The notes under the pieces: generated by a model
Seen by the model: the letters and a program-made list of their open reading frames with translations, nothing else
Told to the model about the DNA's origin: nothing
Database searches by the model: none
DNA from: Loktanella sp. M215
Lineage (GTDB): Bacteria; Pseudomonadota; Alphaproteobacteria; Rhodobacterales; Rhodobacteraceae
Reading direction: 5' to 3'
DNA length: 64,000 nucleotides
Assembly: GCF_021735925.1 (NCBI RefSeq)
Contig: NZ_WMEA01000001.1
Span: 933,001-997,000, forward strand
Shown here: one piece after another, positions 1-64,000 of the stretch
Position numbering within the stretch: the first letter of the stretch is position 1
Layout: the number at the start of each line of letters is the position of its first letter
Position numbers and translations under genes: made by a program

Positions 1-446
1 TTCTTGGCCGCCTCGGCAGCGCGACGCTTCTCTTCTTCTTCCTCGGCTTTCGCCTTGGCACGCTCTTCGCGCTCGCGATCCTCGGCCTCCTTGGCCTCGA
101 TCTCGGCACGACGCCGGTCGCGCTCTTCGGCGCGCGCTGCCTCTTCGGCTTCGCGCTTGGCGGCTTCTTCGACTTCACGCGACTTGGCCAGCGCCAGCGC
201 CTTCATACGGCGGGCGAGTTCGACGTCCGAGATGCCCGCGGGCCGCTTGGACGGGTCGCCACCGGCCGGCAGGCCAGCGGCCACGCCGGTCTTGGGCGCA
301 GGTGTTCCGGGCTTGGGTACCACAACGCGCTTGCGCTTGGTTTCCACAACGACGTTCTTGGTCCGACCGTGGCTGAAGCTCTGCTTCACGTTGCTCGGAC
401 GCGACCCGCCAAGGCCCAATGGTTTCTTGCCGTCAGTATCGCTCAT
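1..446 (-). CDS. infB: Translation initiation factor IF-2, N-terminal part (runs off the window)
   Basis: IF-2 is the GTPase that places initiator tRNA on the 30S subunit. Only the first ~148 residues are here, so the GTPase domain lies outside the window. What is visible is the family's variable N-terminal region: a basic start (MSDTDGKKPLGLGG), then a proline-rich stretch, then a long Ala/Glu/Arg-rich charged helix. The start is chosen because it lies 5 nt downstream of the ylxR stop in the same operon, as is usual for rimP-nusA-ylxR-infB. Identification rests mainly on this composition plus context. Confidence 0.93.
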   Translation of the reverse strand, partial: MSDTDGKKPLGLGGSRPSNVKQSFSHGRTKNVVVETKRKRVVVPKPGTPAPKTGVAAGLPAGGDPSKRPAGISDVELARRMKALALAKSREVEEAAKREAEEAARAEERDRRRAEIEAKEAEDREREERAKAKAEEEEEKRRAAEAAK

Positions 447-450
447 CTAG

Positions 451-1077
451 CTATGTATCCTTCCCGACAGCCATATTGCCGTCGTCAATCTCGCGGATTC
501 CGCGCAGTCTTGCGGCTTCCTCTACAACACGGTCACTGAGTCCACCAGTCGCGAGCGCGCCATGTATCACACTTTGCCGCCCAAATGCCAAACCCAATTC
601 AGCTGCGCTCAGGCAACTGTAATATCTTGCCCCTTCGGGCGTCCAAAGCTTGGCCTTGCCGCGCTCTGATCCGTCACCGGCCTGCAGCAGGACCCGCACG
701 CGCGCGCCCCCGGCCAGCCAGCCCTTGACCTTCTCGAACCCGCAGACCGCAAGACCGGCCTTGCGGGCCATCGCAATCAGATCCAGCGTGCGCCGGACCA
801 GTTGCCGTTCGACCTCTTCCGTCAGTCCGTCCGGGACCGTGACCGGCGCCTTGGCCGATCGACTGAACTGGCCCTTGCGGGCCTTGTCCAGCGCATCCCG
901 AGTCGATGCCACATACATACCACGTCCGGGCAGCTTGCCCAAGATGTCGGGCACGACCTGATTGTCGGGGCCGACCACGAAACGGATCAGTCCCGACTTC
1001 GGCTGCGTCTCGCCGGTGACGATGCACCGCCGCTCCGGTCCGTCCTCTAGGGTCTTTTTCAATCCGCCACGGGTCAT
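451..1077 (-). CDS. ylxR: YlxR-type RNA-binding protein fused to an L7Ae-like domain
   Basis: This 208-residue protein has a YlxR (DUF448) N-terminal domain with the RRCIVTGE motif near residue 16 and GRGMYV near residue 51. A C-terminal L7Ae/YlxQ-like RNA-binding part starts around residue 90 (RRTLDLIAMARKAG). In Firmicutes the two parts are separate neighbouring genes; the fused form is common in alphaproteobacteria. YlxR proteins bind RNA, and RnpM of Firmicutes modulates RNase P; the role here is inferred from family only. It sits between nusA (18 nt upstream) and infB (4 nt downstream). Confidence 0.88.
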   Translation of the reverse strand: MTRGGLKKTLEDGPERRCIVTGETQPKSGLIRFVVGPDNQVVPDILGKLPGRGMYVASTRDALDKARKGQFSRSAKAPVTVPDGLTEEVERQLVRRTLDLIAMARKAGLAVCGFEKVKGWLAGGARVRVLLQAGDGSERGKAKLWTPEGARYYSCLSAAELGLAFGRQSVIHGALATGGLSDRVVEEAARLRGIREIDDGNMAVGKDT

Positions 1078-1095
1078 GCGCGCAGTCAGAGGCCC

Positions 1096-2706
1096 TTAGG
1101 CCTCCGCCTCCTCTTCCATATCGGTATCGTCGTCATCGCCGACAAGGTCTGCCGGGTCGACCCAGCCCAGCGCCACACGGGCCGTCATGACCATGGATTG
1201 CGCGTCCTCAAGGCTGAGGTCGAACTTTTCCAGCACGCCTTCGTCCTTGTGACGCTGACCGTCGACAACCGTCCAGCCGCCGGCAAGTTCCCAGTCGGCA
1301 CAGGTCGCGAAGTCTTCCAGCGTCTTGACGCCGTCCATCGCCAGCGCCTCGACCATCTGCGGGGTCAGACCCTCGAAGCCGATAAGGCTGTCCTCGACGC
1401 CCAGCTCGCGGGCGTGATCCAGCGCCTTCTTGTTCTGCGCCTCCAGATAGTCGCGGGCACGGGCCTGCAACTCGCCGGCGGTGTCGGCGTCGACACCTTC
1501 GATGACCAGCAGTTCCTCGGCCTCGACATAGGCGACTTCTTCAAGGTTCGTGAACCCTTCGGACACCAGCAGCTGGGCAAAGAATTCGTCCAGATCCAGC
1601 GTGTCCATGAACAGCTTGGTGCGCAGTTCGAATTCGGCCTGACGGCGCTTGGATTCCTCTTCCTCGGTCAGGATGTCGATATCCAGACCGGTCAGCTGGG
1701 ACGCCAGACGCACGTTCTGACCGCGACGCCCAATGGCGAGCGACAGCTGCTCTTCGGGCACGACAACCTCAATCTTGCCGGCCTCTTCGTCCAGCACGAC
1801 CTTGCTGACTTCGGCAGGCTGCAGCGCGTTCACAAGGAACGTCGGCATGTCTTCGTTCCACGGAATGATGTCGATCTTCTCGCCCTGCAGCTCGTTCACG
1901 ACGGCCTGCACGCGGGAACCCCGCATACCGACGCAGGCACCGACCGGGTCGATGCTGCTGTCATAGGAAATGACGGCGATCTTGGCGCGCGACCCGGGGT
2001 CGCGGGCCACGGCCTTGATCTCGATGATGCCCTCATAGATCTCGGGCACTTCCATCTTGAAGAGCTCGGCCATGAATTCCGGCGCTGTCCGCGACAGGAA
2101 GATCTGCGGCCCGCGCTGTTCGCGGCGCACATCCTTGATGTAGCAACGGATGCGGTCGTTGGGGCGGTAAGCTTCGCGACCGATCTTCTCGTTCCGGCGC
2201 AGGATCGCCTCGCCAGAGCCGACGTCCACGATGACGTTGCCGTATTCCTCGCGCTTGACCAGCGCGTTGATGATCGTGCCGGCACGATCCTTGAAATCTT
2301 CGTATTGCTTGTCACGCTCGGCTTCGCGGACCTTCTGCAGGATGACCTGCTTGGCCGATTGCGCGGCGATCCGGCCCAGCTCGACGGGGGGCACTTCCTC
2401 GACCAGCGTGTCGCCGATCTTGGCGTCCTTGATCCAGTCCTTCGCCGTTTCCAGCGTGAACTGTGACTGGTAATTCTCATACTCTTCGTCCGCGACGACC
2501 GTGCGTACGCGGGTAAAGGTCGCACGACCGGTCTTGCGGTCGATGCTGACACGGATGTCCATCTCGGCGCCGTAACGCGACTTGGCCGCACGGGCGAGGG
2601 ATTCTTCCATCGCCTCGACCACCAGACCGGGTTCGATGTTTTTCTCGCGGGCAACCGCCTCGGCGGTCTGCAGCAGCTCTAGCTGGTTTGCGGAAGTAAT
2701 GGCCAT
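1096..2706 (-). CDS. nusA: Transcription termination/antitermination factor NusA
   Basis: NusA binds RNA polymerase and controls pausing, intrinsic termination and rRNA antitermination. The 536-residue protein has the N-terminal polymerase-binding domain, then an S1 domain (~135-200), then two KH domains with the motif VGMRGSRVQ (~260) and IGRRGQNVRLAS (~325). Two C-terminal acidic helix-hairpin-helix repeats follow, and the tail is acidic. Its ATG overlaps the rimP stop by one base (TGATG), so the two are probably translationally coupled. Confidence 0.97.
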   Translation of the reverse strand: MAITSANQLELLQTAEAVAREKNIEPGLVVEAMEESLARAAKSRYGAEMDIRVSIDRKTGRATFTRVRTVVADEEYENYQSQFTLETAKDWIKDAKIGDTLVEEVPPVELGRIAAQSAKQVILQKVREAERDKQYEDFKDRAGTIINALVKREEYGNVIVDVGSGEAILRRNEKIGREAYRPNDRIRCYIKDVRREQRGPQIFLSRTAPEFMAELFKMEVPEIYEGIIEIKAVARDPGSRAKIAVISYDSSIDPVGACVGMRGSRVQAVVNELQGEKIDIIPWNEDMPTFLVNALQPAEVSKVVLDEEAGKIEVVVPEEQLSLAIGRRGQNVRLASQLTGLDIDILTEEEESKRRQAEFELRTKLFMDTLDLDEFFAQLLVSEGFTNLEEVAYVEAEELLVIEGVDADTAGELQARARDYLEAQNKKALDHARELGVEDSLIGFEGLTPQMVEALAMDGVKTLEDFATCADWELAGGWTVVDGQRHKDEGVLEKFDLSLEDAQSMVMTARVALGWVDPADLVGDDDDTDMEEEAEA

Positions 2707-3305
2707 CAGGTGTTCTCCTCATCCCCATCAATGATGGTTTCAATCTCGTCGAATTGGGCCTCGTCGATCTGGCCCGCGTCCTTGCGACCGCGCAGCACGT
2801 CGCGGATCAGCTCGTCCGTCAGCACCAGCTTGGCGTCGGACAGCCATTCGAATTTCAGACCGATGGTGACCTCGTCCTTGCCGTGGTCGCCAGCGGCGAT
2901 GGTGATCAACACCTCGTCATCCTCGACACCGGCCAGCTCGCCCTTGAAGCGGCGGCGCCCGTCGATCAGCTGATCGGTCTCGATCTTGGCCTCGAATCCC
3001 TGCCACTGCTCGAAATCCTTCAGGCGGGTCAGGGGGCGGTCGATACCGGGGCTGGACACCTCCAGCGTATAGTTGTCAAGGATCGGGTCTTCGACGTCCA
3101 TCACGGCACCAACGGCGGTGCTGATCTGGCCGCATTCATCGACCTCGATCGTGCCGTCGGGCTTCTGCGCCATGATCTGCAGGGTCGATTCCTTGCCGGT
3201 CATCAGGCGGATGCGCACGACCTCGAACCCCATGTCCTCGATGACGGGGGTCACGATCTCGGCGATCCTGCGGTCGATGGCCGCCTTGGCAATCAGGTCG
3301 TTCAT
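2706..3305 (-). CDS. rimP: Ribosome maturation factor RimP
   Basis: RimP is needed for late 30S subunit assembly. The protein is 199 residues. It contains the family signature [10 protein letters not shown] around residue 86 and an early [14 protein letters not shown] segment. The reading frame continues far upstream without a stop, but the start is set at 3305 because a strong GGAGG sits 5 nt before this ATG and RimP homologues begin here. First gene of the rimP-nusA-ylxR-infB operon; its leader holds a terminator-like hairpin, described separately. Confidence 0.95.
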
Positions 3306-3326
3306 GGATTCCTCCAAGCACAAAAA

Positions 3327-3345
3327 AACGGGCGCGCGGCCCGTT
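3327..3345 (-). terminator. Terminator-like hairpin in the rimP leader
   Basis: On the minus strand there is a 7-bp GC-rich stem (AACGGGC / GCCCGTT, 5-nt loop) followed at once by seven T residues, the form of an intrinsic terminator. It lies only about 8 nt before the rimP ribosome binding site and downstream of the best promoter for the operon. It may therefore act as an attenuator, or it may simply end readthrough from pip. Confidence 0.7.
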
Positions 3346-3399
3346 AAAAATTCCGGTTGGGCGCTGGGGGTGGAGGCCAGCACGCCGCTGTTGAAAAAC

Positions 3400-3428
3400 A
3401 ATATAGACCAAAGCCGCAGCCACCGCAA
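3400..3428 (-). promoter_or_regulatory. Candidate sigma-70-type promoter for the rimP-nusA-infB operon
   Basis: On the minus strand, a TTGCGG -35 box (3423-3428) and a TATATT -10 box (3400-3405) are separated by exactly 17 nt. Transcription would begin near 3393 and pass through the hairpin at 3327-3345 before reaching rimP. This is the best match between pip and rimP; it is a sequence match only. Confidence 0.5.
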
Positions 3429-3441
3429 GGGCGGCGTGGCC

Positions 3442-4431
3442 TTACAGCCCCAGCCGCCCCCGGTCCGCCCCGAACCGGTCCATCGCGCGCACCAGTTCCG
3501 CGCTGATCGCAGGTTCCGACAGGGCATGCCCCGCACGGCCCACCAAGGTCAGCTTGCCCTGCGGCCACTGCCGCGACAGGGTCCAGGCGGACACGGGCGG
3601 ACAGATCATGTCATAGCGTCCCTGCACGATCACGCCGGGGATCTCTGCCAGCCGGTCGGTCAGCGCCAGGATCTGGTGATCCGCATCCAGCCACCCCTTG
3701 TGCTGGAAATAATGGTTTTCCAGCCGGGCAAAGGCGCGGGCGTAATCTGCGGGGCTTTCTCCCGTCACGCCGTCGCTGTCCATCGCCGCCAGCGCGTTTT
3801 CCCACTGCGCCCAGGCCCGGGCGTATTTCGTCTCGGTCATCATGTCGCCGGAAAACAGCCGCCGGTGATAGGCCGCGATCAGATCGCCGCGCTCGCCTTC
3901 GGGAATAAGCTGCACGAACCGGTCCCACAGGTCCGGCCAGAACCGCCCGGCCCCACCGCCATAGAACCAGTCCAGCTCCGGCTGCGTCATCAGGAACACG
4001 CCGCGCAGCGCAAGGGCGGCGACCCGGGTGGGATGCGCCTGCGCATAGATCAGCGCCAGCGTGGCCCCCCAGCTGCCGCCGAAGACGATCCAGCGGTCGA
4101 TGCCCAGCGTCTTGCGGATCAACTCAATGTCGTCGACCAGATGCCACGTCGTATTCGCCACCACGCTCGCATGGGGCCGCGATCGCCCGCAGCCGCGCTG
4201 GTCGAACAGCACGACGCGAAACACCGCCGGATCGAAATACCGCCGCATCGCCGGGCTGCATCCGCCACCGGGTCCGCCGTGCAGCACCACCACGGGAATC
4301 CCCACCGGATTGCCGCATTGCTCGACATAGACCTTGTGACCATCGTCCACGTCCAGCACCCGCTGATCGAACGGATCGCTCGGCGGGTACAAATACTGCG
4401 CTGCGCTCTTTTGGCTCGGGACGTTTTCCAT
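3442..4431 (-). CDS. pip: Proline iminopeptidase (alpha/beta hydrolase)
   Basis: Cytoplasmic serine peptidase that removes N-terminal proline from peptides. The 329-residue protein shows the oxyanion motif HGGPGGG (51-57), DQRGCGRS (78-85) and the nucleophile elbow GGSWG with Ser120. The catalytic Asp is likely in GRYDMICPP and the catalytic His in the C-terminal RAGHAL. The frame is open farther upstream, but ATG 4431 gives the usual N terminus (MENVPSQ) and has an AGGTG just before it. It diverges from ubiG; 63 bp separate the two starts. Confidence 0.92.
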
Positions 4432-4494
4432 GCAACACCTATATAGGGCAGATACGGCTAAAACCATGCCCACCTGACCAAAGCGAGGCCCGCC

Positions 4495-5235
4495 ATGTCC
4501 ACCAATACCATCGACGACCACGAAGTCGCCAAATTCGAGGCGATGGCCGAGGAATGGTGGGACGAGACCGGCAAGTTCAAGCCGCTGCATATGATGAACC
4601 CGGTGCGGCTCGACTACATCACGCGGCAGATCGCCGCGGAGTTCAACCGCGATCCCGCCGCCGATCGCCCCTTCGCCGGCCTACGCATCCTCGACATCGG
4701 CTGCGGCGGCGGTCTGTTGTGCGAACCGATGGCGCGCCTCGGCGCCGATGTCGTGGGCGTCGACGCCGCTCCGCGCAACATTCCCGTGGCCAAGATCCAC
4801 GCCGAACAATCAGGCCTCGCCATCGACTACCGCGTTGGCACCGCCGAAGCGATGGCCGCAAGCGGCGAACAATTCGACGTCGTCCTGAACATGGAGGTGG
4901 TCGAACACGTGGCCGACCCACAGGGCTATCTGACGGCCTGTCAGGAATTGCTGAAGCCGGGCGGCCTGCACCTGTGTTCCACCATCAACCGCAACCCGAA
5001 ATCCTTCGCCATGGCGATCTTCGGGGCGGAATGGGTCATGCGCTGGCTGCCCAAAGGCACCCATGACTGGAACAAGTTCATCACCCCGGACGAACTCTTC
5101 GCGCTGCTGCACACCGCCGGCCTCACCCCCGTCGACCGCACCGGCTACGTCTTCAATTTCCTGCAGTTCACCTGGTCCACCTCCCCGACCGACCTGTCCG
5201 TGAACTACGTCACCGCCGCCACGAAGCCCGCCTGA
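4495..5235 (+). CDS. ubiG: Bifunctional ubiquinone O-methyltransferase UbiG
   Basis: UbiG carries out both O-methylations of ubiquinone synthesis using S-adenosylmethionine. The 246-residue protein starts with the characteristic [14 protein letters not shown] segment. It has SAM motif I LDIGCGGG (66-73), the acidic GVDAA that ends strand 2, and the UbiG segment [12 protein letters not shown] near residue 190. Length and motifs are full for the family. A short hairpin and a T run follow the stop. Confidence 0.97.
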
Positions 5236-5280
5236 CGCAGAACCGCCGTCGTTGATTCCAAACGGGGATTGGCCCAAGGC

Positions 5281-5316
5281 GCGACAGGTGAACACCTGCG
5301 CCCGCCTCGCTTTTTT
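5281..5316 (+). terminator. Weak terminator-like hairpin after ubiG
   Basis: The stem CAGGTG / CACCTG (5285-5298), extended by GCG/CGC around a bulged A, is followed about 12 nt later by a run of six T (5311-5316). The gap between stem and T run makes this a weak candidate. Confidence 0.35.
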
Positions 5317-5340
5317 CCAAATACTCCCCGCGCGGAGCGC
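5305..5340. repeat. Intergenic repeat, copy 1 (CCTCGC-T6-AAATACTCCC type)
   Basis: A sequence starting CCTCGCTTTTTTCC, then AAATACTCCCC and a GC-rich GCGCGGAG end, closely matches 9691-9724. Both lie just after a gene end and next to a CCGGCC..GGCC hairpin (here 5342-5357). From memory, similar sequences with the CTCCGGCGGGAGTATTT core are frequent between genes in Rhodobacteraceae. Confidence 0.55.
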
Positions 5341-5348
5341 TCCGGCCG

Positions 5349-5792
5349 TCAGGCCGGATCCGACAACTTCGCCCGCAACTCCCGCAGTACCGGCAGGGTG
5401 GCCCGCACCTTGTCTTCGCCCACCTTCGCGACCACGTCGGCGACAAGTGGAGAGATCGCTGCAATCGCGGCATTGCGCGCCGACAGGCCCGACGGGCTGA
5501 TCGCCACCAGCTTGCGCCGCGCATCGTCCCAGTCGGGGCGCACATGGACCCAGCCCGCCCATTCCAGCTTGCTCAGCGTATTCGTCATCGCACCGCGGGT
5601 CAGGTGAAAGGTCTGCGCCAGTTGCGCCGGGGTGCGCTCTGCCCCGCTATGGGCCAGATGGTTCAACACGGAAAAATGCGACAGTTCCATGCCCTTCGGC
5701 AGTACGCGTGCCATGCTGGCCCGCGCCAGTTGGTCCACCGCCAGCAATTCGCTGAACAGGGTCACGGCCAGGTGCTGGATCTGATCGGGCAT
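5349..5792 (-). CDS. MarR-family transcriptional regulator
   Basis: A 147-residue winged-helix regulator of the MarR type: LSHFSVLNHLAH, RTPAQLAQTFHLTRGAMTNTLSKLEWAGWV (recognition helix ~65-80) and the wing DWDDARRKLVAIS. It overlaps the upstream amidase stop by one base (TGATG), so it is probably made with it. The ligand and targets are not visible from sequence; the neighbouring amidase or glutaredoxin genes might be controlled. Confidence 0.88.
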   Translation of the reverse strand: MPDQIQHLAVTLFSELLAVDQLARASMARVLPKGMELSHFSVLNHLAHSGAERTPAQLAQTFHLTRGAMTNTLSKLEWAGWVHVRPDWDDARRKLVAISPSGLSARNAAIAAISPLVADVVAKVGEDKVRATLPVLRELRAKLSDPA

Positions 5793-6622
5793 CAGGGGCT
5801 TTCGTAAGGGCGATCGTGGCGCAGGGACGGCACACGCGTCCGCGACTGTGACACCAAAGTCAGATCCAGATCAACCATCGTGACACCGGGCGCAGTGCCA
5901 CCGTCCGCCAGCACCTCGCCCCAGGGTGCGACCGCCAGACTATGCCCCCAGGTCTGTCGGGGCTTGCCCGCCTGCGCCGGATGCGTCCCCGTCTGCGCCG
6001 CCGCCAGCACGAAGCACCCGGTCTCGATCGCCCGCGCGCGCAACAACGTCTCCCAATGCGCGGCCCCGGTGACCGGAGAGAACGCCGACGGCACCAGCAA
6101 GACCTCTGCCCCCGCCTGCGCAAGATCGCGGTAAAGGGACGGAAACCGCAGGTCATAGCAGACCGTCAACCCCAGCACCGCGTCCGGCGTCCGCACCAGC
6201 ACGGCCCGGTCGCCGGGACGGTAACCTGCTGATTCGCGGTAGCTTTCCGTCTCGGATACCGCTACGTCGAACATGTGGATCTTGTCGTACCGCGCCGCGA
6301 TCCCGCCATCCGGCCCGATCAGAAAGCTGCGGTTGGCAAACCGCCCGTCAGCATCGTCGGTCTTGACCGCCAGCGATCCGATCGCAATCCACAGCCCCAG
6401 CCGCGCCGCATCGTCACGCAAGGCCGCCAGCGTCGGATCATCGTGCTGATGCCGCAGCACCGCGCGCTGCCGCACCCGGTCCTGGCTCACGCAATTCGTG
6501 ACCTCCGGCGTGCAGATCAGCGTCGCACCCTGCGCCGCGGCCTCTGCCACCATCCCCCGCGTCACCACCAGGTTCGCGCCCGGATCGTCGCCAGAGGTCA
6601 GCTGGACCAGCGCCGCCCTCAT
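5792..6622 (-). CDS. Carbon-nitrogen hydrolase (Nit/omega-amidase family)
   Basis: Cytoplasmic C-N hydrolase of the nitrilase superfamily. The Glu-Lys-Cys triad is visible: E40 in CTPEVTN, K114 in YDKIHMFD, C155 in VCYDLRFP. The RYDKIHMFDV block is typical of the Nit1/Nit2 branch, which includes omega-amidase and deaminated-glutathione amidase. A glutaredoxin gene directly upstream, overlapping by 4 nt, makes the glutathione-repair role attractive, but that is inference. 276 residues, normal length. Confidence 0.9.
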   Translation of the reverse strand: MRAALVQLTSGDDPGANLVVTRGMVAEAAAQGATLICTPEVTNCVSQDRVRQRAVLRHQHDDPTLAALRDDAARLGLWIAIGSLAVKTDDADGRFANRSFLIGPDGGIAARYDKIHMFDVAVSETESYRESAGYRPGDRAVLVRTPDAVLGLTVCYDLRFPSLYRDLAQAGAEVLLVPSAFSPVTGAAHWETLLRARAIETGCFVLAAAQTGTHPAQAGKPRQTWGHSLAVAPWGEVLADGGTAPGVTMVDLDLTLVSQSRTRVPSLRHDRPYESP

Positions 6623-6876
6623 GCGGCCAGCAAGGCGTCCAGCTTGCCCGCCTTGTCCAGCGCATAAAGGTCGTCACACCCGCCCACATGGGTCTCGCCC
6701 ACGAAGATTTGCGGCACCGTGCGCCCGCCGCCGGACCGCTGCATCATCTCGGACCGCTTCTCGGGCTGTTGCGCCAAAGAGATCTCGGAAAAATTGACGC
6801 CCTTGGACGACAGCAACCGCTTGGCTGCGTGGCAAAAGCCGCAGGTCGGCGTGGTGTAGATTTCGACGGGTTTCAT
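6619..6876 (-). CDS. grxC: Glutaredoxin 3
   Basis: An 85-residue dithiol glutaredoxin that uses glutathione to reduce disulfides. The active site is CGFC (residues 12-15) rather than the usual CPYC. The cis-proline motif TVPQIF (~53) and the glutathione-binding GGCDDL (~65) are present. Its stop overlaps the start of the downstream amidase (ATGA). The Pro-to-Gly change in the active site would be expected to alter redox potential, but the fold motifs are otherwise intact. Confidence 0.93.
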   Translation of the reverse strand: MKPVEIYTTPTCGFCHAAKRLLSSKGVNFSEISLAQQPEKRSEMMQRSGGGRTVPQIFVGETHVGGCDDLYALDKAGKLDALLAA

Positions 6877-6910
6877 GGCAGGAGACTCCTAACAAAGGCT
6901 TTGACCCAAT

Positions 6911-7633
6911 CTAGGTGTCCTTCACGACCCGCGCCAGTGTCAGCACGCACACCCGCTGTGCACCCGCCGCATGGGCCGCCTCCGTCGCCGCAGCCAGGGT
7001 CGCCCCCGACGTCATGACATCATCCACGATCAGCACGTCGCGCCCGGCCAGCAGCACCGCCCGGCGCGGATGAGGGGCGATCGCACCCTGCAGCGCGGCA
7101 AAGCGGGCGTCACGCCCGACCGCTTCCATCTTCGGGCTGCGCACCACGCGGCACAGGGCGTCCGGCACATGCAGCGCCCCCAGCCCCCGCGCCACCAGCC
7201 GCGACAGCAGCGCCGCCTGATTGTAGCGGCGCGCGATCAGCCGGGTCCAGTGCACCGGCACCGGCACCACCACCATGTCAGGCGCGATCATCCCGCGGCC
7301 CGCGTGCAGCATCCACCGCGCCGCCGGCACCGCCAGATCCGTCCGGTCCCCATGCTTGAGGTTCAGCACCATCCGCCGCCCGATCCCGTCATAGACGACC
7401 GCCGCCCGCCCCTGCGCCCAGGGGCGCGCAATCGTCATGCAGTCGTCGCAATGAACAGGGCCTGCCCCCTGCCCCATCAGCGGCGTCCCGCAAGCCTCGC
7501 AGACCAGTCCGTGAATGAACCGCGTGTCCCGCCAACAGGGTCCGCACAATCCGTGATCGTCGGCCACCTGCGCCTCGCAGGCGACGCATTGCGGCGGATA
7601 GACCTCCCGCATCACGCTTTGCATTCGCATCAT
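6911..7633 (-). CDS. comF: ComF-family phosphoribosyltransferase-like protein
   Basis: A 240-residue ComF protein. The N terminus has a four-cysteine pair arrangement (CVAC..CGPC..CEACG..CDDC), probably zinc-binding. The C-terminal phosphoribosyltransferase domain carries the PRPP motif VLIVDDVMTSGAT near residue 205. In naturally competent bacteria ComF acts in DNA uptake; in alphaproteobacteria its role is unproven. It diverges from the methyltransferase-like gene at 7644 with only 10 bp between them. Confidence 0.9.
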   Translation of the reverse strand: MMRMQSVMREVYPPQCVACEAQVADDHGLCGPCWRDTRFIHGLVCEACGTPLMGQGAGPVHCDDCMTIARPWAQGRAAVVYDGIGRRMVLNLKHGDRTDLAVPAARWMLHAGRGMIAPDMVVVPVPVHWTRLIARRYNQAALLSRLVARGLGALHVPDALCRVVRSPKMEAVGRDARFAALQGAIAPHPRRAVLLAGRDVLIVDDVMTSGATLAAATEAAHAAGAQRVCVLTLARVVKDT

Positions 7634-7643
7634 TCGCCCCTAG

Positions 7644-8465
7644 ATGACCCCCATGCAACAGTTGACCGACCGCACCGCTCTGACCCGCCACCGCGCCCGT
7701 GCCAGCGACACGTTCCTGCGCGACCGCATTGCCGCTGACCTGCAGGAAAGACTGCAAGAGGTTAACAGGCCCTTTACGCACCCCCTGATCGTGACGCCGA
7801 CACCCGCGATCTGGCGCGATATCCTGCCGAACGCCGCGTCGATCCCCGATACCGACGTCCTGCCGGTGACCGAATCGGGCCACGACCTGCTGATCCACGA
7901 CCTCTCGCTGCACTGGGCGAACGATCTCGTGGGGCAGTTGGTCCAGTCCCGCCGCGCGCTCGCCCCCGACGGCCTTTTCATCGGCACCCTCTTCGGCGGC
8001 CAGACCCTGCACGAGCTGCGCACCTGTCTGGCCGAGGCGGAATCCCGGCTGACCGGCGGCCTGTCGCCTCGCGTGGCCCCCATGGCCGAAATCCGCGACC
8101 TTGGCGGGCTTTTGCAGCGCGCCGGCTTCGCCCTGCCCGTCGCCGACAGCGACACGATCCGGATCAGCTACGCTGATGCCTTCGCCCTGATGCGCGACCT
8201 GCGCGCCCTTGGCGAAACGAACGCCCTGCACGCCCGCCTGCGCCGCCCCACCGGTCGCCGCGTCCTGCAAGAGGCCGCCCGCCTCTACACCGACCATTTC
8301 GCAGACAGCCACGGCCGCATCACCGCCACGTTCGAGGTGGTGACCCTGACCGGCTGGGCGCCCGCCGACAGCCAGCCGCAACCCCTGCGGCCGGGCTCTG
8401 CAACGGCGCGACTGGCTGACGCATTGGGCACGGCCGAAACACAGCTTAAACCCCTTGACGATTGA
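7644..8465 (+). CDS. Methyltransferase-like protein (NDUFAF5/BioC-like, degenerate SAM site)
   Basis: The 273-residue protein begins like the NDUFAF5 group (LTDRTALTRHRARA) and has the later methyltransferase blocks LSLHWANDLVGQL (~88), RRALAPDGLFIGTLFGG (~105) and MRDLRALGETNA (~190). The glycine-rich SAM-binding motif I expected near residue 50 is missing; that place reads PLIVTPTPAIWRD. The gene may encode a non-methylating member, as NDUFAF5 itself is reported to hydroxylate rather than methylate. Divergent from comF; followed by hemH. Confidence 0.8.
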   Translation: MTPMQQLTDRTALTRHRARASDTFLRDRIAADLQERLQEVNRPFTHPLIVTPTPAIWRDILPNAASIPDTDVLPVTESGHDLLIHDLSLHWANDLVGQLVQSRRALAPDGLFIGTLFGGQTLHELRTCLAEAESRLTGGLSPRVAPMAEIRDLGGLLQRAGFALPVADSDTIRISYADAFALMRDLRALGETNALHARLRRPTGRRVLQEAARLYTDHFADSHGRITATFEVVTLTGWAPADSQPQPLRPGSATARLADALGTAETQLKPLDD

Positions 8466-8515
8466 CCTGACGACATTTCCCGTTATTTGACCCTCTTGAT
8501 CACGGGACAGGAAAG

Positions 8516-9610
8516 ATGATGGACATGTTCGACCAGAAGCCGACCGACCGCCCTGCGACCTGCCCCGTGCACGCCGCCCCGGACCACCCCGCGATCAAGC
8601 CCGCACGCGTTGGCATCCTCGTGGCGAACCTCGGCACGCCAGATGGCTACGACTACTGGTCGATGCGCCGCTACCTGTCTGAATTCCTGTCCGACAAACG
8701 CGTCGTCGACTACTCCGCCTGGGTCTGGCAGCCGCTGCTGCAACTTGTGATCCTGACGAAGCGGCCGTTCACCTCGGGTGCCAACTACAAATCGATCTGG
8801 AACGAAGACGCGAACGAATCGCCGCTTCTGACGATCACGAAAGCCCAGACCAAGGCGATCAAGGCGCAGATGCAGGCCCGCTACGGTGACGACGTGCGCG
8901 TCGATTTTTGCATGCGCTACGGCAACCCGTCCACCAAATCCAAGGTCCGCGAAATGGTCGAGGACGGCTGCACCAAGATCCTCTTCTTCCCGCTCTATCC
9001 GCACTACGCCGGTGCCACGTCCGCCACGGCCAACGACAAGTTCTTTCAGGCCCTGATGCAGGAAAAATGGCAGCCGACCGCCCGCATCGTCGACCCCTAT
9101 TTCGAGGATACGGCCTATATCGACGCGCTCGCGCAATCGATCGAACGCGCCTATGCCGCAGCCGATCAAAAACCCGAAGTGCTGATCTGCTCCTACCACG
9201 GCGTGCCGGAACGCTACCTGCGCGAAGGCGATCCCTACCATTGCCAGTGCCAGAAGACGACGCGCCTGCTGCGCGAACGTCTGGGCTGGGACAAGACCGA
9301 AATCCGGACGACCTTCCAGTCCCGCTTCGGACCCGAGGAATGGCTCAAGCCCTATACCGTCAAGGAAGTCGCCCGTCTGGCCGAGGAAGAGGGCATCAAG
9401 CGCATCGCCGTCTGCGCCCCGGCCTTCAGCGCCGACTGCATCGAAACGCTCGAAGAGATCAACGAAGAGATCAAGGAATCCTTCGAGCATGCAGGCGGCG
9501 AGCATTTCACCTACATTCCCTGCCTGAACGACGATCCCGCGCATATCGACGCGCTCTGCGGCATCATCGACCGGAACCTCGCAGGCTGGCTCGATCCCGA
9601 CCGCCCGTGA
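8516..9610 (+). CDS. hemH: Ferrochelatase
   Basis: Inserts ferrous iron into protoporphyrin IX, the last step of heme synthesis. The 364-residue protein has VANLGTPDGYDYWSMRRYL at the start of the fold. The conserved His region ICSYHGVPERYLREGDPYHCQC (~222) contains the catalytic His and paired cysteines. CAPAFSADCIETLEEI (~304) is also present. ATG 8516 follows an AGGAAAG ribosome binding site; ATG 8519 in the same frame is an alternative. Other heme genes in the window (hemD, hemY) are more than 30 kb away. Confidence 0.96.
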   Translation: MMDMFDQKPTDRPATCPVHAAPDHPAIKPARVGILVANLGTPDGYDYWSMRRYLSEFLSDKRVVDYSAWVWQPLLQLVILTKRPFTSGANYKSIWNEDANESPLLTITKAQTKAIKAQMQARYGDDVRVDFCMRYGNPSTKSKVREMVEDGCTKILFFPLYPHYAGATSATANDKFFQALMQEKWQPTARIVDPYFEDTAYIDALAQSIERAYAAADQKPEVLICSYHGVPERYLREGDPYHCQCQKTTRLLRERLGWDKTEIRTTFQSRFGPEEWLKPYTVKEVARLAEEEGIKRIAVCAPAFSADCIETLEEINEEIKESFEHAGGEHFTYIPCLNDDPAHIDALCGIIDRNLAGWLDPDRP

Positions 9611-9690
9611 AAATCCGCATTATCTGACCAGACTCACACCCGTCGGAGGCTCCAGCGGAAGATCCCGGTGTGGCGCCGGCCATCAGGCCA

Positions 9691-9724
9691 CCTCGCTTTT
9701 TCCTCAAATACTCCCGCCGGAGGC
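9691..9724. repeat. Intergenic repeat, copy 2 (CCTCGC-T5-AAATACTCCC type)
   Basis: CCTCGCTTTTTCCTCAAATACTCCCGCCGGAGGC matches copy 1 at 5305-5340 over most of its length. The GCCTCCGGCGGGAG part can fold on itself, and a GGCCATCAGGCC hairpin lies just upstream. It sits between hemH and an MFS gene. Confidence 0.6.
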
Positions 9725-9810
9725 GTCGCCCCGATAGGGGTGAAATCCCCCCATTGGCCCCGCCGCGGACCCGTGATTATGTGCGCGCGACCTCTTCCGA
9801 AAGCGCCCCG

Positions 9811-10977
9811 ATGTCCCTCACCATCCCGCTCGCGCCGCACCAGCGCGTCTTTGCGTCCTTCGCGATCTACGCCTTCGCGCTCGGCAACCTCTTTCCGCGC
9901 CTGCCGGACATCAAGCGCGCCATGGGGATCGAGGAAGGCGCGCTGGGCCTTGCGCTGATCGGCACATCGACCGGCACGCTGATCTCGCTGACCCTCGCCG
10001 CACCGGTGATCGCGCATCTCGGTCATCGCCGTGCGCTGTTCCTGCTGCTGCCGCTCATGGCGCTGTTCTTCGCCATCGCCGTCCATGCGTCCACACCGCT
10101 GGCACTCTTCCTGCTGCTGATTCCCGCAGGCCTGACCATGGGCGCCACCGAGGTCATCGTGAACGTCGAGGCAGACCGCACCGAGGCCGCGTTGGGCCGT
10201 CGCATCATGAACCGCGCCCATGCCTTCTGGAGCTTTGGGTTCTTCGGTGCAGGCCTCTTCGGCGCCGCGATGGCGCAGTTCGGCATCTCTCCGGGGCTGC
10301 ATCTGGCCTTGGTGCTGCCGCTGATCCTCGCGGCGGTCTGGGTCCTGTTAGGTGACTTCCAGCCCGCCCCCCGCCGCGGCACCGACACCAGCGAAGGCGG
10401 TCCGGCCATTGCAAGACCGACCTTGGGCATCATCGTGCTGGTCGGCGTCTCGCTGTCCGCGATGCTGCTGGAAGGCGCCAGCATCGACTGGTCCGCCATC
10501 TACATGCGCTCCGTCTTCGACGCGCTGCCGTTTCTGGGCGGTCTGGCCGTGGCGACCACGGCGCTCAGTCAGGCCATCACGCGCTATTTCGCCGACCGCA
10601 TCGTGGACCGCCACGCGCCCGATCACGTGGCCCGGATCATGCAGGCCGGCATGGCGCTGGGCGTGCTGGTGATCTTCTTCGCGCCCTCAGCGCCCGTGGC
10701 CCTCGTGGGCTTCGCGCTGTTGGGTGCGGGCACAGCCGCGATCTTTCCGCTGGCCATGTCGGCCGCAGCCCAACGCAGCGACCGCCCGGCCGCGCTCAAC
10801 GTCGCGGCACTTGCACAGTTTTCCTTCGTGACCTTCCTGCTGGGGCCGCCGCTTCTGGGGTTCGTTGCGGAACACGTGGGCCTGCGCTGGACCTTCGGGC
10901 TCTGCCTGCCGCTGGTCGCCGTCAGCTTTGCGCTCGCGGGTGCGCTCGGGTCGAAACCGATAAAGACCGCGCCGTAG
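9811..10977 (+). CDS. MFS transporter
   Basis: A 388-residue integral membrane protein with about 12 hydrophobic segments in two halves, and the loop 2-3 motif HLGHRRALFLLLPLMAL typical of the major facilitator superfamily. It resembles the YbjJ-type branch (FPRLPDIKRAMGIEEGALGLALIG at the N terminus). The frame is open farther upstream; ATG 9811 is chosen because the first membrane segment follows at the normal distance, although the ribosome binding site is weak. GTG 9781 is a possible alternative. Substrate unknown. Confidence 0.82.
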   Translation: MSLTIPLAPHQRVFASFAIYAFALGNLFPRLPDIKRAMGIEEGALGLALIGTSTGTLISLTLAAPVIAHLGHRRALFLLLPLMALFFAIAVHASTPLALFLLLIPAGLTMGATEVIVNVEADRTEAALGRRIMNRAHAFWSFGFFGAGLFGAAMAQFGISPGLHLALVLPLILAAVWVLLGDFQPAPRRGTDTSEGGPAIARPTLGIIVLVGVSLSAMLLEGASIDWSAIYMRSVFDALPFLGGLAVATTALSQAITRYFADRIVDRHAPDHVARIMQAGMALGVLVIFFAPSAPVALVGFALLGAGTAAIFPLAMSAAAQRSDRPAALNVAALAQFSFVTFLLGPPLLGFVAEHVGLRWTFGLCLPLVAVSFALAGALGSKPIKTAP

Positions 10978-10985
10978 AATCGCGA

Positions 10986-11010
10986 ACGGGGGCACCACCG
11001 GCGCCCCCGT
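10986..11010. terminator. Hairpin between MFS gene and small convergent gene
   Basis: ACGGGGGC (10986-10993) pairs with GCCCCCGT (11003-11010) across a 9-nt loop. There is no T run, so termination strength is uncertain. It lies between the ends of two convergent genes and could serve both. Confidence 0.5.
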
Positions 11011-11037
11011 CCCTGATGATCGTCCACGATCTTCAGT

Positions 11038-11202
11038 TCAACAAGACGACGAACAGACTTGCATCGTGCCGCGACGCCCCGTGATGACCGCATGATACGA
11101 TCCCCGGCCCGGATCGCGCGACACCCACGCAGCGATGCCCCGCTGATCGGGCCAATCGCTGCGACAAATCGGCAACGCCGATGGTGCCGGGTTGCGCCAC
11201 AT
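11038..11202 (-). CDS. Small protein of 54 residues with cysteine-rich C terminus (unknown)
   Basis: An ATG at 11202 follows an excellent GGAGG ribosome binding site with 5-nt spacing. The frame encodes 54 residues: a start MWRNPAPSALPICR, a central DWPDQRGIAAWVSRDPGRGSYH, and the end CSSSC directly before TGA. There are no membrane segments. It lies in the otherwise empty 323 bp between the MFS and CAP-domain genes. No family is recognised. The ribosome binding site and compact protein-like composition are the support; it could still be chance. Confidence 0.5.
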   Translation of the reverse strand: MWRNPAPSALPICRSDWPDQRGIAAWVSRDPGRGSYHAVITGRRGTMQVCSSSC

Positions 11203-11243
11203 CAAACCTCCGACAATTCGCGCGCCTTGGCCTGATGTGGCGT

Positions 11244-11272
11244 TTGAAATGCCCCGCGGTTCCCGCTAAGAC
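11244..11272 (+). promoter_or_regulatory. Candidate promoter of the CAP-domain lipoprotein gene
   Basis: TTGAAA (11244-11249) and TAAGAC (11267-11272) are 17 nt apart and lie about 30 bp before the ATG of the CAP-domain gene. Sequence match only. Confidence 0.4.
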
Positions 11273-11300
11273 ACGCATCAACGCCAGAAAGGGTGCCCCA

Positions 11301-11888
11301 ATGCAAAGACGCTTCGTGATGATCGGGATCGCTGCCCTCGGACTGGCCGCCTGCGCGCGCGCGCCCAAGGGCCGGATCGGCCCCGACGGCCTGCCCCTGC
11401 CGCAGGTCTACCGGATCGACCCCGCCAATACCGACGAGATTCAGTTCCGCATGCTGGACAGCGTGAACACCCTGCGGTCCGCCGCGGGCGTGCAGCCCGT
11501 CAGCCTCGACCCCCAGCTGAATGCCGCGGACGCGACCCATGCCCGCGACATGTCGGTGCAGAACCGTCCCTGGTTGTTCGGCTCTGACGGATCGTCGCCG
11601 CTGGACCGGGCGCGCCGCGTCGGTTTCCAGGGCCGCATCCTGGGCGAGAACATCTCTGAATCCTACGAGACAGAGCTGGAAACGCTGGCCGCCTGGATGA
11701 AGCAGCCCGACACGCGCCGCGTGGTCCTCGATCCGGCCGCAACCCGCATGGGACTGGCCTGGTTTCAGGAACCGGCGGGCAAGCTGTGGTGGGTGATGAC
11801 CCTCGGGACAGACCCGGTCTATCAGGCGCCGGCAGCGCCGACTTTCGACGCAAACCAGCCCTTTGGCACGGCGGCGCTGACCCAGTAA
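11301..11888 (+). CDS. CAP (SCP/PR1)-domain lipoprotein
   Basis: The 195-residue product has a lipoprotein signal (hydrophobic IGIAALGLAAC, modified Cys at residue 18). A CAP domain follows: LDSVNTLRSAAGVQPVSLDPQLNAADATHARDM, a family hallmark, then GENISESY (~115). Members are secreted and often of unknown function, some being lipid- or wall-associated. It converges with an L,D-transpeptidase lipoprotein with a 3-bp gap, so two cell-envelope genes sit end to end. Confidence 0.85.
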   Translation: MQRRFVMIGIAALGLAACARAPKGRIGPDGLPLPQVYRIDPANTDEIQFRMLDSVNTLRSAAGVQPVSLDPQLNAADATHARDMSVQNRPWLFGSDGSSPLDRARRVGFQGRILGENISESYETELETLAAWMKQPDTRRVVLDPAATRMGLAWFQEPAGKLWWVMTLGTDPVYQAPAAPTFDANQPFGTAALTQ

Positions 11889-11891
11889 GGG

Positions 11892-12395
11892 TCAGCGATA
11901 GATGAAGATCGGCGTGCCATCCTTGACCATGGCATACATGTCTTCAATCTCGTCGTTGCTGATGGCGATGCAGCCCCAGGTCCAGTCCTTCTGGCCGACA
12001 TATTCCTTGGGCGTGCCGTGGATGAAGATGTCGCCACCGGGCCGCATGCCCATGGCTTCGGCGCGCGCGATGTCCTCTGCGTCCGGATAGGAAATGCCCA
12101 GCGACAGGTGATACCGGCTGTTGCCGTTGCGGCGGTCGATCAGATAGGCGCCTTCCGGCGTGCGACCGTCCCGTTCGACCTGTTTGTGGCCCGTCGGTGC
12201 GAATCCCATCTGCATGTCGTATTCCTTCAGCAGACGCGTACCGCTCAGCAACTGGACCTTGTGCTGGCCCTTGAACACCTGAACGCGCGTCACCGGCGGC
12301 CCGTCATAGCGTTTGAACTTGTTCGGAACGGCCTTGGCGCATGCGGCCATGAACGTGCCAAGCGCACCCATCAACACGAATCGTCTGTTCAACAT
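11892..12395 (-). CDS. L,D-transpeptidase (YkuD) lipoprotein
   Basis: A periplasmic peptidoglycan cross-linking or lipoprotein-anchoring enzyme type. The 167-residue protein has a lipobox (MAAC, Cys19) and a single YkuD domain. Its active-site motif runs from FIHGT (His126) to WGCIAISN (catalytic Cys142). DGRTPEGAYLID near residue 76 is the usual loop before the active site. No additional wall-binding domain is seen. Confidence 0.9.
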   Translation of the reverse strand: MLNRRFVLMGALGTFMAACAKAVPNKFKRYDGPPVTRVQVFKGQHKVQLLSGTRLLKEYDMQMGFAPTGHKQVERDGRTPEGAYLIDRRNGNSRYHLSLGISYPDAEDIARAEAMGMRPGGDIFIHGTPKEYVGQKDWTWGCIAISNDEIEDMYAMVKDGTPIFIYR

Positions 12396-12500
12396 CGGTC
12401 TGCCCCGCCTGAAAATCCCACGACCAATCTGACGTCGGTCTATGAAATTTTCGATACACCAGCAGGGACGCGTGTCAAAGGGCCCACTGCCACAGCCGAA

Positions 12501-13703
12501 TCACGCCCGCGTGAGCGATGCGACCATTTCGACGTGCGGCGACCAGCGGAACTGGTCCACGACCTGCACACAGTCCACCGCAAAGCCCGCAGCGACCAGC
12601 GCCGCGACATCGCGCCCGAAGGTCACCGGGTTGCAGGACACCATTGCCACGCGGTTCACCGTGCTGTCCGCAATCGTCGCCACCTGTGCCGCGGCACCCG
12701 CCCGCGGCGGGTCGAGGACGGCAACGTCCCACCCTTTCAACTCGTCCGGTTCCAGCGGGCGGCGGAACAGGTCGCGGGACGTGGCGGTGACCTTCTTCAG
12801 CCCCTGTGCCCCGCGCCAGCCCTTGTCCAGCGCCGTCGTCATGGCGGCATCGCCTTCGATCGCCCAGACCTCTGCCGCGACAGACAGCGGCAGGGAAAAC
12901 GTGCCGCTGCCGGCAAACAGATCGACGACGCGGTGCGCGCGGCCCACGATTTCCTTCACGGCGGCCGACAGCGCGGCCTCTCCGTCTTGCGTCGCCTGCA
13001 GAAAGGCGCCGGGCGGGGGTGTCACGGTCGCCGGTCCCAGCACCTGCACCGGCGGGCGGATCGTCACCACGGTTTCATCCATCCAGGTCAGCCGCGCTAA
13101 CCTGTGGTTCTGGGCAAAGACCGCAAGGTCGATACGCAATTGATCGGTCAGCGGCTGGTCCGTCTGGATCAGCACGTCAAGGCCCGCGGCACTCTCGGTC
13201 ACGGTCAGCGCGACCTCGCCCCGCCGGGACGCGGCCATGACGGTCAGCGCCTCTAGCATGGGAATCCCCGCCAGCAGGCCGGGCGTGACAAGCTGGCAGT
13301 CGGGCACGGCGACCAGCACATCGGACGCCCGCGCGTGAAAGCCGACCATCGCGCCGGATTTCGTGCGCCGGCCCGCGAACTTGGCCCGCCGGCGCGACCG
13401 AGGAGGAGAGGTGTGCATGGCCCGAAACACAGGCTCCAGCCCATGCGCCATTAGGGCGCGGGCCACGACCTGCTGCTTCCACTCGGCCACGAAAGCGTCG
13501 CCGGCATGTTGCAGCGCACAGCCGCCGCAGGTCTTGAAATGACGACAGGGTGGAGAGACGCGCAAATGCGACGGCGTCAGGATCTGGGGCGTGCCGTCTT
13601 CGCGCAACGCCACCTTTTCACCGGGCAGGGTGCGTGGGACAAGTGTGCCGTCGCTGGCACGACCGGCGCCCAGATGGGTCAGGCTTTCGATGATCAGGCT
13701 CAC
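12501..13703 (-). CDS. Class I SAM-dependent RNA m5U methyltransferase (RlmC/RlmD/TrmA family)
   Basis: Methylates a uridine in rRNA or tRNA. The 400-residue protein has the iron-sulfur cysteines CRHFKTCGGC (C53, C59, C62) with a fourth Cys near residue 136, the SAM motif DLFAGSGTFSLPL (~272) and the catalytic SCNP motif near the C terminus. TRAM-like residues at the N terminus are short. Exact target (23S rRNA or tRNA) cannot be decided. Its start overlaps the stop of the upstream ABC exporter (ATGA). Confidence 0.9.
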   Translation of the reverse strand: MSLIIESLTHLGAGRASDGTLVPRTLPGEKVALREDGTPQILTPSHLRVSPPCRHFKTCGGCALQHAGDAFVAEWKQQVVARALMAHGLEPVFRAMHTSPPRSRRRAKFAGRRTKSGAMVGFHARASDVLVAVPDCQLVTPGLLAGIPMLEALTVMAASRRGEVALTVTESAAGLDVLIQTDQPLTDQLRIDLAVFAQNHRLARLTWMDETVVTIRPPVQVLGPATVTPPPGAFLQATQDGEAALSAAVKEIVGRAHRVVDLFAGSGTFSLPLSVAAEVWAIEGDAAMTTALDKGWRGAQGLKKVTATSRDLFRRPLEPDELKGWDVAVLDPPRAGAAAQVATIADSTVNRVAMVSCNPVTFGRDVAALVAAGFAVDCVQVVDQFRWSPHVEMVASLTRA

Positions 13704-15529
13704 GCGGCGTCCTCGACTGTGATGAAGCCCCCCGATTGCCTGTTCCAGTAGCGGGCGTAAAGCCCTTCCATCGCCAGAAGCGCCTCGTGCGTGCCTTCCT
13801 CGACGATCCGGCCCTTGTCCATCACGATGATCCGGTCCATCTGGCGCAGCGTCGACAGGCGGTGCGCGATGGCGATCACGGTCTTGCCCTCCATCACCGC
13901 GTCCAGCGCGCCCTGGATGCTGGCCTCGACTTCTGAATCCAGCGCGCTCGTCGCCTCATCAAGGATCAGGATCGGCGCATCCTTCAGGATCGCGCGCGCG
14001 ATGGCGATGCGCTGGCGTTGGCCGCCCGACAGCTTGACACCGCGTTCGCCCAGATGCGCGTCATATCCCTTGCGGCCCGCATGGTCGCGGATATTGGCGA
14101 TGAACTCCTCGGCCTCTGCCCGCGCGGCGGCGCGGTGGATCTGATCCTCGGTCGCGTCGGGCGCGCCGTACCGGATGTTGTCGCGGGCAGAGCGGTTGAA
14201 CATCGCCGTTTCCTGCGTGACCATCCCGATCTTGCGCCGCAAACTTTCCTGCCGCACGTGCCGCAGATCCTGACCGTCGATGGACACAGTGCCTTTTTCG
14301 GGGTCATAGAGCCGCAGGAGCAGCGCCACGAGGGTCGATTTCCCCGCACCGGACCCGCCGACGATCCCCAGCTTCTCGCCGCTTGCTATATCCAGCGTCA
14401 CGTGGCGCAAACCGCCCTCGCCGCCGCCGTAGCTAAAGGTCACGTCGTCCAGCGTGATCCGCCCGGCGCTCAGGTCCAGATCGACGGCATCGTCGGCATC
14501 AGGCAGCGCGTGGGATTTGGCGAGGGTGCGGACCGCATCCTCGACCTCGCCCACGTTGGAATACATGCCCATCAGGGTAAAGCTGACCCAACCGGTCATC
14601 TGCGCCAGCCGCAGCCCGATGGTGCCCGCCACCGCGATATCGCCCGCCGTGGCCGCCCCCGATTGCCACAAGAACAGCGTCATGCCGACCAGCAGCACCG
14701 GCAGCACGCCCGCCAGCGTCATCAGCCAGAACCGGAACCCGGCCGACACCCAGCCGAACCCCAGGGAATCCAGCCGGAACTTCTCCATCGCGTCGGTGGC
14801 GGCACGGTCCTCGTGATCGGCATGGGCAAAGAGCTTGACCGTCTTGATGTTGGTGATCGTATCCACGACCTGCCCCGTCACCATCGCGCGACTGCCCGCG
14901 CGCTGTTTCGACGTCTCGCGGATGCGCGGCATGAAGACACGGATCAGCCCGATATAGGCACACATCCAGATCGCCAGCACGACCGCCCCCCAGATGTCGA
15001 TATCGGTCAGCAGGACGATCGACCCCAGCACCGAGGCCAGCGCATAGAACACCGTGTTGATCGTATCGACACCCAGATCCGTCGTCGCCCGCGCGGCCTG
15101 CATCTGCTTCTGGCTGATCCGCCCGGCAAAGTCGTTGTCGAAGAACGTCACCGCCTGCCCCAGCGTATGCCGGTGCAGCCGCGACAGGACCAGATTGTAG
15201 ATCGCAGGTGCGACGACGACCGACTGCATGATGCCCGACAGCCCCAGCACCAGCGGCCGGAACAGGATAAAGAACGCGGCCACCCCGATCAGCAACCACA
15301 GGTTCTCGCCGAAATAGGCACTGGGCTGGCTCGCCAGCGCCGAATCGATGACCCGCCCGAGGATCAGGGCGGCCAGCACCTCCAGCACACCGGCCAGCGT
15401 GCTGATCAGCGCGCCCGCGCCCATCGCGCCAAAGCTCCCGCGCAGCGCCCAGCGGATGAACGCCAGCAGGGTGTGCGGCGGCGGCCCGTCGGCGCGGGCG
15501 TTGGGGTCGATCCAGTTCGTGAATGTCAT
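13700..15529 (-). CDS. ABC exporter, fused permease-ATPase (half transporter A)
   Basis: A 609-residue half transporter with a six-segment ABC exporter membrane domain (~20-330). The ATPase has Walker A GGSGAGKST (~388), signature LSGGQRQR (~490), Walker B ILILDEATSALD (~510) and a His switch IAHRLST. It overlaps the next half transporter by 4 nt, suggesting a heterodimer like other tandem pairs. The substrate is not visible from sequence; multidrug or lipid export is typical for the group. Confidence 0.93.
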   Translation of the reverse strand: MTFTNWIDPNARADGPPPHTLLAFIRWALRGSFGAMGAGALISTLAGVLEVLAALILGRVIDSALASQPSAYFGENLWLLIGVAAFFILFRPLVLGLSGIMQSVVVAPAIYNLVLSRLHRHTLGQAVTFFDNDFAGRISQKQMQAARATTDLGVDTINTVFYALASVLGSIVLLTDIDIWGAVVLAIWMCAYIGLIRVFMPRIRETSKQRAGSRAMVTGQVVDTITNIKTVKLFAHADHEDRAATDAMEKFRLDSLGFGWVSAGFRFWLMTLAGVLPVLLVGMTLFLWQSGAATAGDIAVAGTIGLRLAQMTGWVSFTLMGMYSNVGEVEDAVRTLAKSHALPDADDAVDLDLSAGRITLDDVTFSYGGGEGGLRHVTLDIASGEKLGIVGGSGAGKSTLVALLLRLYDPEKGTVSIDGQDLRHVRQESLRRKIGMVTQETAMFNRSARDNIRYGAPDATEDQIHRAAARAEAEEFIANIRDHAGRKGYDAHLGERGVKLSGGQRQRIAIARAILKDAPILILDEATSALDSEVEASIQGALDAVMEGKTVIAIAHRLSTLRQMDRIIVMDKGRIVEEGTHEALLAMEGLYARYWNRQSGGFITVEDAA

Positions 15530-17358
15530 GCGTCTTCCCCCAGAAACCCGCCGGACTGCCGCGCCCAGAACCGGGCATAGCGCCCGTTCAGCGCCAGCAA
15601 TGCGTCATGCGTGCCGTCTTCGACGATGCGCCCGTTGTCCATCACGATGATCCGGTCCATCCGCGCGATGGTCGACAGCCGGTGCGCAATCGCGATCACC
15701 GTCTTGCCGTCCATCATCGTGTCCAGCGTGTCCTGAATCGCCGCCTCGACCTCTGAATCCAGCGCGCTCGTCGCCTCGTCCAGCATTAGGATTGGCGCGT
15801 CCTTCAGGATAACCCGCGCCAGCGCGATCCGCTGCCGCTGCCCACCCGACAGCTTGACCCCGCGCTCGCCCACCCGCGCGTCATAGCCGCGGCGGCCCTC
15901 GGTATCCTCGAGCGTCTGGATGAAATCATGCGCCTGCGCCTGCTGCGCCGCCGCGATCATCGCAGCCTCGGTCGCCTGCGGCGCACCGTAAAGGATATTT
16001 TCCCGCACGGACCGGTGCAGCAGCGCCGAATCCTGCTGCACCATGCCGATCGCATGGCGCAGCGAATCCTGCGTCACGGCAGCGATATCCTGCCCGTCGA
16101 TGCGGATCACGCCACCCTCGGCGTCGTAGAACCGCAGCAGCAGCTTGACCAATGTCGACTTGCCCGCACCGGATGCGCCGACAAGGCCGACCTTCTGACC
16201 CGCAGGCACCGTCAGGTCGATCCGGTCCAGACCGCCCTTGGCCTTGCCGTAGTGATGGCTCAACCTGTCCAGTTCGATCCGGCCCGCCGTAATCGTCAAG
16301 GGTGTGGCCCCGCGCGCGTCGGTCAGGGTGACCGGTTGCCCGATCGTCTCCAGCCCCTCGGCCACGACGCCAAGCTCTTGGAACAACTGGCTGACGGCCC
16401 ACATGATCCAGCCGCTCATGCCGTTCAGACGCAGCACCAGCGCGGCGGCTGCCGCGACGACACCGACTGTTGCCAGCCCGCCCAGCCACAGTGACAGCGC
16501 CCAGCCGACGACGCCCACCACCAGCACGCCGTTCAGGAACACCAGCGTCAGGTCCATGATGGTGTAAAGCCGCATCTCGCGCATCAGGGTGGTCCGCGAC
16601 CCTTCGATGGCGTCCTTGGCATAGCCCAGTTCCGCGTCCGAATGGGCGAACATCTTGACCGAGTGGATGTTGGTATAGCCATCCACGATCCGCCCGGTCA
16701 CGACGCTGCGCGCGTCCGAGGACGCCTGTGACGCAGGCTTGATCCGCTTGATCACCCAGCGCAGCAGAAAGAGGTAGGGGATGAACCACGCCAAAAGCGG
16801 CAGCACCAGCCGCAGGTCCGCATCCGCCAGCAGCAGGAACGCGCCGACCAGATAGGCGGCGGCAAAGGCCACGGCCTCGAAGAACTGGTTCATCACGCTC
16901 GCGACCGCCTGCGGCGTCTGCATCACCCGGTTGGCGATCCGTCCGGCAAAGTCGTTCTCGAACCAGCCGACGCTTTGCCGCATGATCTGCCGGTGCGCCC
17001 GCCAGCGCGACAGCGCCGTCAGGTTCGGGTTGATCGTCTGGTTCAGCAAGGCCGTATGCGCGGTCTGGATCAGGGGGCGCAGGGTCAGGAAAAACACCGC
17101 CATCGCCATTAGCTCTACCCCGTGATCCGCCCAGAAGATCGCGGGATCCTTGTCCAGCAGATCGACCAGACGCCCGAGGTAGCCGATCAAGCCGACCTCG
17201 ATGAAGGCAACAAGCGTCGACAGCCCCGCCGTGACCGCAAAGACGCGGTGGAACGGCCGGGTGTAATCCCGCAGGAACGGCCAAAGCCGCGTGGGCGGTG
17301 TGTCGGTCTCCTGATACGGCGTATAGGGATCGACGAGGCGCTCGAAATAACCAAACAC
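15526..17358 (-). CDS. ABC exporter, fused permease-ATPase (half transporter B)
   Basis: A 610-residue partner of the gene at 13700-15529, with the same order of domains: six membrane segments, then an ATPase with GASGAGKST (~395), LSGGQRQR (~497) and LMLDEATSALD (~519). Both partners keep the catalytic Glu after Walker B, so neither ATP site is obviously degenerate. It is the first gene of a three-gene overlapping run that ends with the RNA methyltransferase. Confidence 0.93.
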   Translation of the reverse strand: MFGYFERLVDPYTPYQETDTPPTRLWPFLRDYTRPFHRVFAVTAGLSTLVAFIEVGLIGYLGRLVDLLDKDPAIFWADHGVELMAMAVFFLTLRPLIQTAHTALLNQTINPNLTALSRWRAHRQIMRQSVGWFENDFAGRIANRVMQTPQAVASVMNQFFEAVAFAAAYLVGAFLLLADADLRLVLPLLAWFIPYLFLLRWVIKRIKPASQASSDARSVVTGRIVDGYTNIHSVKMFAHSDAELGYAKDAIEGSRTTLMREMRLYTIMDLTLVFLNGVLVVGVVGWALSLWLGGLATVGVVAAAAALVLRLNGMSGWIMWAVSQLFQELGVVAEGLETIGQPVTLTDARGATPLTITAGRIELDRLSHHYGKAKGGLDRIDLTVPAGQKVGLVGASGAGKSTLVKLLLRFYDAEGGVIRIDGQDIAAVTQDSLRHAIGMVQQDSALLHRSVRENILYGAPQATEAAMIAAAQQAQAHDFIQTLEDTEGRRGYDARVGERGVKLSGGQRQRIALARVILKDAPILMLDEATSALDSEVEAAIQDTLDTMMDGKTVIAIAHRLSTIARMDRIIVMDNGRIVEDGTHDALLALNGRYARFWARQSGGFLGEDA

Positions 17359-17416
17359 GGGATGCCTTATGTCTCTCGGACCTCTGATGTAGGACCGGGT
17401 CGCATAAAGGGAAACC

Positions 17417-18550
17417 CTAGGTCAGCAGTTCGTCCCGCGTGAGGGTGAAATCCGAGGCGATCCAGCGCGCCTCTGCCGCTTTCAGCGCCGCCCCGAGTGC
17501 CGGACCCTGCAGGGCGGGCATGAAATCGGCGGCCCTGACGGGCAGAACCTGCCCGTCACCGCGCCGTGCCGCATCCAGATCGCCCTGGCTGATCGGCTGC
17601 GACAGGGACGCCGCCAGCACGGCGGCGCGGTCGATCGCCACGGCGGCACCGTGGCGATAGGCGACCTCTCCCGTGCCGGAATCCATGTCGCGCAGGATCG
17701 CGCGGCGCGTCGATTCGGCATTGGTCAGTCGCAACCGCCCCGGATCGCCGCCAAGGGCCGCAAGGCGACGGATGACATCAGGCTTTAGTCCCGCCTCTTC
17801 CTCGATATGGATCAACACGGTCAGCGCATCGGGCCCGGCGCCCGGCAGCACCCGCAGCAGCGCGCCGCAGGCGGCCATGCTGGCGACGGCAGGGGCCGGA
17901 TCGGGGGCGGCCAGCAGCTTGCGCATGTCCTGCCCGATGCGTTCCGCCGACAGGCCGTCAATCCCGTCCACATGGGCGGCACAGGCGGCCAGCCCGTTGG
18001 CGTCGATCCCCTGCGCCGGATCACCATACCAGGCGTAAAAGCGGAAAAACCGCAGGATGCGCAGGTAGTCTTCCCTGATCCGCTGATCCGCATCACCGAT
18101 GAACCGCACATGCCCCGCCAGCGCGTCGGGGATCCCACCCAGCGGATCGCGCAGGGTGCCGTCGGGTGCCGCATAAAGCGCGTTCATCGTGAAATCGCGC
18201 CGCTTGGCATCCTCCTCCGGTGTGTCGGCAAAGGCGACGGTGGCGTGCCGCCCGTCGGTATCCACATCCCGGCGAAAGGTCGTGACCTCGAAGGGAGAGC
18301 CATCCACGATAACGGTGACCGTGCCGTGGTCGATGCCCGTCGGCACGACCTTGTAACCCGCAATTTTTGCCAACTTAGTGACTGTTTCGGGTCGCGCATC
18401 CGTCGTGATGTCCAGATCGCTGGCAGCGGCGTCGATCAGGGCGTTGCGCACGCAACCACCGACGAACCAGGCCTGATAACCGGCCTTTGTCAGCATGGCG
18501 CAGACCCGCTGGGCCGCCGGGTCAGCCAACCAGTCGGGGGCGATCTTCAC
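17417..18550 (-). CDS. cca: CCA tRNA nucleotidyltransferase / poly(A) polymerase family protein
   Basis: Class II nucleotidyltransferase of the CCA-adding/poly(A) polymerase family. The catalytic head has VGGCVRNALIDAAASDLDI (~30-48) with the two acidic residues. DFTMNALYAAPDGTLRDPLGG (~120-140) and RFIGDA then RIREDYLRILRFFRFYA (~155-172) follow. 377 residues. CCA addition is the most likely job because no second family member is visible, but poly(A) addition cannot be excluded. Overlaps the NUDIX gene upstream by 4 nt. Confidence 0.9.
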   Translation of the reverse strand: MKIAPDWLADPAAQRVCAMLTKAGYQAWFVGGCVRNALIDAAASDLDITTDARPETVTKLAKIAGYKVVPTGIDHGTVTVIVDGSPFEVTTFRRDVDTDGRHATVAFADTPEEDAKRRDFTMNALYAAPDGTLRDPLGGIPDALAGHVRFIGDADQRIREDYLRILRFFRFYAWYGDPAQGIDANGLAACAAHVDGIDGLSAERIGQDMRKLLAAPDPAPAVASMAACGALLRVLPGAGPDALTVLIHIEEEAGLKPDVIRRLAALGGDPGRLRLTNAESTRRAILRDMDSGTGEVAYRHGAAVAIDRAAVLAASLSQPISQGDLDAARRGDGQVLPVRAADFMPALQGPALGAALKAAEARWIASDFTLTRDELLT

Positions 18551-19143
18551 GGTGCCATCCGATCCGCCAGCGCCCGCAGGATGCGTCCGGTCGCGCCCCA
18601 GATGTAATAGGGACCGAAGGGCACGGTATAATAGTGCCGCATCCGCCCCTGCCAGCGCCGGGACTGGATGATGAAATTGGCGGGATCAGTCACATGCGCC
18701 AGCGGCACCTGAAAGACCTCGCTCACCTCGCCGATTTCGGCGCGTGGCACATAGGGCCCGTCGATCAGGCCCAGCACCGGTGTCATGGAAAATCCGGTCA
18801 CCGTCTCGTGCGTCGGCATCTCGCCTAGCACACGGACCTGGGTGCGGGGCAGACCGACCTCTTCTTCGGCCTCGCGCAGGGCGGCGGCGGTCAGGGTCGG
18901 ATCACCGGGATCCTGCTTGCCCCCCGGAAAGGCGATCTGCCCCGGATGATGCTTCAGCGCGGCAGAGCGTTTGGTCAGATAAACAGTCTCTGTTTCAGGC
19001 GAAATCGCGATCAGGACGGCGGCAGGCCGCAGGATGCGATCGGCGGGCGCCAGCACGCCCTTGTTCAGGTCATAGTCGGTCGAGGGCCGGCCCGGTCGGG
19101 CCAGCGCCTGTTTCAGTCGTGCCTCAAGGTCACTCGTCGCCAT
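18547..19143 (-). CDS. NUDIX hydrolase, CoA pyrophosphatase type
   Basis: A 198-residue NUDIX protein. The box GGKQDPGDPTLTAAALREAEEEVGL lies at ~94-118, preceded by LTKRSAALKHHPGQIAFPGG, a marker of the CoA pyrophosphatase (NudL-like) group. The start overlaps the end of hslO by 14 nt and the stop overlaps cca by 4 nt, so hslO-nudix-cca are probably co-transcribed and coupled. Confidence 0.9.
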   Translation of the reverse strand: MATSDLEARLKQALARPGRPSTDYDLNKGVLAPADRILRPAAVLIAISPETETVYLTKRSAALKHHPGQIAFPGGKQDPGDPTLTAAALREAEEEVGLPRTQVRVLGEMPTHETVTGFSMTPVLGLIDGPYVPRAEIGEVSEVFQVPLAHVTDPANFIIQSRRWQGRMRHYYTVPFGPYYIWGATGRILRALADRMAP

Positions 19144-20131
19144 GGGTGGCTTCGGCCTCGAATCCCAGCGTTTCCGGCTGGAATTCGTAATGCGCGCCGC
19201 AGAACTGGCAGTCCGCCGTAACGATGCCTTCGTCCGTGGTCATCGTCTTGATGTCCTTGGCCGAATAGATCGACAGGCTTTGCCGCACCCGGTCCGCCGA
19301 ACAGGTGCAGCCGAAGGTCACCGGCTGCGGATCATAGACCCGCGGCTCTTCCTCGTGGAACAGGCGCACCAGCAGGTCCGTCGGCTGCACGGTCGGACCG
19401 ATCAGCTCCAGCGCATCCACCGTATCCAGCAGGATGTTGGCGCGACGCCAGTTCTCGCCTTCATCCTCGTCAAGGATATCCTCTGCTGCCAGCAGACCGC
19501 CTTCACCGGACCCGCCCGAGTCCTTCATCAGCGGTGACGCCTTGGGCATGTGCTGCAACATCACGCCTCCGGCGCGCCAGTGCTCGCCCTCACCCGCAAG
19601 GGTGCTGCGGCCGTGGGTCAGCGAAAAACGCGTCGGGATCTGTTCGGACTGGGCAAAGTAGGTCTCGGCACAGGAGGCCAGCGACCCGCCGGCCAGCGGC
19701 GTGATGCCCTGATAGGGTTGGGTGCCTTCGCCCTGATCGATCAGGATCGCGAAGTAGCCTTTACCGATTTGTGCAAAGGCGTCGCCGTTCGGGTCCAGCG
19801 CATCCTTGTCATAGGCCGCATAGGCCCGCATCCGGGCGGGTTCGCCGTCGTCGGTGGGACCGTAGTAGTCCGTCGCGATCAGGCGCACCGGGCCGCCGGA
19901 CCCGCGGACCTGCAGGGACAGCTTCCACCGCAGCTTCATCGTCTGACCGATCAGCGCGGTCAGCGTGCACATCTCGGCGATCAGCCCCTCAATCAGCGGG
20001 GGATAGTCGTGCTGGCGCAGGACTTCCTCCAGCACGCCATCAAGGCGGGCGACGCGGCCCCGGATGTCGGAGGCGTCAAGCTGGAACGGCAGGACGGTGT
20101 CGTCCCAGGCGATACGAGAGCCAAGGGTCAT
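19130..20131 (-). CDS. hslO: Redox-regulated chaperone Hsp33
   Basis: Hsp33 becomes an active holdase when its zinc-binding cysteines are oxidised. The 333-residue protein ends with the redox switch CTCS (CXC) and CQFC (CXXC), separated by about 30 residues. Earlier RLIATDYYGPTDDGEPARMRAYA and GKGYFAILIDQGEGTQPYQG match the folded substrate-binding domain. It is slightly longer than the Escherichia coli protein (~290), as usual in alphaproteobacteria. Divergent from a NUDIX gene. Confidence 0.95.
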   Translation of the reverse strand: MTLGSRIAWDDTVLPFQLDASDIRGRVARLDGVLEEVLRQHDYPPLIEGLIAEMCTLTALIGQTMKLRWKLSLQVRGSGGPVRLIATDYYGPTDDGEPARMRAYAAYDKDALDPNGDAFAQIGKGYFAILIDQGEGTQPYQGITPLAGGSLASCAETYFAQSEQIPTRFSLTHGRSTLAGEGEHWRAGGVMLQHMPKASPLMKDSGGSGEGGLLAAEDILDEDEGENWRRANILLDTVDALELIGPTVQPTDLLVRLFHEEEPRVYDPQPVTFGCTCSADRVRQSLSIYSAKDIKTMTTDEGIVTADCQFCGAHYEFQPETLGFEAEATHGDE

Positions 20132-20207
20132 GGGCTTTCCTTACAGGGTCGGATTTGGCATACCGCCACCATATAGGCGCTGCAAGCACCGGTCCAAGGG
20201 GAGAGCC

Positions 20208-20651
20208 ATGATCAGACGGTATGGCGACACGCCGCAAAACGGGCAGCACTACGGCCTGAGGGCCGGAGTCTATGCGATCCTGCCGCGCGATGGTGCGTTC
20301 CTGATGACATGGCAGGGCAGTCCCCACGACGAACTTCAACTGCCGGGCGGCGGCGTCGACCCGGGGGAAAGCCCGCTGCGGGCGCTGCATCGCGAGGTGT
20401 TCGAGGAAACCGGCTGGACCATCGCCCGGCCCCGTCGCCTGGGGGCCTTCCGGCGCTTTACCTACATGCCGGAATACAAGCGGTTTGCTGAAAAGCTGTG
20501 CCATATCTATGTGGCGCACCCCGTCCGCCGCGCGGGCCCGCCCAGCGAGCCAAACCATACGGCCCTGTGGGTCGATCCGGAGGTGGCCCTTGGGGCACTG
20601 GCGAATGCGGGGGATTCGGCGTTTCTGGCAAAATACATTACAGAATACTGA
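20208..20651 (+). CDS. NUDIX hydrolase
   Basis: A 147-residue single-domain NUDIX protein with the box GGGVDPGESPLRALHREVFEETGW (~47-70). The start is chosen at ATG 20208 because GGGGAGAG lies just before it, although the frame is open upstream. The nucleotide substrate is not predictable; it does not carry the CoA pyrophosphatase marker seen in 18547-19143. Probably monocistronic: a palindrome begins at its stop codon. Confidence 0.87.
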   Translation: MIRRYGDTPQNGQHYGLRAGVYAILPRDGAFLMTWQGSPHDELQLPGGGVDPGESPLRALHREVFEETGWTIARPRRLGAFRRFTYMPEYKRFAEKLCHIYVAHPVRRAGPPSEPNHTALWVDPEVALGALANAGDSAFLAKYITEY

Positions 20652-20670
20652 TGTTTCGCATACGAAACAT
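20651..20670. promoter_or_regulatory. 20-bp inverted repeat after the NUDIX gene
   Basis: ATGTTTCG and CGAAACAT flank a CATA centre, giving 8-bp perfect arms that begin on the last base of the NUDIX stop codon. It lacks a T run, so it may be an operator or a weak terminator. argG starts about 200 bp farther on. Confidence 0.45.
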
Positions 20671-20867
20671 TTCCCGCTTTTGCCAGCAAAATCAATGATC
20701 CGACTTTAACAAGACCCTGACGGATGCATCGCGTGAACGATGCGCGCGCAGGGGTCACGCGACTTTCAGTCTTGCGCCTTGACGGCGCGGAAGGGGCAAC
20801 CTTGCCCCCTTGGTCGAAAACAAGTATCGCGCACAATCAGGCAACACCTGATGCAAAGGCACTGACC

Positions 20868-22085
20868 ATGACCGCCCCCAAGAAAGTCGTCCTCGCCTAT
20901 TCCGGCGGTCTGGACACCTCGATCATCCTGAAATGGCTGCAAACGGAATACGGCTGCGAGGTCGTGACCTTTACCGCCGATCTGGGTCAGGGCGAGGAGC
21001 TGGAGCCCGCCCGCAAGAAGGCCGAGATGATGGGCGCATCCGCGATCTACGTCGAGGACGTGCGCGAGGAATTCGTGCGGGACTTCGTGTTCCCGATGTT
21101 CCGGGCGAACGCACTTTACGAAGGGCTGTATCTGCTGGGCACATCCATTGCGCGGCCGCTGATTTCCAAGCGTCTGGTCGAGATCGCAGCCGAAGTCGGT
21201 GCCGATGCCGTGGCGCATGGTGCAACCGGCAAGGGCAACGATCAGGTGCGGTTCGAACTGGCCGCCTATGCGCTGAACCCCGATATCCGGGTGATCGCGC
21301 CCTGGCGCGAGTGGGACCTGACCAGCCGGACGAAGCTGCTGGAGTTTGCGGAACAGAACCAGATCCCCGTCGCCAAGGACAAGCGCGGCGAGGCCCCGTT
21401 CAGCGTGGACGCGAACCTGCTGCACACCTCCTCCGAGGGCAAAGTGCTGGAAGACCCGGCGCAGGAAGCGCCCGATTACGTCTATCAGCGTACTGTCGCG
21501 CCGGAAGATGCGCCCGATACGGCTGAAATGGTCGAGATCACATTTGAGAAGGGCGATGCGACAGCCATCAACGGCGAAGCGATGTCGCCCGCCACGATCT
21601 TGACCAAGCTGAACGAATTGGGCGGCAAGTACGGCGTGGGGCGTCTGGACCTTGTGGAAAACCGCTTTGTCGGGATGAAATCGCGCGGCATCTATGAAAC
21701 GCCGGGCGGCACCATCCTGCTGGAAGCGCACCGGGGGATCGAGCAGATCACGCTCGATTCCGGGTCGGGCCACCTGAAGGACAGCATCATGCCGCGTTAC
21801 GCGGAGCTGATCTATAACGGCTTCTGGTTCTCGCCGGAGCGCGAGATGCTGCAGGCGCTGATCGACAAGTCACAGGAACACGTCAGCGGCACGGTGCGGG
21901 TGAAGCTTTACAAGGGCAGCGCCCGGACGGTCGCGCGCTGGTCGGATCAGAGCCTGTATTCCGAAGCGCATGTCACGTTCGAGGACGATGCCGGTGCCTA
22001 TGACCAGACCGATGCGCAGGGCTTCATCCAGCTGAACGCGCTGCGGCTGAAACTGCTCGCCTCGCGCGCGCGGCGTCTGAAATAA
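20868..22085 (+). CDS. argG: Argininosuccinate synthase
   Basis: Joins citrulline and aspartate in arginine synthesis. The 405-residue protein starts with the ATP-binding loop [11 protein letters not shown] (residues 8-18) and has [16 protein letters not shown] (~113-128) and [19 protein letters not shown] 20868 is used because it gives the standard [14 protein letters not shown] start, although the frame is open about 48 codons upstream. A strong terminator follows, so it is probably transcribed alone. Confidence 0.97.
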
Positions 22086-22093
22086 AAGAACAA

Positions 22094-22122
22094 CCCCGCC
22101 TGCATCAGGGATGCAGGCGGGG
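22094..22122 (+). terminator. Strong intrinsic terminator of argG
   Basis: CCCCGCCTGCATC pairs perfectly with GATGCAGGCGGGG (13 bp, 3-nt loop), followed by CTTAA. It starts 8 nt after the argG stop. Confidence 0.85.
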
Positions 22123-22271
22123 CTTAACACGATACTCTTGAACAACTTCGAGTCTCGATGGCCAAAAACAGCGGCCACTCGTCACAAGACAAACTCTTTA
22201 AGCGGTAAAAGCTGCTTACGGATGAAGGCACGGATGCTTTCGCCAAAGAGTTTCAAACTTTTTCGATTTTT

Positions 22272-22970
22272 TCACAGGGCATGCGCTGCCAGTGCTTTGA
22301 AGTGCGGCAGGGCGTGCGCGACGCGGTCCGCGGATGGGCCGGACAGGTCCGGCAATGGCCCCTCTGGCCCCGCAAAACCGGTGCTGGCATGGACGGCGCC
22401 ATACCAATGCGCGGCCCAGACGCCGTCGGCCGGATGCCCGCCGGCGGGCCAGTCCAGCATCGCGGGATCGAACGGCAGACCGATGGCCGCGCAAAGCGTC
22501 CGCAACTTGCCCGCCGGATCGGCACGGATGTCGGCGCTGTCGATGACAAGGCCACCGATCCGGTCGAACAGCGCGTGCTGCGCGGCAAAGCCGATGTCGG
22601 CGTCGGTCACGCTGTCACGCTTTGCACCGTAGCTGGCCACAACGCGGGCGGGATGCCGGATCAGGTGGACGTTCACGCAGTCCTGCGTCCAGTCCAGCGG
22701 AAAGCCGTCCAGCATGTGATGCGCCATATGCTTCATGTAGTGGTGCGGCGCGCCCTGCGGGTCAGGGCGGCTGCAAAGGTCAGCGACCAACGCGGGATCG
22801 GTCGGTTGCGACGCGATGACCGCATCGCGCATCGGGTGATCGAGGCCGGTTGCGGCCAGATAGGCCGCATAGAATGGTTCATCCATCACCGCGCAATCGG
22901 GACGCGCGCCAAAGCTGTACATCATCGCCGTCGACAGGTTGCGCGGCCCGGACCACATCGCGATCCTCAT
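22272..22970 (-). CDS. Sulfotransferase-like P-loop protein
   Basis: The 232-residue protein starts MRIAMWSGPRNLSTAMMYSFGARPDCAVMDEPFYA. That is the PAPS-binding P-loop style (SGPRNLST) and following acidic residue seen in sulfotransferase-fold proteins. LIRHPARVVASYG (~104) matches the second PAPS contact (RxPxxxxxSxxG-like). Its start overlaps the end of a class IV aminotransferase by 4 nt, so the two probably work or are made together. The acceptor is unknown. Confidence 0.75.
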   Translation of the reverse strand: MRIAMWSGPRNLSTAMMYSFGARPDCAVMDEPFYAAYLAATGLDHPMRDAVIASQPTDPALVADLCSRPDPQGAPHHYMKHMAHHMLDGFPLDWTQDCVNVHLIRHPARVVASYGAKRDSVTDADIGFAAQHALFDRIGGLVIDSADIRADPAGKLRTLCAAIGLPFDPAMLDWPAGGHPADGVWAAHWYGAVHASTGFAGPEGPLPDLSGPSADRVAHALPHFKALAAHAL

Positions 22971-23884
22971 GGGCGCGTCGCGATCAGGTCTTTGTAAAGG
23001 GCGCGGATGCGCGTCGTGACCGGGCCAAGCTGGCCGTCACCGATCTGACGCCCGTCGATTGACCCGACAGGCGTCTGCGCGCCGAAGGTGCCGGTGAGGA
23101 ACGCCTCCTCCGCGCCGTAGGTATCTACGAGGGAGTAGTTCCGCTCGAAAATGGGGATGCCGCCCGCGCGGCACAGGTCGATGACCTTTTGCCGGGTAAT
23201 CCCGTTCATGCAGTAGTCGCCGGTGCTGGTCCAGACGGCACCCTTGCGCACGATGAAGAAGTTGCAGGCATTGGTCGTGTTCACGAAACCATGCACGTCG
23301 AGCATCAGCGCCTCGTCGGCACCGGCCTTTTGGGCGGCGATGCAGGCGAGGATGCAGTTCAGCTTGGAGTGCGAGTTCAGCTTGGGGTCCTGCGTCATGG
23401 GCAGGCCGCGCTGGTGGGGGACGGTCGCCAGCGTGATCGGGCGAGGGATCGACGGTTTCGAATGCTCCATGATGATGACCATGGTCGGGCCCGACTGCGA
23501 CAGCGACGGATGCTGGAACGGGCGGACCTTGACGCCGCGCGTCACCATCAGGCGCGCGTGGGCGTCCGTCGTCATGCCGTTCGCCTGTTGCGTCTCGCGC
23601 AGGGCGGCGATGACGCCGGCGCGGTCGAGGCCAATGTCGAGGTCAATGGCCTTCGCCGCCTCGAACAGGCGATCCATGTGGTCGTCGAGGAAGGCCCAGT
23701 GGCCGTCGTAAAGCCGCAAGCCTTCCCAGACGCCGTCGCCCAGCAGGAAACCACTGTCATAGACGCTGACGGTCGCCTCGGCCTTGGGTTTCAGAACGCC
23801 GTCCACCCAGATCAGGATGGAGTCGTTGCGGGCGTCTTCGGCGGCTTGGTGGGTGGTGACGTCGTGGGCTTGGGGGGCGGGCAT
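22967..23884 (-). CDS. Class IV aminotransferase (branched-chain / D-amino acid type)
   Basis: PLP enzyme of fold type IV, 305 residues. VYDSGFLLGDGVWEGLRLYDG (~42-62) is the family start. The PLP Lys is probably in DPKLNSHSKLN (~167-177), and GFVNTTNACNFFIV and GITRQKVIDL (~237) are family blocks. The frame is open much farther upstream; ATG 23884 gives the usual N terminus. It could be a branched-chain, D-amino acid or related aminotransferase. Coupled to the sulfotransferase-like gene. Confidence 0.87.
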   Translation of the reverse strand: MPAPQAHDVTTHQAAEDARNDSILIWVDGVLKPKAEATVSVYDSGFLLGDGVWEGLRLYDGHWAFLDDHMDRLFEAAKAIDLDIGLDRAGVIAALRETQQANGMTTDAHARLMVTRGVKVRPFQHPSLSQSGPTMVIIMEHSKPSIPRPITLATVPHQRGLPMTQDPKLNSHSKLNCILACIAAQKAGADEALMLDVHGFVNTTNACNFFIVRKGAVWTSTGDYCMNGITRQKVIDLCRAGGIPIFERNYSLVDTYGAEEAFLTGTFGAQTPVGSIDGRQIGDGQLGPVTTRIRALYKDLIATRP

Positions 23885-23996
23885 GGGCGGTCCTGTTACA
23901 GATATCGGGCGACAGTCAAACCCGCGTGACGAAGGCGCGGGTCGCTTGTGCCATGATCCTAGGGGATGCAGGTTGGCCGCAACAGGAGGAACCGAC

Positions 23997-24659
23997 ATGA
24001 TCCATTTCTTTCGCCATCTGACCACCGCTGCCACGGGACTTGCGGCGGCAGCCACCCTGACACTGGCGCCACAGGGCGCGCGCGCTGCAACAGAGACCGC
24101 CATCGTCGCCGGCGGCTGCTTCTGGTGCGTCGAATCCGATTTCGAGAGCGTGAAGGGCGTGGGTGACGTGATTTCGGGCTATACCGGCGGCACGACGGCC
24201 AATCCGACCTACAAGCAGGTCGGGCGCGGTGGCACCGGGCATTACGAGGCGGTCGAGATCCCCTTCGACAACAGCGTCATCAGCTACCGCGAGATCATGG
24301 ACCTGTTCTTCCGCAGCGTCGATCCCGTGGACGCGGGCGGGCAGTTCTGCGACCGGGGCGACCAGTATCGCACGGCGATCTTCGTGCAGACGCAAGCGCA
24401 GGCGGATGCGGCGGCGGCCGCCAAGGCCGATGCGCAAAAGGCGCTGGGCCAGCAGATCGTCACGCCGATCGTGCAGGCGGGGCAATTCTATCGCGCCGAG
24501 GATTATCACCAGGATTATTACAAGGGTGACAAGCTGATCCTGACCCGGGGCGGGCCGAAGCGGCAGAGCGAGGCTTATGATTTCTATCGCACCGGCTGTG
24601 GCCGCGATGCGCGGATTCAGCAGCTTTGGGGATCGTCAGCGCCCTTTGTGCATCACTGA
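23997..24659 (+). CDS. msrA: Peptide methionine-S-sulfoxide reductase MsrA, exported form
   Basis: Reduces methionine-S-sulfoxide. The 220-residue protein has an N-terminal signal peptide (hydrophobic core TGLAAAATLTLA, cleavage after GARA, ~30). The active site GGCFWC follows (C41, C44), then GHYEAVEI and FCDRGDQYRTAIF. The signal peptide points to a periplasmic repair role. ATG 23997 follows an AGGAGGA ribosome binding site. Its end overlaps the convergent ribokinase gene by 7 bp. Confidence 0.94.
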   Translation: MIHFFRHLTTAATGLAAAATLTLAPQGARAATETAIVAGGCFWCVESDFESVKGVGDVISGYTGGTTANPTYKQVGRGGTGHYEAVEIPFDNSVISYREIMDLFFRSVDPVDAGGQFCDRGDQYRTAIFVQTQAQADAAAAAKADAQKALGQQIVTPIVQAGQFYRAEDYHQDYYKGDKLILTRGGPKRQSEAYDFYRTGCGRDARIQQLWGSSAPFVHH

Positions 24660-25534
24660 CGGGCGGTTCCGGGTCTGAAATCCTCCAGCTCTTTCAGATC
24701 CGGAATGACGTCTGCCGTGCCGTGGCGCGTGACCATCAGCGCCGCGGCCCGCATGGCGAGGTTGATCGCCTGCGCCATCGGGTGCCCCCGGTCGAGGCCC
24801 GCGAGGACGTAGCCGGTAAAGGTGTCGCCTGCCCCGGTCGTATCCACCGGCGTCACCGGGATCGAATCGAAATGGCGTTTGCCCTGCGGTCCGAACCAGT
24901 CGGCCCCGTCAGCCCCCAGCGTCACGATTACGTCGCGCACACCCAGTGTTTCGGGGGTCTGCCCGGTGGCATGTTCCAGTTGCTTGGCCTCGACCGCGTT
25001 CATGAACAACAGGTCGAGGTGCGGCAGAACCGCCTGCACCCGGTCGGCGTCGAAGGGGGCGGCGGCGTAGGCGACCTTCAATCCCATCTTCTTGCCCAGC
25101 GTGGCGGCGGTGCGTTGCAGATTCGTCTCGTTCTGGATCAGCAGCCAGTCGCCGGTTTCCGCCTCGGCCATCGCTTCTTGCAGGATCGCCTGCGGGATCG
25201 CGTCGTTGGCACCGGGGAAGAGGATGATCATATTCTCGCCGTTGGCATCGACGGCGATGACGGCCTGCGCCGTGTCTTCGTCCACCCGCGCGATAAAGCG
25301 GGTGTCGACGCCGTATTCCATCAGCCGGTCCACCGCCCATTCGCCGTCGTCGCCCACCGCACCGATGTGATGCACGACGGCGGCGGCGCGGGCAGCGGCG
25401 ACGGACATGTTGGTGCCTTTGCCGCCCAGAAAGATCTCTCGTTCCGTGGCGGCGAGCGTTTCACCGGGGCCGGGGATATGCGGCACGGCGTAGATGAAGT
25501 CGGCGTTGATCGATCCGAGGTTCCAGATGGCCAT
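24653..25534 (-). CDS. rbsK: Ribokinase-type PfkB sugar kinase
   Basis: A 293-residue PfkB kinase. Early motif GGKGTNMSVAAARAAA (~37-52) and the catalytic DTTGAGDTFTGYVLAGL (~230-246, Asp base in GAGD) are clear. Ribose is the likely substrate, but other sugars are possible because no ribose transporter or regulator is nearby. It lies 21 nt downstream of the malic enzyme gene on the same strand and could be co-transcribed with it. Confidence 0.85.
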   Translation of the reverse strand: MAIWNLGSINADFIYAVPHIPGPGETLAATEREIFLGGKGTNMSVAAARAAAVVHHIGAVGDDGEWAVDRLMEYGVDTRFIARVDEDTAQAVIAVDANGENMIILFPGANDAIPQAILQEAMAEAETGDWLLIQNETNLQRTAATLGKKMGLKVAYAAAPFDADRVQAVLPHLDLLFMNAVEAKQLEHATGQTPETLGVRDVIVTLGADGADWFGPQGKRHFDSIPVTPVDTTGAGDTFTGYVLAGLDRGHPMAQAINLAMRAAALMVTRHGTADVIPDLKELEDFRPGTARQ

Positions 25535-25555
25535 TTTTTCAGTTCCTTTCGGCGT

Positions 25556-27811
25556 TCATCCGACCTTGCAGGCCGCAATCACGGCCATGTTGAGGATGTC
25601 GTTCACCGTGCTGACGGTCGAACAGATCTGGATCGGCTTGTCGATGCCCGACAGGATCGGGCCGATCACCGTCGCCCCCGCCATTTCCTGCAGCAGCTTG
25701 ACGCTGATGCTGGCGGAGTGGCGGGCGGGGACGACCAGCACGTTGGCAGGCCCTGTCAGTCGGCTGAATGGATATTGCGCCTGTGCGGCGGGGTTCAGGG
25801 CGACGTCCACGGTCATCTCGCCCTCGTATTCGAAATCGACACCGCGCGCGTCAAGGACCGTGGGCGCGATATGCATCTTTTCGGCCCGTTCCGAGACGGG
25901 GTAGCCGAAGGTCGAGAACGACAGGAAGGCGACGCGCGGTTCCAGTCCCAGGTCACGCGCGACGGCGGCGCCGCGTTCGGCAATGTCGGCAAGGTCGTTC
26001 TGGTCGGGCCATTCGTGGACCAGCGTGTCGGCGATCAGCACGATGCGGCCCCGGTTCAGCACGGCGGTGACACCGACAGCGCCGTCGTGGGGGCCCGCGT
26101 CAAAGACGTGGTTGATCAGTTCCAGCACATGGGCAGACTTGCGCGTGGCACCGGTCACCATGCCATCCGCATGGCCGTGGGCCAGCATGAGCGCCGCAAA
26201 GACGTGCCGGTCGCGGGCGGCCAGACGGTGCACGTCCTGCCGGTCGTGGCCCTTGCGTTGCAGCCGGTCGTAAAGGAAGGCCTTGTAGGTTTCGAGGTGC
26301 GGCGTGTTGGCGGCGTTGACGATCTCCAGCTCCTCGATCGCGTCGGCCAGACCTTCGGCGGTCAGCATCGCGTGGACATCCTTGGTCCGGCCAACGATCA
26401 GCGCCTTGCCCAACCCCTGCCGCTGATAGGCGATGGCGGCGCGCAGCACGCGGGGATCGTCGCCTTCGGTGAAGATGACAGAGGCTTGTGCCGCCCGCGC
26501 CCGTGCGTTCAGGCCACGCAGGATGTTCGCGGTCGGATCCATGCGGGATTTCAGGGACGCCTCGTAGGCGTCCATGTCGATGATCGGACGCCGCGCGACG
26601 CCGGTCGCCATGCCGGCGCGTGCCACGGCCGGTGGGATGCGGTGGATCAGGCGGGGATCGAAGGGCGTCGGGATGATGTAGTCGCGACCGAAGGTCAGTT
26701 TCTTGCCGTAAGCGACGGCGACCTCTTCCGGCACGTCCTCGCGCGCCAGTTGGGCGAGGGCATGGGCGCAGGCGATCTTCATCTCGTCATTGATGGCGCG
26801 GGCGTGGATATCGAGGGCACCGCGGAAGAGATAGGGAAAGCCAAGGACGTTGTTGACCTGATTGGGATAATCAGAGCGTCCAGTGGCGACGATGGCATCC
26901 TGACGGACGGCGTGGGCCTCTTCCGGCGTAATCTCTGGATCCGGGTTCGCCATGGCGAAGATGACCGGATTGGGGGCCATGTCGGCCACCATCTGGGCGG
27001 TCACGGCGCCCTTTGCGCTGACGCCGAGGAACACGTCGGCCTCCTTCATCGCGTCAGCGAGGCTGCGGGCGGGCGTGTTGGCGGCGTGGGCCGATTTCCA
27101 CTGGTTCATGCCCTCGGTCCGGCCCTGATAGATGACGCCCTTGGTGTCGCACATGATGCAGTTGTCGTGTTTTGCACCCATCGCCTTGAGCAGTTCCAGA
27201 CAGGCGATGCCGGCCGCACCCGCCCCGTTCAGGACGATCCGCACATCCTCGATCTTCTTGCCGCTGATATGCAGCGCGTTCAGCAGCCCGGCGGCGCAGA
27301 TCACGGCGGTGCCATGCTGGTCGTCGTGAAAGACGGGGATATCCATCTCTTCCTTCAGGCGCTGTTCGATGATGAAACATTCGGGCGCCTTGATGTCTTC
27401 AAGGTTGATGCCGCCGAAGGTCGGGCCCATCAGACGCACGGCGTTGCAGAAGGCGTCGGGGTCTTCGGTGTCCAGTTCGATGTCGATGGAATTGACGTCG
27501 GCGAAGCGCTTGAACAGGACCGACTTGCCTTCCATCACCGGTTTTGACGCCAGCGCACCGAGGTTGCCCAAGCCGAGCACAGCCGTGCCGTTCGAGATGA
27601 CGGCGACGAGGTTACCCTTGTTCGTATAGTCATAGGCAGTTGCCGGGTCGGCGTGGATTTCCTGACAGGGGATTGCGACGCCGGGCGAATAGGCAAGGCT
27701 GAGGTCGCGCTGGGTCGTCATGGGGACGGTGGCCTGCACCTCCCACTTGCCGGGGGTTGGTGCGATATGGAACGTCAGCGCGTCCTCGCGGGTAATCTTT
27801 TGACGTGTCAT
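25556..27811 (-). CDS. maeB: NADP-dependent malic enzyme with phosphotransacetylase-like domain
   Basis: Converts malate to pyruvate and CO2 with NADP reduction. The 751-residue protein has the malic domain (SLAYSPGVAIPCQEI ~36, HDDQHGTAVICAAGLLNAL ~161), then the nucleotide-binding domain (NGAGAAGIACLELLKAMG ~194). A C-terminal phosphotransacetylase-like domain follows (~430-751), typical of the hybrid MaeB type. In this type the last domain is regulatory rather than catalytic. Normal length. Confidence 0.95.
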   Translation of the reverse strand: MTRQKITREDALTFHIAPTPGKWEVQATVPMTTQRDLSLAYSPGVAIPCQEIHADPATAYDYTNKGNLVAVISNGTAVLGLGNLGALASKPVMEGKSVLFKRFADVNSIDIELDTEDPDAFCNAVRLMGPTFGGINLEDIKAPECFIIEQRLKEEMDIPVFHDDQHGTAVICAAGLLNALHISGKKIEDVRIVLNGAGAAGIACLELLKAMGAKHDNCIMCDTKGVIYQGRTEGMNQWKSAHAANTPARSLADAMKEADVFLGVSAKGAVTAQMVADMAPNPVIFAMANPDPEITPEEAHAVRQDAIVATGRSDYPNQVNNVLGFPYLFRGALDIHARAINDEMKIACAHALAQLAREDVPEEVAVAYGKKLTFGRDYIIPTPFDPRLIHRIPPAVARAGMATGVARRPIIDMDAYEASLKSRMDPTANILRGLNARARAAQASVIFTEGDDPRVLRAAIAYQRQGLGKALIVGRTKDVHAMLTAEGLADAIEELEIVNAANTPHLETYKAFLYDRLQRKGHDRQDVHRLAARDRHVFAALMLAHGHADGMVTGATRKSAHVLELINHVFDAGPHDGAVGVTAVLNRGRIVLIADTLVHEWPDQNDLADIAERGAAVARDLGLEPRVAFLSFSTFGYPVSERAEKMHIAPTVLDARGVDFEYEGEMTVDVALNPAAQAQYPFSRLTGPANVLVVPARHSASISVKLLQEMAGATVIGPILSGIDKPIQICSTVSTVNDILNMAVIAACKVG

Positions 27812-27923
27812 CTTGCCCTCCCCGGCATTGAGCGATCAGGTGTAGCGCGGCGGCCTTTGCCGCTCAACGGCTTTCATCGTCCGCTTTGGAATGCTAGCAA
27901 ATTCCGAACGCCGGGGGATGATG

Positions 27924-30551
27924 ATGAACGAGACCGTGACGCCGATGATGGCGCAGTATTTGGACCTGAAGGCAGGTTATCCGGATGCGATCCTGTTCTA
28001 CCGGATGGGCGATTTCTACGAGATGTTTTTTGACGATGCGGTGGCGGCTGCCGCGGCCCTGGATATCGCGCTGACCAAGCGCGGCAAGCATCTGGGCGAG
28101 GATATCGCCATGTGCGGCGTGCCGGTGCACAGTGCCGAAGGTTACCTTTTGACACTGATCCGCAAGGGGTTCCGGGTTGCCGTCTGCGAACAGATGGAAG
28201 ACCCGGCCGAGACGAAGAAGCGCGGATCGAAGTCCGTCGTCAAACGCGATGTCGTGCGGCTGGTGACCCCCGGCACGCTGACAGAGGATACCTTGCTGGA
28301 TGCGCGGCGGCACAACTTCCTGGCGGCCATTGCACAGGTGCGCGATGCGACGGCGCTGGCCTGGGTCGACATCTCGACCGGGGCGCTGCGGGTCATGGCC
28401 TGTTCCGCGGTGGGACTGGGACCGGAACTGGCCCGCCTGTCGCCGCGCGAGGTGCTGGTCGCGGACGGGGCAGAGGCGGATTTCCGCGAGACCGTCACGG
28501 AAAACGGCGGCAGCCTGACGTCATTGGGCCGGTCCGCCTTTGACAGCACGCAGGGCGAAAAACGCCTGTGCGCGCTGTTCGGGGTCGGATCGCTGGATGC
28601 GTTCGGGGCCTTCAGCCGGGCCGAGGTCGCGGCGTTGGCGGGGCTGGTCGAATACCTCGACATCACGCAAAAGGGCCAGTTGCCGCTGTTGCGCCCGCCG
28701 GTGCAGGAAAACCGCGAGGCGATCATGCAGATCGACGCGGCGACACGGCGGTCGCTGGAACTGACGCACGCGATGGGCGGCGGGCGGGCGGGGTCGCTGC
28801 TGGATGCCATCGACCGGACGGTGACGGCAGCGGGCGCGCGCCTGCTGGAACGGCGCCTGTCGTCGCCGTCGCGCCGGCTGGACGTCATTACCGCCCGGCA
28901 AGAGGCGGTCGCGGCGCTGGTGGAGGACCCCACCTTGACCGCCGATCTGCGCGATCTGCTGCGCGGGGCGCACGATCTGGATCGCGCGCTGTCACGGCTG
29001 GCACTGGACCGCGGCGGCCCCCGCGACATGGCTGCGATCCGCAATACCATCGGGCAGGCATCACGTCTGCATCAGACACTAAACAAGCCGAACCTGCCCG
29101 ATACGCTGGCGCAGGTGCTGCGCGATCTGATCGGCCACGATGATCTGCTGGCGTTGCTGGACGCGGCCCTCGTCGCCGAGCCGCCCTTGCTGGCCCGCGA
29201 CGGCGGTTTCATTGCGGCGGGTTACAACGAAGCGCTGGATTCGGCACGCAGGTTGCGCGACGAAGGCCGCAGCGTGATCGCGCAGATGCAGGCGGATTTC
29301 ATCGCGCAGACCGGAATCAACGCGCTGAAGATCAAGCACAATAACGTGCTGGGCTACTTCATCGAGACGACGTCGACCCACGCGGACCGGATGCTGGCAC
29401 CGCCGCTGTCAGAGACGTTCATTCACCGCCAGACCACGGCCAATCAGGTGCGTTTCACGACCGTCGAGCTGAACGAGATCGAATCCCGCATCCTGAACGC
29501 GGGCGGCGAAGCGCTGGAGATCGAAAAGCGGCTTTACGCCACGCTGTCCGAATCCGTCCTTGCGGCGCACGCCGCCCTCGGGCAGCTGGCCCGCGCCCTG
29601 GCCGAGATCGACCTGTCCGCAGCCTTGGCCCATCTGGCGCGTCAGGACGGGTGGGTGCGACCCGTCATCGACGACAGCCGGGCGTTTCACGTGACCGGCG
29701 GCCGGCATCCGGTGGTAGAGGAGGCGCTGCGCAAGTCCGGCACGCCTTTCGTCGCCAACGATTGCGACCTGACAGAGACGCCGATCTGGCTGCTGACCGG
29801 GCCAAACATGGCGGGCAAGTCGACCTACCTGAGGCAGAACGCGCTGATCGCCGTGCTGGCGCAGATGGGCGCCTTCGTGCCCGTCACTGCGGCGCGGATC
29901 GGCATCGTCAGCCAGATCTTCAGCCGGGTCGGCGCCAGCGACGATCTGGCGCGAGGGCGGTCGACCTTCATGGTCGAGATGGTCGAGACGGCCGCGATCC
30001 TGAACCAGGCCGACGATCGCGCCTTGGTCATCCTTGACGAGATCGGCCGCGGCACGGCCACCTACGACGGTCTGTCGATTGCCTGGGCTACGCTGGAGCA
30101 TTTGCACGACGTCAACCGCTGCCGCGCGCTCTTCGCCACGCATTACCACGAGATGAGCAGCCTGTCGGCCAAGCTGGCCGGCGTGGACAATGCGACGGTC
30201 AGCGTGAAGGAATGGGACGGCGACGTGATCTTTCTGCACGAGGTCAGGAAGGGCACCGCAGATCGCAGCTATGGCGTGCAGGTGGCGCGTCTGGCCGGTC
30301 TGCCCGCCGCCGTCGTCGCCCGCGCCAAGGTCGTGCTGGAGGCCTTGGAAAAGGGCGAACGCGAAGGCGGTGCCGCGCGGCGCGCGGTCATCGACGATCT
30401 GCCCCTGTTCGCCGCGATCCCCACACCGCCGCCGGCCACCGCGAAAAGTTCAGTCGTCGAAGACCGCCTGCGCGGCGTCCTGCCAGACGATCTGACGCCA
30501 AAGGATGCGCTGGCCTTGATTTATGAGCTGCGCAACTTGCTGAAAGAGTGA
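27924..30551 (+). CDS. mutS: DNA mismatch repair protein MutS
   Basis: Recognises base mismatches. 875 residues. The mismatch-binding FYRMGDFYEMFFDDA lies at ~23-37, the Walker A TGPNMAGKST near 626 and EIGRGTATYDGLSIAWA (~702). Three ATGs in a row stand at 27918-27926; the third is chosen because it lies best spaced from GGGGGA, the others being too close. It is the last core gene before the genomic island, whose left attachment repeat starts 87 bp after its stop. Confidence 0.96.
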   Translation: MNETVTPMMAQYLDLKAGYPDAILFYRMGDFYEMFFDDAVAAAAALDIALTKRGKHLGEDIAMCGVPVHSAEGYLLTLIRKGFRVAVCEQMEDPAETKKRGSKSVVKRDVVRLVTPGTLTEDTLLDARRHNFLAAIAQVRDATALAWVDISTGALRVMACSAVGLGPELARLSPREVLVADGAEADFRETVTENGGSLTSLGRSAFDSTQGEKRLCALFGVGSLDAFGAFSRAEVAALAGLVEYLDITQKGQLPLLRPPVQENREAIMQIDAATRRSLELTHAMGGGRAGSLLDAIDRTVTAAGARLLERRLSSPSRRLDVITARQEAVAALVEDPTLTADLRDLLRGAHDLDRALSRLALDRGGPRDMAAIRNTIGQASRLHQTLNKPNLPDTLAQVLRDLIGHDDLLALLDAALVAEPPLLARDGGFIAAGYNEALDSARRLRDEGRSVIAQMQADFIAQTGINALKIKHNNVLGYFIETTSTHADRMLAPPLSETFIHRQTTANQVRFTTVELNEIESRILNAGGEALEIEKRLYATLSESVLAAHAALGQLARALAEIDLSAALAHLARQDGWVRPVIDDSRAFHVTGGRHPVVEEALRKSGTPFVANDCDLTETPIWLLTGPNMAGKSTYLRQNALIAVLAQMGAFVPVTAARIGIVSQIFSRVGASDDLARGRSTFMVEMVETAAILNQADDRALVILDEIGRGTATYDGLSIAWATLEHLHDVNRCRALFATHYHEMSSLSAKLAGVDNATVSVKEWDGDVIFLHEVRKGTADRSYGVQVARLAGLPAAVVARAKVVLEALEKGEREGGAARRAVIDDLPLFAAIPTPPPATAKSSVVEDRLRGVLPDDLTPKDALALIYELRNLLKE

Positions 30552-30637
30552 TTGCGACAGATACGCCGCGGGCAATGCGACCTGCCGGTGGCAGGAGAAA
30601 GCGCCTTGGACCGCGTCATTCAGTCAGGATGAATTTG

Positions 30638-30656
30638 TGGTGCGCACGAGGGAATC
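30638..30656. repeat. Candidate attachment-site repeat at the mutS-side island end
   Basis: TGGTGCGCACGAGGGAATC matches the 3' end of tRNA-Thr at 41148-41167, apart from one missing base and one mismatch, in the same orientation. Base composition turns AT-rich directly after it. This is what a tRNA-targeting integrase leaves at the far end of an integrated element. Confidence 0.65.
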
Positions 30657-30795
30657 ACATAAGACGTTCAATTCATTGATTAAATTATTATAAATAATCT
30701 AATTATAAATTGTTACCCCCAATGATACCGCCAATTTAACGCGGAGGGCTGTGAAGCTTGGGTTGAAGTCTAATTTTTATACTACTTACAGGCAC

Positions 30796-31165
30796 TTAGG
30801 AAGTTTTCCGCGTGACTGAAGCGACTGCTTGCACTTGCTGATCCGTTTGGGTTGCGTTTAAGTGCACCACGCGGGCGGTCGACCGCTATGGGCGGCGTTG
30901 GGTCCCTGCTGGTTGTAGAATGTGATCCAGCTTCGGACTTGGGCCCGTGTTTGGGACTCGGTTTGCCAGCTTGCAGATAGAAGAAGTCATATATCAGGGG
31001 CCGCCCGAGAAGCTCGATGAAGATGTTGTCCAGATAGCGATGGTTTTATCACTCACCACAATGGCACATTTCGATGCCCTCAGGAGCGGCATCAACGTCA
31101 TCATTAAAGCTCCTGACAGGACTGATGTGAACGGCAGGTCAGAACCATAGCGGACCTTTGTCACT
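30796..31165 (-). pseudogene. IS3-family transposase remnant (C-terminal part, frameshifted)
   Basis: Reading the minus strand and allowing frameshifts gives PFTSVLSGALM, then YLDNIFIELLGRPL, then SWITFYNQQGPNAAHSGRPPA, then VVHLNATQTDQQVQAVASVTR and a stop at 30796. These are the C-terminal blocks of an IS3-type integrase-core transposase (DNIFIERLWRSLKYE and ITFYNQQRPHAAHGGRPPA in intact relatives). At least three frame changes are needed, so it is dead. It lies at the mutS-side end of the island. Confidence 0.75.
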
Positions 31166-31385
31166 GCGGCCAATGATCTTACGATCACTTTCGATGGCCT
31201 GGGGACGAGATAACTTGGTCATTCGCCAAGCCTGCACCTCAAATGGTCTCAAACATCCTACGTACGTTTTTATGCTTCCGCATCGCCACTAGACACAGGT
31301 CTTAATCCACCCTTTGCAACGTAAAAATACAACCATTCTCACCCATGACCAAAGCCTGATCTACCGGTGCTTTGATTATACAATC
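31166..31385. other. AT-rich island stretch with no recognised gene
   Basis: No frame with protein-like composition, ribosome binding site or RNA gene was found here. It separates the IS3 remnant from the terminator of the small exported protein gene. Confidence 0.5.
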
Positions 31386-31432
31386 AAGGGCTGACCAATA
31401 GGCCAGCCCTTTACGTCGACTCAAGTCGACGT
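31386..31432 (-). terminator. Terminator hairpin plus adjacent 9-bp palindrome after the small exported protein gene
   Basis: AAGGGCTG (31386-31393) pairs with CAGCCCTT (31404-31411). Between this and the stop codon is a second inverted repeat, ACGTCGACT/AGTCGACGT (31413-31421 and 31424-31432, 2-nt centre). Reading the minus strand, the palindrome comes first, then the GC-rich hairpin. The T run afterwards is weak. Confidence 0.6.
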
Positions 31433-31438
31433 GTTTAC

Positions 31439-31744
31439 TTACTGTGTGTCGGATGCGGCATTGCCGCCTGCACCTGCGACGGCGGCAACGACAGCGGCTG
31501 CACCGATCAGACCAGCAGCTCCGCCGGCACCCAGACCACCAAAGAGGGGAACGAAGCCGGTGACGTCATCTTCGTTGCATGTCGCCATAATTGTGTTTTC
31601 TTCGGTCAGGGTAGCACTTGCTACACCGGCATCACCACAAACACCGGACTGTTCCGCAGCCAGCAGGTACGGATCTTCTGCTTCGTCAGCTGCATGACCG
31701 ACAACAGGTGCCAGCGCAAATGTCGCCGCGAGTATCGATTTCAA
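31439..31744 (-). CDS. Small exported glycine/alanine-rich protein (unknown), start lost at an IS junction
   Basis: A 101-residue product beginning KSILAATFALAPVVGHA, a clear signal peptide cleaved about residue 18. A short domain with a cysteine pair (CGDAG..ATCNEDD) follows, then a hydrophobic Gly/Ala-rich segment (FVPLFGGLGAGGAAGLIGAAAVVAAVAGAGG) that could span a membrane. The only start is TTG 31744, with an in-frame stop directly before it, five bases after a truncated transposase. Its natural ATG and promoter were probably replaced. Similar small proteins occur near Roseobacter polysaccharide genes, from memory. Confidence 0.6.
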   Translation of the reverse strand: MKSILAATFALAPVVGHAADEAEDPYLLAAEQSGVCGDAGVASATLTEENTIMATCNEDDVTGFVPLFGGLGAGGAAGLIGAAAVVAAVAGAGGNAASDTQ

Positions 31745-31749
31745 TCACG

Positions 31750-32142
31750 TCATGATGGGCCTTTGGACGTGTCACGTCGGACGACATCCAGAGCGCGGCG
31801 GCGCAGCACCGCGATGTTGCCCGGACCGTTGTCCTTTCGGTTGCGTGCAGCGTCTTCACGGAACGAGACGTCAAGCTGCCAATGCAAATCGTTTTCGATG
31901 GCCCATTGGTCGCGCACCGTGGTCAGCAAGACCTCGGGTGTCGGCATCCAGGACAGGGCGAAATAGCGCGTCTGGGAGGTCACTTTGCCTCCGGTATCGC
32001 GGGTTGCATCAATCTTGGCGAACCCTTTAAGACCCGGAAATTCATGATATTCGCTCAGTGCTTTAGCCGATACGACGTAAGCGACAAGGCAGCCATGTGG
32101 GTTAATGGGCTGCCTGTTTGGGGTTAGGTTTGCTTCGTTCAC
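31750..32142 (-). pseudogene. ISAs1-family transposase remnant
   Basis: The frame contains EYHEFPGLKGFAKIDATRDTGGKVTSQTRYFALSW, DQWAIENDLHWQLDVSFREDAARNRKDNGPGNIAVLRRRALDVVRRD, characteristic of the C-terminal half of ISAs1 (H-repeat) transposases. It breaks off at TSKGPS, where intact proteins continue for about 25 residues, and the first ~25 codons do not match. Both ends are therefore truncated; the likely homologous part is about 31760-32090. Confidence 0.8.
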
Positions 32143-32510
32143 GTAAGCGCCGGGGTTCTATTTCTACGACCAGTTCTACGCCTATGTCTGCGCATGGTAT
32201 CTCCGTTTTCAATCCAATAGAGGCTATCGCTCCCATCTTACCGATGGCGGACTTGGCCTACACAGATGATCAGAGGTTTTGTTATGCAGCAATGTTGATC
32301 TCAGAAGGGCTTTAAGCTGTTTGGTCCCCTTCGTGTTCAAACATCGCAGGTAAGGACTGCAAAAACGAAGTTGAGGCGCAGGGTGCCGAAATCCAAAACT
32401 TCGCAGGGAGTGAACTTCGTGTAGAGTAGCGTTCTATAGCCGTATTAGTCTGCATGGGCGACCTCATCACCGCTCCAAAAACCCTCGAAAATCTGATAAA
32501 AACACAACAT
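32143..32510. other. Island stretch with no recognised gene
   Basis: Short open frames occur on both strands (for example plus-strand 32118-32315), but none has a convincing ribosome binding site or a recognisable family. Probably more insertion-sequence or deletion debris downstream of the glycan operon. Confidence 0.45.
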
Positions 32511-34124
32511 CTAATCTGCGATGTAGCATAAGTCCTCGGGAATGTTTCGCCGCACATACAAGGTCCACAAACTTGATCTTCGGCAGACCCTGAACTCCTC
32601 CCCCATCTTCGTGATCAATTCGCGGTTCACCATTTTCTGTCTCGGCCAGTCGATCGATATCATGACCGTATCCACATCGTCTGGGAGCGGACTCGGATCG
32701 GTAAAATATACAAGATTGGTAGTAGGCCACACAGGAAAGGACGCAACGGGGCGCGATCCCGTCGGCATCGTGAAATCGAACTGACGGCCGTTCGAGATGA
32801 TGCCATGGGTCTTCATCGCGGGAATGCCCTGCAAGAGCGCGATCCCGTCGGAAAACATCGTGTATTTGTCTTTTTCGGTCCCATTCTCGGGGACGTCCTG
32901 CCGCGTTTCATCGGCGCGGTCGGCCAAGACGCCCGTGTCGGCCCCAGGTTTCAGATCTTCGAGAGAAAGCACGACGTAATCTTTCGCGGGACCGCTTGCG
33001 ACAAGGGATGCATCCCGGTTGATCACCGACAGTCCCAGGGCCGATGCCGCGCAAACGAAAGCCGGCAGGATGATGAAATAGGCCATGGTGGCAGGCAGGA
33101 TCCTGACCAGAAAGTCTTGACGCGGGCGGCGATCTTTCCCGCCATCTGTTTCGACGTCGCGGCATTTCAGCCCTATAACGGTCAGGATCGGCAACAAAAT
33201 CAGGTCGGCCGAACTGTTCATCGTCAAGATGGCGGCGCCGTATCCGCACATCAGGACGAGAACCGCCAAAATCATTCTCATGCCGCTCTTGTTGTATCTC
33301 AGCATCAGCCACCCGATGAAGATGATGGCCCAAGCCTGTCTGATCATGATCCCGGCGATTCTGACGAGAAAATACGCCAGACTGGTGCTTTCCGCAGCCA
33401 TCGACCCCAAGAGGTAATTCAGCGATCCGAAAAAACGGACCATGCCGGGGTCCATGACCAGCATCCCTGCACAGGCCCCCAGCACCACGAACGCCGCCGA
33501 CAGCCTGCGCGCCTGAATGAGGCAGGCCAGAACGACGCAGGGTCCGAACACGGCGAATGTCGGCTTCAGGAGGGCTAGGGCATAAACGACGATGCCTGCG
33601 AGCAAGGCCGTGGCCATCTCGACCTTTCTGGATCGGGCCTTTTGTAAGCAAAACACCGTGATCGCCATCATCAGGACAATGGCTGCATGATTATATGCGA
33701 ACGAGTGCGCAATCTGGGGTCGATTTATGAAACCTAATTCGATCGGCAACAAGGACAGAAGCAGTGCGGATGAAATTGCCGTCAGCAGGGCCAGTCCCGC
33801 TGACGGCAAGCGCTGCCAGCCGAGTGCCCAGAGCGTGGCGACACATGCGACGCCCATCATGGCGAAGGCATAGTTTATGGCGTAGTAGGTTGCCCCGAAA
33901 AGCTGGAACGCCCAGGTCACGAATTGCGCGGTGACACCCCCGTAGAAATGCGGGTAATCAATGACGGGACGCAGACCATGCACCCCGCGCCACCCCAAAT
34001 TTGCAAGAAAGACGGTATCGTCCATATGCTTGGTGTCGACGAGAACCGGTTGTAGGAGCAGCATCACGAGAAAGGACGCGGCAAGGATCAGGTGAATGAG
34101 GACAGGCAGTCTTTGGCGCGTCAT
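32511..34124 (-). CDS. Polytopic membrane protein, probable GT-C-type glycosyltransferase
   Basis: 537 residues with about 11 membrane segments in the first ~400, then a soluble C-terminal domain. The loop after the first segment reads VLVDTKHMDDTVFLANLGWRG, with acidic residues D30 and D35-D36 where GT-C enzymes carry their catalytic acids, followed by FYGGVTAQFV. GT-C enzymes use polyprenyl-phosphate sugars on the outer face of the membrane. It is the last gene of the operon, overlapping the acetyltransferase by 4 nt, the position held by the specific transferase in gtrAB cassettes. No close family was recognised. Confidence 0.65.
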   Translation of the reverse strand: MTRQRLPVLIHLILAASFLVMLLLQPVLVDTKHMDDTVFLANLGWRGVHGLRPVIDYPHFYGGVTAQFVTWAFQLFGATYYAINYAFAMMGVACVATLWALGWQRLPSAGLALLTAISSALLLSLLPIELGFINRPQIAHSFAYNHAAIVLMMAITVFCLQKARSRKVEMATALLAGIVVYALALLKPTFAVFGPCVVLACLIQARRLSAAFVVLGACAGMLVMDPGMVRFFGSLNYLLGSMAAESTSLAYFLVRIAGIMIRQAWAIIFIGWLMLRYNKSGMRMILAVLVLMCGYGAAILTMNSSADLILLPILTVIGLKCRDVETDGGKDRRPRQDFLVRILPATMAYFIILPAFVCAASALGLSVINRDASLVASGPAKDYVVLSLEDLKPGADTGVLADRADETRQDVPENGTEKDKYTMFSDGIALLQGIPAMKTHGIISNGRQFDFTMPTGSRPVASFPVWPTTNLVYFTDPSPLPDDVDTVMISIDWPRQKMVNRELITKMGEEFRVCRRSSLWTLYVRRNIPEDLCYIAD

Positions 34125-34885
34125 AGGGCGACCTGCGTTTCCTGGCCGACCGGGTACCACTTGTGAAATGTGTGGAACGCGTGATCGACGTGGAAGTCCC
34201 GGCGGGACCACACGCGCTGGACCGTATAGTTGTTCAGTTGCGTCGACGTGATGAGGCGGGCCTGCGCCGCATCGGCGACCGCGCTGCGGGCGTGGTCGAT
34301 CACGGCAGATACGAGGTGGCCATAGATGCCACCGCCCTGTGCTGCGGGGTCCACGGCGTTCAGCACGATTTCCCATTCATCCGGCGCGTTGCGGCGCAGG
34401 GTCAGGAACCCGGAAATCTGCCGGTTCAGGCCAGCGACCAGAACCGGACGGTCGGCCGTCACGTTCCGGATGCTCGTCTCTGCCCATTCCACATAGGCGG
34501 CGTCGGCAGACAGTCTCTCAAGCTTCGGGTCGGAATGAAAATGTCCGACGTAATTGCGAAAGGCCGCGCGGGCCACTTGGCCGACCGCAGTCACGTCGTC
34601 GGGCGTCGCAAGCCGGACGACGATTGCGGTCTGTGCGGACCGGACCGTGCAAGTCGTCTGTAGGCCACGTGCCCAATAGACGAGGCTGTCCATCAGCAGG
34701 TGGCCATCCGCCTCCAGCGCGTGGATGCGGTCGTGGTCGGCGCAATCGATGCGGGTCGTCAGCATCGCGACGTCAAGGCGGCGGGCCGCAGCGTTCAGGG
34801 CCTCCGGGGTGGCCTGTGCATCCGTCGTGCGGGCAAGGACCACACCAAAGCGGCGGCTGCCCAGGTGATCGATTTCAATCGGCAT
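34121..34885 (-). CDS. GNAT acetyltransferase resembling WecD/RffC (dTDP-4-amino-sugar N-acetyltransferase)
   Basis: A 254-residue two-domain protein. The N-terminal part (RRFGVVLARTTDA.. to DGHLLMDSLVYWARG) follows the pattern of WecD/RffC. The GNAT part has YVGHFHSDPKLERLSADAAYVEWAETSIRN (~112-141), the segment typical of WecD, and the acetyl-CoA loop NAVDPAAQGGGIYGHL (176-191). WecD acetylates dTDP-4-amino-4,6-dideoxygalactose, which fits the WecE-like enzyme in this operon. ATG 34885 overlaps gtrA by 11 nt; an upstream ATG is less likely. Confidence 0.75.
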   Translation of the reverse strand: MPIEIDHLGSRRFGVVLARTTDAQATPEALNAAARRLDVAMLTTRIDCADHDRIHALEADGHLLMDSLVYWARGLQTTCTVRSAQTAIVVRLATPDDVTAVGQVARAAFRNYVGHFHSDPKLERLSADAAYVEWAETSIRNVTADRPVLVAGLNRQISGFLTLRRNAPDEWEIVLNAVDPAAQGGGIYGHLVSAVIDHARSAVADAAQARLITSTQLNNYTVQRVWSRRDFHVDHAFHTFHKWYPVGQETQVAL

Positions 34886-35270
34886 CTTGCATTTTCCCGA
34901 ATTTGAGCAAGCGTAAGGATACATAGATCACGACGGCCGTCAGGCCGATGTTGAAGATCTGGGCCAACTGGGGCGGCAACCAGATCAGCAGTATGCGCAA
35001 CATGACCAGTGTCGCGCAGAACCCGATGGCATAGGCGGTCAGGAACTTCGGCACCTCGCGGCTATGCCGTGCCGTGCTTTCGAAGGTCCAAATCCGGTTG
35101 AGCCAGTAGCTCATCGCAACGCCTGCGACGTAGCAGATGCCGGCCGACACCAGCGGACCGGTCCCCGCCCAGACGAGTGCGACGAAGGCAAGGTAGAGGA
35201 CCAGGTTGTTCACGATGCCGACGATACCGTAACGGGTCAGCGTGCGGGCTTCCCGGCGCAGTCTAGTCAC
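34875..35270 (-). CDS. GtrA-family membrane protein (polyprenyl-phosphate sugar flippase)
   Basis: 131 residues with four membrane segments. The GtrA signature is present at the start (LTRYGIVGIVNNLVLYLAFVALVW) and after segment 2 (VAGVAMSYWLNRIWTF). GtrA proteins are thought to move undecaprenyl-phosphate-linked sugar across the inner membrane. It overlaps the GtrB-like gene by 8 nt and the acetyltransferase by 11 nt. Confidence 0.88.
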   Translation of the reverse strand: MTRLRREARTLTRYGIVGIVNNLVLYLAFVALVWAGTGPLVSAGICYVAGVAMSYWLNRIWTFESTARHSREVPKFLTAYAIGFCATLVMLRILLIWLPPQLAQIFNIGLTAVVIYVSLRLLKFGKMQDAD

Positions 35271-36264
35271 GCCGGACCGCGTCTTGCGTCAAAACCGCAC
35301 TGAACGGATGACGTCCGTCCGGCTCGAAGGTCGTGTGCATCACCGAGAGGCGCGGCCTGCCGCGCACTTCCGCGAAAATGCGGCCGATGTAGAGTCCGTG
35401 GATCCCCAGAGTTACCATAATCAGTCCGGACAGAAACCACACGGACAGGATGACGCTGGTCCAGCCGGCGACAGTGAAGATGTTCAGTATACGTCCCATG
35501 AACAGACAAAGAGACACGACGGCCGCGAGCGAGGAGAACGCGAATCCGGCGACAGCGCTCAGCTTGAGGGGGCGATCCGAGAACCGCACGACAATCGCCA
35601 AAGCCAGTCGCAGCAGCCGCAGAATCGAATAGCTGCTCTGTCCCGCGGCGCGGCCACTGCGGTCGACCCGCTTCTTGGCTACCGGCAGGCCGGTCAGGGC
35701 CACCATCATCGGTAGGAACACTTCCTGTTCGCGGAACTTCAGCAGCGAATTTACCATGGTGCGGCTGTAGACCCCGAAGTTACCGACATTCTTGATCTCA
35801 ATCCCCGCCAGCACCTTGATCATCCGGTAGAACTGGGCAGAGGCCGCGCGGCGAAACCACGAATCCGACCATTCCCCACGATCGACGATTAGCGCGTGGG
35901 CAGTATTGGTCTGCGCATCCGCAAACAGGGCAGGCAGGACCGCCGGATCGTCCTGCAGATCGCAGTCGATCACCGCGGTCCAAGCCCCCCGGCAAACCTC
36001 AAGCCCGGCCCAGATGGCCAAGTGCTGGCCGTGGTTGCGTGTTAGCCGGACCCCCCTGATGCGCGGATCGTTCTGTGTCAACTCAAGGATCAGCGGCCAA
36101 GGACGGTCCGGTGCGTTGTCGTCGACGAGGATCAGTTCCCACGTCAAACCGCTGTTATCCATGGTCTGCGTAACGCGTGCGACCAGCTTGGCCAGACAAT
36201 CACGGCAACCATATACCGGAGACACGATGCTAACCTCCGGCGCGTCCAACCTGACTGGTGTCAT
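35263..36264 (-). CDS. GT2 glycosyltransferase, GtrB/ArnC type (polyprenyl-phosphate sugar synthase)
   Basis: 333 residues. The GT-A domain starts VSIVSPVYGCRDCL, has LTRNHGQHLAIWAGLE (~74-89) and the metal-binding DCDLQDDP (100-107). Two membrane segments at ~235-295 end it. This is the arrangement of GtrB, ArnC and dolichyl-phosphate sugar synthases, which move a sugar from a nucleotide to undecaprenyl phosphate. The donor here is likely the product of the WecE- and WecD-like enzymes; that is inference. Confidence 0.88.
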   Translation of the reverse strand: MTPVRLDAPEVSIVSPVYGCRDCLAKLVARVTQTMDNSGLTWELILVDDNAPDRPWPLILELTQNDPRIRGVRLTRNHGQHLAIWAGLEVCRGAWTAVIDCDLQDDPAVLPALFADAQTNTAHALIVDRGEWSDSWFRRAASAQFYRMIKVLAGIEIKNVGNFGVYSRTMVNSLLKFREQEVFLPMMVALTGLPVAKKRVDRSGRAAGQSSYSILRLLRLALAIVVRFSDRPLKLSAVAGFAFSSLAAVVSLCLFMGRILNIFTVAGWTSVILSVWFLSGLIMVTLGIHGLYIGRIFAEVRGRPRLSVMHTTFEPDGRHPFSAVLTQDAVRRD

Positions 36265-37418
36265 GCGCCGGACCTCTGCGGTGCGCTCTGGCTAAAGAAA
36301 TCGTTGACGTGATCGATAACGTCCTCCACTTCCGACCCCAGATCGAAAAACATCGGCAGGCGCACCAGCGTGTCGGATACCCGTTTCGTAACGGCCATGT
36401 CTCCGTGCGTCCTGCTGAATTTTTCGCCCGCAGGGGCCGAATGCAGTGGGATGTAGTGGAATGGTGTTATGACATCACGCTCGCGCATAAAATTTATGAA
36501 GTCGTGCCGCATGTTCTGATCGGGCATAAGCAAATAGAACATGTGCCCATTACCGATCGTATCGGAAGGCGTGACAGGCAGTTGCACCAGTTCCCTGTCC
36601 GCCAAGGGCGTCAGGGCTTCTTGGTAGCGGTCAAACAAGGAGAGGCGCCGCGCCGAAATCGCCTTCTCCGCTTCCAGTTGAGCGCACAGGAATGACGAGA
36701 TGAGCTCGCCAGGCAGGTAAGACGACCCCACATCGACCCAAGTGTACTTGTCGACATCGCCCCGGATGAACCGGGATCGGTTTGTACCTTTTTCGCGGAT
36801 GATCTCGGCGCGCTCCACGAAGGCAGGATTGTTTATCGTCAGTGCGCCGCCCTCGCCGCTGATGACGTTCTTGGTTTCGTGAAAACTGAAGGCTGCAAGA
36901 TCGCCCAAGCTGCCGGCAGGCCGACCCTTGTAGGTGGATCCCAGCGCCTGTGCCGCGTCCTCGACCAGGACCAGATCATGCGCACGCGCGATCTCGGCCA
37001 GCGCGTCCATATCGGCAGGAAATCCGGCATAATGCACAGCAAAGATGGCCTTGGTCTGCGGCGTGACGGCCGCGGCGACGCGGGCGGGATCGATATTCAG
37101 CGTGGCGGGGTCGATGTCGACAAAAACCGGTGTGGCCCTCCGCAGTACGATGGCATTTGCGGTGGACACGAAGGTGAAGGATGGAAGGATCACCTCGTCC
37201 CCTGGACCGAGATCACATAATAGAGCGGCCATTTCCAAGGCCGCCGTGCATGAATGAGTGACCAGTGCCTTGGGGCTCTGTGTGATTTCCTCGATCAGGG
37301 CATTGCAGCGTTTTGTATAGAAGCCGTCACCCGACAGCTGCCCACGCCTAACGGCATCACGCACATATTTGATCTCATTACCGATGAGGCTTGGCTTGTT
37401 CAGTGGGATTTTTACCAT
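36261..37418 (-). CDS. wecE: WecE-like dTDP-4-amino-4,6-dideoxygalactose transaminase (DegT/DnrJ family)
   Basis: PLP sugar aminotransferase, 385 residues. It opens with PLNKPSLIGNEIKYVRDA, has SCTAALEMAALL, and the PLP Lys is K183 in FSFHETKNVISGEGGAL, with VEDAAQALGSTYKGRPAGSLGD before it. The FHETKN form and the C-terminal GNGHMFYLLMPD are typical of WecE/RffA, which makes dTDP-4-amino-4,6-dideoxygalactose from the 4-keto sugar. First gene of the five-gene operon; the ribosome binding site is weak. No dTDP-glucose genes are in the island, so the precursor must come from elsewhere. Confidence 0.88.
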   Translation of the reverse strand: MVKIPLNKPSLIGNEIKYVRDAVRRGQLSGDGFYTKRCNALIEEITQSPKALVTHSCTAALEMAALLCDLGPGDEVILPSFTFVSTANAIVLRRATPVFVDIDPATLNIDPARVAAAVTPQTKAIFAVHYAGFPADMDALAEIARAHDLVLVEDAAQALGSTYKGRPAGSLGDLAAFSFHETKNVISGEGGALTINNPAFVERAEIIREKGTNRSRFIRGDVDKYTWVDVGSSYLPGELISSFLCAQLEAEKAISARRLSLFDRYQEALTPLADRELVQLPVTPSDTIGNGHMFYLLMPDQNMRHDFINFMRERDVITPFHYIPLHSAPAGEKFSRTHGDMAVTKRVSDTLVRLPMFFDLGSEVEDVIDHVNDFFSQSAPQRSGA

Positions 37419-37463
37419 AACGAAAGATTAATCCTATTTACAAACATCAGAAGTAATTCTCCG

Positions 37464-37491
37464 TTTTTCACAGAAACGCGTCTGTGAAAAA
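37464..37491. promoter_or_regulatory. 11-bp inverted repeat in the leader of the glycan operon
   Basis: TTTTTCACAGA and TCTGTGAAAAA are perfect complements around a 6-nt loop, 45 bp before the WecE-like start. With T runs on both ends it has terminator form on either strand. It could end transcription from the IS side or act as an attenuator of the operon. Confidence 0.55.
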
Positions 37492-37567
37492 TGCGGCTAT
37501 TGTCAGTTTTGAGCACGGATCATGCTAACAGGATCTTATTCAACTAGTCTGTACGATAAGTACACAG

Positions 37568-37750
37568 GGCTTTGTTGCGCAAATCAGCTTACGGACGGTT
37601 CTCCCCTTACCCCAGACGGATTTATCCCATGGCTTTTATGACAGGGATGCCAACGGCGGTGTAGCCGTTCAGGATCGCAACGCGCACCTGAATCTCGGCG
37701 ACCTGGCGGTTGAAGTCTCGTGCCATCAGGCGTTGGCCCGGCAGCGAGCT
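37568..37750 (-). pseudogene. IS5-family (IS903 group) remnant: transposase tail and terminal repeat
   Basis: The sequence from 37568, GGCTTTGTTGCGCAAATCA, is the terminal repeat typical of IS903-like elements. Reading the minus strand toward it, the frame ends GQRLMARDFNRQVAEIQVRVAILNGYTAVGIPV, the known transposase C terminus of this group. The rest of the element is missing; at about 37750 it joins an acyltransferase start. Confidence 0.8.
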
Positions 37751-37834
37751 AGCACCGGCATGGAACAGGATGACCAACACTACGGCCAGCGCCCGCAAGC
37801 CGTCGATGTCGGGCCGATATTTCAATGTGCTCAT
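37751..37834 (-). pseudogene. Acyltransferase-3 (OafA/YrhL) gene, first ~28 codons only
   Basis: MSTLKYRPDIDGLRALAVVLVILFHAG is the unmistakable start of acyltransferase-3 membrane proteins, which O-acetylate surface sugars. After about residue 28 the frame runs into the IS903-group transposase tail, giving a 70-codon chimera that ends at 37622. The rest of the acyltransferase (~350-600 residues) is absent from the window. Confidence 0.85.
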
Positions 37835-38009
37835 ACAAATGGTCTCGAAAAATTCATGCAGCGCTTAACACAGACGCCACGATAGGTGCATTACTCACTC
37901 GAAATTTTTTGCAGGGCAAGGTGGAGCGGAGCTGAGGGTGTGAAACCCGCATGGGCCAGACCAGATACACAGAGTTCATGACACTCCCTTCAACGACGGC
38001 TTCGATCAA
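37835..38009. other. Island debris with no recognised gene
   Basis: No protein-like frame or RNA gene was seen between the acyltransferase start and the IS256-type remnant. It would have held the acyltransferase promoter. Confidence 0.45.
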
Positions 38010-38318
38010 TTGAAAGCGGCCATGCGTAGTGTCCGAGGACGTGGTGGAACTTCACACTGCCTTGGCAATGTAACCGGGGCGGCCAAGCTACTCAGCACGC
38101 ACCCACTTGAGCGCCTGAACAAGGAAGAGAAGCGCCGGGCTGATGTCGTGAGGGTCTTTCCAAATGAAGAGTCAATCATCCGCCTGCTCGGCGCAGTTTT
38201 GTTCGAACAGAACGACGACTGGCAGAGCCAGCACCTCTATATTTGAGTGGAGGCATTCAGGCTTATCGACTTCGCCCAGATCGATCCACTTCTCAGCATC
38301 TCAACACAAGCCGCCTGA
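38010..38318 (+). pseudogene. IS256-family transposase remnant with in-frame stop
   Basis: From about 38090 the frame reads THPLERLNKEEKRRADVVRVFPNEESIIRLLGAVLFEQNDDW, the C-terminal signature of IS256 (Mutator) transposases. A TGA at 38244 interrupts it, after which the same frame continues VEAFRLIDFAQIDPLLSISTQAA to a second stop at 38316. Upstream codons do not match the family, so it is truncated on that side. Confidence 0.8.
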
Positions 38319-38337
38319 CGATGTCCGCGAATGACCA

Positions 38338-38363
38338 TGAGCTGCTGCCGGTTTTGTGGACAC
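38338..38363 (+). repeat. Left terminal inverted repeat of the IS3 element
   Basis: 26 bp, matching the inverse of 39724-39749 with one mismatch. Confidence 0.9.
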
Positions 38364-38400
38364 GAAGATAAGATCGTGACCATTGAACTGGAGAGTGGAT

Positions 38401-38728
38401 ATGACGAGACGGAAGTTTAGCCGCGAGTTCAAGATCGAGGCGGTAAGGCTGGTGACCGAGCGAGGCGTTGCGGTCGCTCAGGCGTGCCGGGACCTGGATC
38501 TTGCGGAGAGCGTGGCTCGCGTCGCTGGATGCGGGAATTGATGGGAGCGCCTGTTGCGGCGTTTCCCGGCAATGGCTTGCAACGCGCAGAATTGGCCGAG
38601 ATTGCGACCCTGAAGAGAGAGGTCGCCAAGCTCAAGGCGGAGCGTGACATCCTAAAAAAGGGCGAGCCATGTGCGCCATTGGTTCGAGCACAATGGCGAG
38701 CGCCTACTTCGCGCGGGAAGCGACATGA
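38401..38728 (+). pseudogene. IS3 transposase OrfA (frameshifted)
   Basis: Starts MTRRKFSREFKIEAVRLVTERGVAVAQACRDLDLAE, the helix-turn-helix of IS3 OrfA. A one-base change near 38510 moves the frame, after which WMRELMGAPVAAFPGNG and the leucine-zipper-like LAEIATLKREVAKLKAERDILKK follow in the new frame. The palindromic insertion at 38661 then separates the A6G slip site from SAYFAREA and the stop. Confidence 0.85.
38661..38701. repeat. Palindromic insertion A, copy 1 (41 bp) inside the IS3 element
   Basis: Bounded by GGCGAGC at both ends, with an inner hairpin CGCCATTG..CAATGGCG (9-nt loop). Its reverse complement matches 39224-39266 closely. It splits the conserved LKK-AAAYFARE region of OrfA. 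Confidence 0.75.
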
Positions 38729-38772
38729 CGTTCGCTTTCGTGGCAAAGCATCGGCACATTTGGCCCCTCTCG

Positions 38773-38809
38773 GCGATGCACGCATCGCCGAGAGGGCAAC
38801 GGGATCAGC
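38773..38809. repeat. Hairpin insertion B (37 nt) inside OrfB
   Basis: With the 8 bases before it, it forms a perfect 14-bp hairpin: CCCTCTCGGCGATG / CATCGCCGAGAGGG around CACG (38765-38796 region). Removing 38773-38809 restores the expected IWPLSWMCAVLGVSRSGFHAWL exactly. Confidence 0.7.
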
Positions 38810-39223
38810 TGGATGTGCGCGGTGCTGGGCGTCTCCCGATCCGGCTTTCATGCCTGGCTCAGAAGGCCGATAAGCGAACGCGCGGCTCAGGATGCAAAGC
38901 TCGTCCAGTCGATCGACAAGAGCTTCAAGGCCAGCGATCGCACCTATGGCGCCCGCCGGGTCTGGCGTGACGTTCTGGAAGAAGGTCTCGCATGTGGACT
39001 GCACCGGATCGAACGCTTGATGCGGCTAAATGCAATGAGAGCGCGGCCCAAACGCCGCGGGAACCCGAAGGATGACGGCGAGCGGTCGGTCATCGCCGAC
39101 AACATCCTTGACCGCGACTTCACAGCAGACCGGCCGAACCAGAAGTGGCTTGCCGACTTCACCTACATCTGGACCGCAGAGGGCTGGCTCTACGTGGCGG
39201 TCGTGCTGGACCTGTTCTCCAGG

Positions 39224-39266
39224 GTTCGCCATTGTGCTTGAACCAATGGCGCATCAATGGCTCACC
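39224..39266. repeat. Palindromic insertion A, copy 2 (43 bp, inverted) inside OrfB
   Basis: GTTCGCCATTGTGCTTGAAC.. to ..GGCTCACC, inverse of copy 1 at 38661-38701 with about three substitutions and a 2-nt length difference. It falls between LDLFSR and VGWSM, adjacent blocks in intact IS3 transposases. Confidence 0.75.
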
Positions 39267-39320
39267 GTCGGCTGGTCCATGAAGGCGGAACGGGATGCTT
39301 CACTGGTCATGGATGCGCTG

Positions 39321-39383
39321 ATCCCTCTCATGGTTTGCCAGTCATTCCACCGGAATGACCTGCAAACCACTGCCGGGCAGCGG
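39321..39383. repeat. Palindromic insertion C (63 nt, in frame) inside OrfB
   Basis: Adds 21 codons (IPLMVCQSFHRND..) between VMDAL and MAVWRRGK without breaking the frame. Its core is a 16-bp imperfect hairpin: TGGTTTGC/GCAAACCA and GTCATTCC/GGAATGAC with a 2-nt internal mismatch and ACC loop (39331-39369). Confidence 0.7.
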
Positions 39384-39723
39384 ATGGCCGTCTGGCGGCG
39401 CGGAAAGGCTGACGCGCTGCTCCATCACTCAGACCAAGGATCGCAATATACCAGTGAGCAGTTTCAGCGCCTGCTGCTGGACAACGGCATCATTTGCCGG
39501 GTGAGCCGTGCGGGCAATGTGTGGGACAACTCAGCAATGGAGAGCTTCTTCTCGTCGCTGAAGATCGAACGGACAGCCCGCAAGGTCTACCGCACCCGTG
39601 ACGCGGCACGCGCCGACGTGTTCGACTACATCGAGCGCTTTTACAATCCGAGGCGACGGCATTCGAAGCTGGGCTATCTCAGCCCTATGGCGTTCGAGGA
39701 CCGAGCTATGCAAACCTAACCCG

Positions 39724-39749
39724 GTGTCCACGAAACCGGCAGCAGCTCA
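39724..39749 (-). repeat. Right terminal inverted repeat of the IS3 element
   Basis: Inverse of 38338-38363 with a single mismatch. Confidence 0.9.
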
Positions 39750-39794
39750 CGGGCGAGTGCGGCGGCCATGCGACGTTCCCTGTTTTCTCAGCGA

Positions 39795-40982
39795 CTAGGA
39801 TGTCTTGCAGTCGTCCAGATATCCGGCCCACCAATCCGCCAAGCGGACACGCTCATCCCAATGCTCCCCTCGCGCATATGCCCGTCGCACCTGATTCGCT
39901 TCGACGTGAGCCAAGGCGCGCTCAATCGCGTCAGGGTTCCAAAGTCCACTCTCGTTCGCCAGAGTAGAAAACGTGGCGCGAAAACCATGCGAGGTCATTT
40001 CCTCAGCGGAAAAGCCCATGCGTCGAAGTGCTGCATTTAGAGTATTCTCGCTCATGACACGCTGGGCGCTTCTGATCGACGGGAAAAGGTAGCGCCCCGA
40101 TCCAGTCAGCGCCCGCAGTTCGTCGATCACGGCAATAGCTTGTGAAGGCAGTGGCACCTTGTGCGGGCGGCGCATTTTCATGCGCTCCGCAGGAATTGAC
40201 CAAATGCCCGCTTCAAGATCAATGTCCGCCCATTCGGCATGTCGCAGTTCACCGGGGCGCTGGGCAAGGAGCGCCATTAGCTGCAACGCGATGCGGGTGG
40301 CCATCTGTCCTTCGAAAGCGTCCACCGCCCTCAGAAGACCGCCCAGCGCCTTTGGTTCCGTGATCGCGGCACGCGACTTCACCGTCGGCCTGATCAGCGC
40401 ATCTTTAAGGGCATAGGTTGGATCGGTTTCCGCCACACCAACCGCAACAGCAAAACGAAACACCGAACCAATCTGTGCGCGTAGCCGTTTGGCGGTTTCA
40501 TAGTTTCCTTTGGCTTCGACCTTGCGCAGGCATTGCAGAATCATGGGCGACGTAATCTCGGAAATTGGCTTATTGCCAAATGCTGCATTTGCCATCCCGA
40601 GCAACCAATCGGTCTTGGCCAGCGTCGCCGGCGCGCGGCCTTCCTTTATGGCCCGGCTCATAAATGCTTTGGCTTGGCTCTCGAAGGTGTGGCCGCGCCG
40701 TTCCCGGTCTTCGCGCTTGAGCTGTTGCTCCGCCTCGCCGGGGTCTTCGCCCAAGGCCAGCAATGCGCGGGCGTCATCCCGGGCGGATCGCGCCTGCGCT
40801 AAGCTGATTGCCGGATATGCGCCGAACGACAGGAGTTTCTCTTTTTCGGCGATCCGGTACTTCATCGGCCAAAGCTTCGACCCCGACGGCCGGATAGATA
40901 GAAAAAGCCCGTCAAAGTCCGATACCTTGTAAGGTTTGTCACGCGGCTTGAGCGTTCGAATCTTTGCATCTGTCAGGGGCAT
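39795..40982 (-). CDS. P4-type tyrosine integrase of the genomic island
   Basis: 395 residues. The N-terminal DUF4102 arm-binding domain (LTDAKIRTLKPRDKPYKVSDFDGLFLSIRPSGSKLW) is followed by a core-binding domain and a tyrosine recombinase domain. The catalytic set is R242 (QRPGELRH), H332-R335 (SHGFR), H359 (LAHVE) and Y369 (RRAYARG). All are present, so it may still be active. It is transcribed away from the 3' end of tRNA-Thr, the normal layout for islands that integrate into tRNA genes. Confidence 0.95.
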   Translation of the reverse strand: MPLTDAKIRTLKPRDKPYKVSDFDGLFLSIRPSGSKLWPMKYRIAEKEKLLSFGAYPAISLAQARSARDDARALLALGEDPGEAEQQLKREDRERRGHTFESQAKAFMSRAIKEGRAPATLAKTDWLLGMANAAFGNKPISEITSPMILQCLRKVEAKGNYETAKRLRAQIGSVFRFAVAVGVAETDPTYALKDALIRPTVKSRAAITEPKALGGLLRAVDAFEGQMATRIALQLMALLAQRPGELRHAEWADIDLEAGIWSIPAERMKMRRPHKVPLPSQAIAVIDELRALTGSGRYLFPSIRSAQRVMSENTLNAALRRMGFSAEEMTSHGFRATFSTLANESGLWNPDAIERALAHVEANQVRRAYARGEHWDERVRLADWWAGYLDDCKTS

Positions 40983-40984
40983 CT

Positions 40985-41021
40985 GGGGGTAACGTCATTT
41001 TCAGGTTTCCACGTTACCCCC
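40985..41021. promoter_or_regulatory. 11-bp inverted repeat directly before the integrase gene
   Basis: GGGGGTAACGT (40985-40995) and ACGTTACCCCC (41011-41021) are perfect complements around 15 nt, starting 3 bp upstream of the integrase ATG. It could be an operator for integrase or excisionase control, or part of the attachment region. Confidence 0.55.
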
Positions 41022-41147
41022 GAAAACACCCCTCATCGGGGGGTATCGTATCGGATAAGATTGTACACCATCGGACAACCCAGTAACGTCAAAGCCCTTA
41101 TATACAAGGCCTCTTCGGATGTCATCGGATTATCTGAAATGGGATTA

Positions 41148-41167
41148 TGGTGCCGCACGAGGGATTC
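41148..41167. repeat. Attachment-site repeat within the tRNA-Thr 3' end
   Basis: TGGTGCCGCACGAGGGATTC, the tRNA end including CCA, is repeated imperfectly at 30638-30656. The integrase gene lies between the two. Confidence 0.65.
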
Positions 41168-41223
41168 GAACCCCCGACCCCATCATTACGAATGATGTGC
41201 TCTACCGACTGAGCTAGTGCGGC
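41148..41223 (-). tRNA. tRNA-Thr (anticodon CGT)
   Basis: The minus strand folds as a cloverleaf: acceptor GCCGCAC/GTGCGGC, D stem GCTC/GAGC, anticodon stem CATCA/TGATG with loop TTCGTAA (anticodon CGT), T stem and loop GGGGGTTCGAATCCCTC, and an encoded CCA end. It reads ACG codons. Its 3' end is the island attachment site. Confidence 0.97.
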
Positions 41224-41267
41224 CCCTTGGGGGTGGCATTAGCACCCCGCAGGCCTCTGGAAAAGAC

Positions 41268-42722
41268 CTATTTTGCGTCGGCGGGATCATCCTCGGCCAA
41301 GGTGGCGTCCACGACTTCCATCTCTGGAGTCGTCACGGTCGCGGGGGGGTGGCCCACGATCAGGGGCAGCATTTCGGTCCCCGCTGGCATCGCAACTTCG
41401 CCGGTGGGCGGACGCTTCCATTCCAGCGTGTCGAAGGCCGCGCAGTTGTTGCAGACCGGCGTCCACGTCGCGTGAATATGCTGGCAGTTGTCGCAGATCC
41501 ACTGCGGACCGCGGGGGGCGGTCAACGCACGCGTCAGCCAGCCGCGCACGACGGCGTCGTCGGCGCCTTCGCCGCGCTCGATCGCGGCCATCAGGGTCAG
41601 GCTGCGCGAGGTGGGATCCTCTGTCACCAGCCGGCCCAAGGCGCGTTTGGCGTCCGGAAAATGCTCTGCCGCGATGTTCAGTTCGGCCAGCAGCATCCGG
41701 GTTTCGGGATGATCGGGGTTCTGTTTCGTCAGGGCGCGGAACCGCTTGAGACGGGCTTCCGGTTGTTCCTGCGGCACGATCTCGGCAAAGGTGGCGGCGA
41801 TGTCGGGGTGCGGGTTCACGCCCCATGTCTTGGCCAGAATGCGGGCCGCGTGGCGTTCGTTGTTGTTGGCGATCATGGCACGGGCCGCCATGACGGTCGC
41901 GGGGATCAGGTCCGGCGACAGCTTGTTGGCCTGAATGGCGGCCTCGCGGGCCTCCATCGACTTGCCTTCATCAAGGATGTCCTTCGCCTCTGACAGGGCC
42001 AGCACGGCGTCGCGGCGCTTGTGGACGTCGCGGGGCAGGCTGCCGGATTTCAGCTTGGCGCCCAGTGTTTCGCGCGCACCGGTCCAGTCGGCCTTTTCCG
42101 CCTGCAGTTTCAGCAGCGTGTTCTGAATTTCCTCGTGCTTTGGCTTGATTTCGAACGCCTTGCGGGCGAGGCTCAGCGCGGTATCGGTATCGCCTTCGAC
42201 CAGCTTCTGGTTCATCAGGCCGCGGACGCCGACAAAGCGCGTCTCGTCCTTTTCCAGAAGTTTGCGATAGCTGGCTTCGGCGGTGCGGGTGTCGCCGGTG
42301 ATTTCGGCCGCCTGTGCCATCATCAGCGTCGTCAGCTCTGGCCGATCCAGATACTTGTCGGCGCGCTTGGCCTTGGTCATCGCCAGATGCCCTTCGCCGC
42401 TGGCCAGCGCAAACAGACCTTCGGACAGCGCCTCGTAGCCCTTGCGTTCGCGGTTACGGTCAAAGTGGCGCGAGATCGCGGTTTCGTCGCCGTTCAGGAA
42501 CTTGAAGACGGCGACCAGAAGCTTCAGCAGCTTGAGCACCAGCCAGACGGCGACGACAAGGGCCGCGAAGGCAAAGACCAGCTGCAGGGCGTTCAGCGTG
42601 ATTTCGTAACCCGCGACCGAAATGTTGGCCCCGCCGCGCATGTCCAGCAGCTGCACGGCACCCCAAGTCAGGCCGGTGACAACGACCACGAAGGCCAGGA
42701 TCTTGAGGAATGTCGTGAACAT
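41268..42722 (-). CDS. hemY: HemY-type TPR membrane protein
   Basis: 484 residues. Two membrane segments come first (~5-27 and ~45-72), then the HemY_N region ending NGDETAISRHFDRNRERKGYEALSEGLFALASGEG. A TPR solenoid follows (~100-390). A rubredoxin-like pair CDNC..CNNC (~425-445) at the C-terminal side resembles that of LapB. HemY proteins of this type accompany heme synthesis, but the exact function is unresolved. Last gene of a hemD-mitofilin-hemY run, 11 nt after its neighbour. Confidence 0.88.
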   Translation of the reverse strand: MFTTFLKILAFVVVVTGLTWGAVQLLDMRGGANISVAGYEITLNALQLVFAFAALVVAVWLVLKLLKLLVAVFKFLNGDETAISRHFDRNRERKGYEALSEGLFALASGEGHLAMTKAKRADKYLDRPELTTLMMAQAAEITGDTRTAEASYRKLLEKDETRFVGVRGLMNQKLVEGDTDTALSLARKAFEIKPKHEEIQNTLLKLQAEKADWTGARETLGAKLKSGSLPRDVHKRRDAVLALSEAKDILDEGKSMEAREAAIQANKLSPDLIPATVMAARAMIANNNERHAARILAKTWGVNPHPDIAATFAEIVPQEQPEARLKRFRALTKQNPDHPETRMLLAELNIAAEHFPDAKRALGRLVTEDPTSRSLTLMAAIERGEGADDAVVRGWLTRALTAPRGPQWICDNCQHIHATWTPVCNNCAAFDTLEWKRPPTGEVAMPAGTEMLPLIVGHPPATVTTPEMEVVDATLAEDDPADAK

Positions 42723-42733
42723 CTGTGCGGCCT

Positions 42734-43972
42734 TCAGTTAGCGGTCAGGGAAGCGTCAAGCTGATCGGCAGCATCGACGGCGGCGGCGCGCGCCTCGGCC
42801 TGAGCTGTCCAGTCGGACATCGCGGCGCGCGCTGATTCGGGCAGGGTGGCGATTTCGGCGAGGGCATCGTTCAGGCGGCCATTGCGCAGCGCGTCTTCGG
42901 CCCGCGACAGGACCGCGTCGGCGCTTTCGCCGTCCCGGGGTGCGACGGAGCGGACGTTCAGCTGGTTGCGCAGGAAGGACCCGAAGGCACCGGCGCTGTC
43001 GCCCGCCTCTCCTGCCGCGCGGGCGGCGGAGAGGGCGGCGCGGGACGCCTCTGGGAAGGTTTCGCGCAGGGTCGTCAGCGTCGGTGTGCCTTCGGACACG
43101 GCGGTCAGGGCGTCGGGCACGGGATCGGTCAGGGACGCGCCAAGGTCAGAGAGCGCGGCCTGCATCGGCGCGCCGCTTTCGATGGAGCCCTGCACGCGGG
43201 CCAGTGCCGCGCGGGCGGTTTCGGTGCGGGCCGCGTCGACGGCCTGCTGCTGGATCTGCTCGGCCTCGGCGCGCGTCGCGTCGATCTGGGCCTGCAGGTC
43301 GGCGCGCTGCTGTTCGACGGCCGCCTGCTGCTGGGCCAGTTCGTCCTGCTGCGCCGTGATCTGGGCACTGATCTGGTCGACGGCCTGCTGCTGCGCCTCT
43401 GGCCCGATGGCGGGTGCCTGCTGCGCCGCTTGCGCGACCTGGTCGTTCAGGGCCGCGAGGCGGCTATCGACGCTGGCGGACAGATCGCTGATCTGCTGGG
43501 TCACGCCGGACAGTTCAGCGGGTGGCGGCATGTCGTTCACCTGCGCCTGCAGCGCGTCGATCTGTCCCTGAAGGCCGCTCAGATCGACAACCTCTGGCTG
43601 GCCGAACTGAGTGTAGGCGATGCCGTAGCCGATGCCGCCGGCGACGATGCCGCCCAGCAGCAAGGGAAAGAATCCGCCCTGACGCCGTTCGGGCGCCGTT
43701 GCCTGTGCAGGCCGTGGCGCAGGTTGCGGCGCCGGGGTGTCCGGGGTGCGGCTTGTGACAGGTTCGGGCGTTGTGACGGGTTCGGCATCAGCGGTCGGGC
43801 GGGTCGCGGGGGCCGTTTCGGGCTGCGTGTGCGGTGTCAGGGTCGGCGGCGGCATGGCGGTCACTGCCGTCACCGGTTCTGGCACGGTCACGGCCTCGGT
43901 TGTCTGGTCCGCGTTCGGTTTCGCTTTCGGACTGCGCCGCTTTGCCGGTTGTGTCGCCACCAAGTTCACCAT
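42734..43972 (-). CDS. Mitofilin-family inner-membrane protein (HemX position)
   Basis: 412 residues. A proline/threonine-rich cytoplasmic N terminus (to ~105) precedes a single membrane segment (FFPLLLGGIVAGGIGYGIAYTQF). A long Gln/Ala-rich coiled coil (~130-270) and a C-terminal domain related to mitofilin (COG4223) follow. It occupies the hemX position between hemD and hemY, a common alphaproteobacterial order. The start at 43972 has AGGA before it; an upstream ATG at 44041 is possible. Confidence 0.8.
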   Translation of the reverse strand: MVNLVATQPAKRRSPKAKPNADQTTEAVTVPEPVTAVTAMPPPTLTPHTQPETAPATRPTADAEPVTTPEPVTSRTPDTPAPQPAPRPAQATAPERRQGGFFPLLLGGIVAGGIGYGIAYTQFGQPEVVDLSGLQGQIDALQAQVNDMPPPAELSGVTQQISDLSASVDSRLAALNDQVAQAAQQAPAIGPEAQQQAVDQISAQITAQQDELAQQQAAVEQQRADLQAQIDATRAEAEQIQQQAVDAARTETARAALARVQGSIESGAPMQAALSDLGASLTDPVPDALTAVSEGTPTLTTLRETFPEASRAALSAARAAGEAGDSAGAFGSFLRNQLNVRSVAPRDGESADAVLSRAEDALRNGRLNDALAEIATLPESARAAMSDWTAQAEARAAAVDAADQLDASLTAN

Positions 43973-44044
43973 TCTGTCCTGGCCGGACCCAAGGCCCGGC
44001 ATGTATCGTGGAACGTTAGCCCGCGCGGCCTTCACCCTCAAGTG

Positions 44045-44743
44045 TTAGTCGCCCGCGCCGGTCAGGCTGCGCAATACCGCAACCGTCATGTCCCTCATGT
44101 GATCTGCGTCGGGATGTCCCGTGGTCAAGAGTGTCGCCGCCCCGATCCCGCGAAACGGGGCGGCCACGGTGGCGCTGATGGCCACGATGTGCAAAGGCGC
44201 GCGGAACGTCAGGTCGCGCAAACCCTGCGCAGACCGGGGTGAAAAGATCGGCACCACAAGCGGTGCATCGCCTTGCGCCGCGTGGCGCAGCGCGTCCGGC
44301 ACGGCGAGCGCGACCTGATCGTAGGTTTCAACCGTCGTGCAGCGCAGACCCGCGGCGGTCAGGCGCGCGGCGATCGCCCCGCGCCGATGCCGTCCCGCCA
44401 AATGAACCAAGGGATCGGCTGGCGGGTGCGACAGGATCAGGTCAACCAGCGCATCCGCATCACCGGCGGCGCTGCGCACGTCGTAGTTTTGTGCACGCGC
44501 CGCCTCGGCCGTTGCGTCGCCGACGCACCAGGCGGTCCGCCCTGCACCGTCAGGCGCCTGCGCGACCCCTCTGGCCGAGGTAAAGATCAACTGTGACGCG
44601 TCGGGCATGGTGTAGGGGATCGGGACGATCTGCAGCGCCGGGGCTGCGATGACGGGGACAGGTGCGCCGAAGGCTGCGATCACGGACCGCGCGAAAACTT
44701 CGCCACTGGGGGCGGGTCTGGTGATGATCAGGATCGGTTCCAT
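44045..44743 (-). CDS. hemD: Uroporphyrinogen-III synthase
   Basis: Closes and flips ring D of hydroxymethylbilane in heme synthesis. The protein is divergent, as HemD proteins are. Recognisable parts are [16 protein letters not shown] at the N terminus, [12 protein letters not shown] (~55), [15 protein letters not shown] (~75) and the C-terminal [14 protein letters not shown] (~165). About 232 residues with ATG 44743; ATG 44764 in frame is an alternative. The hemX-hemY neighbours support the call. Divergent from tsaD. Confidence 0.85.
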
Positions 44744-44812
44744 CGCGGCCCGTGTTGTCTGCATGTCGTGGCAGTGTTACCTGCTGGCAACCTCAGCGCA
44801 ACAGGCCGCCCC

Positions 44813-45901
44813 ATGACACGGACCATCCTCGGCATCGAAAGCAGTTGTGACGACACCGCGGCAGCGGTCGTCAGAGAGAGCGATGGCAAGGCGACGATCC
44901 TGTCCTCGGTCATTTTCGGGCAGACGACTCTGCATGCGGCCTTTGGCGGCGTGGTGCCGGAAATCGCCGCGCGCGCCCATGCGGAGAAGGTCGATCACTG
45001 TGTCGAACAGGCTCTGTTGCAGGCGAATGTGACTTTGCGCGATTGCGATGCGATTGCGGTGACAGCGGGACCGGGTCTGATCGGTGGTGTGCTGTCCGGT
45101 GTCATGTGCGCCAAGGGTCTGTCAGCGGCGACAGGTCTGCCGCTGATCGGCGTGAACCATCTGGCGGGGCATGCGCTGACGCCGCGCCTGACCGATGGCG
45201 TGGCGTTCCCCTATCTGATGCTGCTGGTGTCCGGCGGGCATTGCCAGTTCCTGATCGTGCATGATGACGACCGGTTCGAACGGATCGGCGGCACGATCGA
45301 CGACGCCCCCGGTGAGGCCTTCGACAAGACCGCGCGGCTGCTGGGTCTGCCACAGCCGGGCGGGCCGTCGGTCGAGCGTGCGGCGGCGCAGGGCAACCCC
45401 AAGCGTTTTGCGCTGCCACGCCCGCTGCTGGACCGTGCCGATTGCGACATGAGCTTTTCGGGCCTCAAGACCGCGCTATTGCGCGCCCGCGATGTCGTGA
45501 TGACCGCGGATCAGAGCCTGACGGCGGCGGATCAATCGGATCTGGCCGCCGGATTTCAGGCGGCGATGACGGACGTGCTGCGGGCCAAGACGGCGCGGGC
45601 GCTTGACCTGTATCTGGCGCTGGCACCGGCGGCACCTGTGCTGGCCGTGGCGGGCGGGGTGGCTGCAAACCTCGCGATCCGGGCGGCGCTGACCGACCTC
45701 TGTGACGCAAGGGGCATCCGGTTCGTGGCGCCGCCGCTGGCGCTGTGCACCGACAATGCGGCGATGATCGCCTTTGCGGGCCTGCACCGGTTGACCCGCG
45801 GCGAATGCGACGACCTGACTCTGTCCGCCCGGCCGCGCTGGCCGCTGGACGGCACGGCACCCGCGATGCTGGGGTCCGGCAAGAAGGGGGCCAAGGCATG
45901 A
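44813..45901 (+). CDS. tsaD: tRNA N6-threonylcarbamoyladenosine transferase TsaD
   Basis: Makes the t6A modification at position 37 of ANN-decoding tRNAs, working with TsaB, TsaC and TsaE. 362 residues: [20 protein letters not shown] start, metal-binding HAEKVDH (~60) and [10 protein letters not shown] (~118), LLVSGGHCQ (~142), and the late [12 protein letters not shown] (~316). tsaE is present elsewhere in the window. The stop overlaps gpsA (ATGA). Confidence 0.97.
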
Positions 45902-46848
45902 TCGCGATCATCGGGGCCGGGGCCTTTGGCACGGCGCTGGCGGTTGCCTTGGCGCGGGATGGCAGGGATGTCACGCTTTGGGCGCGCGATGTGGCCGACA
46001 TGCGGGCGACGCGCGCATCGCCGCGGCTGGTCGATGTGACGATTCCGCAGGGTGTGACGATCACCGACCGCATGGCCGACGTGGCCGCGGCGCGCAGCGT
46101 TCTGCTGGCTGTTCCGGCGCAGACCCTGCGCGATGTGCTGACGGCCCATGCGACGACCCTGAACGGCAAGACGCTTGTCGCCTGCTGCAAGGGGATCGAC
46201 CTTGAAACCCTCACCGGACCTGTGGCCACCATTTCACGGACCCTGCCGGATGCGGTTGGTGCCATTCTGACGGGTCCGTCCTTTGCCGCCGACATTGCGC
46301 GGGGGCTGCCGACGGCGCTGACACTGGCCTGCGGGGACGAGGCTGTGGGGCACGCCCTGCAACAGAGCCTGTCGACCGGCACGCTGCGCCTGTACCGCAC
46401 GACCGATACCATTGGTGCGGAACTTGGCGGGGCATTGAAGAACGTCATCGCCATCGCCTGCGGCGTCGCCATCGGCGCGGGCCTTGGGGACAGTGCGCGG
46501 GCCGCGCTGATGACCCGCGGCTTTGCCGAGATGCAGCGGTTGGCGGGCGCGCTTGGCGCCGATCCGCAGACGTTGACGGGGTTGTCCGGTCTGGGCGATC
46601 TGGCGCTGACCTGCACGTCGTCGCTGTCACGCAATTACCGTCATGGGCTGGCCCTGGGCGCCGGGTCGGATATCGATCCCGCGTTGACGGTCGAGGGTGC
46701 CGCCACGTCGCGCGCCGTGACGCGGCTGGGAATCGCGCGGGGAATCGACCTGCCGGTCTGTGCCGTCGTCGCGGGCCTGACGGATCGCGAAATCAGTGTC
46801 GAAACCGCATTGCAGACCCTGTTATCGCGTCCCTTGAAGGAGGAATGA
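45898..46848 (+). CDS. gpsA: Glycerol-3-phosphate dehydrogenase (NAD(P)+)
   Basis: Makes sn-glycerol-3-phosphate for phospholipids. 316 residues: nucleotide-binding [14 protein letters not shown] (6-19), [17 protein letters not shown] (~126-142), the catalytic region [15 protein letters not shown] (~178) with the active-site Lys, and [17 protein letters not shown]. Start at 45898 overlaps the tsaD stop. Confidence 0.96.
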
Positions 46849-46849
46849 C

Positions 46850-47263
46850 ATGGCCTTCTGGCTGATGAAATCGGAACCCGACGTCTTTGGCTGGGATGAC
46901 CTTTTGGCCAAGGGGGCGTCCGAATGGGACGGCGTGCGAAACTATCAGGCGCGTAACTTCATGCGCGACATGGTCGTGGGGGACGAGGTGTTCTTTTACC
47001 ACTCGCGCACGGGGCTGGAGATTGTGGGGATCATGCAGGTGACAGCCCCGGCCCATCCCGACAGCACGGCGGACGACCCGAAATGGGTCTGCGTCGATGT
47101 GCGGGCCGACCGTCCGCTGCCGCAACCGGTGACGCTTGACCGGATCAAGGCCGATCCGGCGCTGGCGGACATGGTGCTGGTCAAGAATTCCCGGTTGTCG
47201 GTGCAGCCGGTGACGCCAGCGGAATGGCGGCACATCCTGACGCTGGGCGGTCTTCAGTCCTGA
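46850..47263 (+). CDS. EVE-domain protein
   Basis: 137 residues forming a single EVE domain: MAFWLMKSEPDVFGWDDL at the start, WDGVRNYQARNFMRDM (~25) and GDEVFFYHSRTG (~46). EVE domains belong to the PUA-like fold and bind modified bases in nucleic acids; the role in this bacterium is unknown. It begins 1 nt after gpsA with GGAGGAA as its ribosome binding site, so it is in the tsaD-gpsA operon. It overlaps the convergent FUSC gene by 10 bp. Confidence 0.9.
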   Translation: MAFWLMKSEPDVFGWDDLLAKGASEWDGVRNYQARNFMRDMVVGDEVFFYHSRTGLEIVGIMQVTAPAHPDSTADDPKWVCVDVRADRPLPQPVTLDRIKADPALADMVLVKNSRLSVQPVTPAEWRHILTLGGLQS

Positions 47264-48234
47264 GTCTGCAGCGCCTTGATCGCTTCGGGCCGGATCAGCC
47301 AGAGGCCCAATAATCCGACACCCGCGAGCGCCGCTGTCATCACCGCCGCAGCGCCCATCGTGGCCACGCGTTCCCAGGCGAGCGTGTCTACGTCGGACAC
47401 CAGCGCCAGCACCTCTAGCACCGAAACGGTCAGCAGGGCGGTGAACAGGGTGTAATTCGCGGGCAGGACCCGAAAACCGAGCGGCAGGCAGATGGCGCCC
47501 AGCGCGATCATCACCCATGTCGCGTCCGACAACCAGGCAAAGCCCAGAGCGACAATCGTGCCAAGAAGCGTGCCGACCGTGCGCTTGAGCGTGCGGCCGA
47601 AGACGCGACCGTGCGGCGGGACGCAGAGCACGACGAAGGTCAGCGGAAACCAGAAACCGTGGTCGCCGAACCAGTGTCCGCCGATCCAGACCGAAATCGC
47701 AAGGCCTGCGGCCAGCATCGCGCCGAAGACAAGGGCATAGGCTTCTGAGTCCCTCTCTTTCGGATCGTGGCTGCCGGATTCGCCAAAGAGTTTCGACACG
47801 CCGAGCGCCCAGAGCATGGCCACGAGGAAAATGCCGAACATCATCGGCTTGTCGTCGGCGGGAAAGATCGTGCCGGTGAAGACCGTCCATGTGATCAGCG
47901 CCCGCATGACCGGGAGCGCAAAGCCGTAGTAACCGGCAACCCCCGCCATGACCCCCAGAGTTGGGGCGATCATCAGGGCCATGGCGGGCGCGCCGATGGT
48001 CAGCAGTCCCGCGAAACCCATGACGACCGTGACCAGTCCGCCGATCAGCACGCCGCTGTCCTTGGCCGCCAAATAGGCTGCCAGCGTCGCGATGAAGGCG
48101 ACGGCGCCGATGCGACCGAAGATCAGCACCGCCACGATGGGTGGCACCATCACGGCAAGGCAGGTGACGGCAACCGTCCGCCAGGGCATCGGGCCGCCGT
48201 CGTCCAAGAAACGGTCGCGCAGGGTCTGGAGCAT
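47254..48234 (-). CDS. FUSC-family inner-membrane protein
   Basis: 326 residues with about ten hydrophobic segments in two blocks of similar pattern, separated by a charged region near 155-165 (GESGSHDPKERDSEAYA). The RVFGRTLKRTVGTLLGTIVALGFAWL segment is typical of the FUSC/aromatic-acid-exporter superfamily. Substrate unknown. Confidence 0.75.
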   Translation of the reverse strand: MLQTLRDRFLDDGGPMPWRTVAVTCLAVMVPPIVAVLIFGRIGAVAFIATLAAYLAAKDSGVLIGGLVTVVMGFAGLLTIGAPAMALMIAPTLGVMAGVAGYYGFALPVMRALITWTVFTGTIFPADDKPMMFGIFLVAMLWALGVSKLFGESGSHDPKERDSEAYALVFGAMLAAGLAISVWIGGHWFGDHGFWFPLTFVVLCVPPHGRVFGRTLKRTVGTLLGTIVALGFAWLSDATWVMIALGAICLPLGFRVLPANYTLFTALLTVSVLEVLALVSDVDTLAWERVATMGAAAVMTAALAGVGLLGLWLIRPEAIKALQTQD

Positions 48235-48319
48235 GTGGAGGCCTCTTTCCTGCGGGAAACTAGACCGCTGTCACGGGTCGGCAATCGGCAACCCGGCCTG
48301 CGGCGCGACCCTTTGGGCG

Positions 48320-48661
48320 TCAGCCGTAGACGCTTTCCTTGCCGAAATGCTTAGTCAGCAAGTAATAGACGACCGCGCGATACTTGTTGCGGTTGGACCT
48401 GCCGTAAGTCTCGATCGCCTTTTGCAGACCGCCCATCAGTTCGGGACCGTCCGGCAGACCCAGCTTCTTTTTCAGAAATCCATCGACGATGCGGTTCAGC
48501 TCTTCGGTGTCGCTGCCTGCGACGGTGCTGGCGTCGTCGTTGTAGATCGACGGTCCGCAGCCGATGGTGACTTTCGTCAGCAGGTCCATGTCCGGCGTCA
48601 TGCCGCACTTGTCCTTGATGTCGTCCGCGTATTTTGCGATCAGATCGTCACGTTTTCCCAT
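48320..48661 (-). CDS. DUF2853-family protein
   Basis: A 113-residue helical protein matching the DUF2853 pattern: KRDDLIAKYADDIKDKCGMTPDMDLLTKVTIGCGPSIYNDDASTV and a C-terminal NRNKYRAVVYYLLTKHF. Function unknown. It stands alone between the FUSC gene and ahcY on the same strand. Confidence 0.85.
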   Translation of the reverse strand: MGKRDDLIAKYADDIKDKCGMTPDMDLLTKVTIGCGPSIYNDDASTVAGSDTEELNRIVDGFLKKKLGLPDGPELMGGLQKAIETYGRSNRNKYRAVVYYLLTKHFGKESVYG

Positions 48662-48740
48662 GTCATCCCCAAAAGTTGCGCGCGACCGTCAGGCGGTCCG
48701 CACGCAAGCGTAGGGCCATCACCGTCGCGTGAACAAGAAA

Positions 48741-48764
48741 AAACCGGCCCCGCAGGGCCGGTTT
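48741..48764 (-). terminator. Intrinsic terminator of ahcY
   Basis: On the minus strand a 10-bp stem AAACCGGCCC / GGGCCGGTTT with a 4-nt loop is followed by a T run. It lies about 25 nt after the ahcY stop. Confidence 0.85.
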
Positions 48765-48788
48765 GCGTGACCTGCCGCAGCCATGCGA

Positions 48789-50177
48789 TCAGTAGCGGTA
48801 GTGTTCGGGCTTGAACGGGCCTTCGACGGTGACGCCGATGTAGTCCGCCTGATCCTTCTTCAGCTCTGTCAGCTTCACGCCGATCCGGGCGAGGTGCAGG
48901 CGCGCGACCTTTTCGTCCAGCAGCTTGGGCAGGATGTAGACGCCGGGCTGGTATTCCTCGCCCTTGGTCCAGAGTTCGATCTGCGCCAGCACCTGATTGG
49001 TGAAGGACGCCGACATCACGAAGGACGGGTGGCCCGTGGCGTTGCCGAGGTTCAGCAGGCGCCCTTCGGACAGCAGGATCAGACGGTGCCCGTTGGGCAT
49101 CTCGATCATGTCGACCTGTTCCTTGATGTTCGTCCACTTGTGGTTCTTCAGGGCGGCGACCTGAATTTCGTTATCGAAGTGGCCGATATTGCCGACGATG
49201 GCCATGTCCTTCATCTCGCGCATATGCTCGATGCGGATGATGTCGCGGTTGCCGGTCGTGGTGATGAAGATGTCGGCAGAGTCGACGACGTCTTCCAGCA
49301 GGACGACCTCAAACCCGTCCATGGCGGCCTGCAGCGCGCAGATCGGGTCGACTTCGGTCACCTTCACGCGCGCACCGGCGCCGCGCAGGGACGCGGCAGA
49401 GCCTTTGCCCACGTCGCCGTAGCCGCAGACAACGGCGACCTTGCCGGCCATCATCGTGTCGGTGGCGCGGCGGATCCCGTCCACGAGGGATTCCTTGCAG
49501 CCGTACTTGTTGTCGAACTTCGACTTGGTGACGGAGTCGTTCACGTTGATCGCCGGGAAGGGCAGCTCGCCCTTCTTGTGCAGGTCATACAGGCGATGCA
49601 CGCCGGTCGTCGTTTCCTCTGACACACCCTTGATCGCGTCGCGGGTCTTGGTGAACCAGCCCGGCGACTGTGCCATCCGCTTCTTGATCTGCGCCTTGAT
49701 GGCTTCCTCTTCCTCGGACTGGGGAACGGGGATGATCTCCTCGCCCGCTTCGGCGCGAGCGCCCAGCAGGACGTAAAGCGTCGCGTCGCCGCCGTCGTCG
49801 AGGATCATGTTGGCCCCCTCGGGGAACTGGAAGGACCGGTCGAGGTAGTCCCAGTGCTCTTCAAGGCTTTGGCCCTTGATCGCGAAGACCGGCGTGCCGC
49901 CGGCGGCAATCGCGGCGGCGGCGTGATCCTGGGTGGAGAAGATGTTGCACGAGGCCCAGCGCACGTCGGCGCCCAGCGCCGTCAGCGTTTCGATCAGCAC
50001 GGCGGTCTGGATCGTCATGTGAAGCGATCCGACGATACGGGCGCCTTTCAGCGGCTTGGAATCGCCGTATTCCTCGCGGCAGGCCATCAGGCCCGGCATT
50101 TCGGTTTCAGCGATATCCAGTTCCTTGCGGCCATAGGCGGCAAGGTCGATATCCTTCACGATGTAATCGGTCGTCAT
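48789..50177 (-). CDS. ahcY: Adenosylhomocysteinase
   Basis: Splits S-adenosylhomocysteine into adenosine and homocysteine, clearing the product of methyltransferases. 462 residues: [27 protein letters not shown] start, [15 protein letters not shown] (catalytic Lys and Asn ~220), NAD-binding [18 protein letters not shown] (~243) and the C-terminal KPEHYRY. The frame is open upstream; ATG 50177 is chosen for the family N terminus and its AAGGAG. The nearby regA matches the Rhodobacter order. Confidence 0.97.
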
Positions 50178-50270
50178 GTCACGTGCTCCTTGCACTTCAT
50201 CTTTGGGCTGGCCGATAGCATAGTGGATGTGGCGAAACAACGAACGTCCTGACGCAGGACCGGGGGCGGC

Positions 50271-50861
50271 ATGAAGACACCACGCGCATGGCAAAGGATG
50301 TTGTCGGGGCGCAGGCTGGACCTGCTGGACCCGACGCCCGTCGATATCGAGGTGGCCGACATTGCCCATGGGCTGGCCTTCGTCGCGCGCTGGAACGGAC
50401 AGACGCTGGGCGACTATGCCTATTCCGTGGCCGAACATTCGCTGCTGGTCGAGGAGATCTTTGCCCGCCAGCAGCCCGGGGCACCGGCCAGGTGGCGATT
50501 GGCCGCCCTGCTGCACGATGCGCCGGAATATGTCATCGGGGACATGATTTCACCGGTCAAGGCGGCAGTCGGGCCAGCCTACGGCGAACTCGACGCGCGG
50601 CTGACCGCCGCGATCCACCTGCGGTTCGGTCTGCCCGCGCAGCTGCCGGTGAAAGTGAAGCGGCAGATCAAGGCCGCCGACAAGGTGTCCGCCTGGCTGG
50701 AGGCGGTGCAGATCGCTGGGTTTTCCAAGGCCGAGGCCGACCGCTTGTTCGGCAAGCAGGATGCGGCGCTGGTTGATACACTGGCGATCGCGCTGCGTCC
50801 GCCTGTCATGGTGCGACAGGATTACACAGCCCGACACGTGGCACTGCTGGCGCAGATGTGA
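50271..50861 (+). CDS. HD-domain phosphohydrolase (YfbR-like)
   Basis: 196 residues with the HD metal site: [11 protein letters not shown] (~50) and [24 protein letters not shown] (~80-103), matching the YfbR/5'-deoxynucleotidase type. [10 protein letters not shown] (~140) completes it. Role likely in nucleotide turnover, inferred. Its stop adjoins the stop of regA (convergent, no gap). Confidence 0.87.
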
Positions 50862-51413
50862 TTACTTCGGGCTGCGCTTGGCCAGAATGCGCTGCAGGGT
50901 CCGCCGGTGCATGTTCAGACGCCGCGCCGTTTCACTGACGTTGCGCTCGCACAGCTCGTAGACGCGCTGGATATGTTCCCACCGCACGCGGTCCGCGCTC
51001 ATCGGGTTGTCGGGGGGCGGCGGCAGTTCGTCCTTGCGGGCGAGAAGGGCGTTGGTGACGTCGGTGGCGTCGGCGGGCTTGGCCAGATAATCGGTCGCAC
51101 CGATCTTGACGGCCGCGACGGCCGTTGCAATGGCGCCGTAACCGGTCAGCACGACGATCCGCGCATCCGGGCGCCGTTCGCGCAGCAGTTCGACGACGTC
51201 CAGACCGTTGCCGTCTTCCAGCCGCAGATCGACCACGGCGTAGGCCGGGGGCCGCGCGGTGGCGATCGCCCGGCCTGCCGCGACGGATTCCGCGGTTTCC
51301 ACGTCGAATCCGCGTTTTTCCATGGCCTTGGCCAGCCGCTTGACGAAAGCCTCGTCATCATCGACCAGTAGCAGCGTCTTGTCCGGGCCGAGGTCGAGGG
51401 ACTCTTGATCCAT
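50862..51413 (-). CDS. regA: Redox response regulator RegA/PrrA/ActR
   Basis: DNA-binding partner of RegB, controlling photosynthesis, respiration and nitrogen/carbon fixation genes by oxygen in Rhodobacterales. 183 residues: receiver domain with LLLVDDDEAF and phospho-acceptor D62 in VVDLRLEDGNGLD, a proline linker (PPPPDN), then a Fis-type helix-turn-helix NVSETARRLNMHRRTLQRILAKRSP, which is nearly invariant in the family. 50 nt after senC; regB is divergent. Confidence 0.96.
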   Translation of the reverse strand: MDQESLDLGPDKTLLLVDDDEAFVKRLAKAMEKRGFDVETAESVAAGRAIATARPPAYAVVDLRLEDGNGLDVVELLRERRPDARIVVLTGYGAIATAVAAVKIGATDYLAKPADATDVTNALLARKDELPPPPDNPMSADRVRWEHIQRVYELCERNVSETARRLNMHRRTLQRILAKRSPK

Positions 51414-51463
51414 TGAATTGTCCTTCAGGTATTTGATCTGAATTAGGGTTTACCGGCGCGGCG

Positions 51464-52069
51464 TCAACTGGCGTCGATCGCGCAGGCGACCTGGTCCGCC
51501 ACCTGTTGCGGCGTATCCTCGCGGCGGAAGAACGTGGCGAAGCCTGTGCCGGGCATCATCAGGTAGGTGAAGACCGAATGGTTCATCAGATAATAGTCAG
51601 GATCGTCGTCGCCGCGCCCATAGACGACGCGATACGCCGCGGCCGCCTGCTTGATCTGCGCGGCACTGCCGGTCAGCCCGATCATCTTGTCAGAGAAGTT
51701 CTTGACGTAGTCCTGCATCACCTCTGGCGTGTCGCGGGCGGGGTCGATGGTGATGAAGATCGGCGTGGCACTATATCCCTCGTCCGCGAGGATATCCACG
51801 GCGGCGGCGTTGCGCGCGTTGTCGATCGGGCAGACGTCGGGGCAGAAGCTGTAGCCGAAATAAACCAGCGTGGGTTCGGTGATGACATCGGCATCGGTCA
51901 CCGTCTGACCGGCAACGTTGACCAGCGTGAACGGCCCGCCGATGGCGCCACCCGCAACGGCCCCGTTGAAGCATTGCGCGACATCGCCACGACCCAGCGT
52001 CACAAGATAGGTCACGCCGACAACGGCAACCGTCGCAAGGCCGGCGAGCAGTGCAATCAGGCGGGTCAT
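51464..52069 (-). CDS. senC: SCO1/SenC/PrrC copper chaperone-type protein
   Basis: Membrane-anchored thioredoxin-fold protein acting in cytochrome oxidase copper insertion and in signalling to RegB. 201 residues: one N-terminal membrane anchor (~3-25), copper ligands C76 and C80 in YFGYSFCPDVC, and H164 in LMNHSVFTYLM. TIDPARDTPEVMQDYV is a family block. The frame is open farther upstream; ATG 52069 with AAGGA before it gives the normal anchor. Confidence 0.95.
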   Translation of the reverse strand: MTRLIALLAGLATVAVVGVTYLVTLGRGDVAQCFNGAVAGGAIGGPFTLVNVAGQTVTDADVITEPTLVYFGYSFCPDVCPIDNARNAAAVDILADEGYSATPIFITIDPARDTPEVMQDYVKNFSDKMIGLTGSAAQIKQAAAAYRVVYGRGDDDPDYYLMNHSVFTYLMMPGTGFATFFRREDTPQQVADQVACAIDAS

Positions 52070-52168
52070 CGATCTTATCCTTTTTAAAGCGCCGCATTGA
52101 TCGCGCATCGCGGCGTCCGTAACAATGGGGCACGCGCGCACATCCCCTTGATGCCAGGACACCACACC

Positions 52169-53560
52169 ATGACGCCGGATGACCTTGACGCCCTGCAGGA
52201 CCGGGAACGCAGCAACTGGGTTCGGCTGCGCACCCTGCTGATCCTGCGCTGGTTCGCCATCGGCGGTCAGATCGTGGCGATCCTTGTCGCGACGCGGCTT
52301 TACGACCTGCGCATGGACGCGGGGCCACCGGCGATCACCATCGGGGCCGCCATCCTCGCCAATCTGGTCAGCAGCTTCGTCTATCCGGAAAACAAGCGGC
52401 TGTCGGAGCGTGAGGCGAGTGCCATGATGGCCTTCGACATCGTGCAGCTGACGTTGCTGCTGTATCTGACGGGCGGGCTGAACAATCCCTTTGCCCTGCT
52501 GATCCTCGCGCCCGTGACGATTGCAGCCACCGTTCTGCACCTGATGAGCTTCATCGCACTGGGGCTGCTTGCGATCGCGATGATCTCGGTCATTGGAACC
52601 GTGGCGGTGCCGCTACAGATGGCAGATGGCACGCTGCTGCTGCTGCCGCCGCTGTTTCATTTCGGGTTCTGGGTCTCGCTTGTGATCGGGGTGGTCTTTC
52701 TCGGCATCTACGCCCGTCAGGTCACGACCGAGATGAACGCGATGGGCGACGCCTTGCTGGCGACGCAGCTGGCCCTGGCCCGAGAGCAGAAACTGACCGA
52801 CCTTGGCGGTGTCGTCGCCGCTGCGGCGCACGAACTTGGCACGCCGCTGGCGACGATCAAGCTGGTCAGCAACGAGTTACTGGAGGATCTGGCCGACCAG
52901 CCAGAGCTGCGCGAGGATGCCCTGCTGATCCGCACACAGGCCGACCGGTGTCGCGATATCCTTCATTCCATGGGTCGCGCGGGAAAGGACGATCTGCATC
53001 TGCGCACGGCCCCGCTGGAAACCGTCGTGCGCGAATCCGCAGAGCCGCACGTGCAACGCGGCCGCGAGGTGGCGTTCGACATCGCGCCGGAACCGGGCTG
53101 CAGTCGCGCGCAGCCGGTGATTTCGCGGCGCCCGGAAATCATTCACGGATTGCGCAACCTGATCCAGAATGCCGTCGATTTTTCCGAAACGCGGGTCGAG
53201 ATCGACGTGAACTGGACCGATACGCAGGTCTTCGTGCGGATCGCGGACGATGGCCACGGGTTCCCGCAATCGGTGATCGGGCGTATCGGCGATCCGTTCG
53301 TGCGGCGCCGCCGCGGATCGCTCGATGGTCTGCGACGGCCGGGGTACGAGGGGATGGGTTTGGGCCTGTTCATCGCCAAGACGCTGCTGGAGCGATCCGG
53401 CGCGCAGCTGTCCTTTGCAAACGGGCCACGCAGGGGGGCCCGTGCCGACGGGATCGTGGAGGGGGCCATCGTGACCGTGACCTGGCCGATGAAGCAGCTG
53501 GTACGCAGCGCTGCGGGCACCTATCCCCCATTGGGAAAAAACCAACCAATTTTGGAATGA
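52169..53560 (+). CDS. regB: Redox sensor histidine kinase RegB/PrrB
   Basis: 463 residues with six membrane segments. The quinone-sensing box GGLNNPF lies at 102-108, the phospho-acceptor H221 in AAHELGTPLATIKLVSNELLEDL, and the redox-sensitive C261 in TQADRCRDIL. The ATPase domain has NAVDFS, DDGHGF and GMGLGLFIAK. Every known sensing residue is present, so it should respond to the quinone pool and oxygen. ATG 52169 is preferred to 52151. Divergent from senC-regA. Confidence 0.96.
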   Translation: MTPDDLDALQDRERSNWVRLRTLLILRWFAIGGQIVAILVATRLYDLRMDAGPPAITIGAAILANLVSSFVYPENKRLSEREASAMMAFDIVQLTLLLYLTGGLNNPFALLILAPVTIAATVLHLMSFIALGLLAIAMISVIGTVAVPLQMADGTLLLLPPLFHFGFWVSLVIGVVFLGIYARQVTTEMNAMGDALLATQLALAREQKLTDLGGVVAAAAHELGTPLATIKLVSNELLEDLADQPELREDALLIRTQADRCRDILHSMGRAGKDDLHLRTAPLETVVRESAEPHVQRGREVAFDIAPEPGCSRAQPVISRRPEIIHGLRNLIQNAVDFSETRVEIDVNWTDTQVFVRIADDGHGFPQSVIGRIGDPFVRRRRGSLDGLRRPGYEGMGLGLFIAKTLLERSGAQLSFANGPRRGARADGIVEGAIVTVTWPMKQLVRSAAGTYPPLGKNQPILE

Positions 53561-53570
53561 TTCAGGATTG

Positions 53571-53586
53571 TTAAACTGGTGTTAAC
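53571..53586 (+). promoter_or_regulatory. CtrA box (TTAA-N7-TTAAC)
   Basis: TTAA (53571-53574), seven bases, then TTAAC (53582-53586) match the full CtrA binding consensus. It lies 11 bp after the regB stop and 40 bp before the divL-like start. Confidence 0.7.
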
Positions 53587-53626
53587 TTCAACTCTTGATT
53601 GTCAACGCAGGACAGGCAGGAGAATC

Positions 53627-55240
53627 ATGGTAATGTTAACGCTGGAAATGGTGAGATTTGCTGCAGCCGGGGGCCTCGTTGCCACTGGACTGGCCTGTGC
53701 GGCGCAGACGTTCCTGTCAGTCATCCGCATACCGCGTCGCCGCGAAAACGCGGGGCTGCCGGAACTTGCGACACCCGTGTTCCTGTTTCAGGACGACAGT
53801 CTGGTCGATGCGTCCGCCAGCGGCGCCGCCCTGATCGCCGAAGCGGCCAAGGACAGAAGCGAGCGCGACGCCCTTGTTCACGTGCTGCACCGCCAGTTTC
53901 CCGATCTGCGCAACAGTCTGGATGATCTGCGGACCGGTGACCGGATCAGCCTGCAATCGGTGGTCGATCCCAGTCTGAAGGTCATTCTGACGCGTGACGA
54001 TGGCCTGACGCGGATCAGTCTTGTCGCGGACGGCGACAGCCGGTCCGCGGCCCAGACCTGCGGCGATCTGGAACGGGCATCGATGCTGGAAGAGTTGAAC
54101 CTGATGCGGCTGATCGTGCGTGACACGCCGCAACTGATCTGGCGCGAGGATCCTCAGGGCCATCTGATCTGGGCCAATGCGGCCTATCTGTCCTACGCAG
54201 ACCGCATGATGCCCGACGGAGAGCGCCGCGGGCAGATCTGGCCGGGCGAGCGGCTGTTTGCGGATATCCACCCCCCCTTGCCCACCGATCCGCGCACGTT
54301 TGAAGGACGCCACGCCCTGCAACTACCTGGCGAAAAGGCAGAGCACTGGTTCGAGGTGACCGCAGTGCCGCAGGACGGGTCCGTCATCTATTTCGCGATC
54401 GATGCGAATTCCACGGTCAGGGCCGAACGCGCGCAGCACGATTTTCAGCAGACCCTTGCCAAGACGTTCGCACATCTGTCGACCGGCCTTGCGATCTTCA
54501 ACAAGAAGCGGCAGCTGGCGATGTTCAATCCCGCCTTGCTGGACATGACCGGCCTGCCCTTCGCCTTCATGTCGCAGCGGCCCAGCCTCGACCGCGTGCT
54601 GGACCGCCTGCGCGAAATGCGCAGGCTGCCCGAACCCAAGAACTACATCACATGGCGCGAACAGTTTTCAGCGCTGGAGGCTGCGGCCCAGAACGGCACC
54701 TATTCCGAACGCTGGGACATGCCGGACGGGCAGACCTTTCGCGTCACCGGACGCCCGCATCCCGATGGCGCACTGGCCTTTCTGTTCGAGGACATCAGCG
54801 CAGAGGTGTCGCTGACCCGCCGTTTCCGGTCCGAGATCGAAACTGGGCAGGCGGTGCTGGACGCCCTGCCGGATGCGATCGCCGTTTTCTCGTCCAGCAA
54901 CACGCTGACCATGACGAACGCCGCCTATGACCGCATGTGGCAGACGGAAAGTGATCCGCAAATCCAGACCCACGATTTGCGGTCGGCCTTGCGGATGTGG
55001 AAATCTCAGGCGGCGCCGACGGCCCTGTGGCGCGAGGTCGAGGATTTCGGTCGCCTGCGTCAGGATCGGCCGATCGTGCGCGACCAGTTGGTTCTGCACT
55101 CCGGGCGCCGGATGGATTGCGAGATTACGGCCATCAGCGGCGGCATGACAATGATCCGTTTTTCAGCCAGTACAGAGCGGTTGAGAGCGCCGCAGCGGCC
55201 CCGACTGACGTCGAGCGAGGACCGCCTGGCCACCGGCTGA
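53627..55240 (+). CDS. divL: DivL-like PAS-domain signalling protein without a kinase domain
   Basis: 537 residues. One N-terminal membrane segment (~8-27), then PAS-like domains: LIVRDTPQLIWREDPQGHLIWANAAYL (~160-190), HLSTGLAIFNKKRQLAMFNPALLDMTGLP (~288-316) and LDALPDAIAVFSSSNTLTMTNAAYDRMW (~410-437). The protein ends about 100 residues later with no histidine kinase or ATPase domain. This matches DivL of Rhodobacterales, which feeds the CckA-ChpT-CtrA relay. The neighbours tsaE-amgK-murU-addBA-trxA and the CtrA box agree. Confidence 0.75.
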   Translation: MVMLTLEMVRFAAAGGLVATGLACAAQTFLSVIRIPRRRENAGLPELATPVFLFQDDSLVDASASGAALIAEAAKDRSERDALVHVLHRQFPDLRNSLDDLRTGDRISLQSVVDPSLKVILTRDDGLTRISLVADGDSRSAAQTCGDLERASMLEELNLMRLIVRDTPQLIWREDPQGHLIWANAAYLSYADRMMPDGERRGQIWPGERLFADIHPPLPTDPRTFEGRHALQLPGEKAEHWFEVTAVPQDGSVIYFAIDANSTVRAERAQHDFQQTLAKTFAHLSTGLAIFNKKRQLAMFNPALLDMTGLPFAFMSQRPSLDRVLDRLREMRRLPEPKNYITWREQFSALEAAAQNGTYSERWDMPDGQTFRVTGRPHPDGALAFLFEDISAEVSLTRRFRSEIETGQAVLDALPDAIAVFSSSNTLTMTNAAYDRMWQTESDPQIQTHDLRSALRMWKSQAAPTALWREVEDFGRLRQDRPIVRDQLVLHSGRRMDCEITAISGGMTMIRFSASTERLRAPQRPRLTSSEDRLATG

Positions 55241-55280
55241 TTTGCCTTGCAGCGCGAAATGCTTCTTCTAGTCTGCCCGC

Positions 55281-55748
55281 ATGTCCCTGCGATTTGCTTG
55301 CATCCATCTGGCTGACGAGGCCGCCACCACCGCTGTGGCTAGGCAGATCGCGCCACGGTTGCGGGCTGGCGACACGCTGTTGCTGGAGGGTCCGATCGGT
55401 GCCGGCAAGACAACCTTTGCGCGCGCCCTGATCCGCGCCCGGCTGGGCCAGCCCGAGGAGGACGTGCCTTCGCCGACCTTTACGCTGGTGCAGACCTATC
55501 ACGCCAATGATGTCGAGATCTGGCACTGCGATCTGTATCGGCTGCTGGACAGTCAGGATGTGCTGGAACTTGGCCTCGACGATGCCTTTGCGACCGCCAT
55601 CTGCCTGATCGAATGGCCGGATCGGCTGGGTGCCGACCGGCCTGCGGATGCATTGGTCTGCGCATTTGCGGCAAGTGCCGATCATCACAGCCTGTCGTTA
55701 ACAGGTGCCGCCGCGTGGCAATCCCGGTTAGACGATCTGCATGACTGA
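55281..55748 (+). CDS. tsaE: tRNA threonylcarbamoyladenosine synthesis ATPase TsaE
   Basis: 155-residue ATPase partner of TsaD. Walker A LLEGPIGAGKTTFARALI (34-51), PSPTFTLVQTYH (~66) and the CDLYRLLDSQD segment (~84) are all typical, as is the final EWPDRLG. Its stop overlaps the downstream kinase start by 8 bp. Confidence 0.95.
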   Translation: MSLRFACIHLADEAATTAVARQIAPRLRAGDTLLLEGPIGAGKTTFARALIRARLGQPEEDVPSPTFTLVQTYHANDVEIWHCDLYRLLDSQDVLELGLDDAFATAICLIEWPDRLGADRPADALVCAFAASADHHSLSLTGAAAWQSRLDDLHD

Positions 55749-56691
55749 CCGGGATGCGCAGTGTCGGGCGTTTCTGAACGGGACGCGCTGGCAATCCTGG
55801 CCGGGTGCACCTCTGGCTGGCGATGCCTCGGCGCGCCGCTATGTTCGCCTGACAGGACCAGCGGGCGAACGTGCCATCCTGATGGACGCGGATCCCGCGT
55901 TGGGCGAACAGGTGGCGCCCTTTGTCCGTATCGCCGAATGGCTGCTGGCGCAGGGCCTGTCGGCCCCGCGCATCCTGCACCACGCCATGGCAGACGGTTT
56001 CCTGCTGCTTGACGATCTGGGCCCCGATACCATCGCCGTGGCGGCAGCTTCCGGGTCAGAGGATGACCTTTACGACGCGGCCGTCGATGTGCTGATCGCA
56101 CTGGATGCCGCCCCGCCGCCGGACGGGCTGACGCGGATGGTACCGCAGGTCGGCGCGGACATGGTCGCGATCGTGGCAGAGACCTATCACCCCGGCGATC
56201 CCGGCCCGCTGGTTGCGGCGACGCACGACGCCCTGTTGCGGCTGGCGCCGCAGGCGGACCGGATCGCCTTGCGCGATTACCATGCGGAAAACCTGATCTG
56301 GCGACCGGAGCGCGCAGGCCTCGACCGGGTCGGCCTGCTGGATTTTCAGGATGCTTTCATCGCACCGCGCGGCTACGACCTCGCCTCTTTGTTGCGCGAT
56401 ATCCGCAGGCCGGTGGCAGAGGCGCAGGTGACCCGGCAGACGGCGCGTTTCGCAGCGGCGACACAGACCGATCCGGTCGCGCTGTCGGCGCAACTGGCCG
56501 CGCTGGGCGCCCAGCGCAACCTGAGGATCCTCGGGGTCTTTGCCCGTCTGGTGCAGCGCGGCAAATCGCGGTACGCGGCATATCTGCCTGTTGTCTGGGA
56601 CACCTTGCTGCGCGATCTGGCACATCCTGACCTGCGCGATCTGCGCGAGGTCGTGATGACGACATTGCCACCACCACAGGACCGCCGATGA
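55741..56691 (+). CDS. amgK: AmgK-like anomeric sugar kinase (peptidoglycan recycling)
   Basis: 316-residue aminoglycoside-phosphotransferase-fold kinase. AGDASARRYVRL at the N terminus is typical of AmgK. RDYHAENLIWRPE (~180) holds the catalytic Asp, and GLLDFQDAFIAPRGYDLASLLRDIRRPV follows. AmgK phosphorylates MurNAc or GlcNAc at C1 so that MurU can make the UDP sugar. murU directly follows, overlapping by 4 bp, which strengthens the call. Confidence 0.88.
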   Translation: MTDRDAQCRAFLNGTRWQSWPGAPLAGDASARRYVRLTGPAGERAILMDADPALGEQVAPFVRIAEWLLAQGLSAPRILHHAMADGFLLLDDLGPDTIAVAAASGSEDDLYDAAVDVLIALDAAPPPDGLTRMVPQVGADMVAIVAETYHPGDPGPLVAATHDALLRLAPQADRIALRDYHAENLIWRPERAGLDRVGLLDFQDAFIAPRGYDLASLLRDIRRPVAEAQVTRQTARFAAATQTDPVALSAQLAALGAQRNLRILGVFARLVQRGKSRYAAYLPVVWDTLLRDLAHPDLRDLREVVMTTLPPPQDRR

Positions 56692-57371
56692 CCGCCCCGT
56701 TTCCCGTCATGCTTTTTGCCGCCGGACGCGGCACCCGGATGGCCCCGCTGACCGACAGCAGGCCAAAGCCGCTGATTACGGTGGGCGGCCGCACGTTGCT
56801 GGATCATGCGCTGGATCTGACGCGGGTGGGTTGCGTCAGCCGCCGCGTCGCGAATGTCGCTTATCTGGGCGACATGGTGCGGCTTCATCTGGCGGGACGC
56901 GGTGTCGCGATTTCGGTCGAGGATCCGGTGCTGGAAACCGGCGGCGGCCTGCGGCATGCCCTGCCGCTGCTGGGCCACGACCCGGTGATGACGCTGAACA
57001 CCGACGCGGTCTGGAAAGGCCCCAATCCGCTGGCGGTTCTGGCGGATGCCTGGCGACCGGAGATGGAGGCGCTGCTGCTGCTGGTCCCGCCCGTGCAGGT
57101 CAAGGGTCACACCGGCCCCGGGGATTTCAGCATCGGTCCCGACGGACGGCTGACCCGGGCCCCGGACCTGATCTATACCGGCGCGCAGATCATCCGGACG
57201 GGCCGATTGAGAGAGATCGATGCGGATGTGTTCTCGCTCAATATCCTGTGGACCATGATGGCACAGACCGAGGGTCTTTACGGTGTGACCTATGCGGGCC
57301 AGTGGTGCGATGTCGGTCGGCCCGACAGCATTCCCGTTGCCGAAGCCATGCTGCAGACCGCCGATGTTTGA
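56688..57371 (+). CDS. murU: N-acetylmuramate-1-phosphate uridylyltransferase MurU
   Basis: 227-residue nucleotidyltransferase with LFAAGRGTRMAPLTDSRPKPLITVGGRTLLDHALD (9-43), the pyrophosphorylase signature, and VEDPVLETGGGL (~79) and MTLNTDAVW (~101). Follows AmgK in the same operon, completing the recycling bypass from free MurNAc to UDP-MurNAc. Its end overlaps addB by 8 bp. Confidence 0.9.
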   Translation: MTAPFPVMLFAAGRGTRMAPLTDSRPKPLITVGGRTLLDHALDLTRVGCVSRRVANVAYLGDMVRLHLAGRGVAISVEDPVLETGGGLRHALPLLGHDPVMTLNTDAVWKGPNPLAVLADAWRPEMEALLLLVPPVQVKGHTGPGDFSIGPDGRLTRAPDLIYTGAQIIRTGRLREIDADVFSLNILWTMMAQTEGLYGVTYAGQWCDVGRPDSIPVAEAMLQTADV

Positions 57372-60300
57372 ACCCACATCCAGCCCACGCGTCTTTGGCC
57401 TGCCGCCGGGGGCCGATTTTGCAGCGTCTTTTGTCGCGGGCCTGACCGCACGCAGCGACGACCTGACGGGGGTGCGGATCTTCGTCAACGCGCCCCGGAT
57501 GATGCGGCAGATACAGGCGGCCTTTGACAAAGGTCCGGCCCGTTTGCTGCCGCGTATCCAGCCAGTGACCGCGTTAGCATTAGAGGGTATGATGGCGGGC
57601 CTCGCGGCACCGGTGTCGCCCCTGCGGCGGCGGCTGGAACTGTCGCGGGCCGTCCATCGCCTGATGGAGGCGGCACCGGAACTGGCGCCCCGCAGCGCCC
57701 TTTACGATCTGTCGGACAGCCTTGCCGCGTTGATGGACGAAATGCACGGCGAGGGCGTCGACCCTGCGCGCCTGACCGCGCTGGACGTCAGCGACCAGTC
57801 GGGCCACTGGCAACGATCGCTGCGGTTCCTGACCATTCTGCAACCCTATTTCGAGGCGGGGCGCGATGCACCCGACGTGGCCGCGCGGCAGCGCATGGTC
57901 GTGACGGCCCTGATCGACCGCTGGCAGACGCAGCCACCCACCGGCCCGGTGATCGTTGCGGGGTCCACCGGATCGCGCGGCGCGACGGGTCTGCTGATGC
58001 AGGCCGTGGCGCGGCTGCCGCAAGGGGCCTTGGTGCTGCCGGGATTTGACCATGACATGCCGCAGGCGGTCTGGGACGGGATGGAGGCGGATCCGCCGCA
58101 AGAAGATCATCCGCAATACCGGTTTGCCCACCTGATGCGCGCCCTTGATCTGCGGGCGCGCGACGTTGCGCCCTGGACCACGGCAAACGCCCCTGCCCCG
58201 GCGCGCAACCGGTTGATCTCGTTGTCCTTGCGGCCTGCCCCCGTCACGGATCAGTGGCGCAGTGAGGGTGCGACGCTCGGCGATCTGCGCGCGGCGACGG
58301 ACCGTGTAGATCTGGTCGAGACCGACAGCCCGCGGGCCGAGGCAGAGACCATTGCCCTGCGTTTGCGGCAAGCCGCCGCTGCGGGTCAGACCGCCGCGCT
58401 GATCAGCCCTGACCGGATGTTGACGCGGCAGGTGGCAGCCGCCCTCGACCGCTGGCAAATTCGGCCGGACGACAGCGCGGGCCTGCCGCTGGCCCTGTCG
58501 GCGCCGGGTCGGTTGCTGACCCACGTGGTGCGCGCGATGGGTCAACCCGTGACGGCCGAGACACTGCTGGTCATGCTGAAGCACCCGCTGACCCACACCG
58601 GCAGCGCGCAGCGTAATCAGCACCTGCTGTGGACCAGAGAGCTGGAGCTGAACCTGCGCCGCCATGGTCCACCGTTCATCGACGCCGGAACCGTCACCGC
58701 ATGGGTCGCCAAGCGCGACAAGCCGGACGATGACCTGACCGCTTGGGCTGCATGGGTCGGGCGTGTCGTGGCGCTGCTGGATCACGATGGCACGCTGCCC
58801 ATCGCAGCACATCTGGACAGGCACATTGCCGCGACCGAGGCGCTGGCCGCCGGGCCGACCGGTACCACAAGCGGAGAGTTGTTTCTGCAGGCTCCCGGTC
58901 GCGCGGCCAAGGGCGTCTGCGATGCACTGGCCCGCGACGCGGATGCGGGTGGCGAGATGGACCTGCGCGACTATGCGGCGCTGTTCACGGCGCTTCTGGC
59001 CGACGCGCCCGGCATCAACAGTCCCGAAGCGACCGATCCCCGCATCCTGATCTGGGGCACGCTGGAGGCGCGGGTGGGCGGCGCCGATCTGGTGATCCTT
59101 GGCGGATTGAACGACGGTGTCTGGCCCGGCACGCCAAAGCCCGATCCGTGGCTGAACCGCGCGCTGCGCCAGCAGGCCGGGCTGCTGCTGCCGGAACGGC
59201 AGATCGGGCTGTCCGCGCATGACTATCAGCAGGCAGCCTGCGCGCCCGCCGTGATGATCACCCGGTCCCGCCGCAGCGCCGACGCGGAAACCGTGCCGTC
59301 GCGCTGGGTGAACCGGCTGATCAACCTGATGCAGGGCCTGCCGGACCAGCACGGACCCGAGGCGCTGGACGCGATGCGCGCGCGGGGGGCGGGTTGGATC
59401 GCGCGCGCCGCTGCGATCTCTGCCCCGGCGGCACAGGTCGCGCGGGCGCCGCGGCCTGCCCCCTGCCCGCCCGAGGCGGCACGCCCGCGCGACATTTCCG
59501 TCACGCAGATCAAGACGCTCTACCGTGATCCTTACGCGATCTATGCGCAAAAGGTGCTGCGGCTGCGCGCCCTTGATCCGGTGTCGGCGGATGCGGATGC
59601 CCCGATGAAGGGGACGGTGTTTCACGAAATCCTGGAAAGGTTCATCGCCCAGCGCCCGGATGCCAGCGACCCGGCCGCCGTGGCGCAGTTTCTGGCCGTG
59701 GCCGATGCCGTGCTGACAGAGCACTGCCCCTGGCCCACGGTGCGCCTGCAATGGATGACGCAGCTGGAAAGCCTCGCCCCCGGTTTTCTGGCGGATGAAG
59801 CGCTGCGCCAAGAAGCCGGACAGATGCTGGCGCTGGAAGCCTGGGGCGACATCACCGTGGCCGGCCCCGACATGCGCCTGACCTGCAAGGCCGACCGGAT
59901 GGACGAAACGCCGGACGGGCAGACGCTGATCTATGATTACAAGACCGGCGCGATACCGACAGTCAAGCAGCAGGCGCGGTTCGACAAGCAGTTGCTGCTG
60001 GAGGCGGCGATGGTCGAACGCGGTGCGTTCAAGGCGGTCGGCACACAGCCTGTCGCCGGGGCCGCCTTCATCGGGTTCAACGCGGCGATGAAGACGGTGC
60101 CTGCGCCGCTGGAGGATCACCCGCCCGCCCGCGTCTGGTCTGAACTGACCGATTTTCTGACGATGACCCGGCAGTCCGACTGGGGCTATGTCGCGCGCCG
60201 CGCACCGGCGACGACGACCTACGACAGCTTTTACGACCACCTGTCGCGCTACGGCGAATGGACCGACGCCGACCCGGCCCGCCGCGAGGTGCTGGAATGA
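57364..60300 (+). CDS. addB: Double-strand break repair protein AddB (alphaproteobacterial type)
   Basis: 978 residues; partner of AddA in the helicase-nuclease that processes double-strand breaks for RecA. Recognisable blocks are VFGLPPGADFAASFVAGL at the start, ILGGLNDGVWPGTPKPDPWLNRALRQQAGL (~578) and the C-terminal RecB-type nuclease YDYKTGAIPTVKQQARFDKQLLLEAA (~857-882, with acidic and Lys residues). ATG 57364 gives the family N terminus. The addA start overlaps its stop by 4 bp. Confidence 0.94.
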   Translation: MFEPTSSPRVFGLPPGADFAASFVAGLTARSDDLTGVRIFVNAPRMMRQIQAAFDKGPARLLPRIQPVTALALEGMMAGLAAPVSPLRRRLELSRAVHRLMEAAPELAPRSALYDLSDSLAALMDEMHGEGVDPARLTALDVSDQSGHWQRSLRFLTILQPYFEAGRDAPDVAARQRMVVTALIDRWQTQPPTGPVIVAGSTGSRGATGLLMQAVARLPQGALVLPGFDHDMPQAVWDGMEADPPQEDHPQYRFAHLMRALDLRARDVAPWTTANAPAPARNRLISLSLRPAPVTDQWRSEGATLGDLRAATDRVDLVETDSPRAEAETIALRLRQAAAAGQTAALISPDRMLTRQVAAALDRWQIRPDDSAGLPLALSAPGRLLTHVVRAMGQPVTAETLLVMLKHPLTHTGSAQRNQHLLWTRELELNLRRHGPPFIDAGTVTAWVAKRDKPDDDLTAWAAWVGRVVALLDHDGTLPIAAHLDRHIAATEALAAGPTGTTSGELFLQAPGRAAKGVCDALARDADAGGEMDLRDYAALFTALLADAPGINSPEATDPRILIWGTLEARVGGADLVILGGLNDGVWPGTPKPDPWLNRALRQQAGLLLPERQIGLSAHDYQQAACAPAVMITRSRRSADAETVPSRWVNRLINLMQGLPDQHGPEALDAMRARGAGWIARAAAISAPAAQVARAPRPAPCPPEAARPRDISVTQIKTLYRDPYAIYAQKVLRLRALDPVSADADAPMKGTVFHEILERFIAQRPDASDPAAVAQFLAVADAVLTEHCPWPTVRLQWMTQLESLAPGFLADEALRQEAGQMLALEAWGDITVAGPDMRLTCKADRMDETPDGQTLIYDYKTGAIPTVKQQARFDKQLLLEAAMVERGAFKAVGTQPVAGAAFIGFNAAMKTVPAPLEDHPPARVWSELTDFLTMTRQSDWGYVARRAPATTTYDSFYDHLSRYGEWTDADPARREVLE

Positions 60301-63300
60301 TCCGCAACGACGCCACCCGCAATCAGGTCGCCGCCGCCGATCCGACCCTGTCGACATGGCTGTCCGCCAACGCGGGGTCCGGCAAGACCCGCGTGCTGAC
60401 CGACCGCGTGGCGCGCCTGCTGCTGGAAGGCGTGTCGCCGCAGAACGTGCTGTGCCTGACCTACACCAAGGCCGCCGCCGCCGAGATGCAGAACCGCCTG
60501 TTCAAGCGGCTGGGCGCCTGGGCGATGCAGGACGACGGGTCGCTGCGTCAGGAGTTGGCCGAACTGGGCGTGGAGGGCGTCATCGCCCCCGAAAAGCTGT
60601 CCGCCGCACGCCGCCTGTTCGCCCGCGCGATCGAGACGCCGGGTGGGCTGAAAATCCAGACGATCCATTCGTTCTGCGCCGGTATCCTGCGGCGCTTCCC
60701 GCTGGAGGCCGGGGTCAGCCCCAATTTCCGCGAGATCGAGGACCGGTCGGCCGCGCTGATGCGCGCCGAGGTGCTGGACCGGATCGCCGCCGGGTCACAA
60801 TCGGCGCTGCTGGCCGACGTGTTGCGTTACTTCGGTGGCGGAGAGTTGGACAAGCTGGTGCGCGAAGTGGCCGGGCGCGCCAATGACTTTGCCCGGCCTG
60901 TCGATGTGGCGGCGCTACGCGAGGCGCTCGATATTGCACCGGGGCGCACGATGGACGCGCTTTTGTCAGAGGTTTTCGATGCCGACACGACCGAGATCAT
61001 CCGTGACCTGATCTTGGCCTGCCGGACCGGCGGCGTGAACGACAACAAGGCGGCGGACAAGCTGGCGGGCGTGAATCTGACTGCCCCCGGCGCTGGCGAT
61101 CTGGCCATTCTGGAGAGTGTCTTTCTGTTCGGTGAGACGGCCAAGGATCCCTTCGGGCCGAAATTTGACAGTTTCCCCACGAAGGGCGTCCGCACCGCCC
61201 ACCCCGACCTGACCGATGCGCTGGCAGGTCTGATGGAAACGGTCGCAGCCCTGCGCGGCGATCGTCTGGCGTTGATGGCCTTCGATCGCAGCGTGGCACT
61301 GCACCGCTTTGCCCATGTCTTCGTGCGCGATTACGACGCGCAGAAGACGGCGCTGGGCGTGCTGGATTTCGACGACCTGATCGGCAAGGCCCGGCAGTTG
61401 CTGACGGACAAGGCGGTGGCGGCCTGGGTGCTGTTCCGCCTGGATGGGGGCATCGACCATCTGCTGGTGGACGAAGCGCAGGATACCTCGCCCGCGCAAT
61501 GGGCCGTCGTGCAGCACCTGACCCGCGAGTTCGTCAGCGGCGAAGGCGCGCGGGATGCGCGGCGCACGGTTTTCGTCGTCGGTGACAAGAAGCAGTCGAT
61601 CTATTCGTTCCAGGGCGCCGATCCGGCAGAGTTCGACCGGATGCGCGATTATTTCGATAACGCCCTGCGCCAGATCGACGATCCGCTGCAGACCCGGACG
61701 CTGGCGCATTCGTTCCGCTCTTCGCTGGCGGTGCTGCGGGTCGTGGACAATACCTTTGTGCGGGAACGGGCCGAGGGGCTGGGCGACGTGTCGCAGCACA
61801 TCGCCTTCAACGCCGATATGCCGGGGCGGGTCGATCTGTGGCCGGTCATCAGCCCCGAGAAAGCCACCGACGATCCTGACGACGACTGGCTGAAGCCGGT
61901 GGACGAGGTCAGTGCGGACCATCATCTGGTGCAGATGGCGGACCGGGTGGCGCGCCAGATCAGGCGGATGATCCACGAGGACACGCTGCCGGTGAAGGCA
62001 GGCGACAGCTATGACCGCCGTCCGGTGCAAGCGGGCGACGTGCTGATCCTTGTGCAAAGCCGTCAGAACCTGCTGTTTCCAGAGCTGATCCGCGCCTGCA
62101 AGCAGGCCGGTTTGCCCATCGCGGGGGCAGATGTGCTGCGCGTCGGCGGAGAGTTGGCGGTCAAGGACATCGCGGCCCTGCTGCGCTTTCTGGCGCTACC
62201 GGAGGATGACCTGTCGCTCGCTGCGGCCCTGCGCTCGCCCCTGTTCGGCTGGTCGGAACAGCAGCTTTTCACCTTGGCGCATCGCCGCCCCGCAAAAAGC
62301 TATCTGTGGGAGGCTTTGCGCAAACAGGTCGATGCGAAGGCCACGACCGACATCCTGTACGACATGCTGGATCAGGCGGATTTTCTGCGCCCCTACGATC
62401 TGATCGCGCGGCTGCTGGTGCGACACGGCGGGCGGCAGGCCCTTGTGGCGCGGCTGGGGGCAGAGGCGGAAGACGGGATCGACGCGCTGCTGGCGCAGGC
62501 GCTGGCCTACGAATCCGACAATACGCCCAGCCTGACCGGGTTCCTGACGTGGATGGAGACGGACGATCTGACCGTGAAACGGCAGATCGACGCGCAGGGC
62601 GACCAGATCCGCGTGATGACCGTCCACGGCGCCAAGGGGCTGGAGTCGCCCATCGTCATCCTGCCCGACACCGCCGAGCGCAAGAACGAGGTCAAATCAC
62701 AGGTCCTGACGGGGAATGCGCCCCTGTGGAAGACCCTCAAGGCCGAGATGCCGCCGGCCATGGTGGCGCGCCATGACGCCATCGCGGCGGCGCAATCCCG
62801 AGAGCGGCTGCGGCTGCTTTACGTCGCGATGACGCGGGCGGAAAGCTGGCTGATCGTCGGCGCTGCGGGCGAGACGGGGAAGTCCGGCACCGCCTGGCAC
62901 GATCTGGTGGCAGAGGGGATCAGCCAGTCCGGCGGCGCCGAGGCCATGGCCGGCGATCTGGCGGTGCAGCGGGTGGAACACGGTAACTGGCACGGTGGGA
63001 CGGTACAGACGCCGCCAGTGCGCGCAGGCGTCATGGCGCCGGCCGAGACTCTGGATGCGCTGCCGGAGGCGGTGCGCGCGGTCACGCTGCAACCGTCCAA
63101 CCTTGGCGGCGACAAGACCATCGCCGGCGAGGGCGAGGGCGAGGACGGCGACGCGGCCTCCTTGCTGCGCGGCAGCCTGATCCACCTGCTGCTGGAACAT
63201 CTGCCCGCCCTGCCCGCCCCGGACCGGCGCGGCGTTGGTGCGCGTCTGATCGCGGCCACGCCAGAGGCTGACACCGTGCCCACCGACGATCTGATCGACG

Positions 63301-63683
63301 CGGCGCTGGCGCTGATCGAAGCGCCGCATCTGGCGACGCTTTATGCGCCGGATACACTGGCAGAGGTCGGGATCACCGCGGATCTGCCCGGTCTGGGACG
63401 GATGCATGGCACCATCGACCGGCTGATCGTGGCGCCTGACACCGTGACGGCGGTGGATTTCAAGACCAACCGCAACACGCCCGATGTCGCAGAGGATGTG
63501 CCCGACGGGCTGTTGCGCCAGATGGGCGCCTATGCGGCGGCGCTGGGGCAGATCTATCCGGACCGGCAGATCAGGACGGCCATCCTGTGGACGCGCCCGG
63601 CGGTCCTGATGGACCTGCCCGCAGCCCTGACGACGGCCGCGCTGGCGCGGAGCGTCCTTGACGTTCCCGGGGCGCGTTCATAG
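60297..63683 (+). CDS. addA: Double-strand break repair helicase AddA
   Basis: 1128-residue UvrD/RecB-type helicase with C-terminal nuclease. Walker [23 protein letters not shown] (~24-45), helicase motif [16 protein letters not shown] (~395), [17 protein letters not shown] (motif III, ~428), [19 protein letters not shown] (motif V region, ~777) and the nuclease motif [10 protein letters not shown] (~1052) are all present. Starts on the addB stop (ATGA). Confidence 0.96.
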
Positions 63684-63721
63684 GTTCCACCCCTGACACA
63701 CAATCCGATTGGAGAAGCCCC

Positions 63722-64000
63722 ATGGCTACCGTTGCCGTCACCGATGCCACCTTTGACGCAGAAGTGCGCCAGTCCGACATTCCCGTCGTCGTCGACTTCT
63801 GGGCCGAATGGTGCGGCCCCTGCAAGCAGATCGGCCCGGCGTTGGAAGAAATTTCGGAAGAGCTGAAGGGCAAGGTCAAGATCGTCAAGGTCAACGTCGA
63901 CGACAACCCCAATGCCCCGGCCCAAATGGGCGTGCGCGGCATTCCGGCGCTGTTCGTGTTCAAGAACGGCGAAGTCGTGTCGAACAAGGCCGGCGCTGCA
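63722..64000 (+). CDS. trxA: Thioredoxin (3' end outside window)
   Basis: The first 93 codons of a thioredoxin: [39 protein letters not shown] with the CGPC active site (31-34), then the cis-proline [12 protein letters not shown]. Runs off the window. A GGAG before the ATG and a 38-nt gap from addA suggest it may be read with the operon or from its own promoter. Confidence 0.96.

Follow-up and report, generated by a model that had tools for sequence, protein, structure and literature searches.

The arn (pmr) operon, by which Ara4N is placed on lipid A, has its sugar steps built in. In Enterobacterales, WecE and WecD serve ECA, whose sugar is polymerised via a Wzx/Wzy repeat unit.

Three-component glycosylation systems are established (PMC11127046, PMC3688519), and in the GtrABC cassettes of Salmonella and Shigella a GtrA flippase, a GtrB synthase and a variable last transferase are carried on mobile elements (PMC3688519). 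A preliminary description of the locus studied here had set its built-in sugar steps against known cassettes that usually add glucose. Two sugar enzymes are indeed present in the operon, but cassettes adding sugars other than glucose are already known (PMC11127046). In pentofuranose systems (GT136, Citrobacter), one gene set brings together a lipid-linked donor, a flippase, a GT-C and a sugar enzyme of auxiliary role; Kelly et al. were aware of no further epimerases in O-antigen side-chain systems (PMC11127046), so that built-in sugar steps seem scarce in such systems.

Here we analyse a five-gene set from Loktanella sp. M215, found in a stretch of 64,000 nucleotides (the window, C1:933001-997000); the genome measures 5.2 Mb and is assembled in 11 contigs. 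With a probability of roughly 0.7, we read it as a three-component (GtrA/GtrB/GT-C) glycosylation cassette which has moved horizontally, has its own nucleotide-sugar branch and puts Fuc4NAc onto an extracytoplasmic acceptor. It shares with GtrABC the GtrA, GtrB, last transferase and mobility, but has two nucleotide-sugar enzymes built in and a WecE/WecD-type sugar rather than glucose. It is like the GT136 systems in its lipid-linked donor, flippase, GT-C and sugar enzyme within the gene set. There the flippase is of MATE type, the sugar a PRPP-derived furanose and the auxiliary enzyme an epimerase; here the corresponding parts would be GtrA, a dTDP-sugar, and an aminotransferase with an acetyltransferase. 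As in the arn operon, aminotransferase, N-acylation, ArnC-type loading, flippase and GT-C stand together; unlike arn, with its UDP-pentose, formylation followed by deformylation, and ArnEF, this set would employ a dTDP-6-deoxyhexose, a kept acyl group and GtrA; by Pfam and NCBIfam, neither ArnD deformylase nor ArnEF flippase is among its five genes. The likeness to the ECA genes lies in WecE, over its cut-off, and in WecD as best profile and fold match of the acetyltransferase, and the difference in GtrB, GtrA and a GT-C instead of Wzx/Wzy, and in a GNAT with Trp for Tyr208. Among the open-licence papers listed on three-component, Fuc4NAc, WecE and cassette topics, none presented this gene combination, and none was found that joins Fuc4NAc with GtrA.

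Gene content of the cassette

All five ORFs are intact and lie on the minus strand at 32511-37418, with overlaps of 4, 8, 11 and 4 bases between successive genes (Table 1). Inner ATG codons were taken as starts for the wecD-like gene (34885; the listed ORF extends to 34924) and for the GT-C gene (34124, at the ATGA overlap; the listed ORF extends to 34376). Four genes have Pfam families, DegT/DnrJ/EryC1, Glycos_transf_2, GtrA_DPMS_TM and Acetyltransf_1, and the GT-C gene has none. Pfam, NCBIfam and fold matches bear out the roles first given to these overlapping genes (WecE, GtrB/ArnC, GtrA, WecD-like and GT-C), and the assignments held in the profile and structure check which the preliminary description had proposed.

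Table 1. Positions in the window of the cassette genes and of the features of the island.
Feature	Position	Strand	Basis
wecE, dTDP-4-keto-6-deoxyglucose 4-aminotransferase (expected product dTDP-Fuc4N)	36261..37418	-	NCBIfam, PDB matches
gtrB/arnC-like polyprenyl-phosphate sugar synthase	35263..36264	-	Pfam, PDB matches, hydropathy
gtrA, flippase-like	34875..35270	-	Pfam PF04138, hydropathy; GTG start
wecD-like GNAT N-acyltransferase, Trp at WecD Tyr208 position	34121..34885	-	profile, fold
GT-C fold membrane glycosyltransferase (predicted)	32511..34124	-	predicted structure, hydropathy; no Pfam family
tyrosine integrase of island	39795..40982	-	Pfam Phage_integrase 1.2e-20, Arm-DNA-bind_3 1.4e-24
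tRNA-Thr(CGT), presumed insertion site	41148..41223	-	mutS/tRNA-Thr spacing in G967
candidate attL, degenerate copy of tRNA-Thr 3' end	30638..30653	+	87 bases after mutS; weak

The GtrB-like protein matched PF00535 (6.6e-22) and, in the PDB, glycosyltransferase sll0501 (7.7e-39) and undecaprenyl-phosphate 4-deoxy-4-formamido-L-arabinose transferase (1.2e-38). It has two C-terminal hydrophobic segments, and its best NCBIfam matches lie under their cut-offs. The next protein, with four hydrophobic segments and 70.6 bits to PF04138 (1.7e-19; cut-off 26.1), is by its sequence a GtrA-type putative flippase.

The last gene is predicted to encode a GT-C fold transferase. Its model, of moderate confidence (pTM 0.70, pLDDT 61.4), matched GT-C enzymes; a family missing from the fold-match lists was not counted as evidence. 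The protein has about 11 hydrophobic segments, an acidic first loop (Asp36, Asp56) and a C-terminal non-membrane part of about 165 residues. Among 12 members, no Pfam match was better than E 0.16, and the search of PDB sequences returned a single match, at E 8.6. Close GT-C relatives occur in 3 of 390 order genomes (the own genome, G343 and G445), and a wider group comprises 12 weak matches in order genomes.

Aminotransferase and acetyltransferase

WecE scored over both NCBIfam cut-offs (NF008687, 548.2 bits versus 375; TIGR02379, 515.7 versus 434.85), and its best PDB matches, 4piw and 6blg, are both named dTDP-4-amino-4,6-dideoxygalactose transaminase. No rml gene being in the island, the preliminary description had expected dTDP-4-keto-6-deoxyglucose to come from the host. 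A profile search of the own genome listed 8 rmlA and 15 rmlB matches, none of them in the window; two of each pass the TIGR cut-offs, all on contig C6, so the genome does have the two genes required. At another carrier locus, L120, a Poly_export gene follows the cassette, and 3 kb further come rmlB, rmlD and rmlA, all over TIGR cut-offs.

The acetyltransferase is a less simple case. WecD was the best of the five NCBIfam families listed, yet the scores stayed under the cut-offs (NF008212, 53.8 versus 219; TIGR02382, 36.1 versus 195.1), as they did for the acetyltransferases of L120 and of the Maritimibacter locus L023. The overall WecD fold is present, and WecD is the closest structural match. 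The position of Tyr208, the proposed general acid of WecD, is occupied by Trp in all six distinct cassette-type acetyltransferases; 42 of the 43 other matches keep Tyr, and one has His. No paper on WecD with Tyr208 was found in the open-licence literature. The original assignment to WecD therefore stands as to best profile and fold, but is weakened by the scores and by Trp in place of the catalytic Tyr. The enzyme is not a strict WecD, and we hold the acyl group with less confidence than the amino sugar.

Of 295 family genomes, two have the acetyltransferase (own and G151); of 390 order genomes, again two have it (own and G343), and both of these also carry the GT-C. At E <= 1e-15 it was found in 15 of 385 class genomes, where the 14 besides the own one have weaker relatives, all Tyr-type. 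Five of these 14 short loci (about 2.5-3.7 kb) contain a WecE match nearby, and none contains a GtrA, GtrB or GT-C match. Tyr-type WecD-like genes beside wecE thus occur outside this cassette.

Recurrence of the gene set

The search for the same gene order in other genomes, suggested at the outset, was successful: all five genes recur in this order in L023 (a Maritimibacter MAG) and L120 (G343, same family), which argues against a chance grouping. In L159 (G151, same family), four cassette genes are followed by the contig end. On a Pseudorhodobacter turbinis plasmid (L102) all five are present, gtrB-gtrA being divergent from GT-C, wecE and wecD. A Ruegeria plasmid (L125) has wecE, gtrB, gtrA, a convergent GT-C and, at the GNAT place, a protein of hexapeptide type (26.9 bits to Pfam Hexapep, cut-off 27); such a swap of one acyltransferase type for another speaks for the importance of acylation. 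L069 has wecE, a Trp-type GNAT and a gtrB-like gene, with membrane proteins that, by reading, differ from this GT-C. In G445 the GT-C is accompanied by a divergent GtrB, with no wecE or wecD match within the 18 kb examined. The nearest named relatives are from a Rhodobacteraceae MAG, Maritimibacter, Paracoccus, Pseudorhodobacter and Ruegeria.

The WecE scan covered the best 80 matches, so that the carrier loci are at least those named rather than a census. The cassette is rare, and its GT-C and GNAT were found in none of the three same-genus genomes sampled. In the WecE tree, six cassette WecEs fall in a well-supported set of nine, intermixed with those of L022, L024 and L025, which points to shuffling of the genes. 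WecE was dismissed as a cassette marker, since its clade includes these three loci.

Compared with L120 and L023, WecE is the best conserved protein (66-67% identity) and GT-C the least (32-40%); in GtrABC, too, the last gene is the variable one. In each of the four genes compared (wecE, gtrB, wecD-like and GT-C), differences are most frequent at third codon positions, which indicates constraint across the family, though not for this strain alone.

A tRNA-associated island

On one side of the cassette are an integrase adjoining tRNA-Thr and an IS3-type transposase, the latter split over two frames. The distance from mutS to tRNA-Thr is 1.18 kb in the same-genus genome G967, where the flanks match, versus 10.6 kb here; the other seven same-genus loci had no tRNA within the flank examined. 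The 2-kb windows whose start falls at 31 to 39 kb have a GC content of 54-62%; beyond the island and its edges it is 62-69%. Clean att sites were dismissed, as the attL candidate (local score 15) barely exceeds the next best match elsewhere in the window (14).

A phage origin was likewise dismissed. IMG/VR was scanned with the GT-C protein and with the alignments of GT-C and acetyltransferase; these scans, which used few peptide patterns and were non-exhaustive, confirmed no relative; in this the cassette proteins differ from GtrABC. WecE was found in 82 phage records. Among the 20 listed, the four nearest comprise Salmonella records (98 and 582 kb) and two fragments shorter than 4 kb, unannotated and resembling host DNA; the remainder of the 20 were distant.

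Candidate acceptors

The P. turbinis cassette sits within an EPS-type locus containing a flippase, an O-antigen ligase family protein, a pyruvyl transferase and xrtD. Seventeen of 22 non-cassette proteins compared from this region matched the 68 kb of contig C6 examined in the own genome (T1SS 66%, Wzx 68%, pyruvyl transferase 72%, XrtD 76%, one glycosyltransferase 33%), and the two loci are collinear from HlyD to rhomboid. The five P. turbinis cassette proteins had no match in these 68 kb, and the cassette slot of C6 is taken by an ORF whose GDSL match is weak and under the cut-off. Since the polymer locus that hosts the P. turbinis cassette is also present in the own genome, its product is taken as the likeliest acceptor: most likely an exopolysaccharide, here from the C6 locus. 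As counterpoints, the Maritimibacter cassette adjoins tad-type genes (T2SSE, T2SSF/TadB), and XrtD was found in only part of the carriers. The acceptor may differ between carriers.

XrtD was found in five of seven carriers (G000, G343, G445 and the two plasmids; the genome of L069 was left out, and sampling is uneven), versus 44 of 199 family genomes over cut-off. It had no match in G151, nor in the Maritimibacter MAG, where the control also matched nothing and absence cannot be concluded. The post hoc enrichment (p = 0.007 for all seven carriers, 0.075 for the five genome-derived ones) is suggestive only, and with such counts XrtD was dismissed as a fixed partner.

Discussion

Host RmlA and RmlB would supply dTDP-4-keto-6-deoxyglucose, which WecE would convert to dTDP-Fuc4N and the WecD-like enzyme would N-acetylate to dTDP-Fuc4NAc. 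The GtrB/ArnC-type enzyme would load Fuc4NAc on undecaprenyl phosphate, GtrA would flip undecaprenyl-phosphate-Fuc4NAc across the membrane, and the GT-C would move the sugar to the extracytoplasmic acceptor, most likely exopolysaccharide. The order originally proposed, aminotransfer, acetylation, loading, flipping and transfer, holds up on gene families and folds. Its basis is the gene content, the predicted folds, the conservation of the set, the presence of rml genes and the linkage of some sets to EPS loci. Each reaction, the stereochemistry of the sugar, the acyl group and the acceptor are suggested by gene families and gene company, and we are least sure of the acyl group and the acceptor.

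The same machinery could act on another sugar, a different N-acyl 4-amino-4,6-dideoxyhexose, either Qui4N-type or with a non-acetyl acyl group. The Trp in all six cassette-type acetyltransferases and the hexapeptide-type protein in the GNAT's stead in Ruegeria would fit such a sugar. However, WecE passes the cut-off of a dTDP-4-amino-4,6-dideoxygalactose transaminase model, and the acetyltransferase is structurally nearest to WecD; we consider this alternative unlikely, though the one to be taken most seriously. It is quite improbable that Fuc4NAc is used intracellularly for a Wzx/Wzy repeat unit while GtrA and GT-C serve another sugar: ECA provides the precedent, but the cassette has no further glycosyltransferase beyond the GtrB type and GT-C, and its five overlapping genes remain together in other genomes.

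An ArnT-like role, in which the GT-C would modify lipid A or LPS core rather than a polysaccharide, appears distinctly unlikely. Within the surface or periplasmic location first suggested for the acceptor, the collinearity between P. turbinis and C6 supports EPS better than lipopolysaccharide. The sugar could also go to exported proteins, for instance those of VPLPA-CTERM type, as the predicted GT-C fold also matches PMT and STT3 enzymes, and xrtD and VPLPA-CTERM genes are on both plasmids, about 9 kb (P. turbinis) and more than 25 kb (Ruegeria) from the cassette; XrtD is nevertheless common in the family and not found in two carriers, and we find protein glycosylation improbable. That the island is decayed and functionless at present could be argued from its split transposase and from the same-genus genomes in which the GT-C and GNAT were not found, but five uninterrupted overlapping frames, and the family-wide rather than strain-specific constraint at codon positions, make it the most improbable case.

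Returning to a Fuc4NAc cassette, a more specific proposal is tentative, at somewhat below even odds: a new GT-C family would add Fuc4NAc or an acyl variant, carried as an Und-P-monosaccharide, to an extracellular polysaccharide, with a WecD-derived acyltransferase having Trp in place of its catalytic Tyr, and the cassette, passing among plasmids and a tRNA island, would be a complete unit for converting EPS type in Rhodobacterales. If the cassette reading is right, three-component glycosylation would reach beyond common hexoses and pentofuranoses and include an N-acylated dideoxy-aminosugar with its synthesis in the operon. The Pfam-less GT-C group and the altered GNAT active site would pose two concrete questions of enzymology, and glycan engineering, like the study of bacterial surface change, would gain in the five genes a compact unit open to testing.

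Elements of the island and the rml operons

A split IS3-type transposase lies within the island that carries the cassette (see table). When the small Ala/Gly-rich ORF and the ORF adjoining it were both searched against Pfam, neither gave a match.

On contig C6 of the Loktanella genome itself, profile search gave almost identical scores for the two rml operons, both for rmlB (456.4 and 458.2 bits) and for rmlA (444.5 and 444.4 bits). Residues 1-40, the stretch compared, are identical between both rmlB copies, and likewise between both rmlA copies. Together, these near-equal scores and identical N-termini suggest that the operon pair arose by duplication.

Features and their coordinates; each locus is numbered on its own
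Feature	Position	Remarks
IS3-type transposase, split over two frames	window 38813-39719	HTH_21/rve and rve/rve_2 (Pfam)
Small Ala/Gly-rich ORF with signal-like start; adjoining transposase-remnant-like ORF (by reading)	window 31439-31744 and 31750-32142	minus strand
Two rml operons	contig C6 76305-79121 and 127915-130732	contig also bears EPS locus
WecE, acyl-protein synthetase/reductase-like ORF pair, GNAT	L022 1-8306	ORF pair by reading
GT-C of the cassette's family, divergent GtrB	L119 8489-11194	genome G445
Wider-group GT-C	L122 5427-7052	distant relative of cassette GT-C
Wider-group GT-C	L123 6946-8586	distant relative of cassette GT-C

Relatives of the cassette genes elsewhere

Twelve further genomes from the order sample (n = 390) gave matches to a distant, wider group of the GT-C family, and in both loci read, an ORF resembling an AAA-type ATPase (by reading) adjoins the GT-C gene. 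At L119, where the GtrB partner is divergent (34%), no wecE or wecD match was detected around the GT-C in the 18 kb of G445 searched; this is perhaps the same kind of transferase acting with a different sugar. Among the best 80 WecE matches, the closest to the window protein is that of L022 (70%), whose GNAT has His at the catalytic position. The L022 locus could possibly encode a further pathway for an acylated 4-amino sugar.
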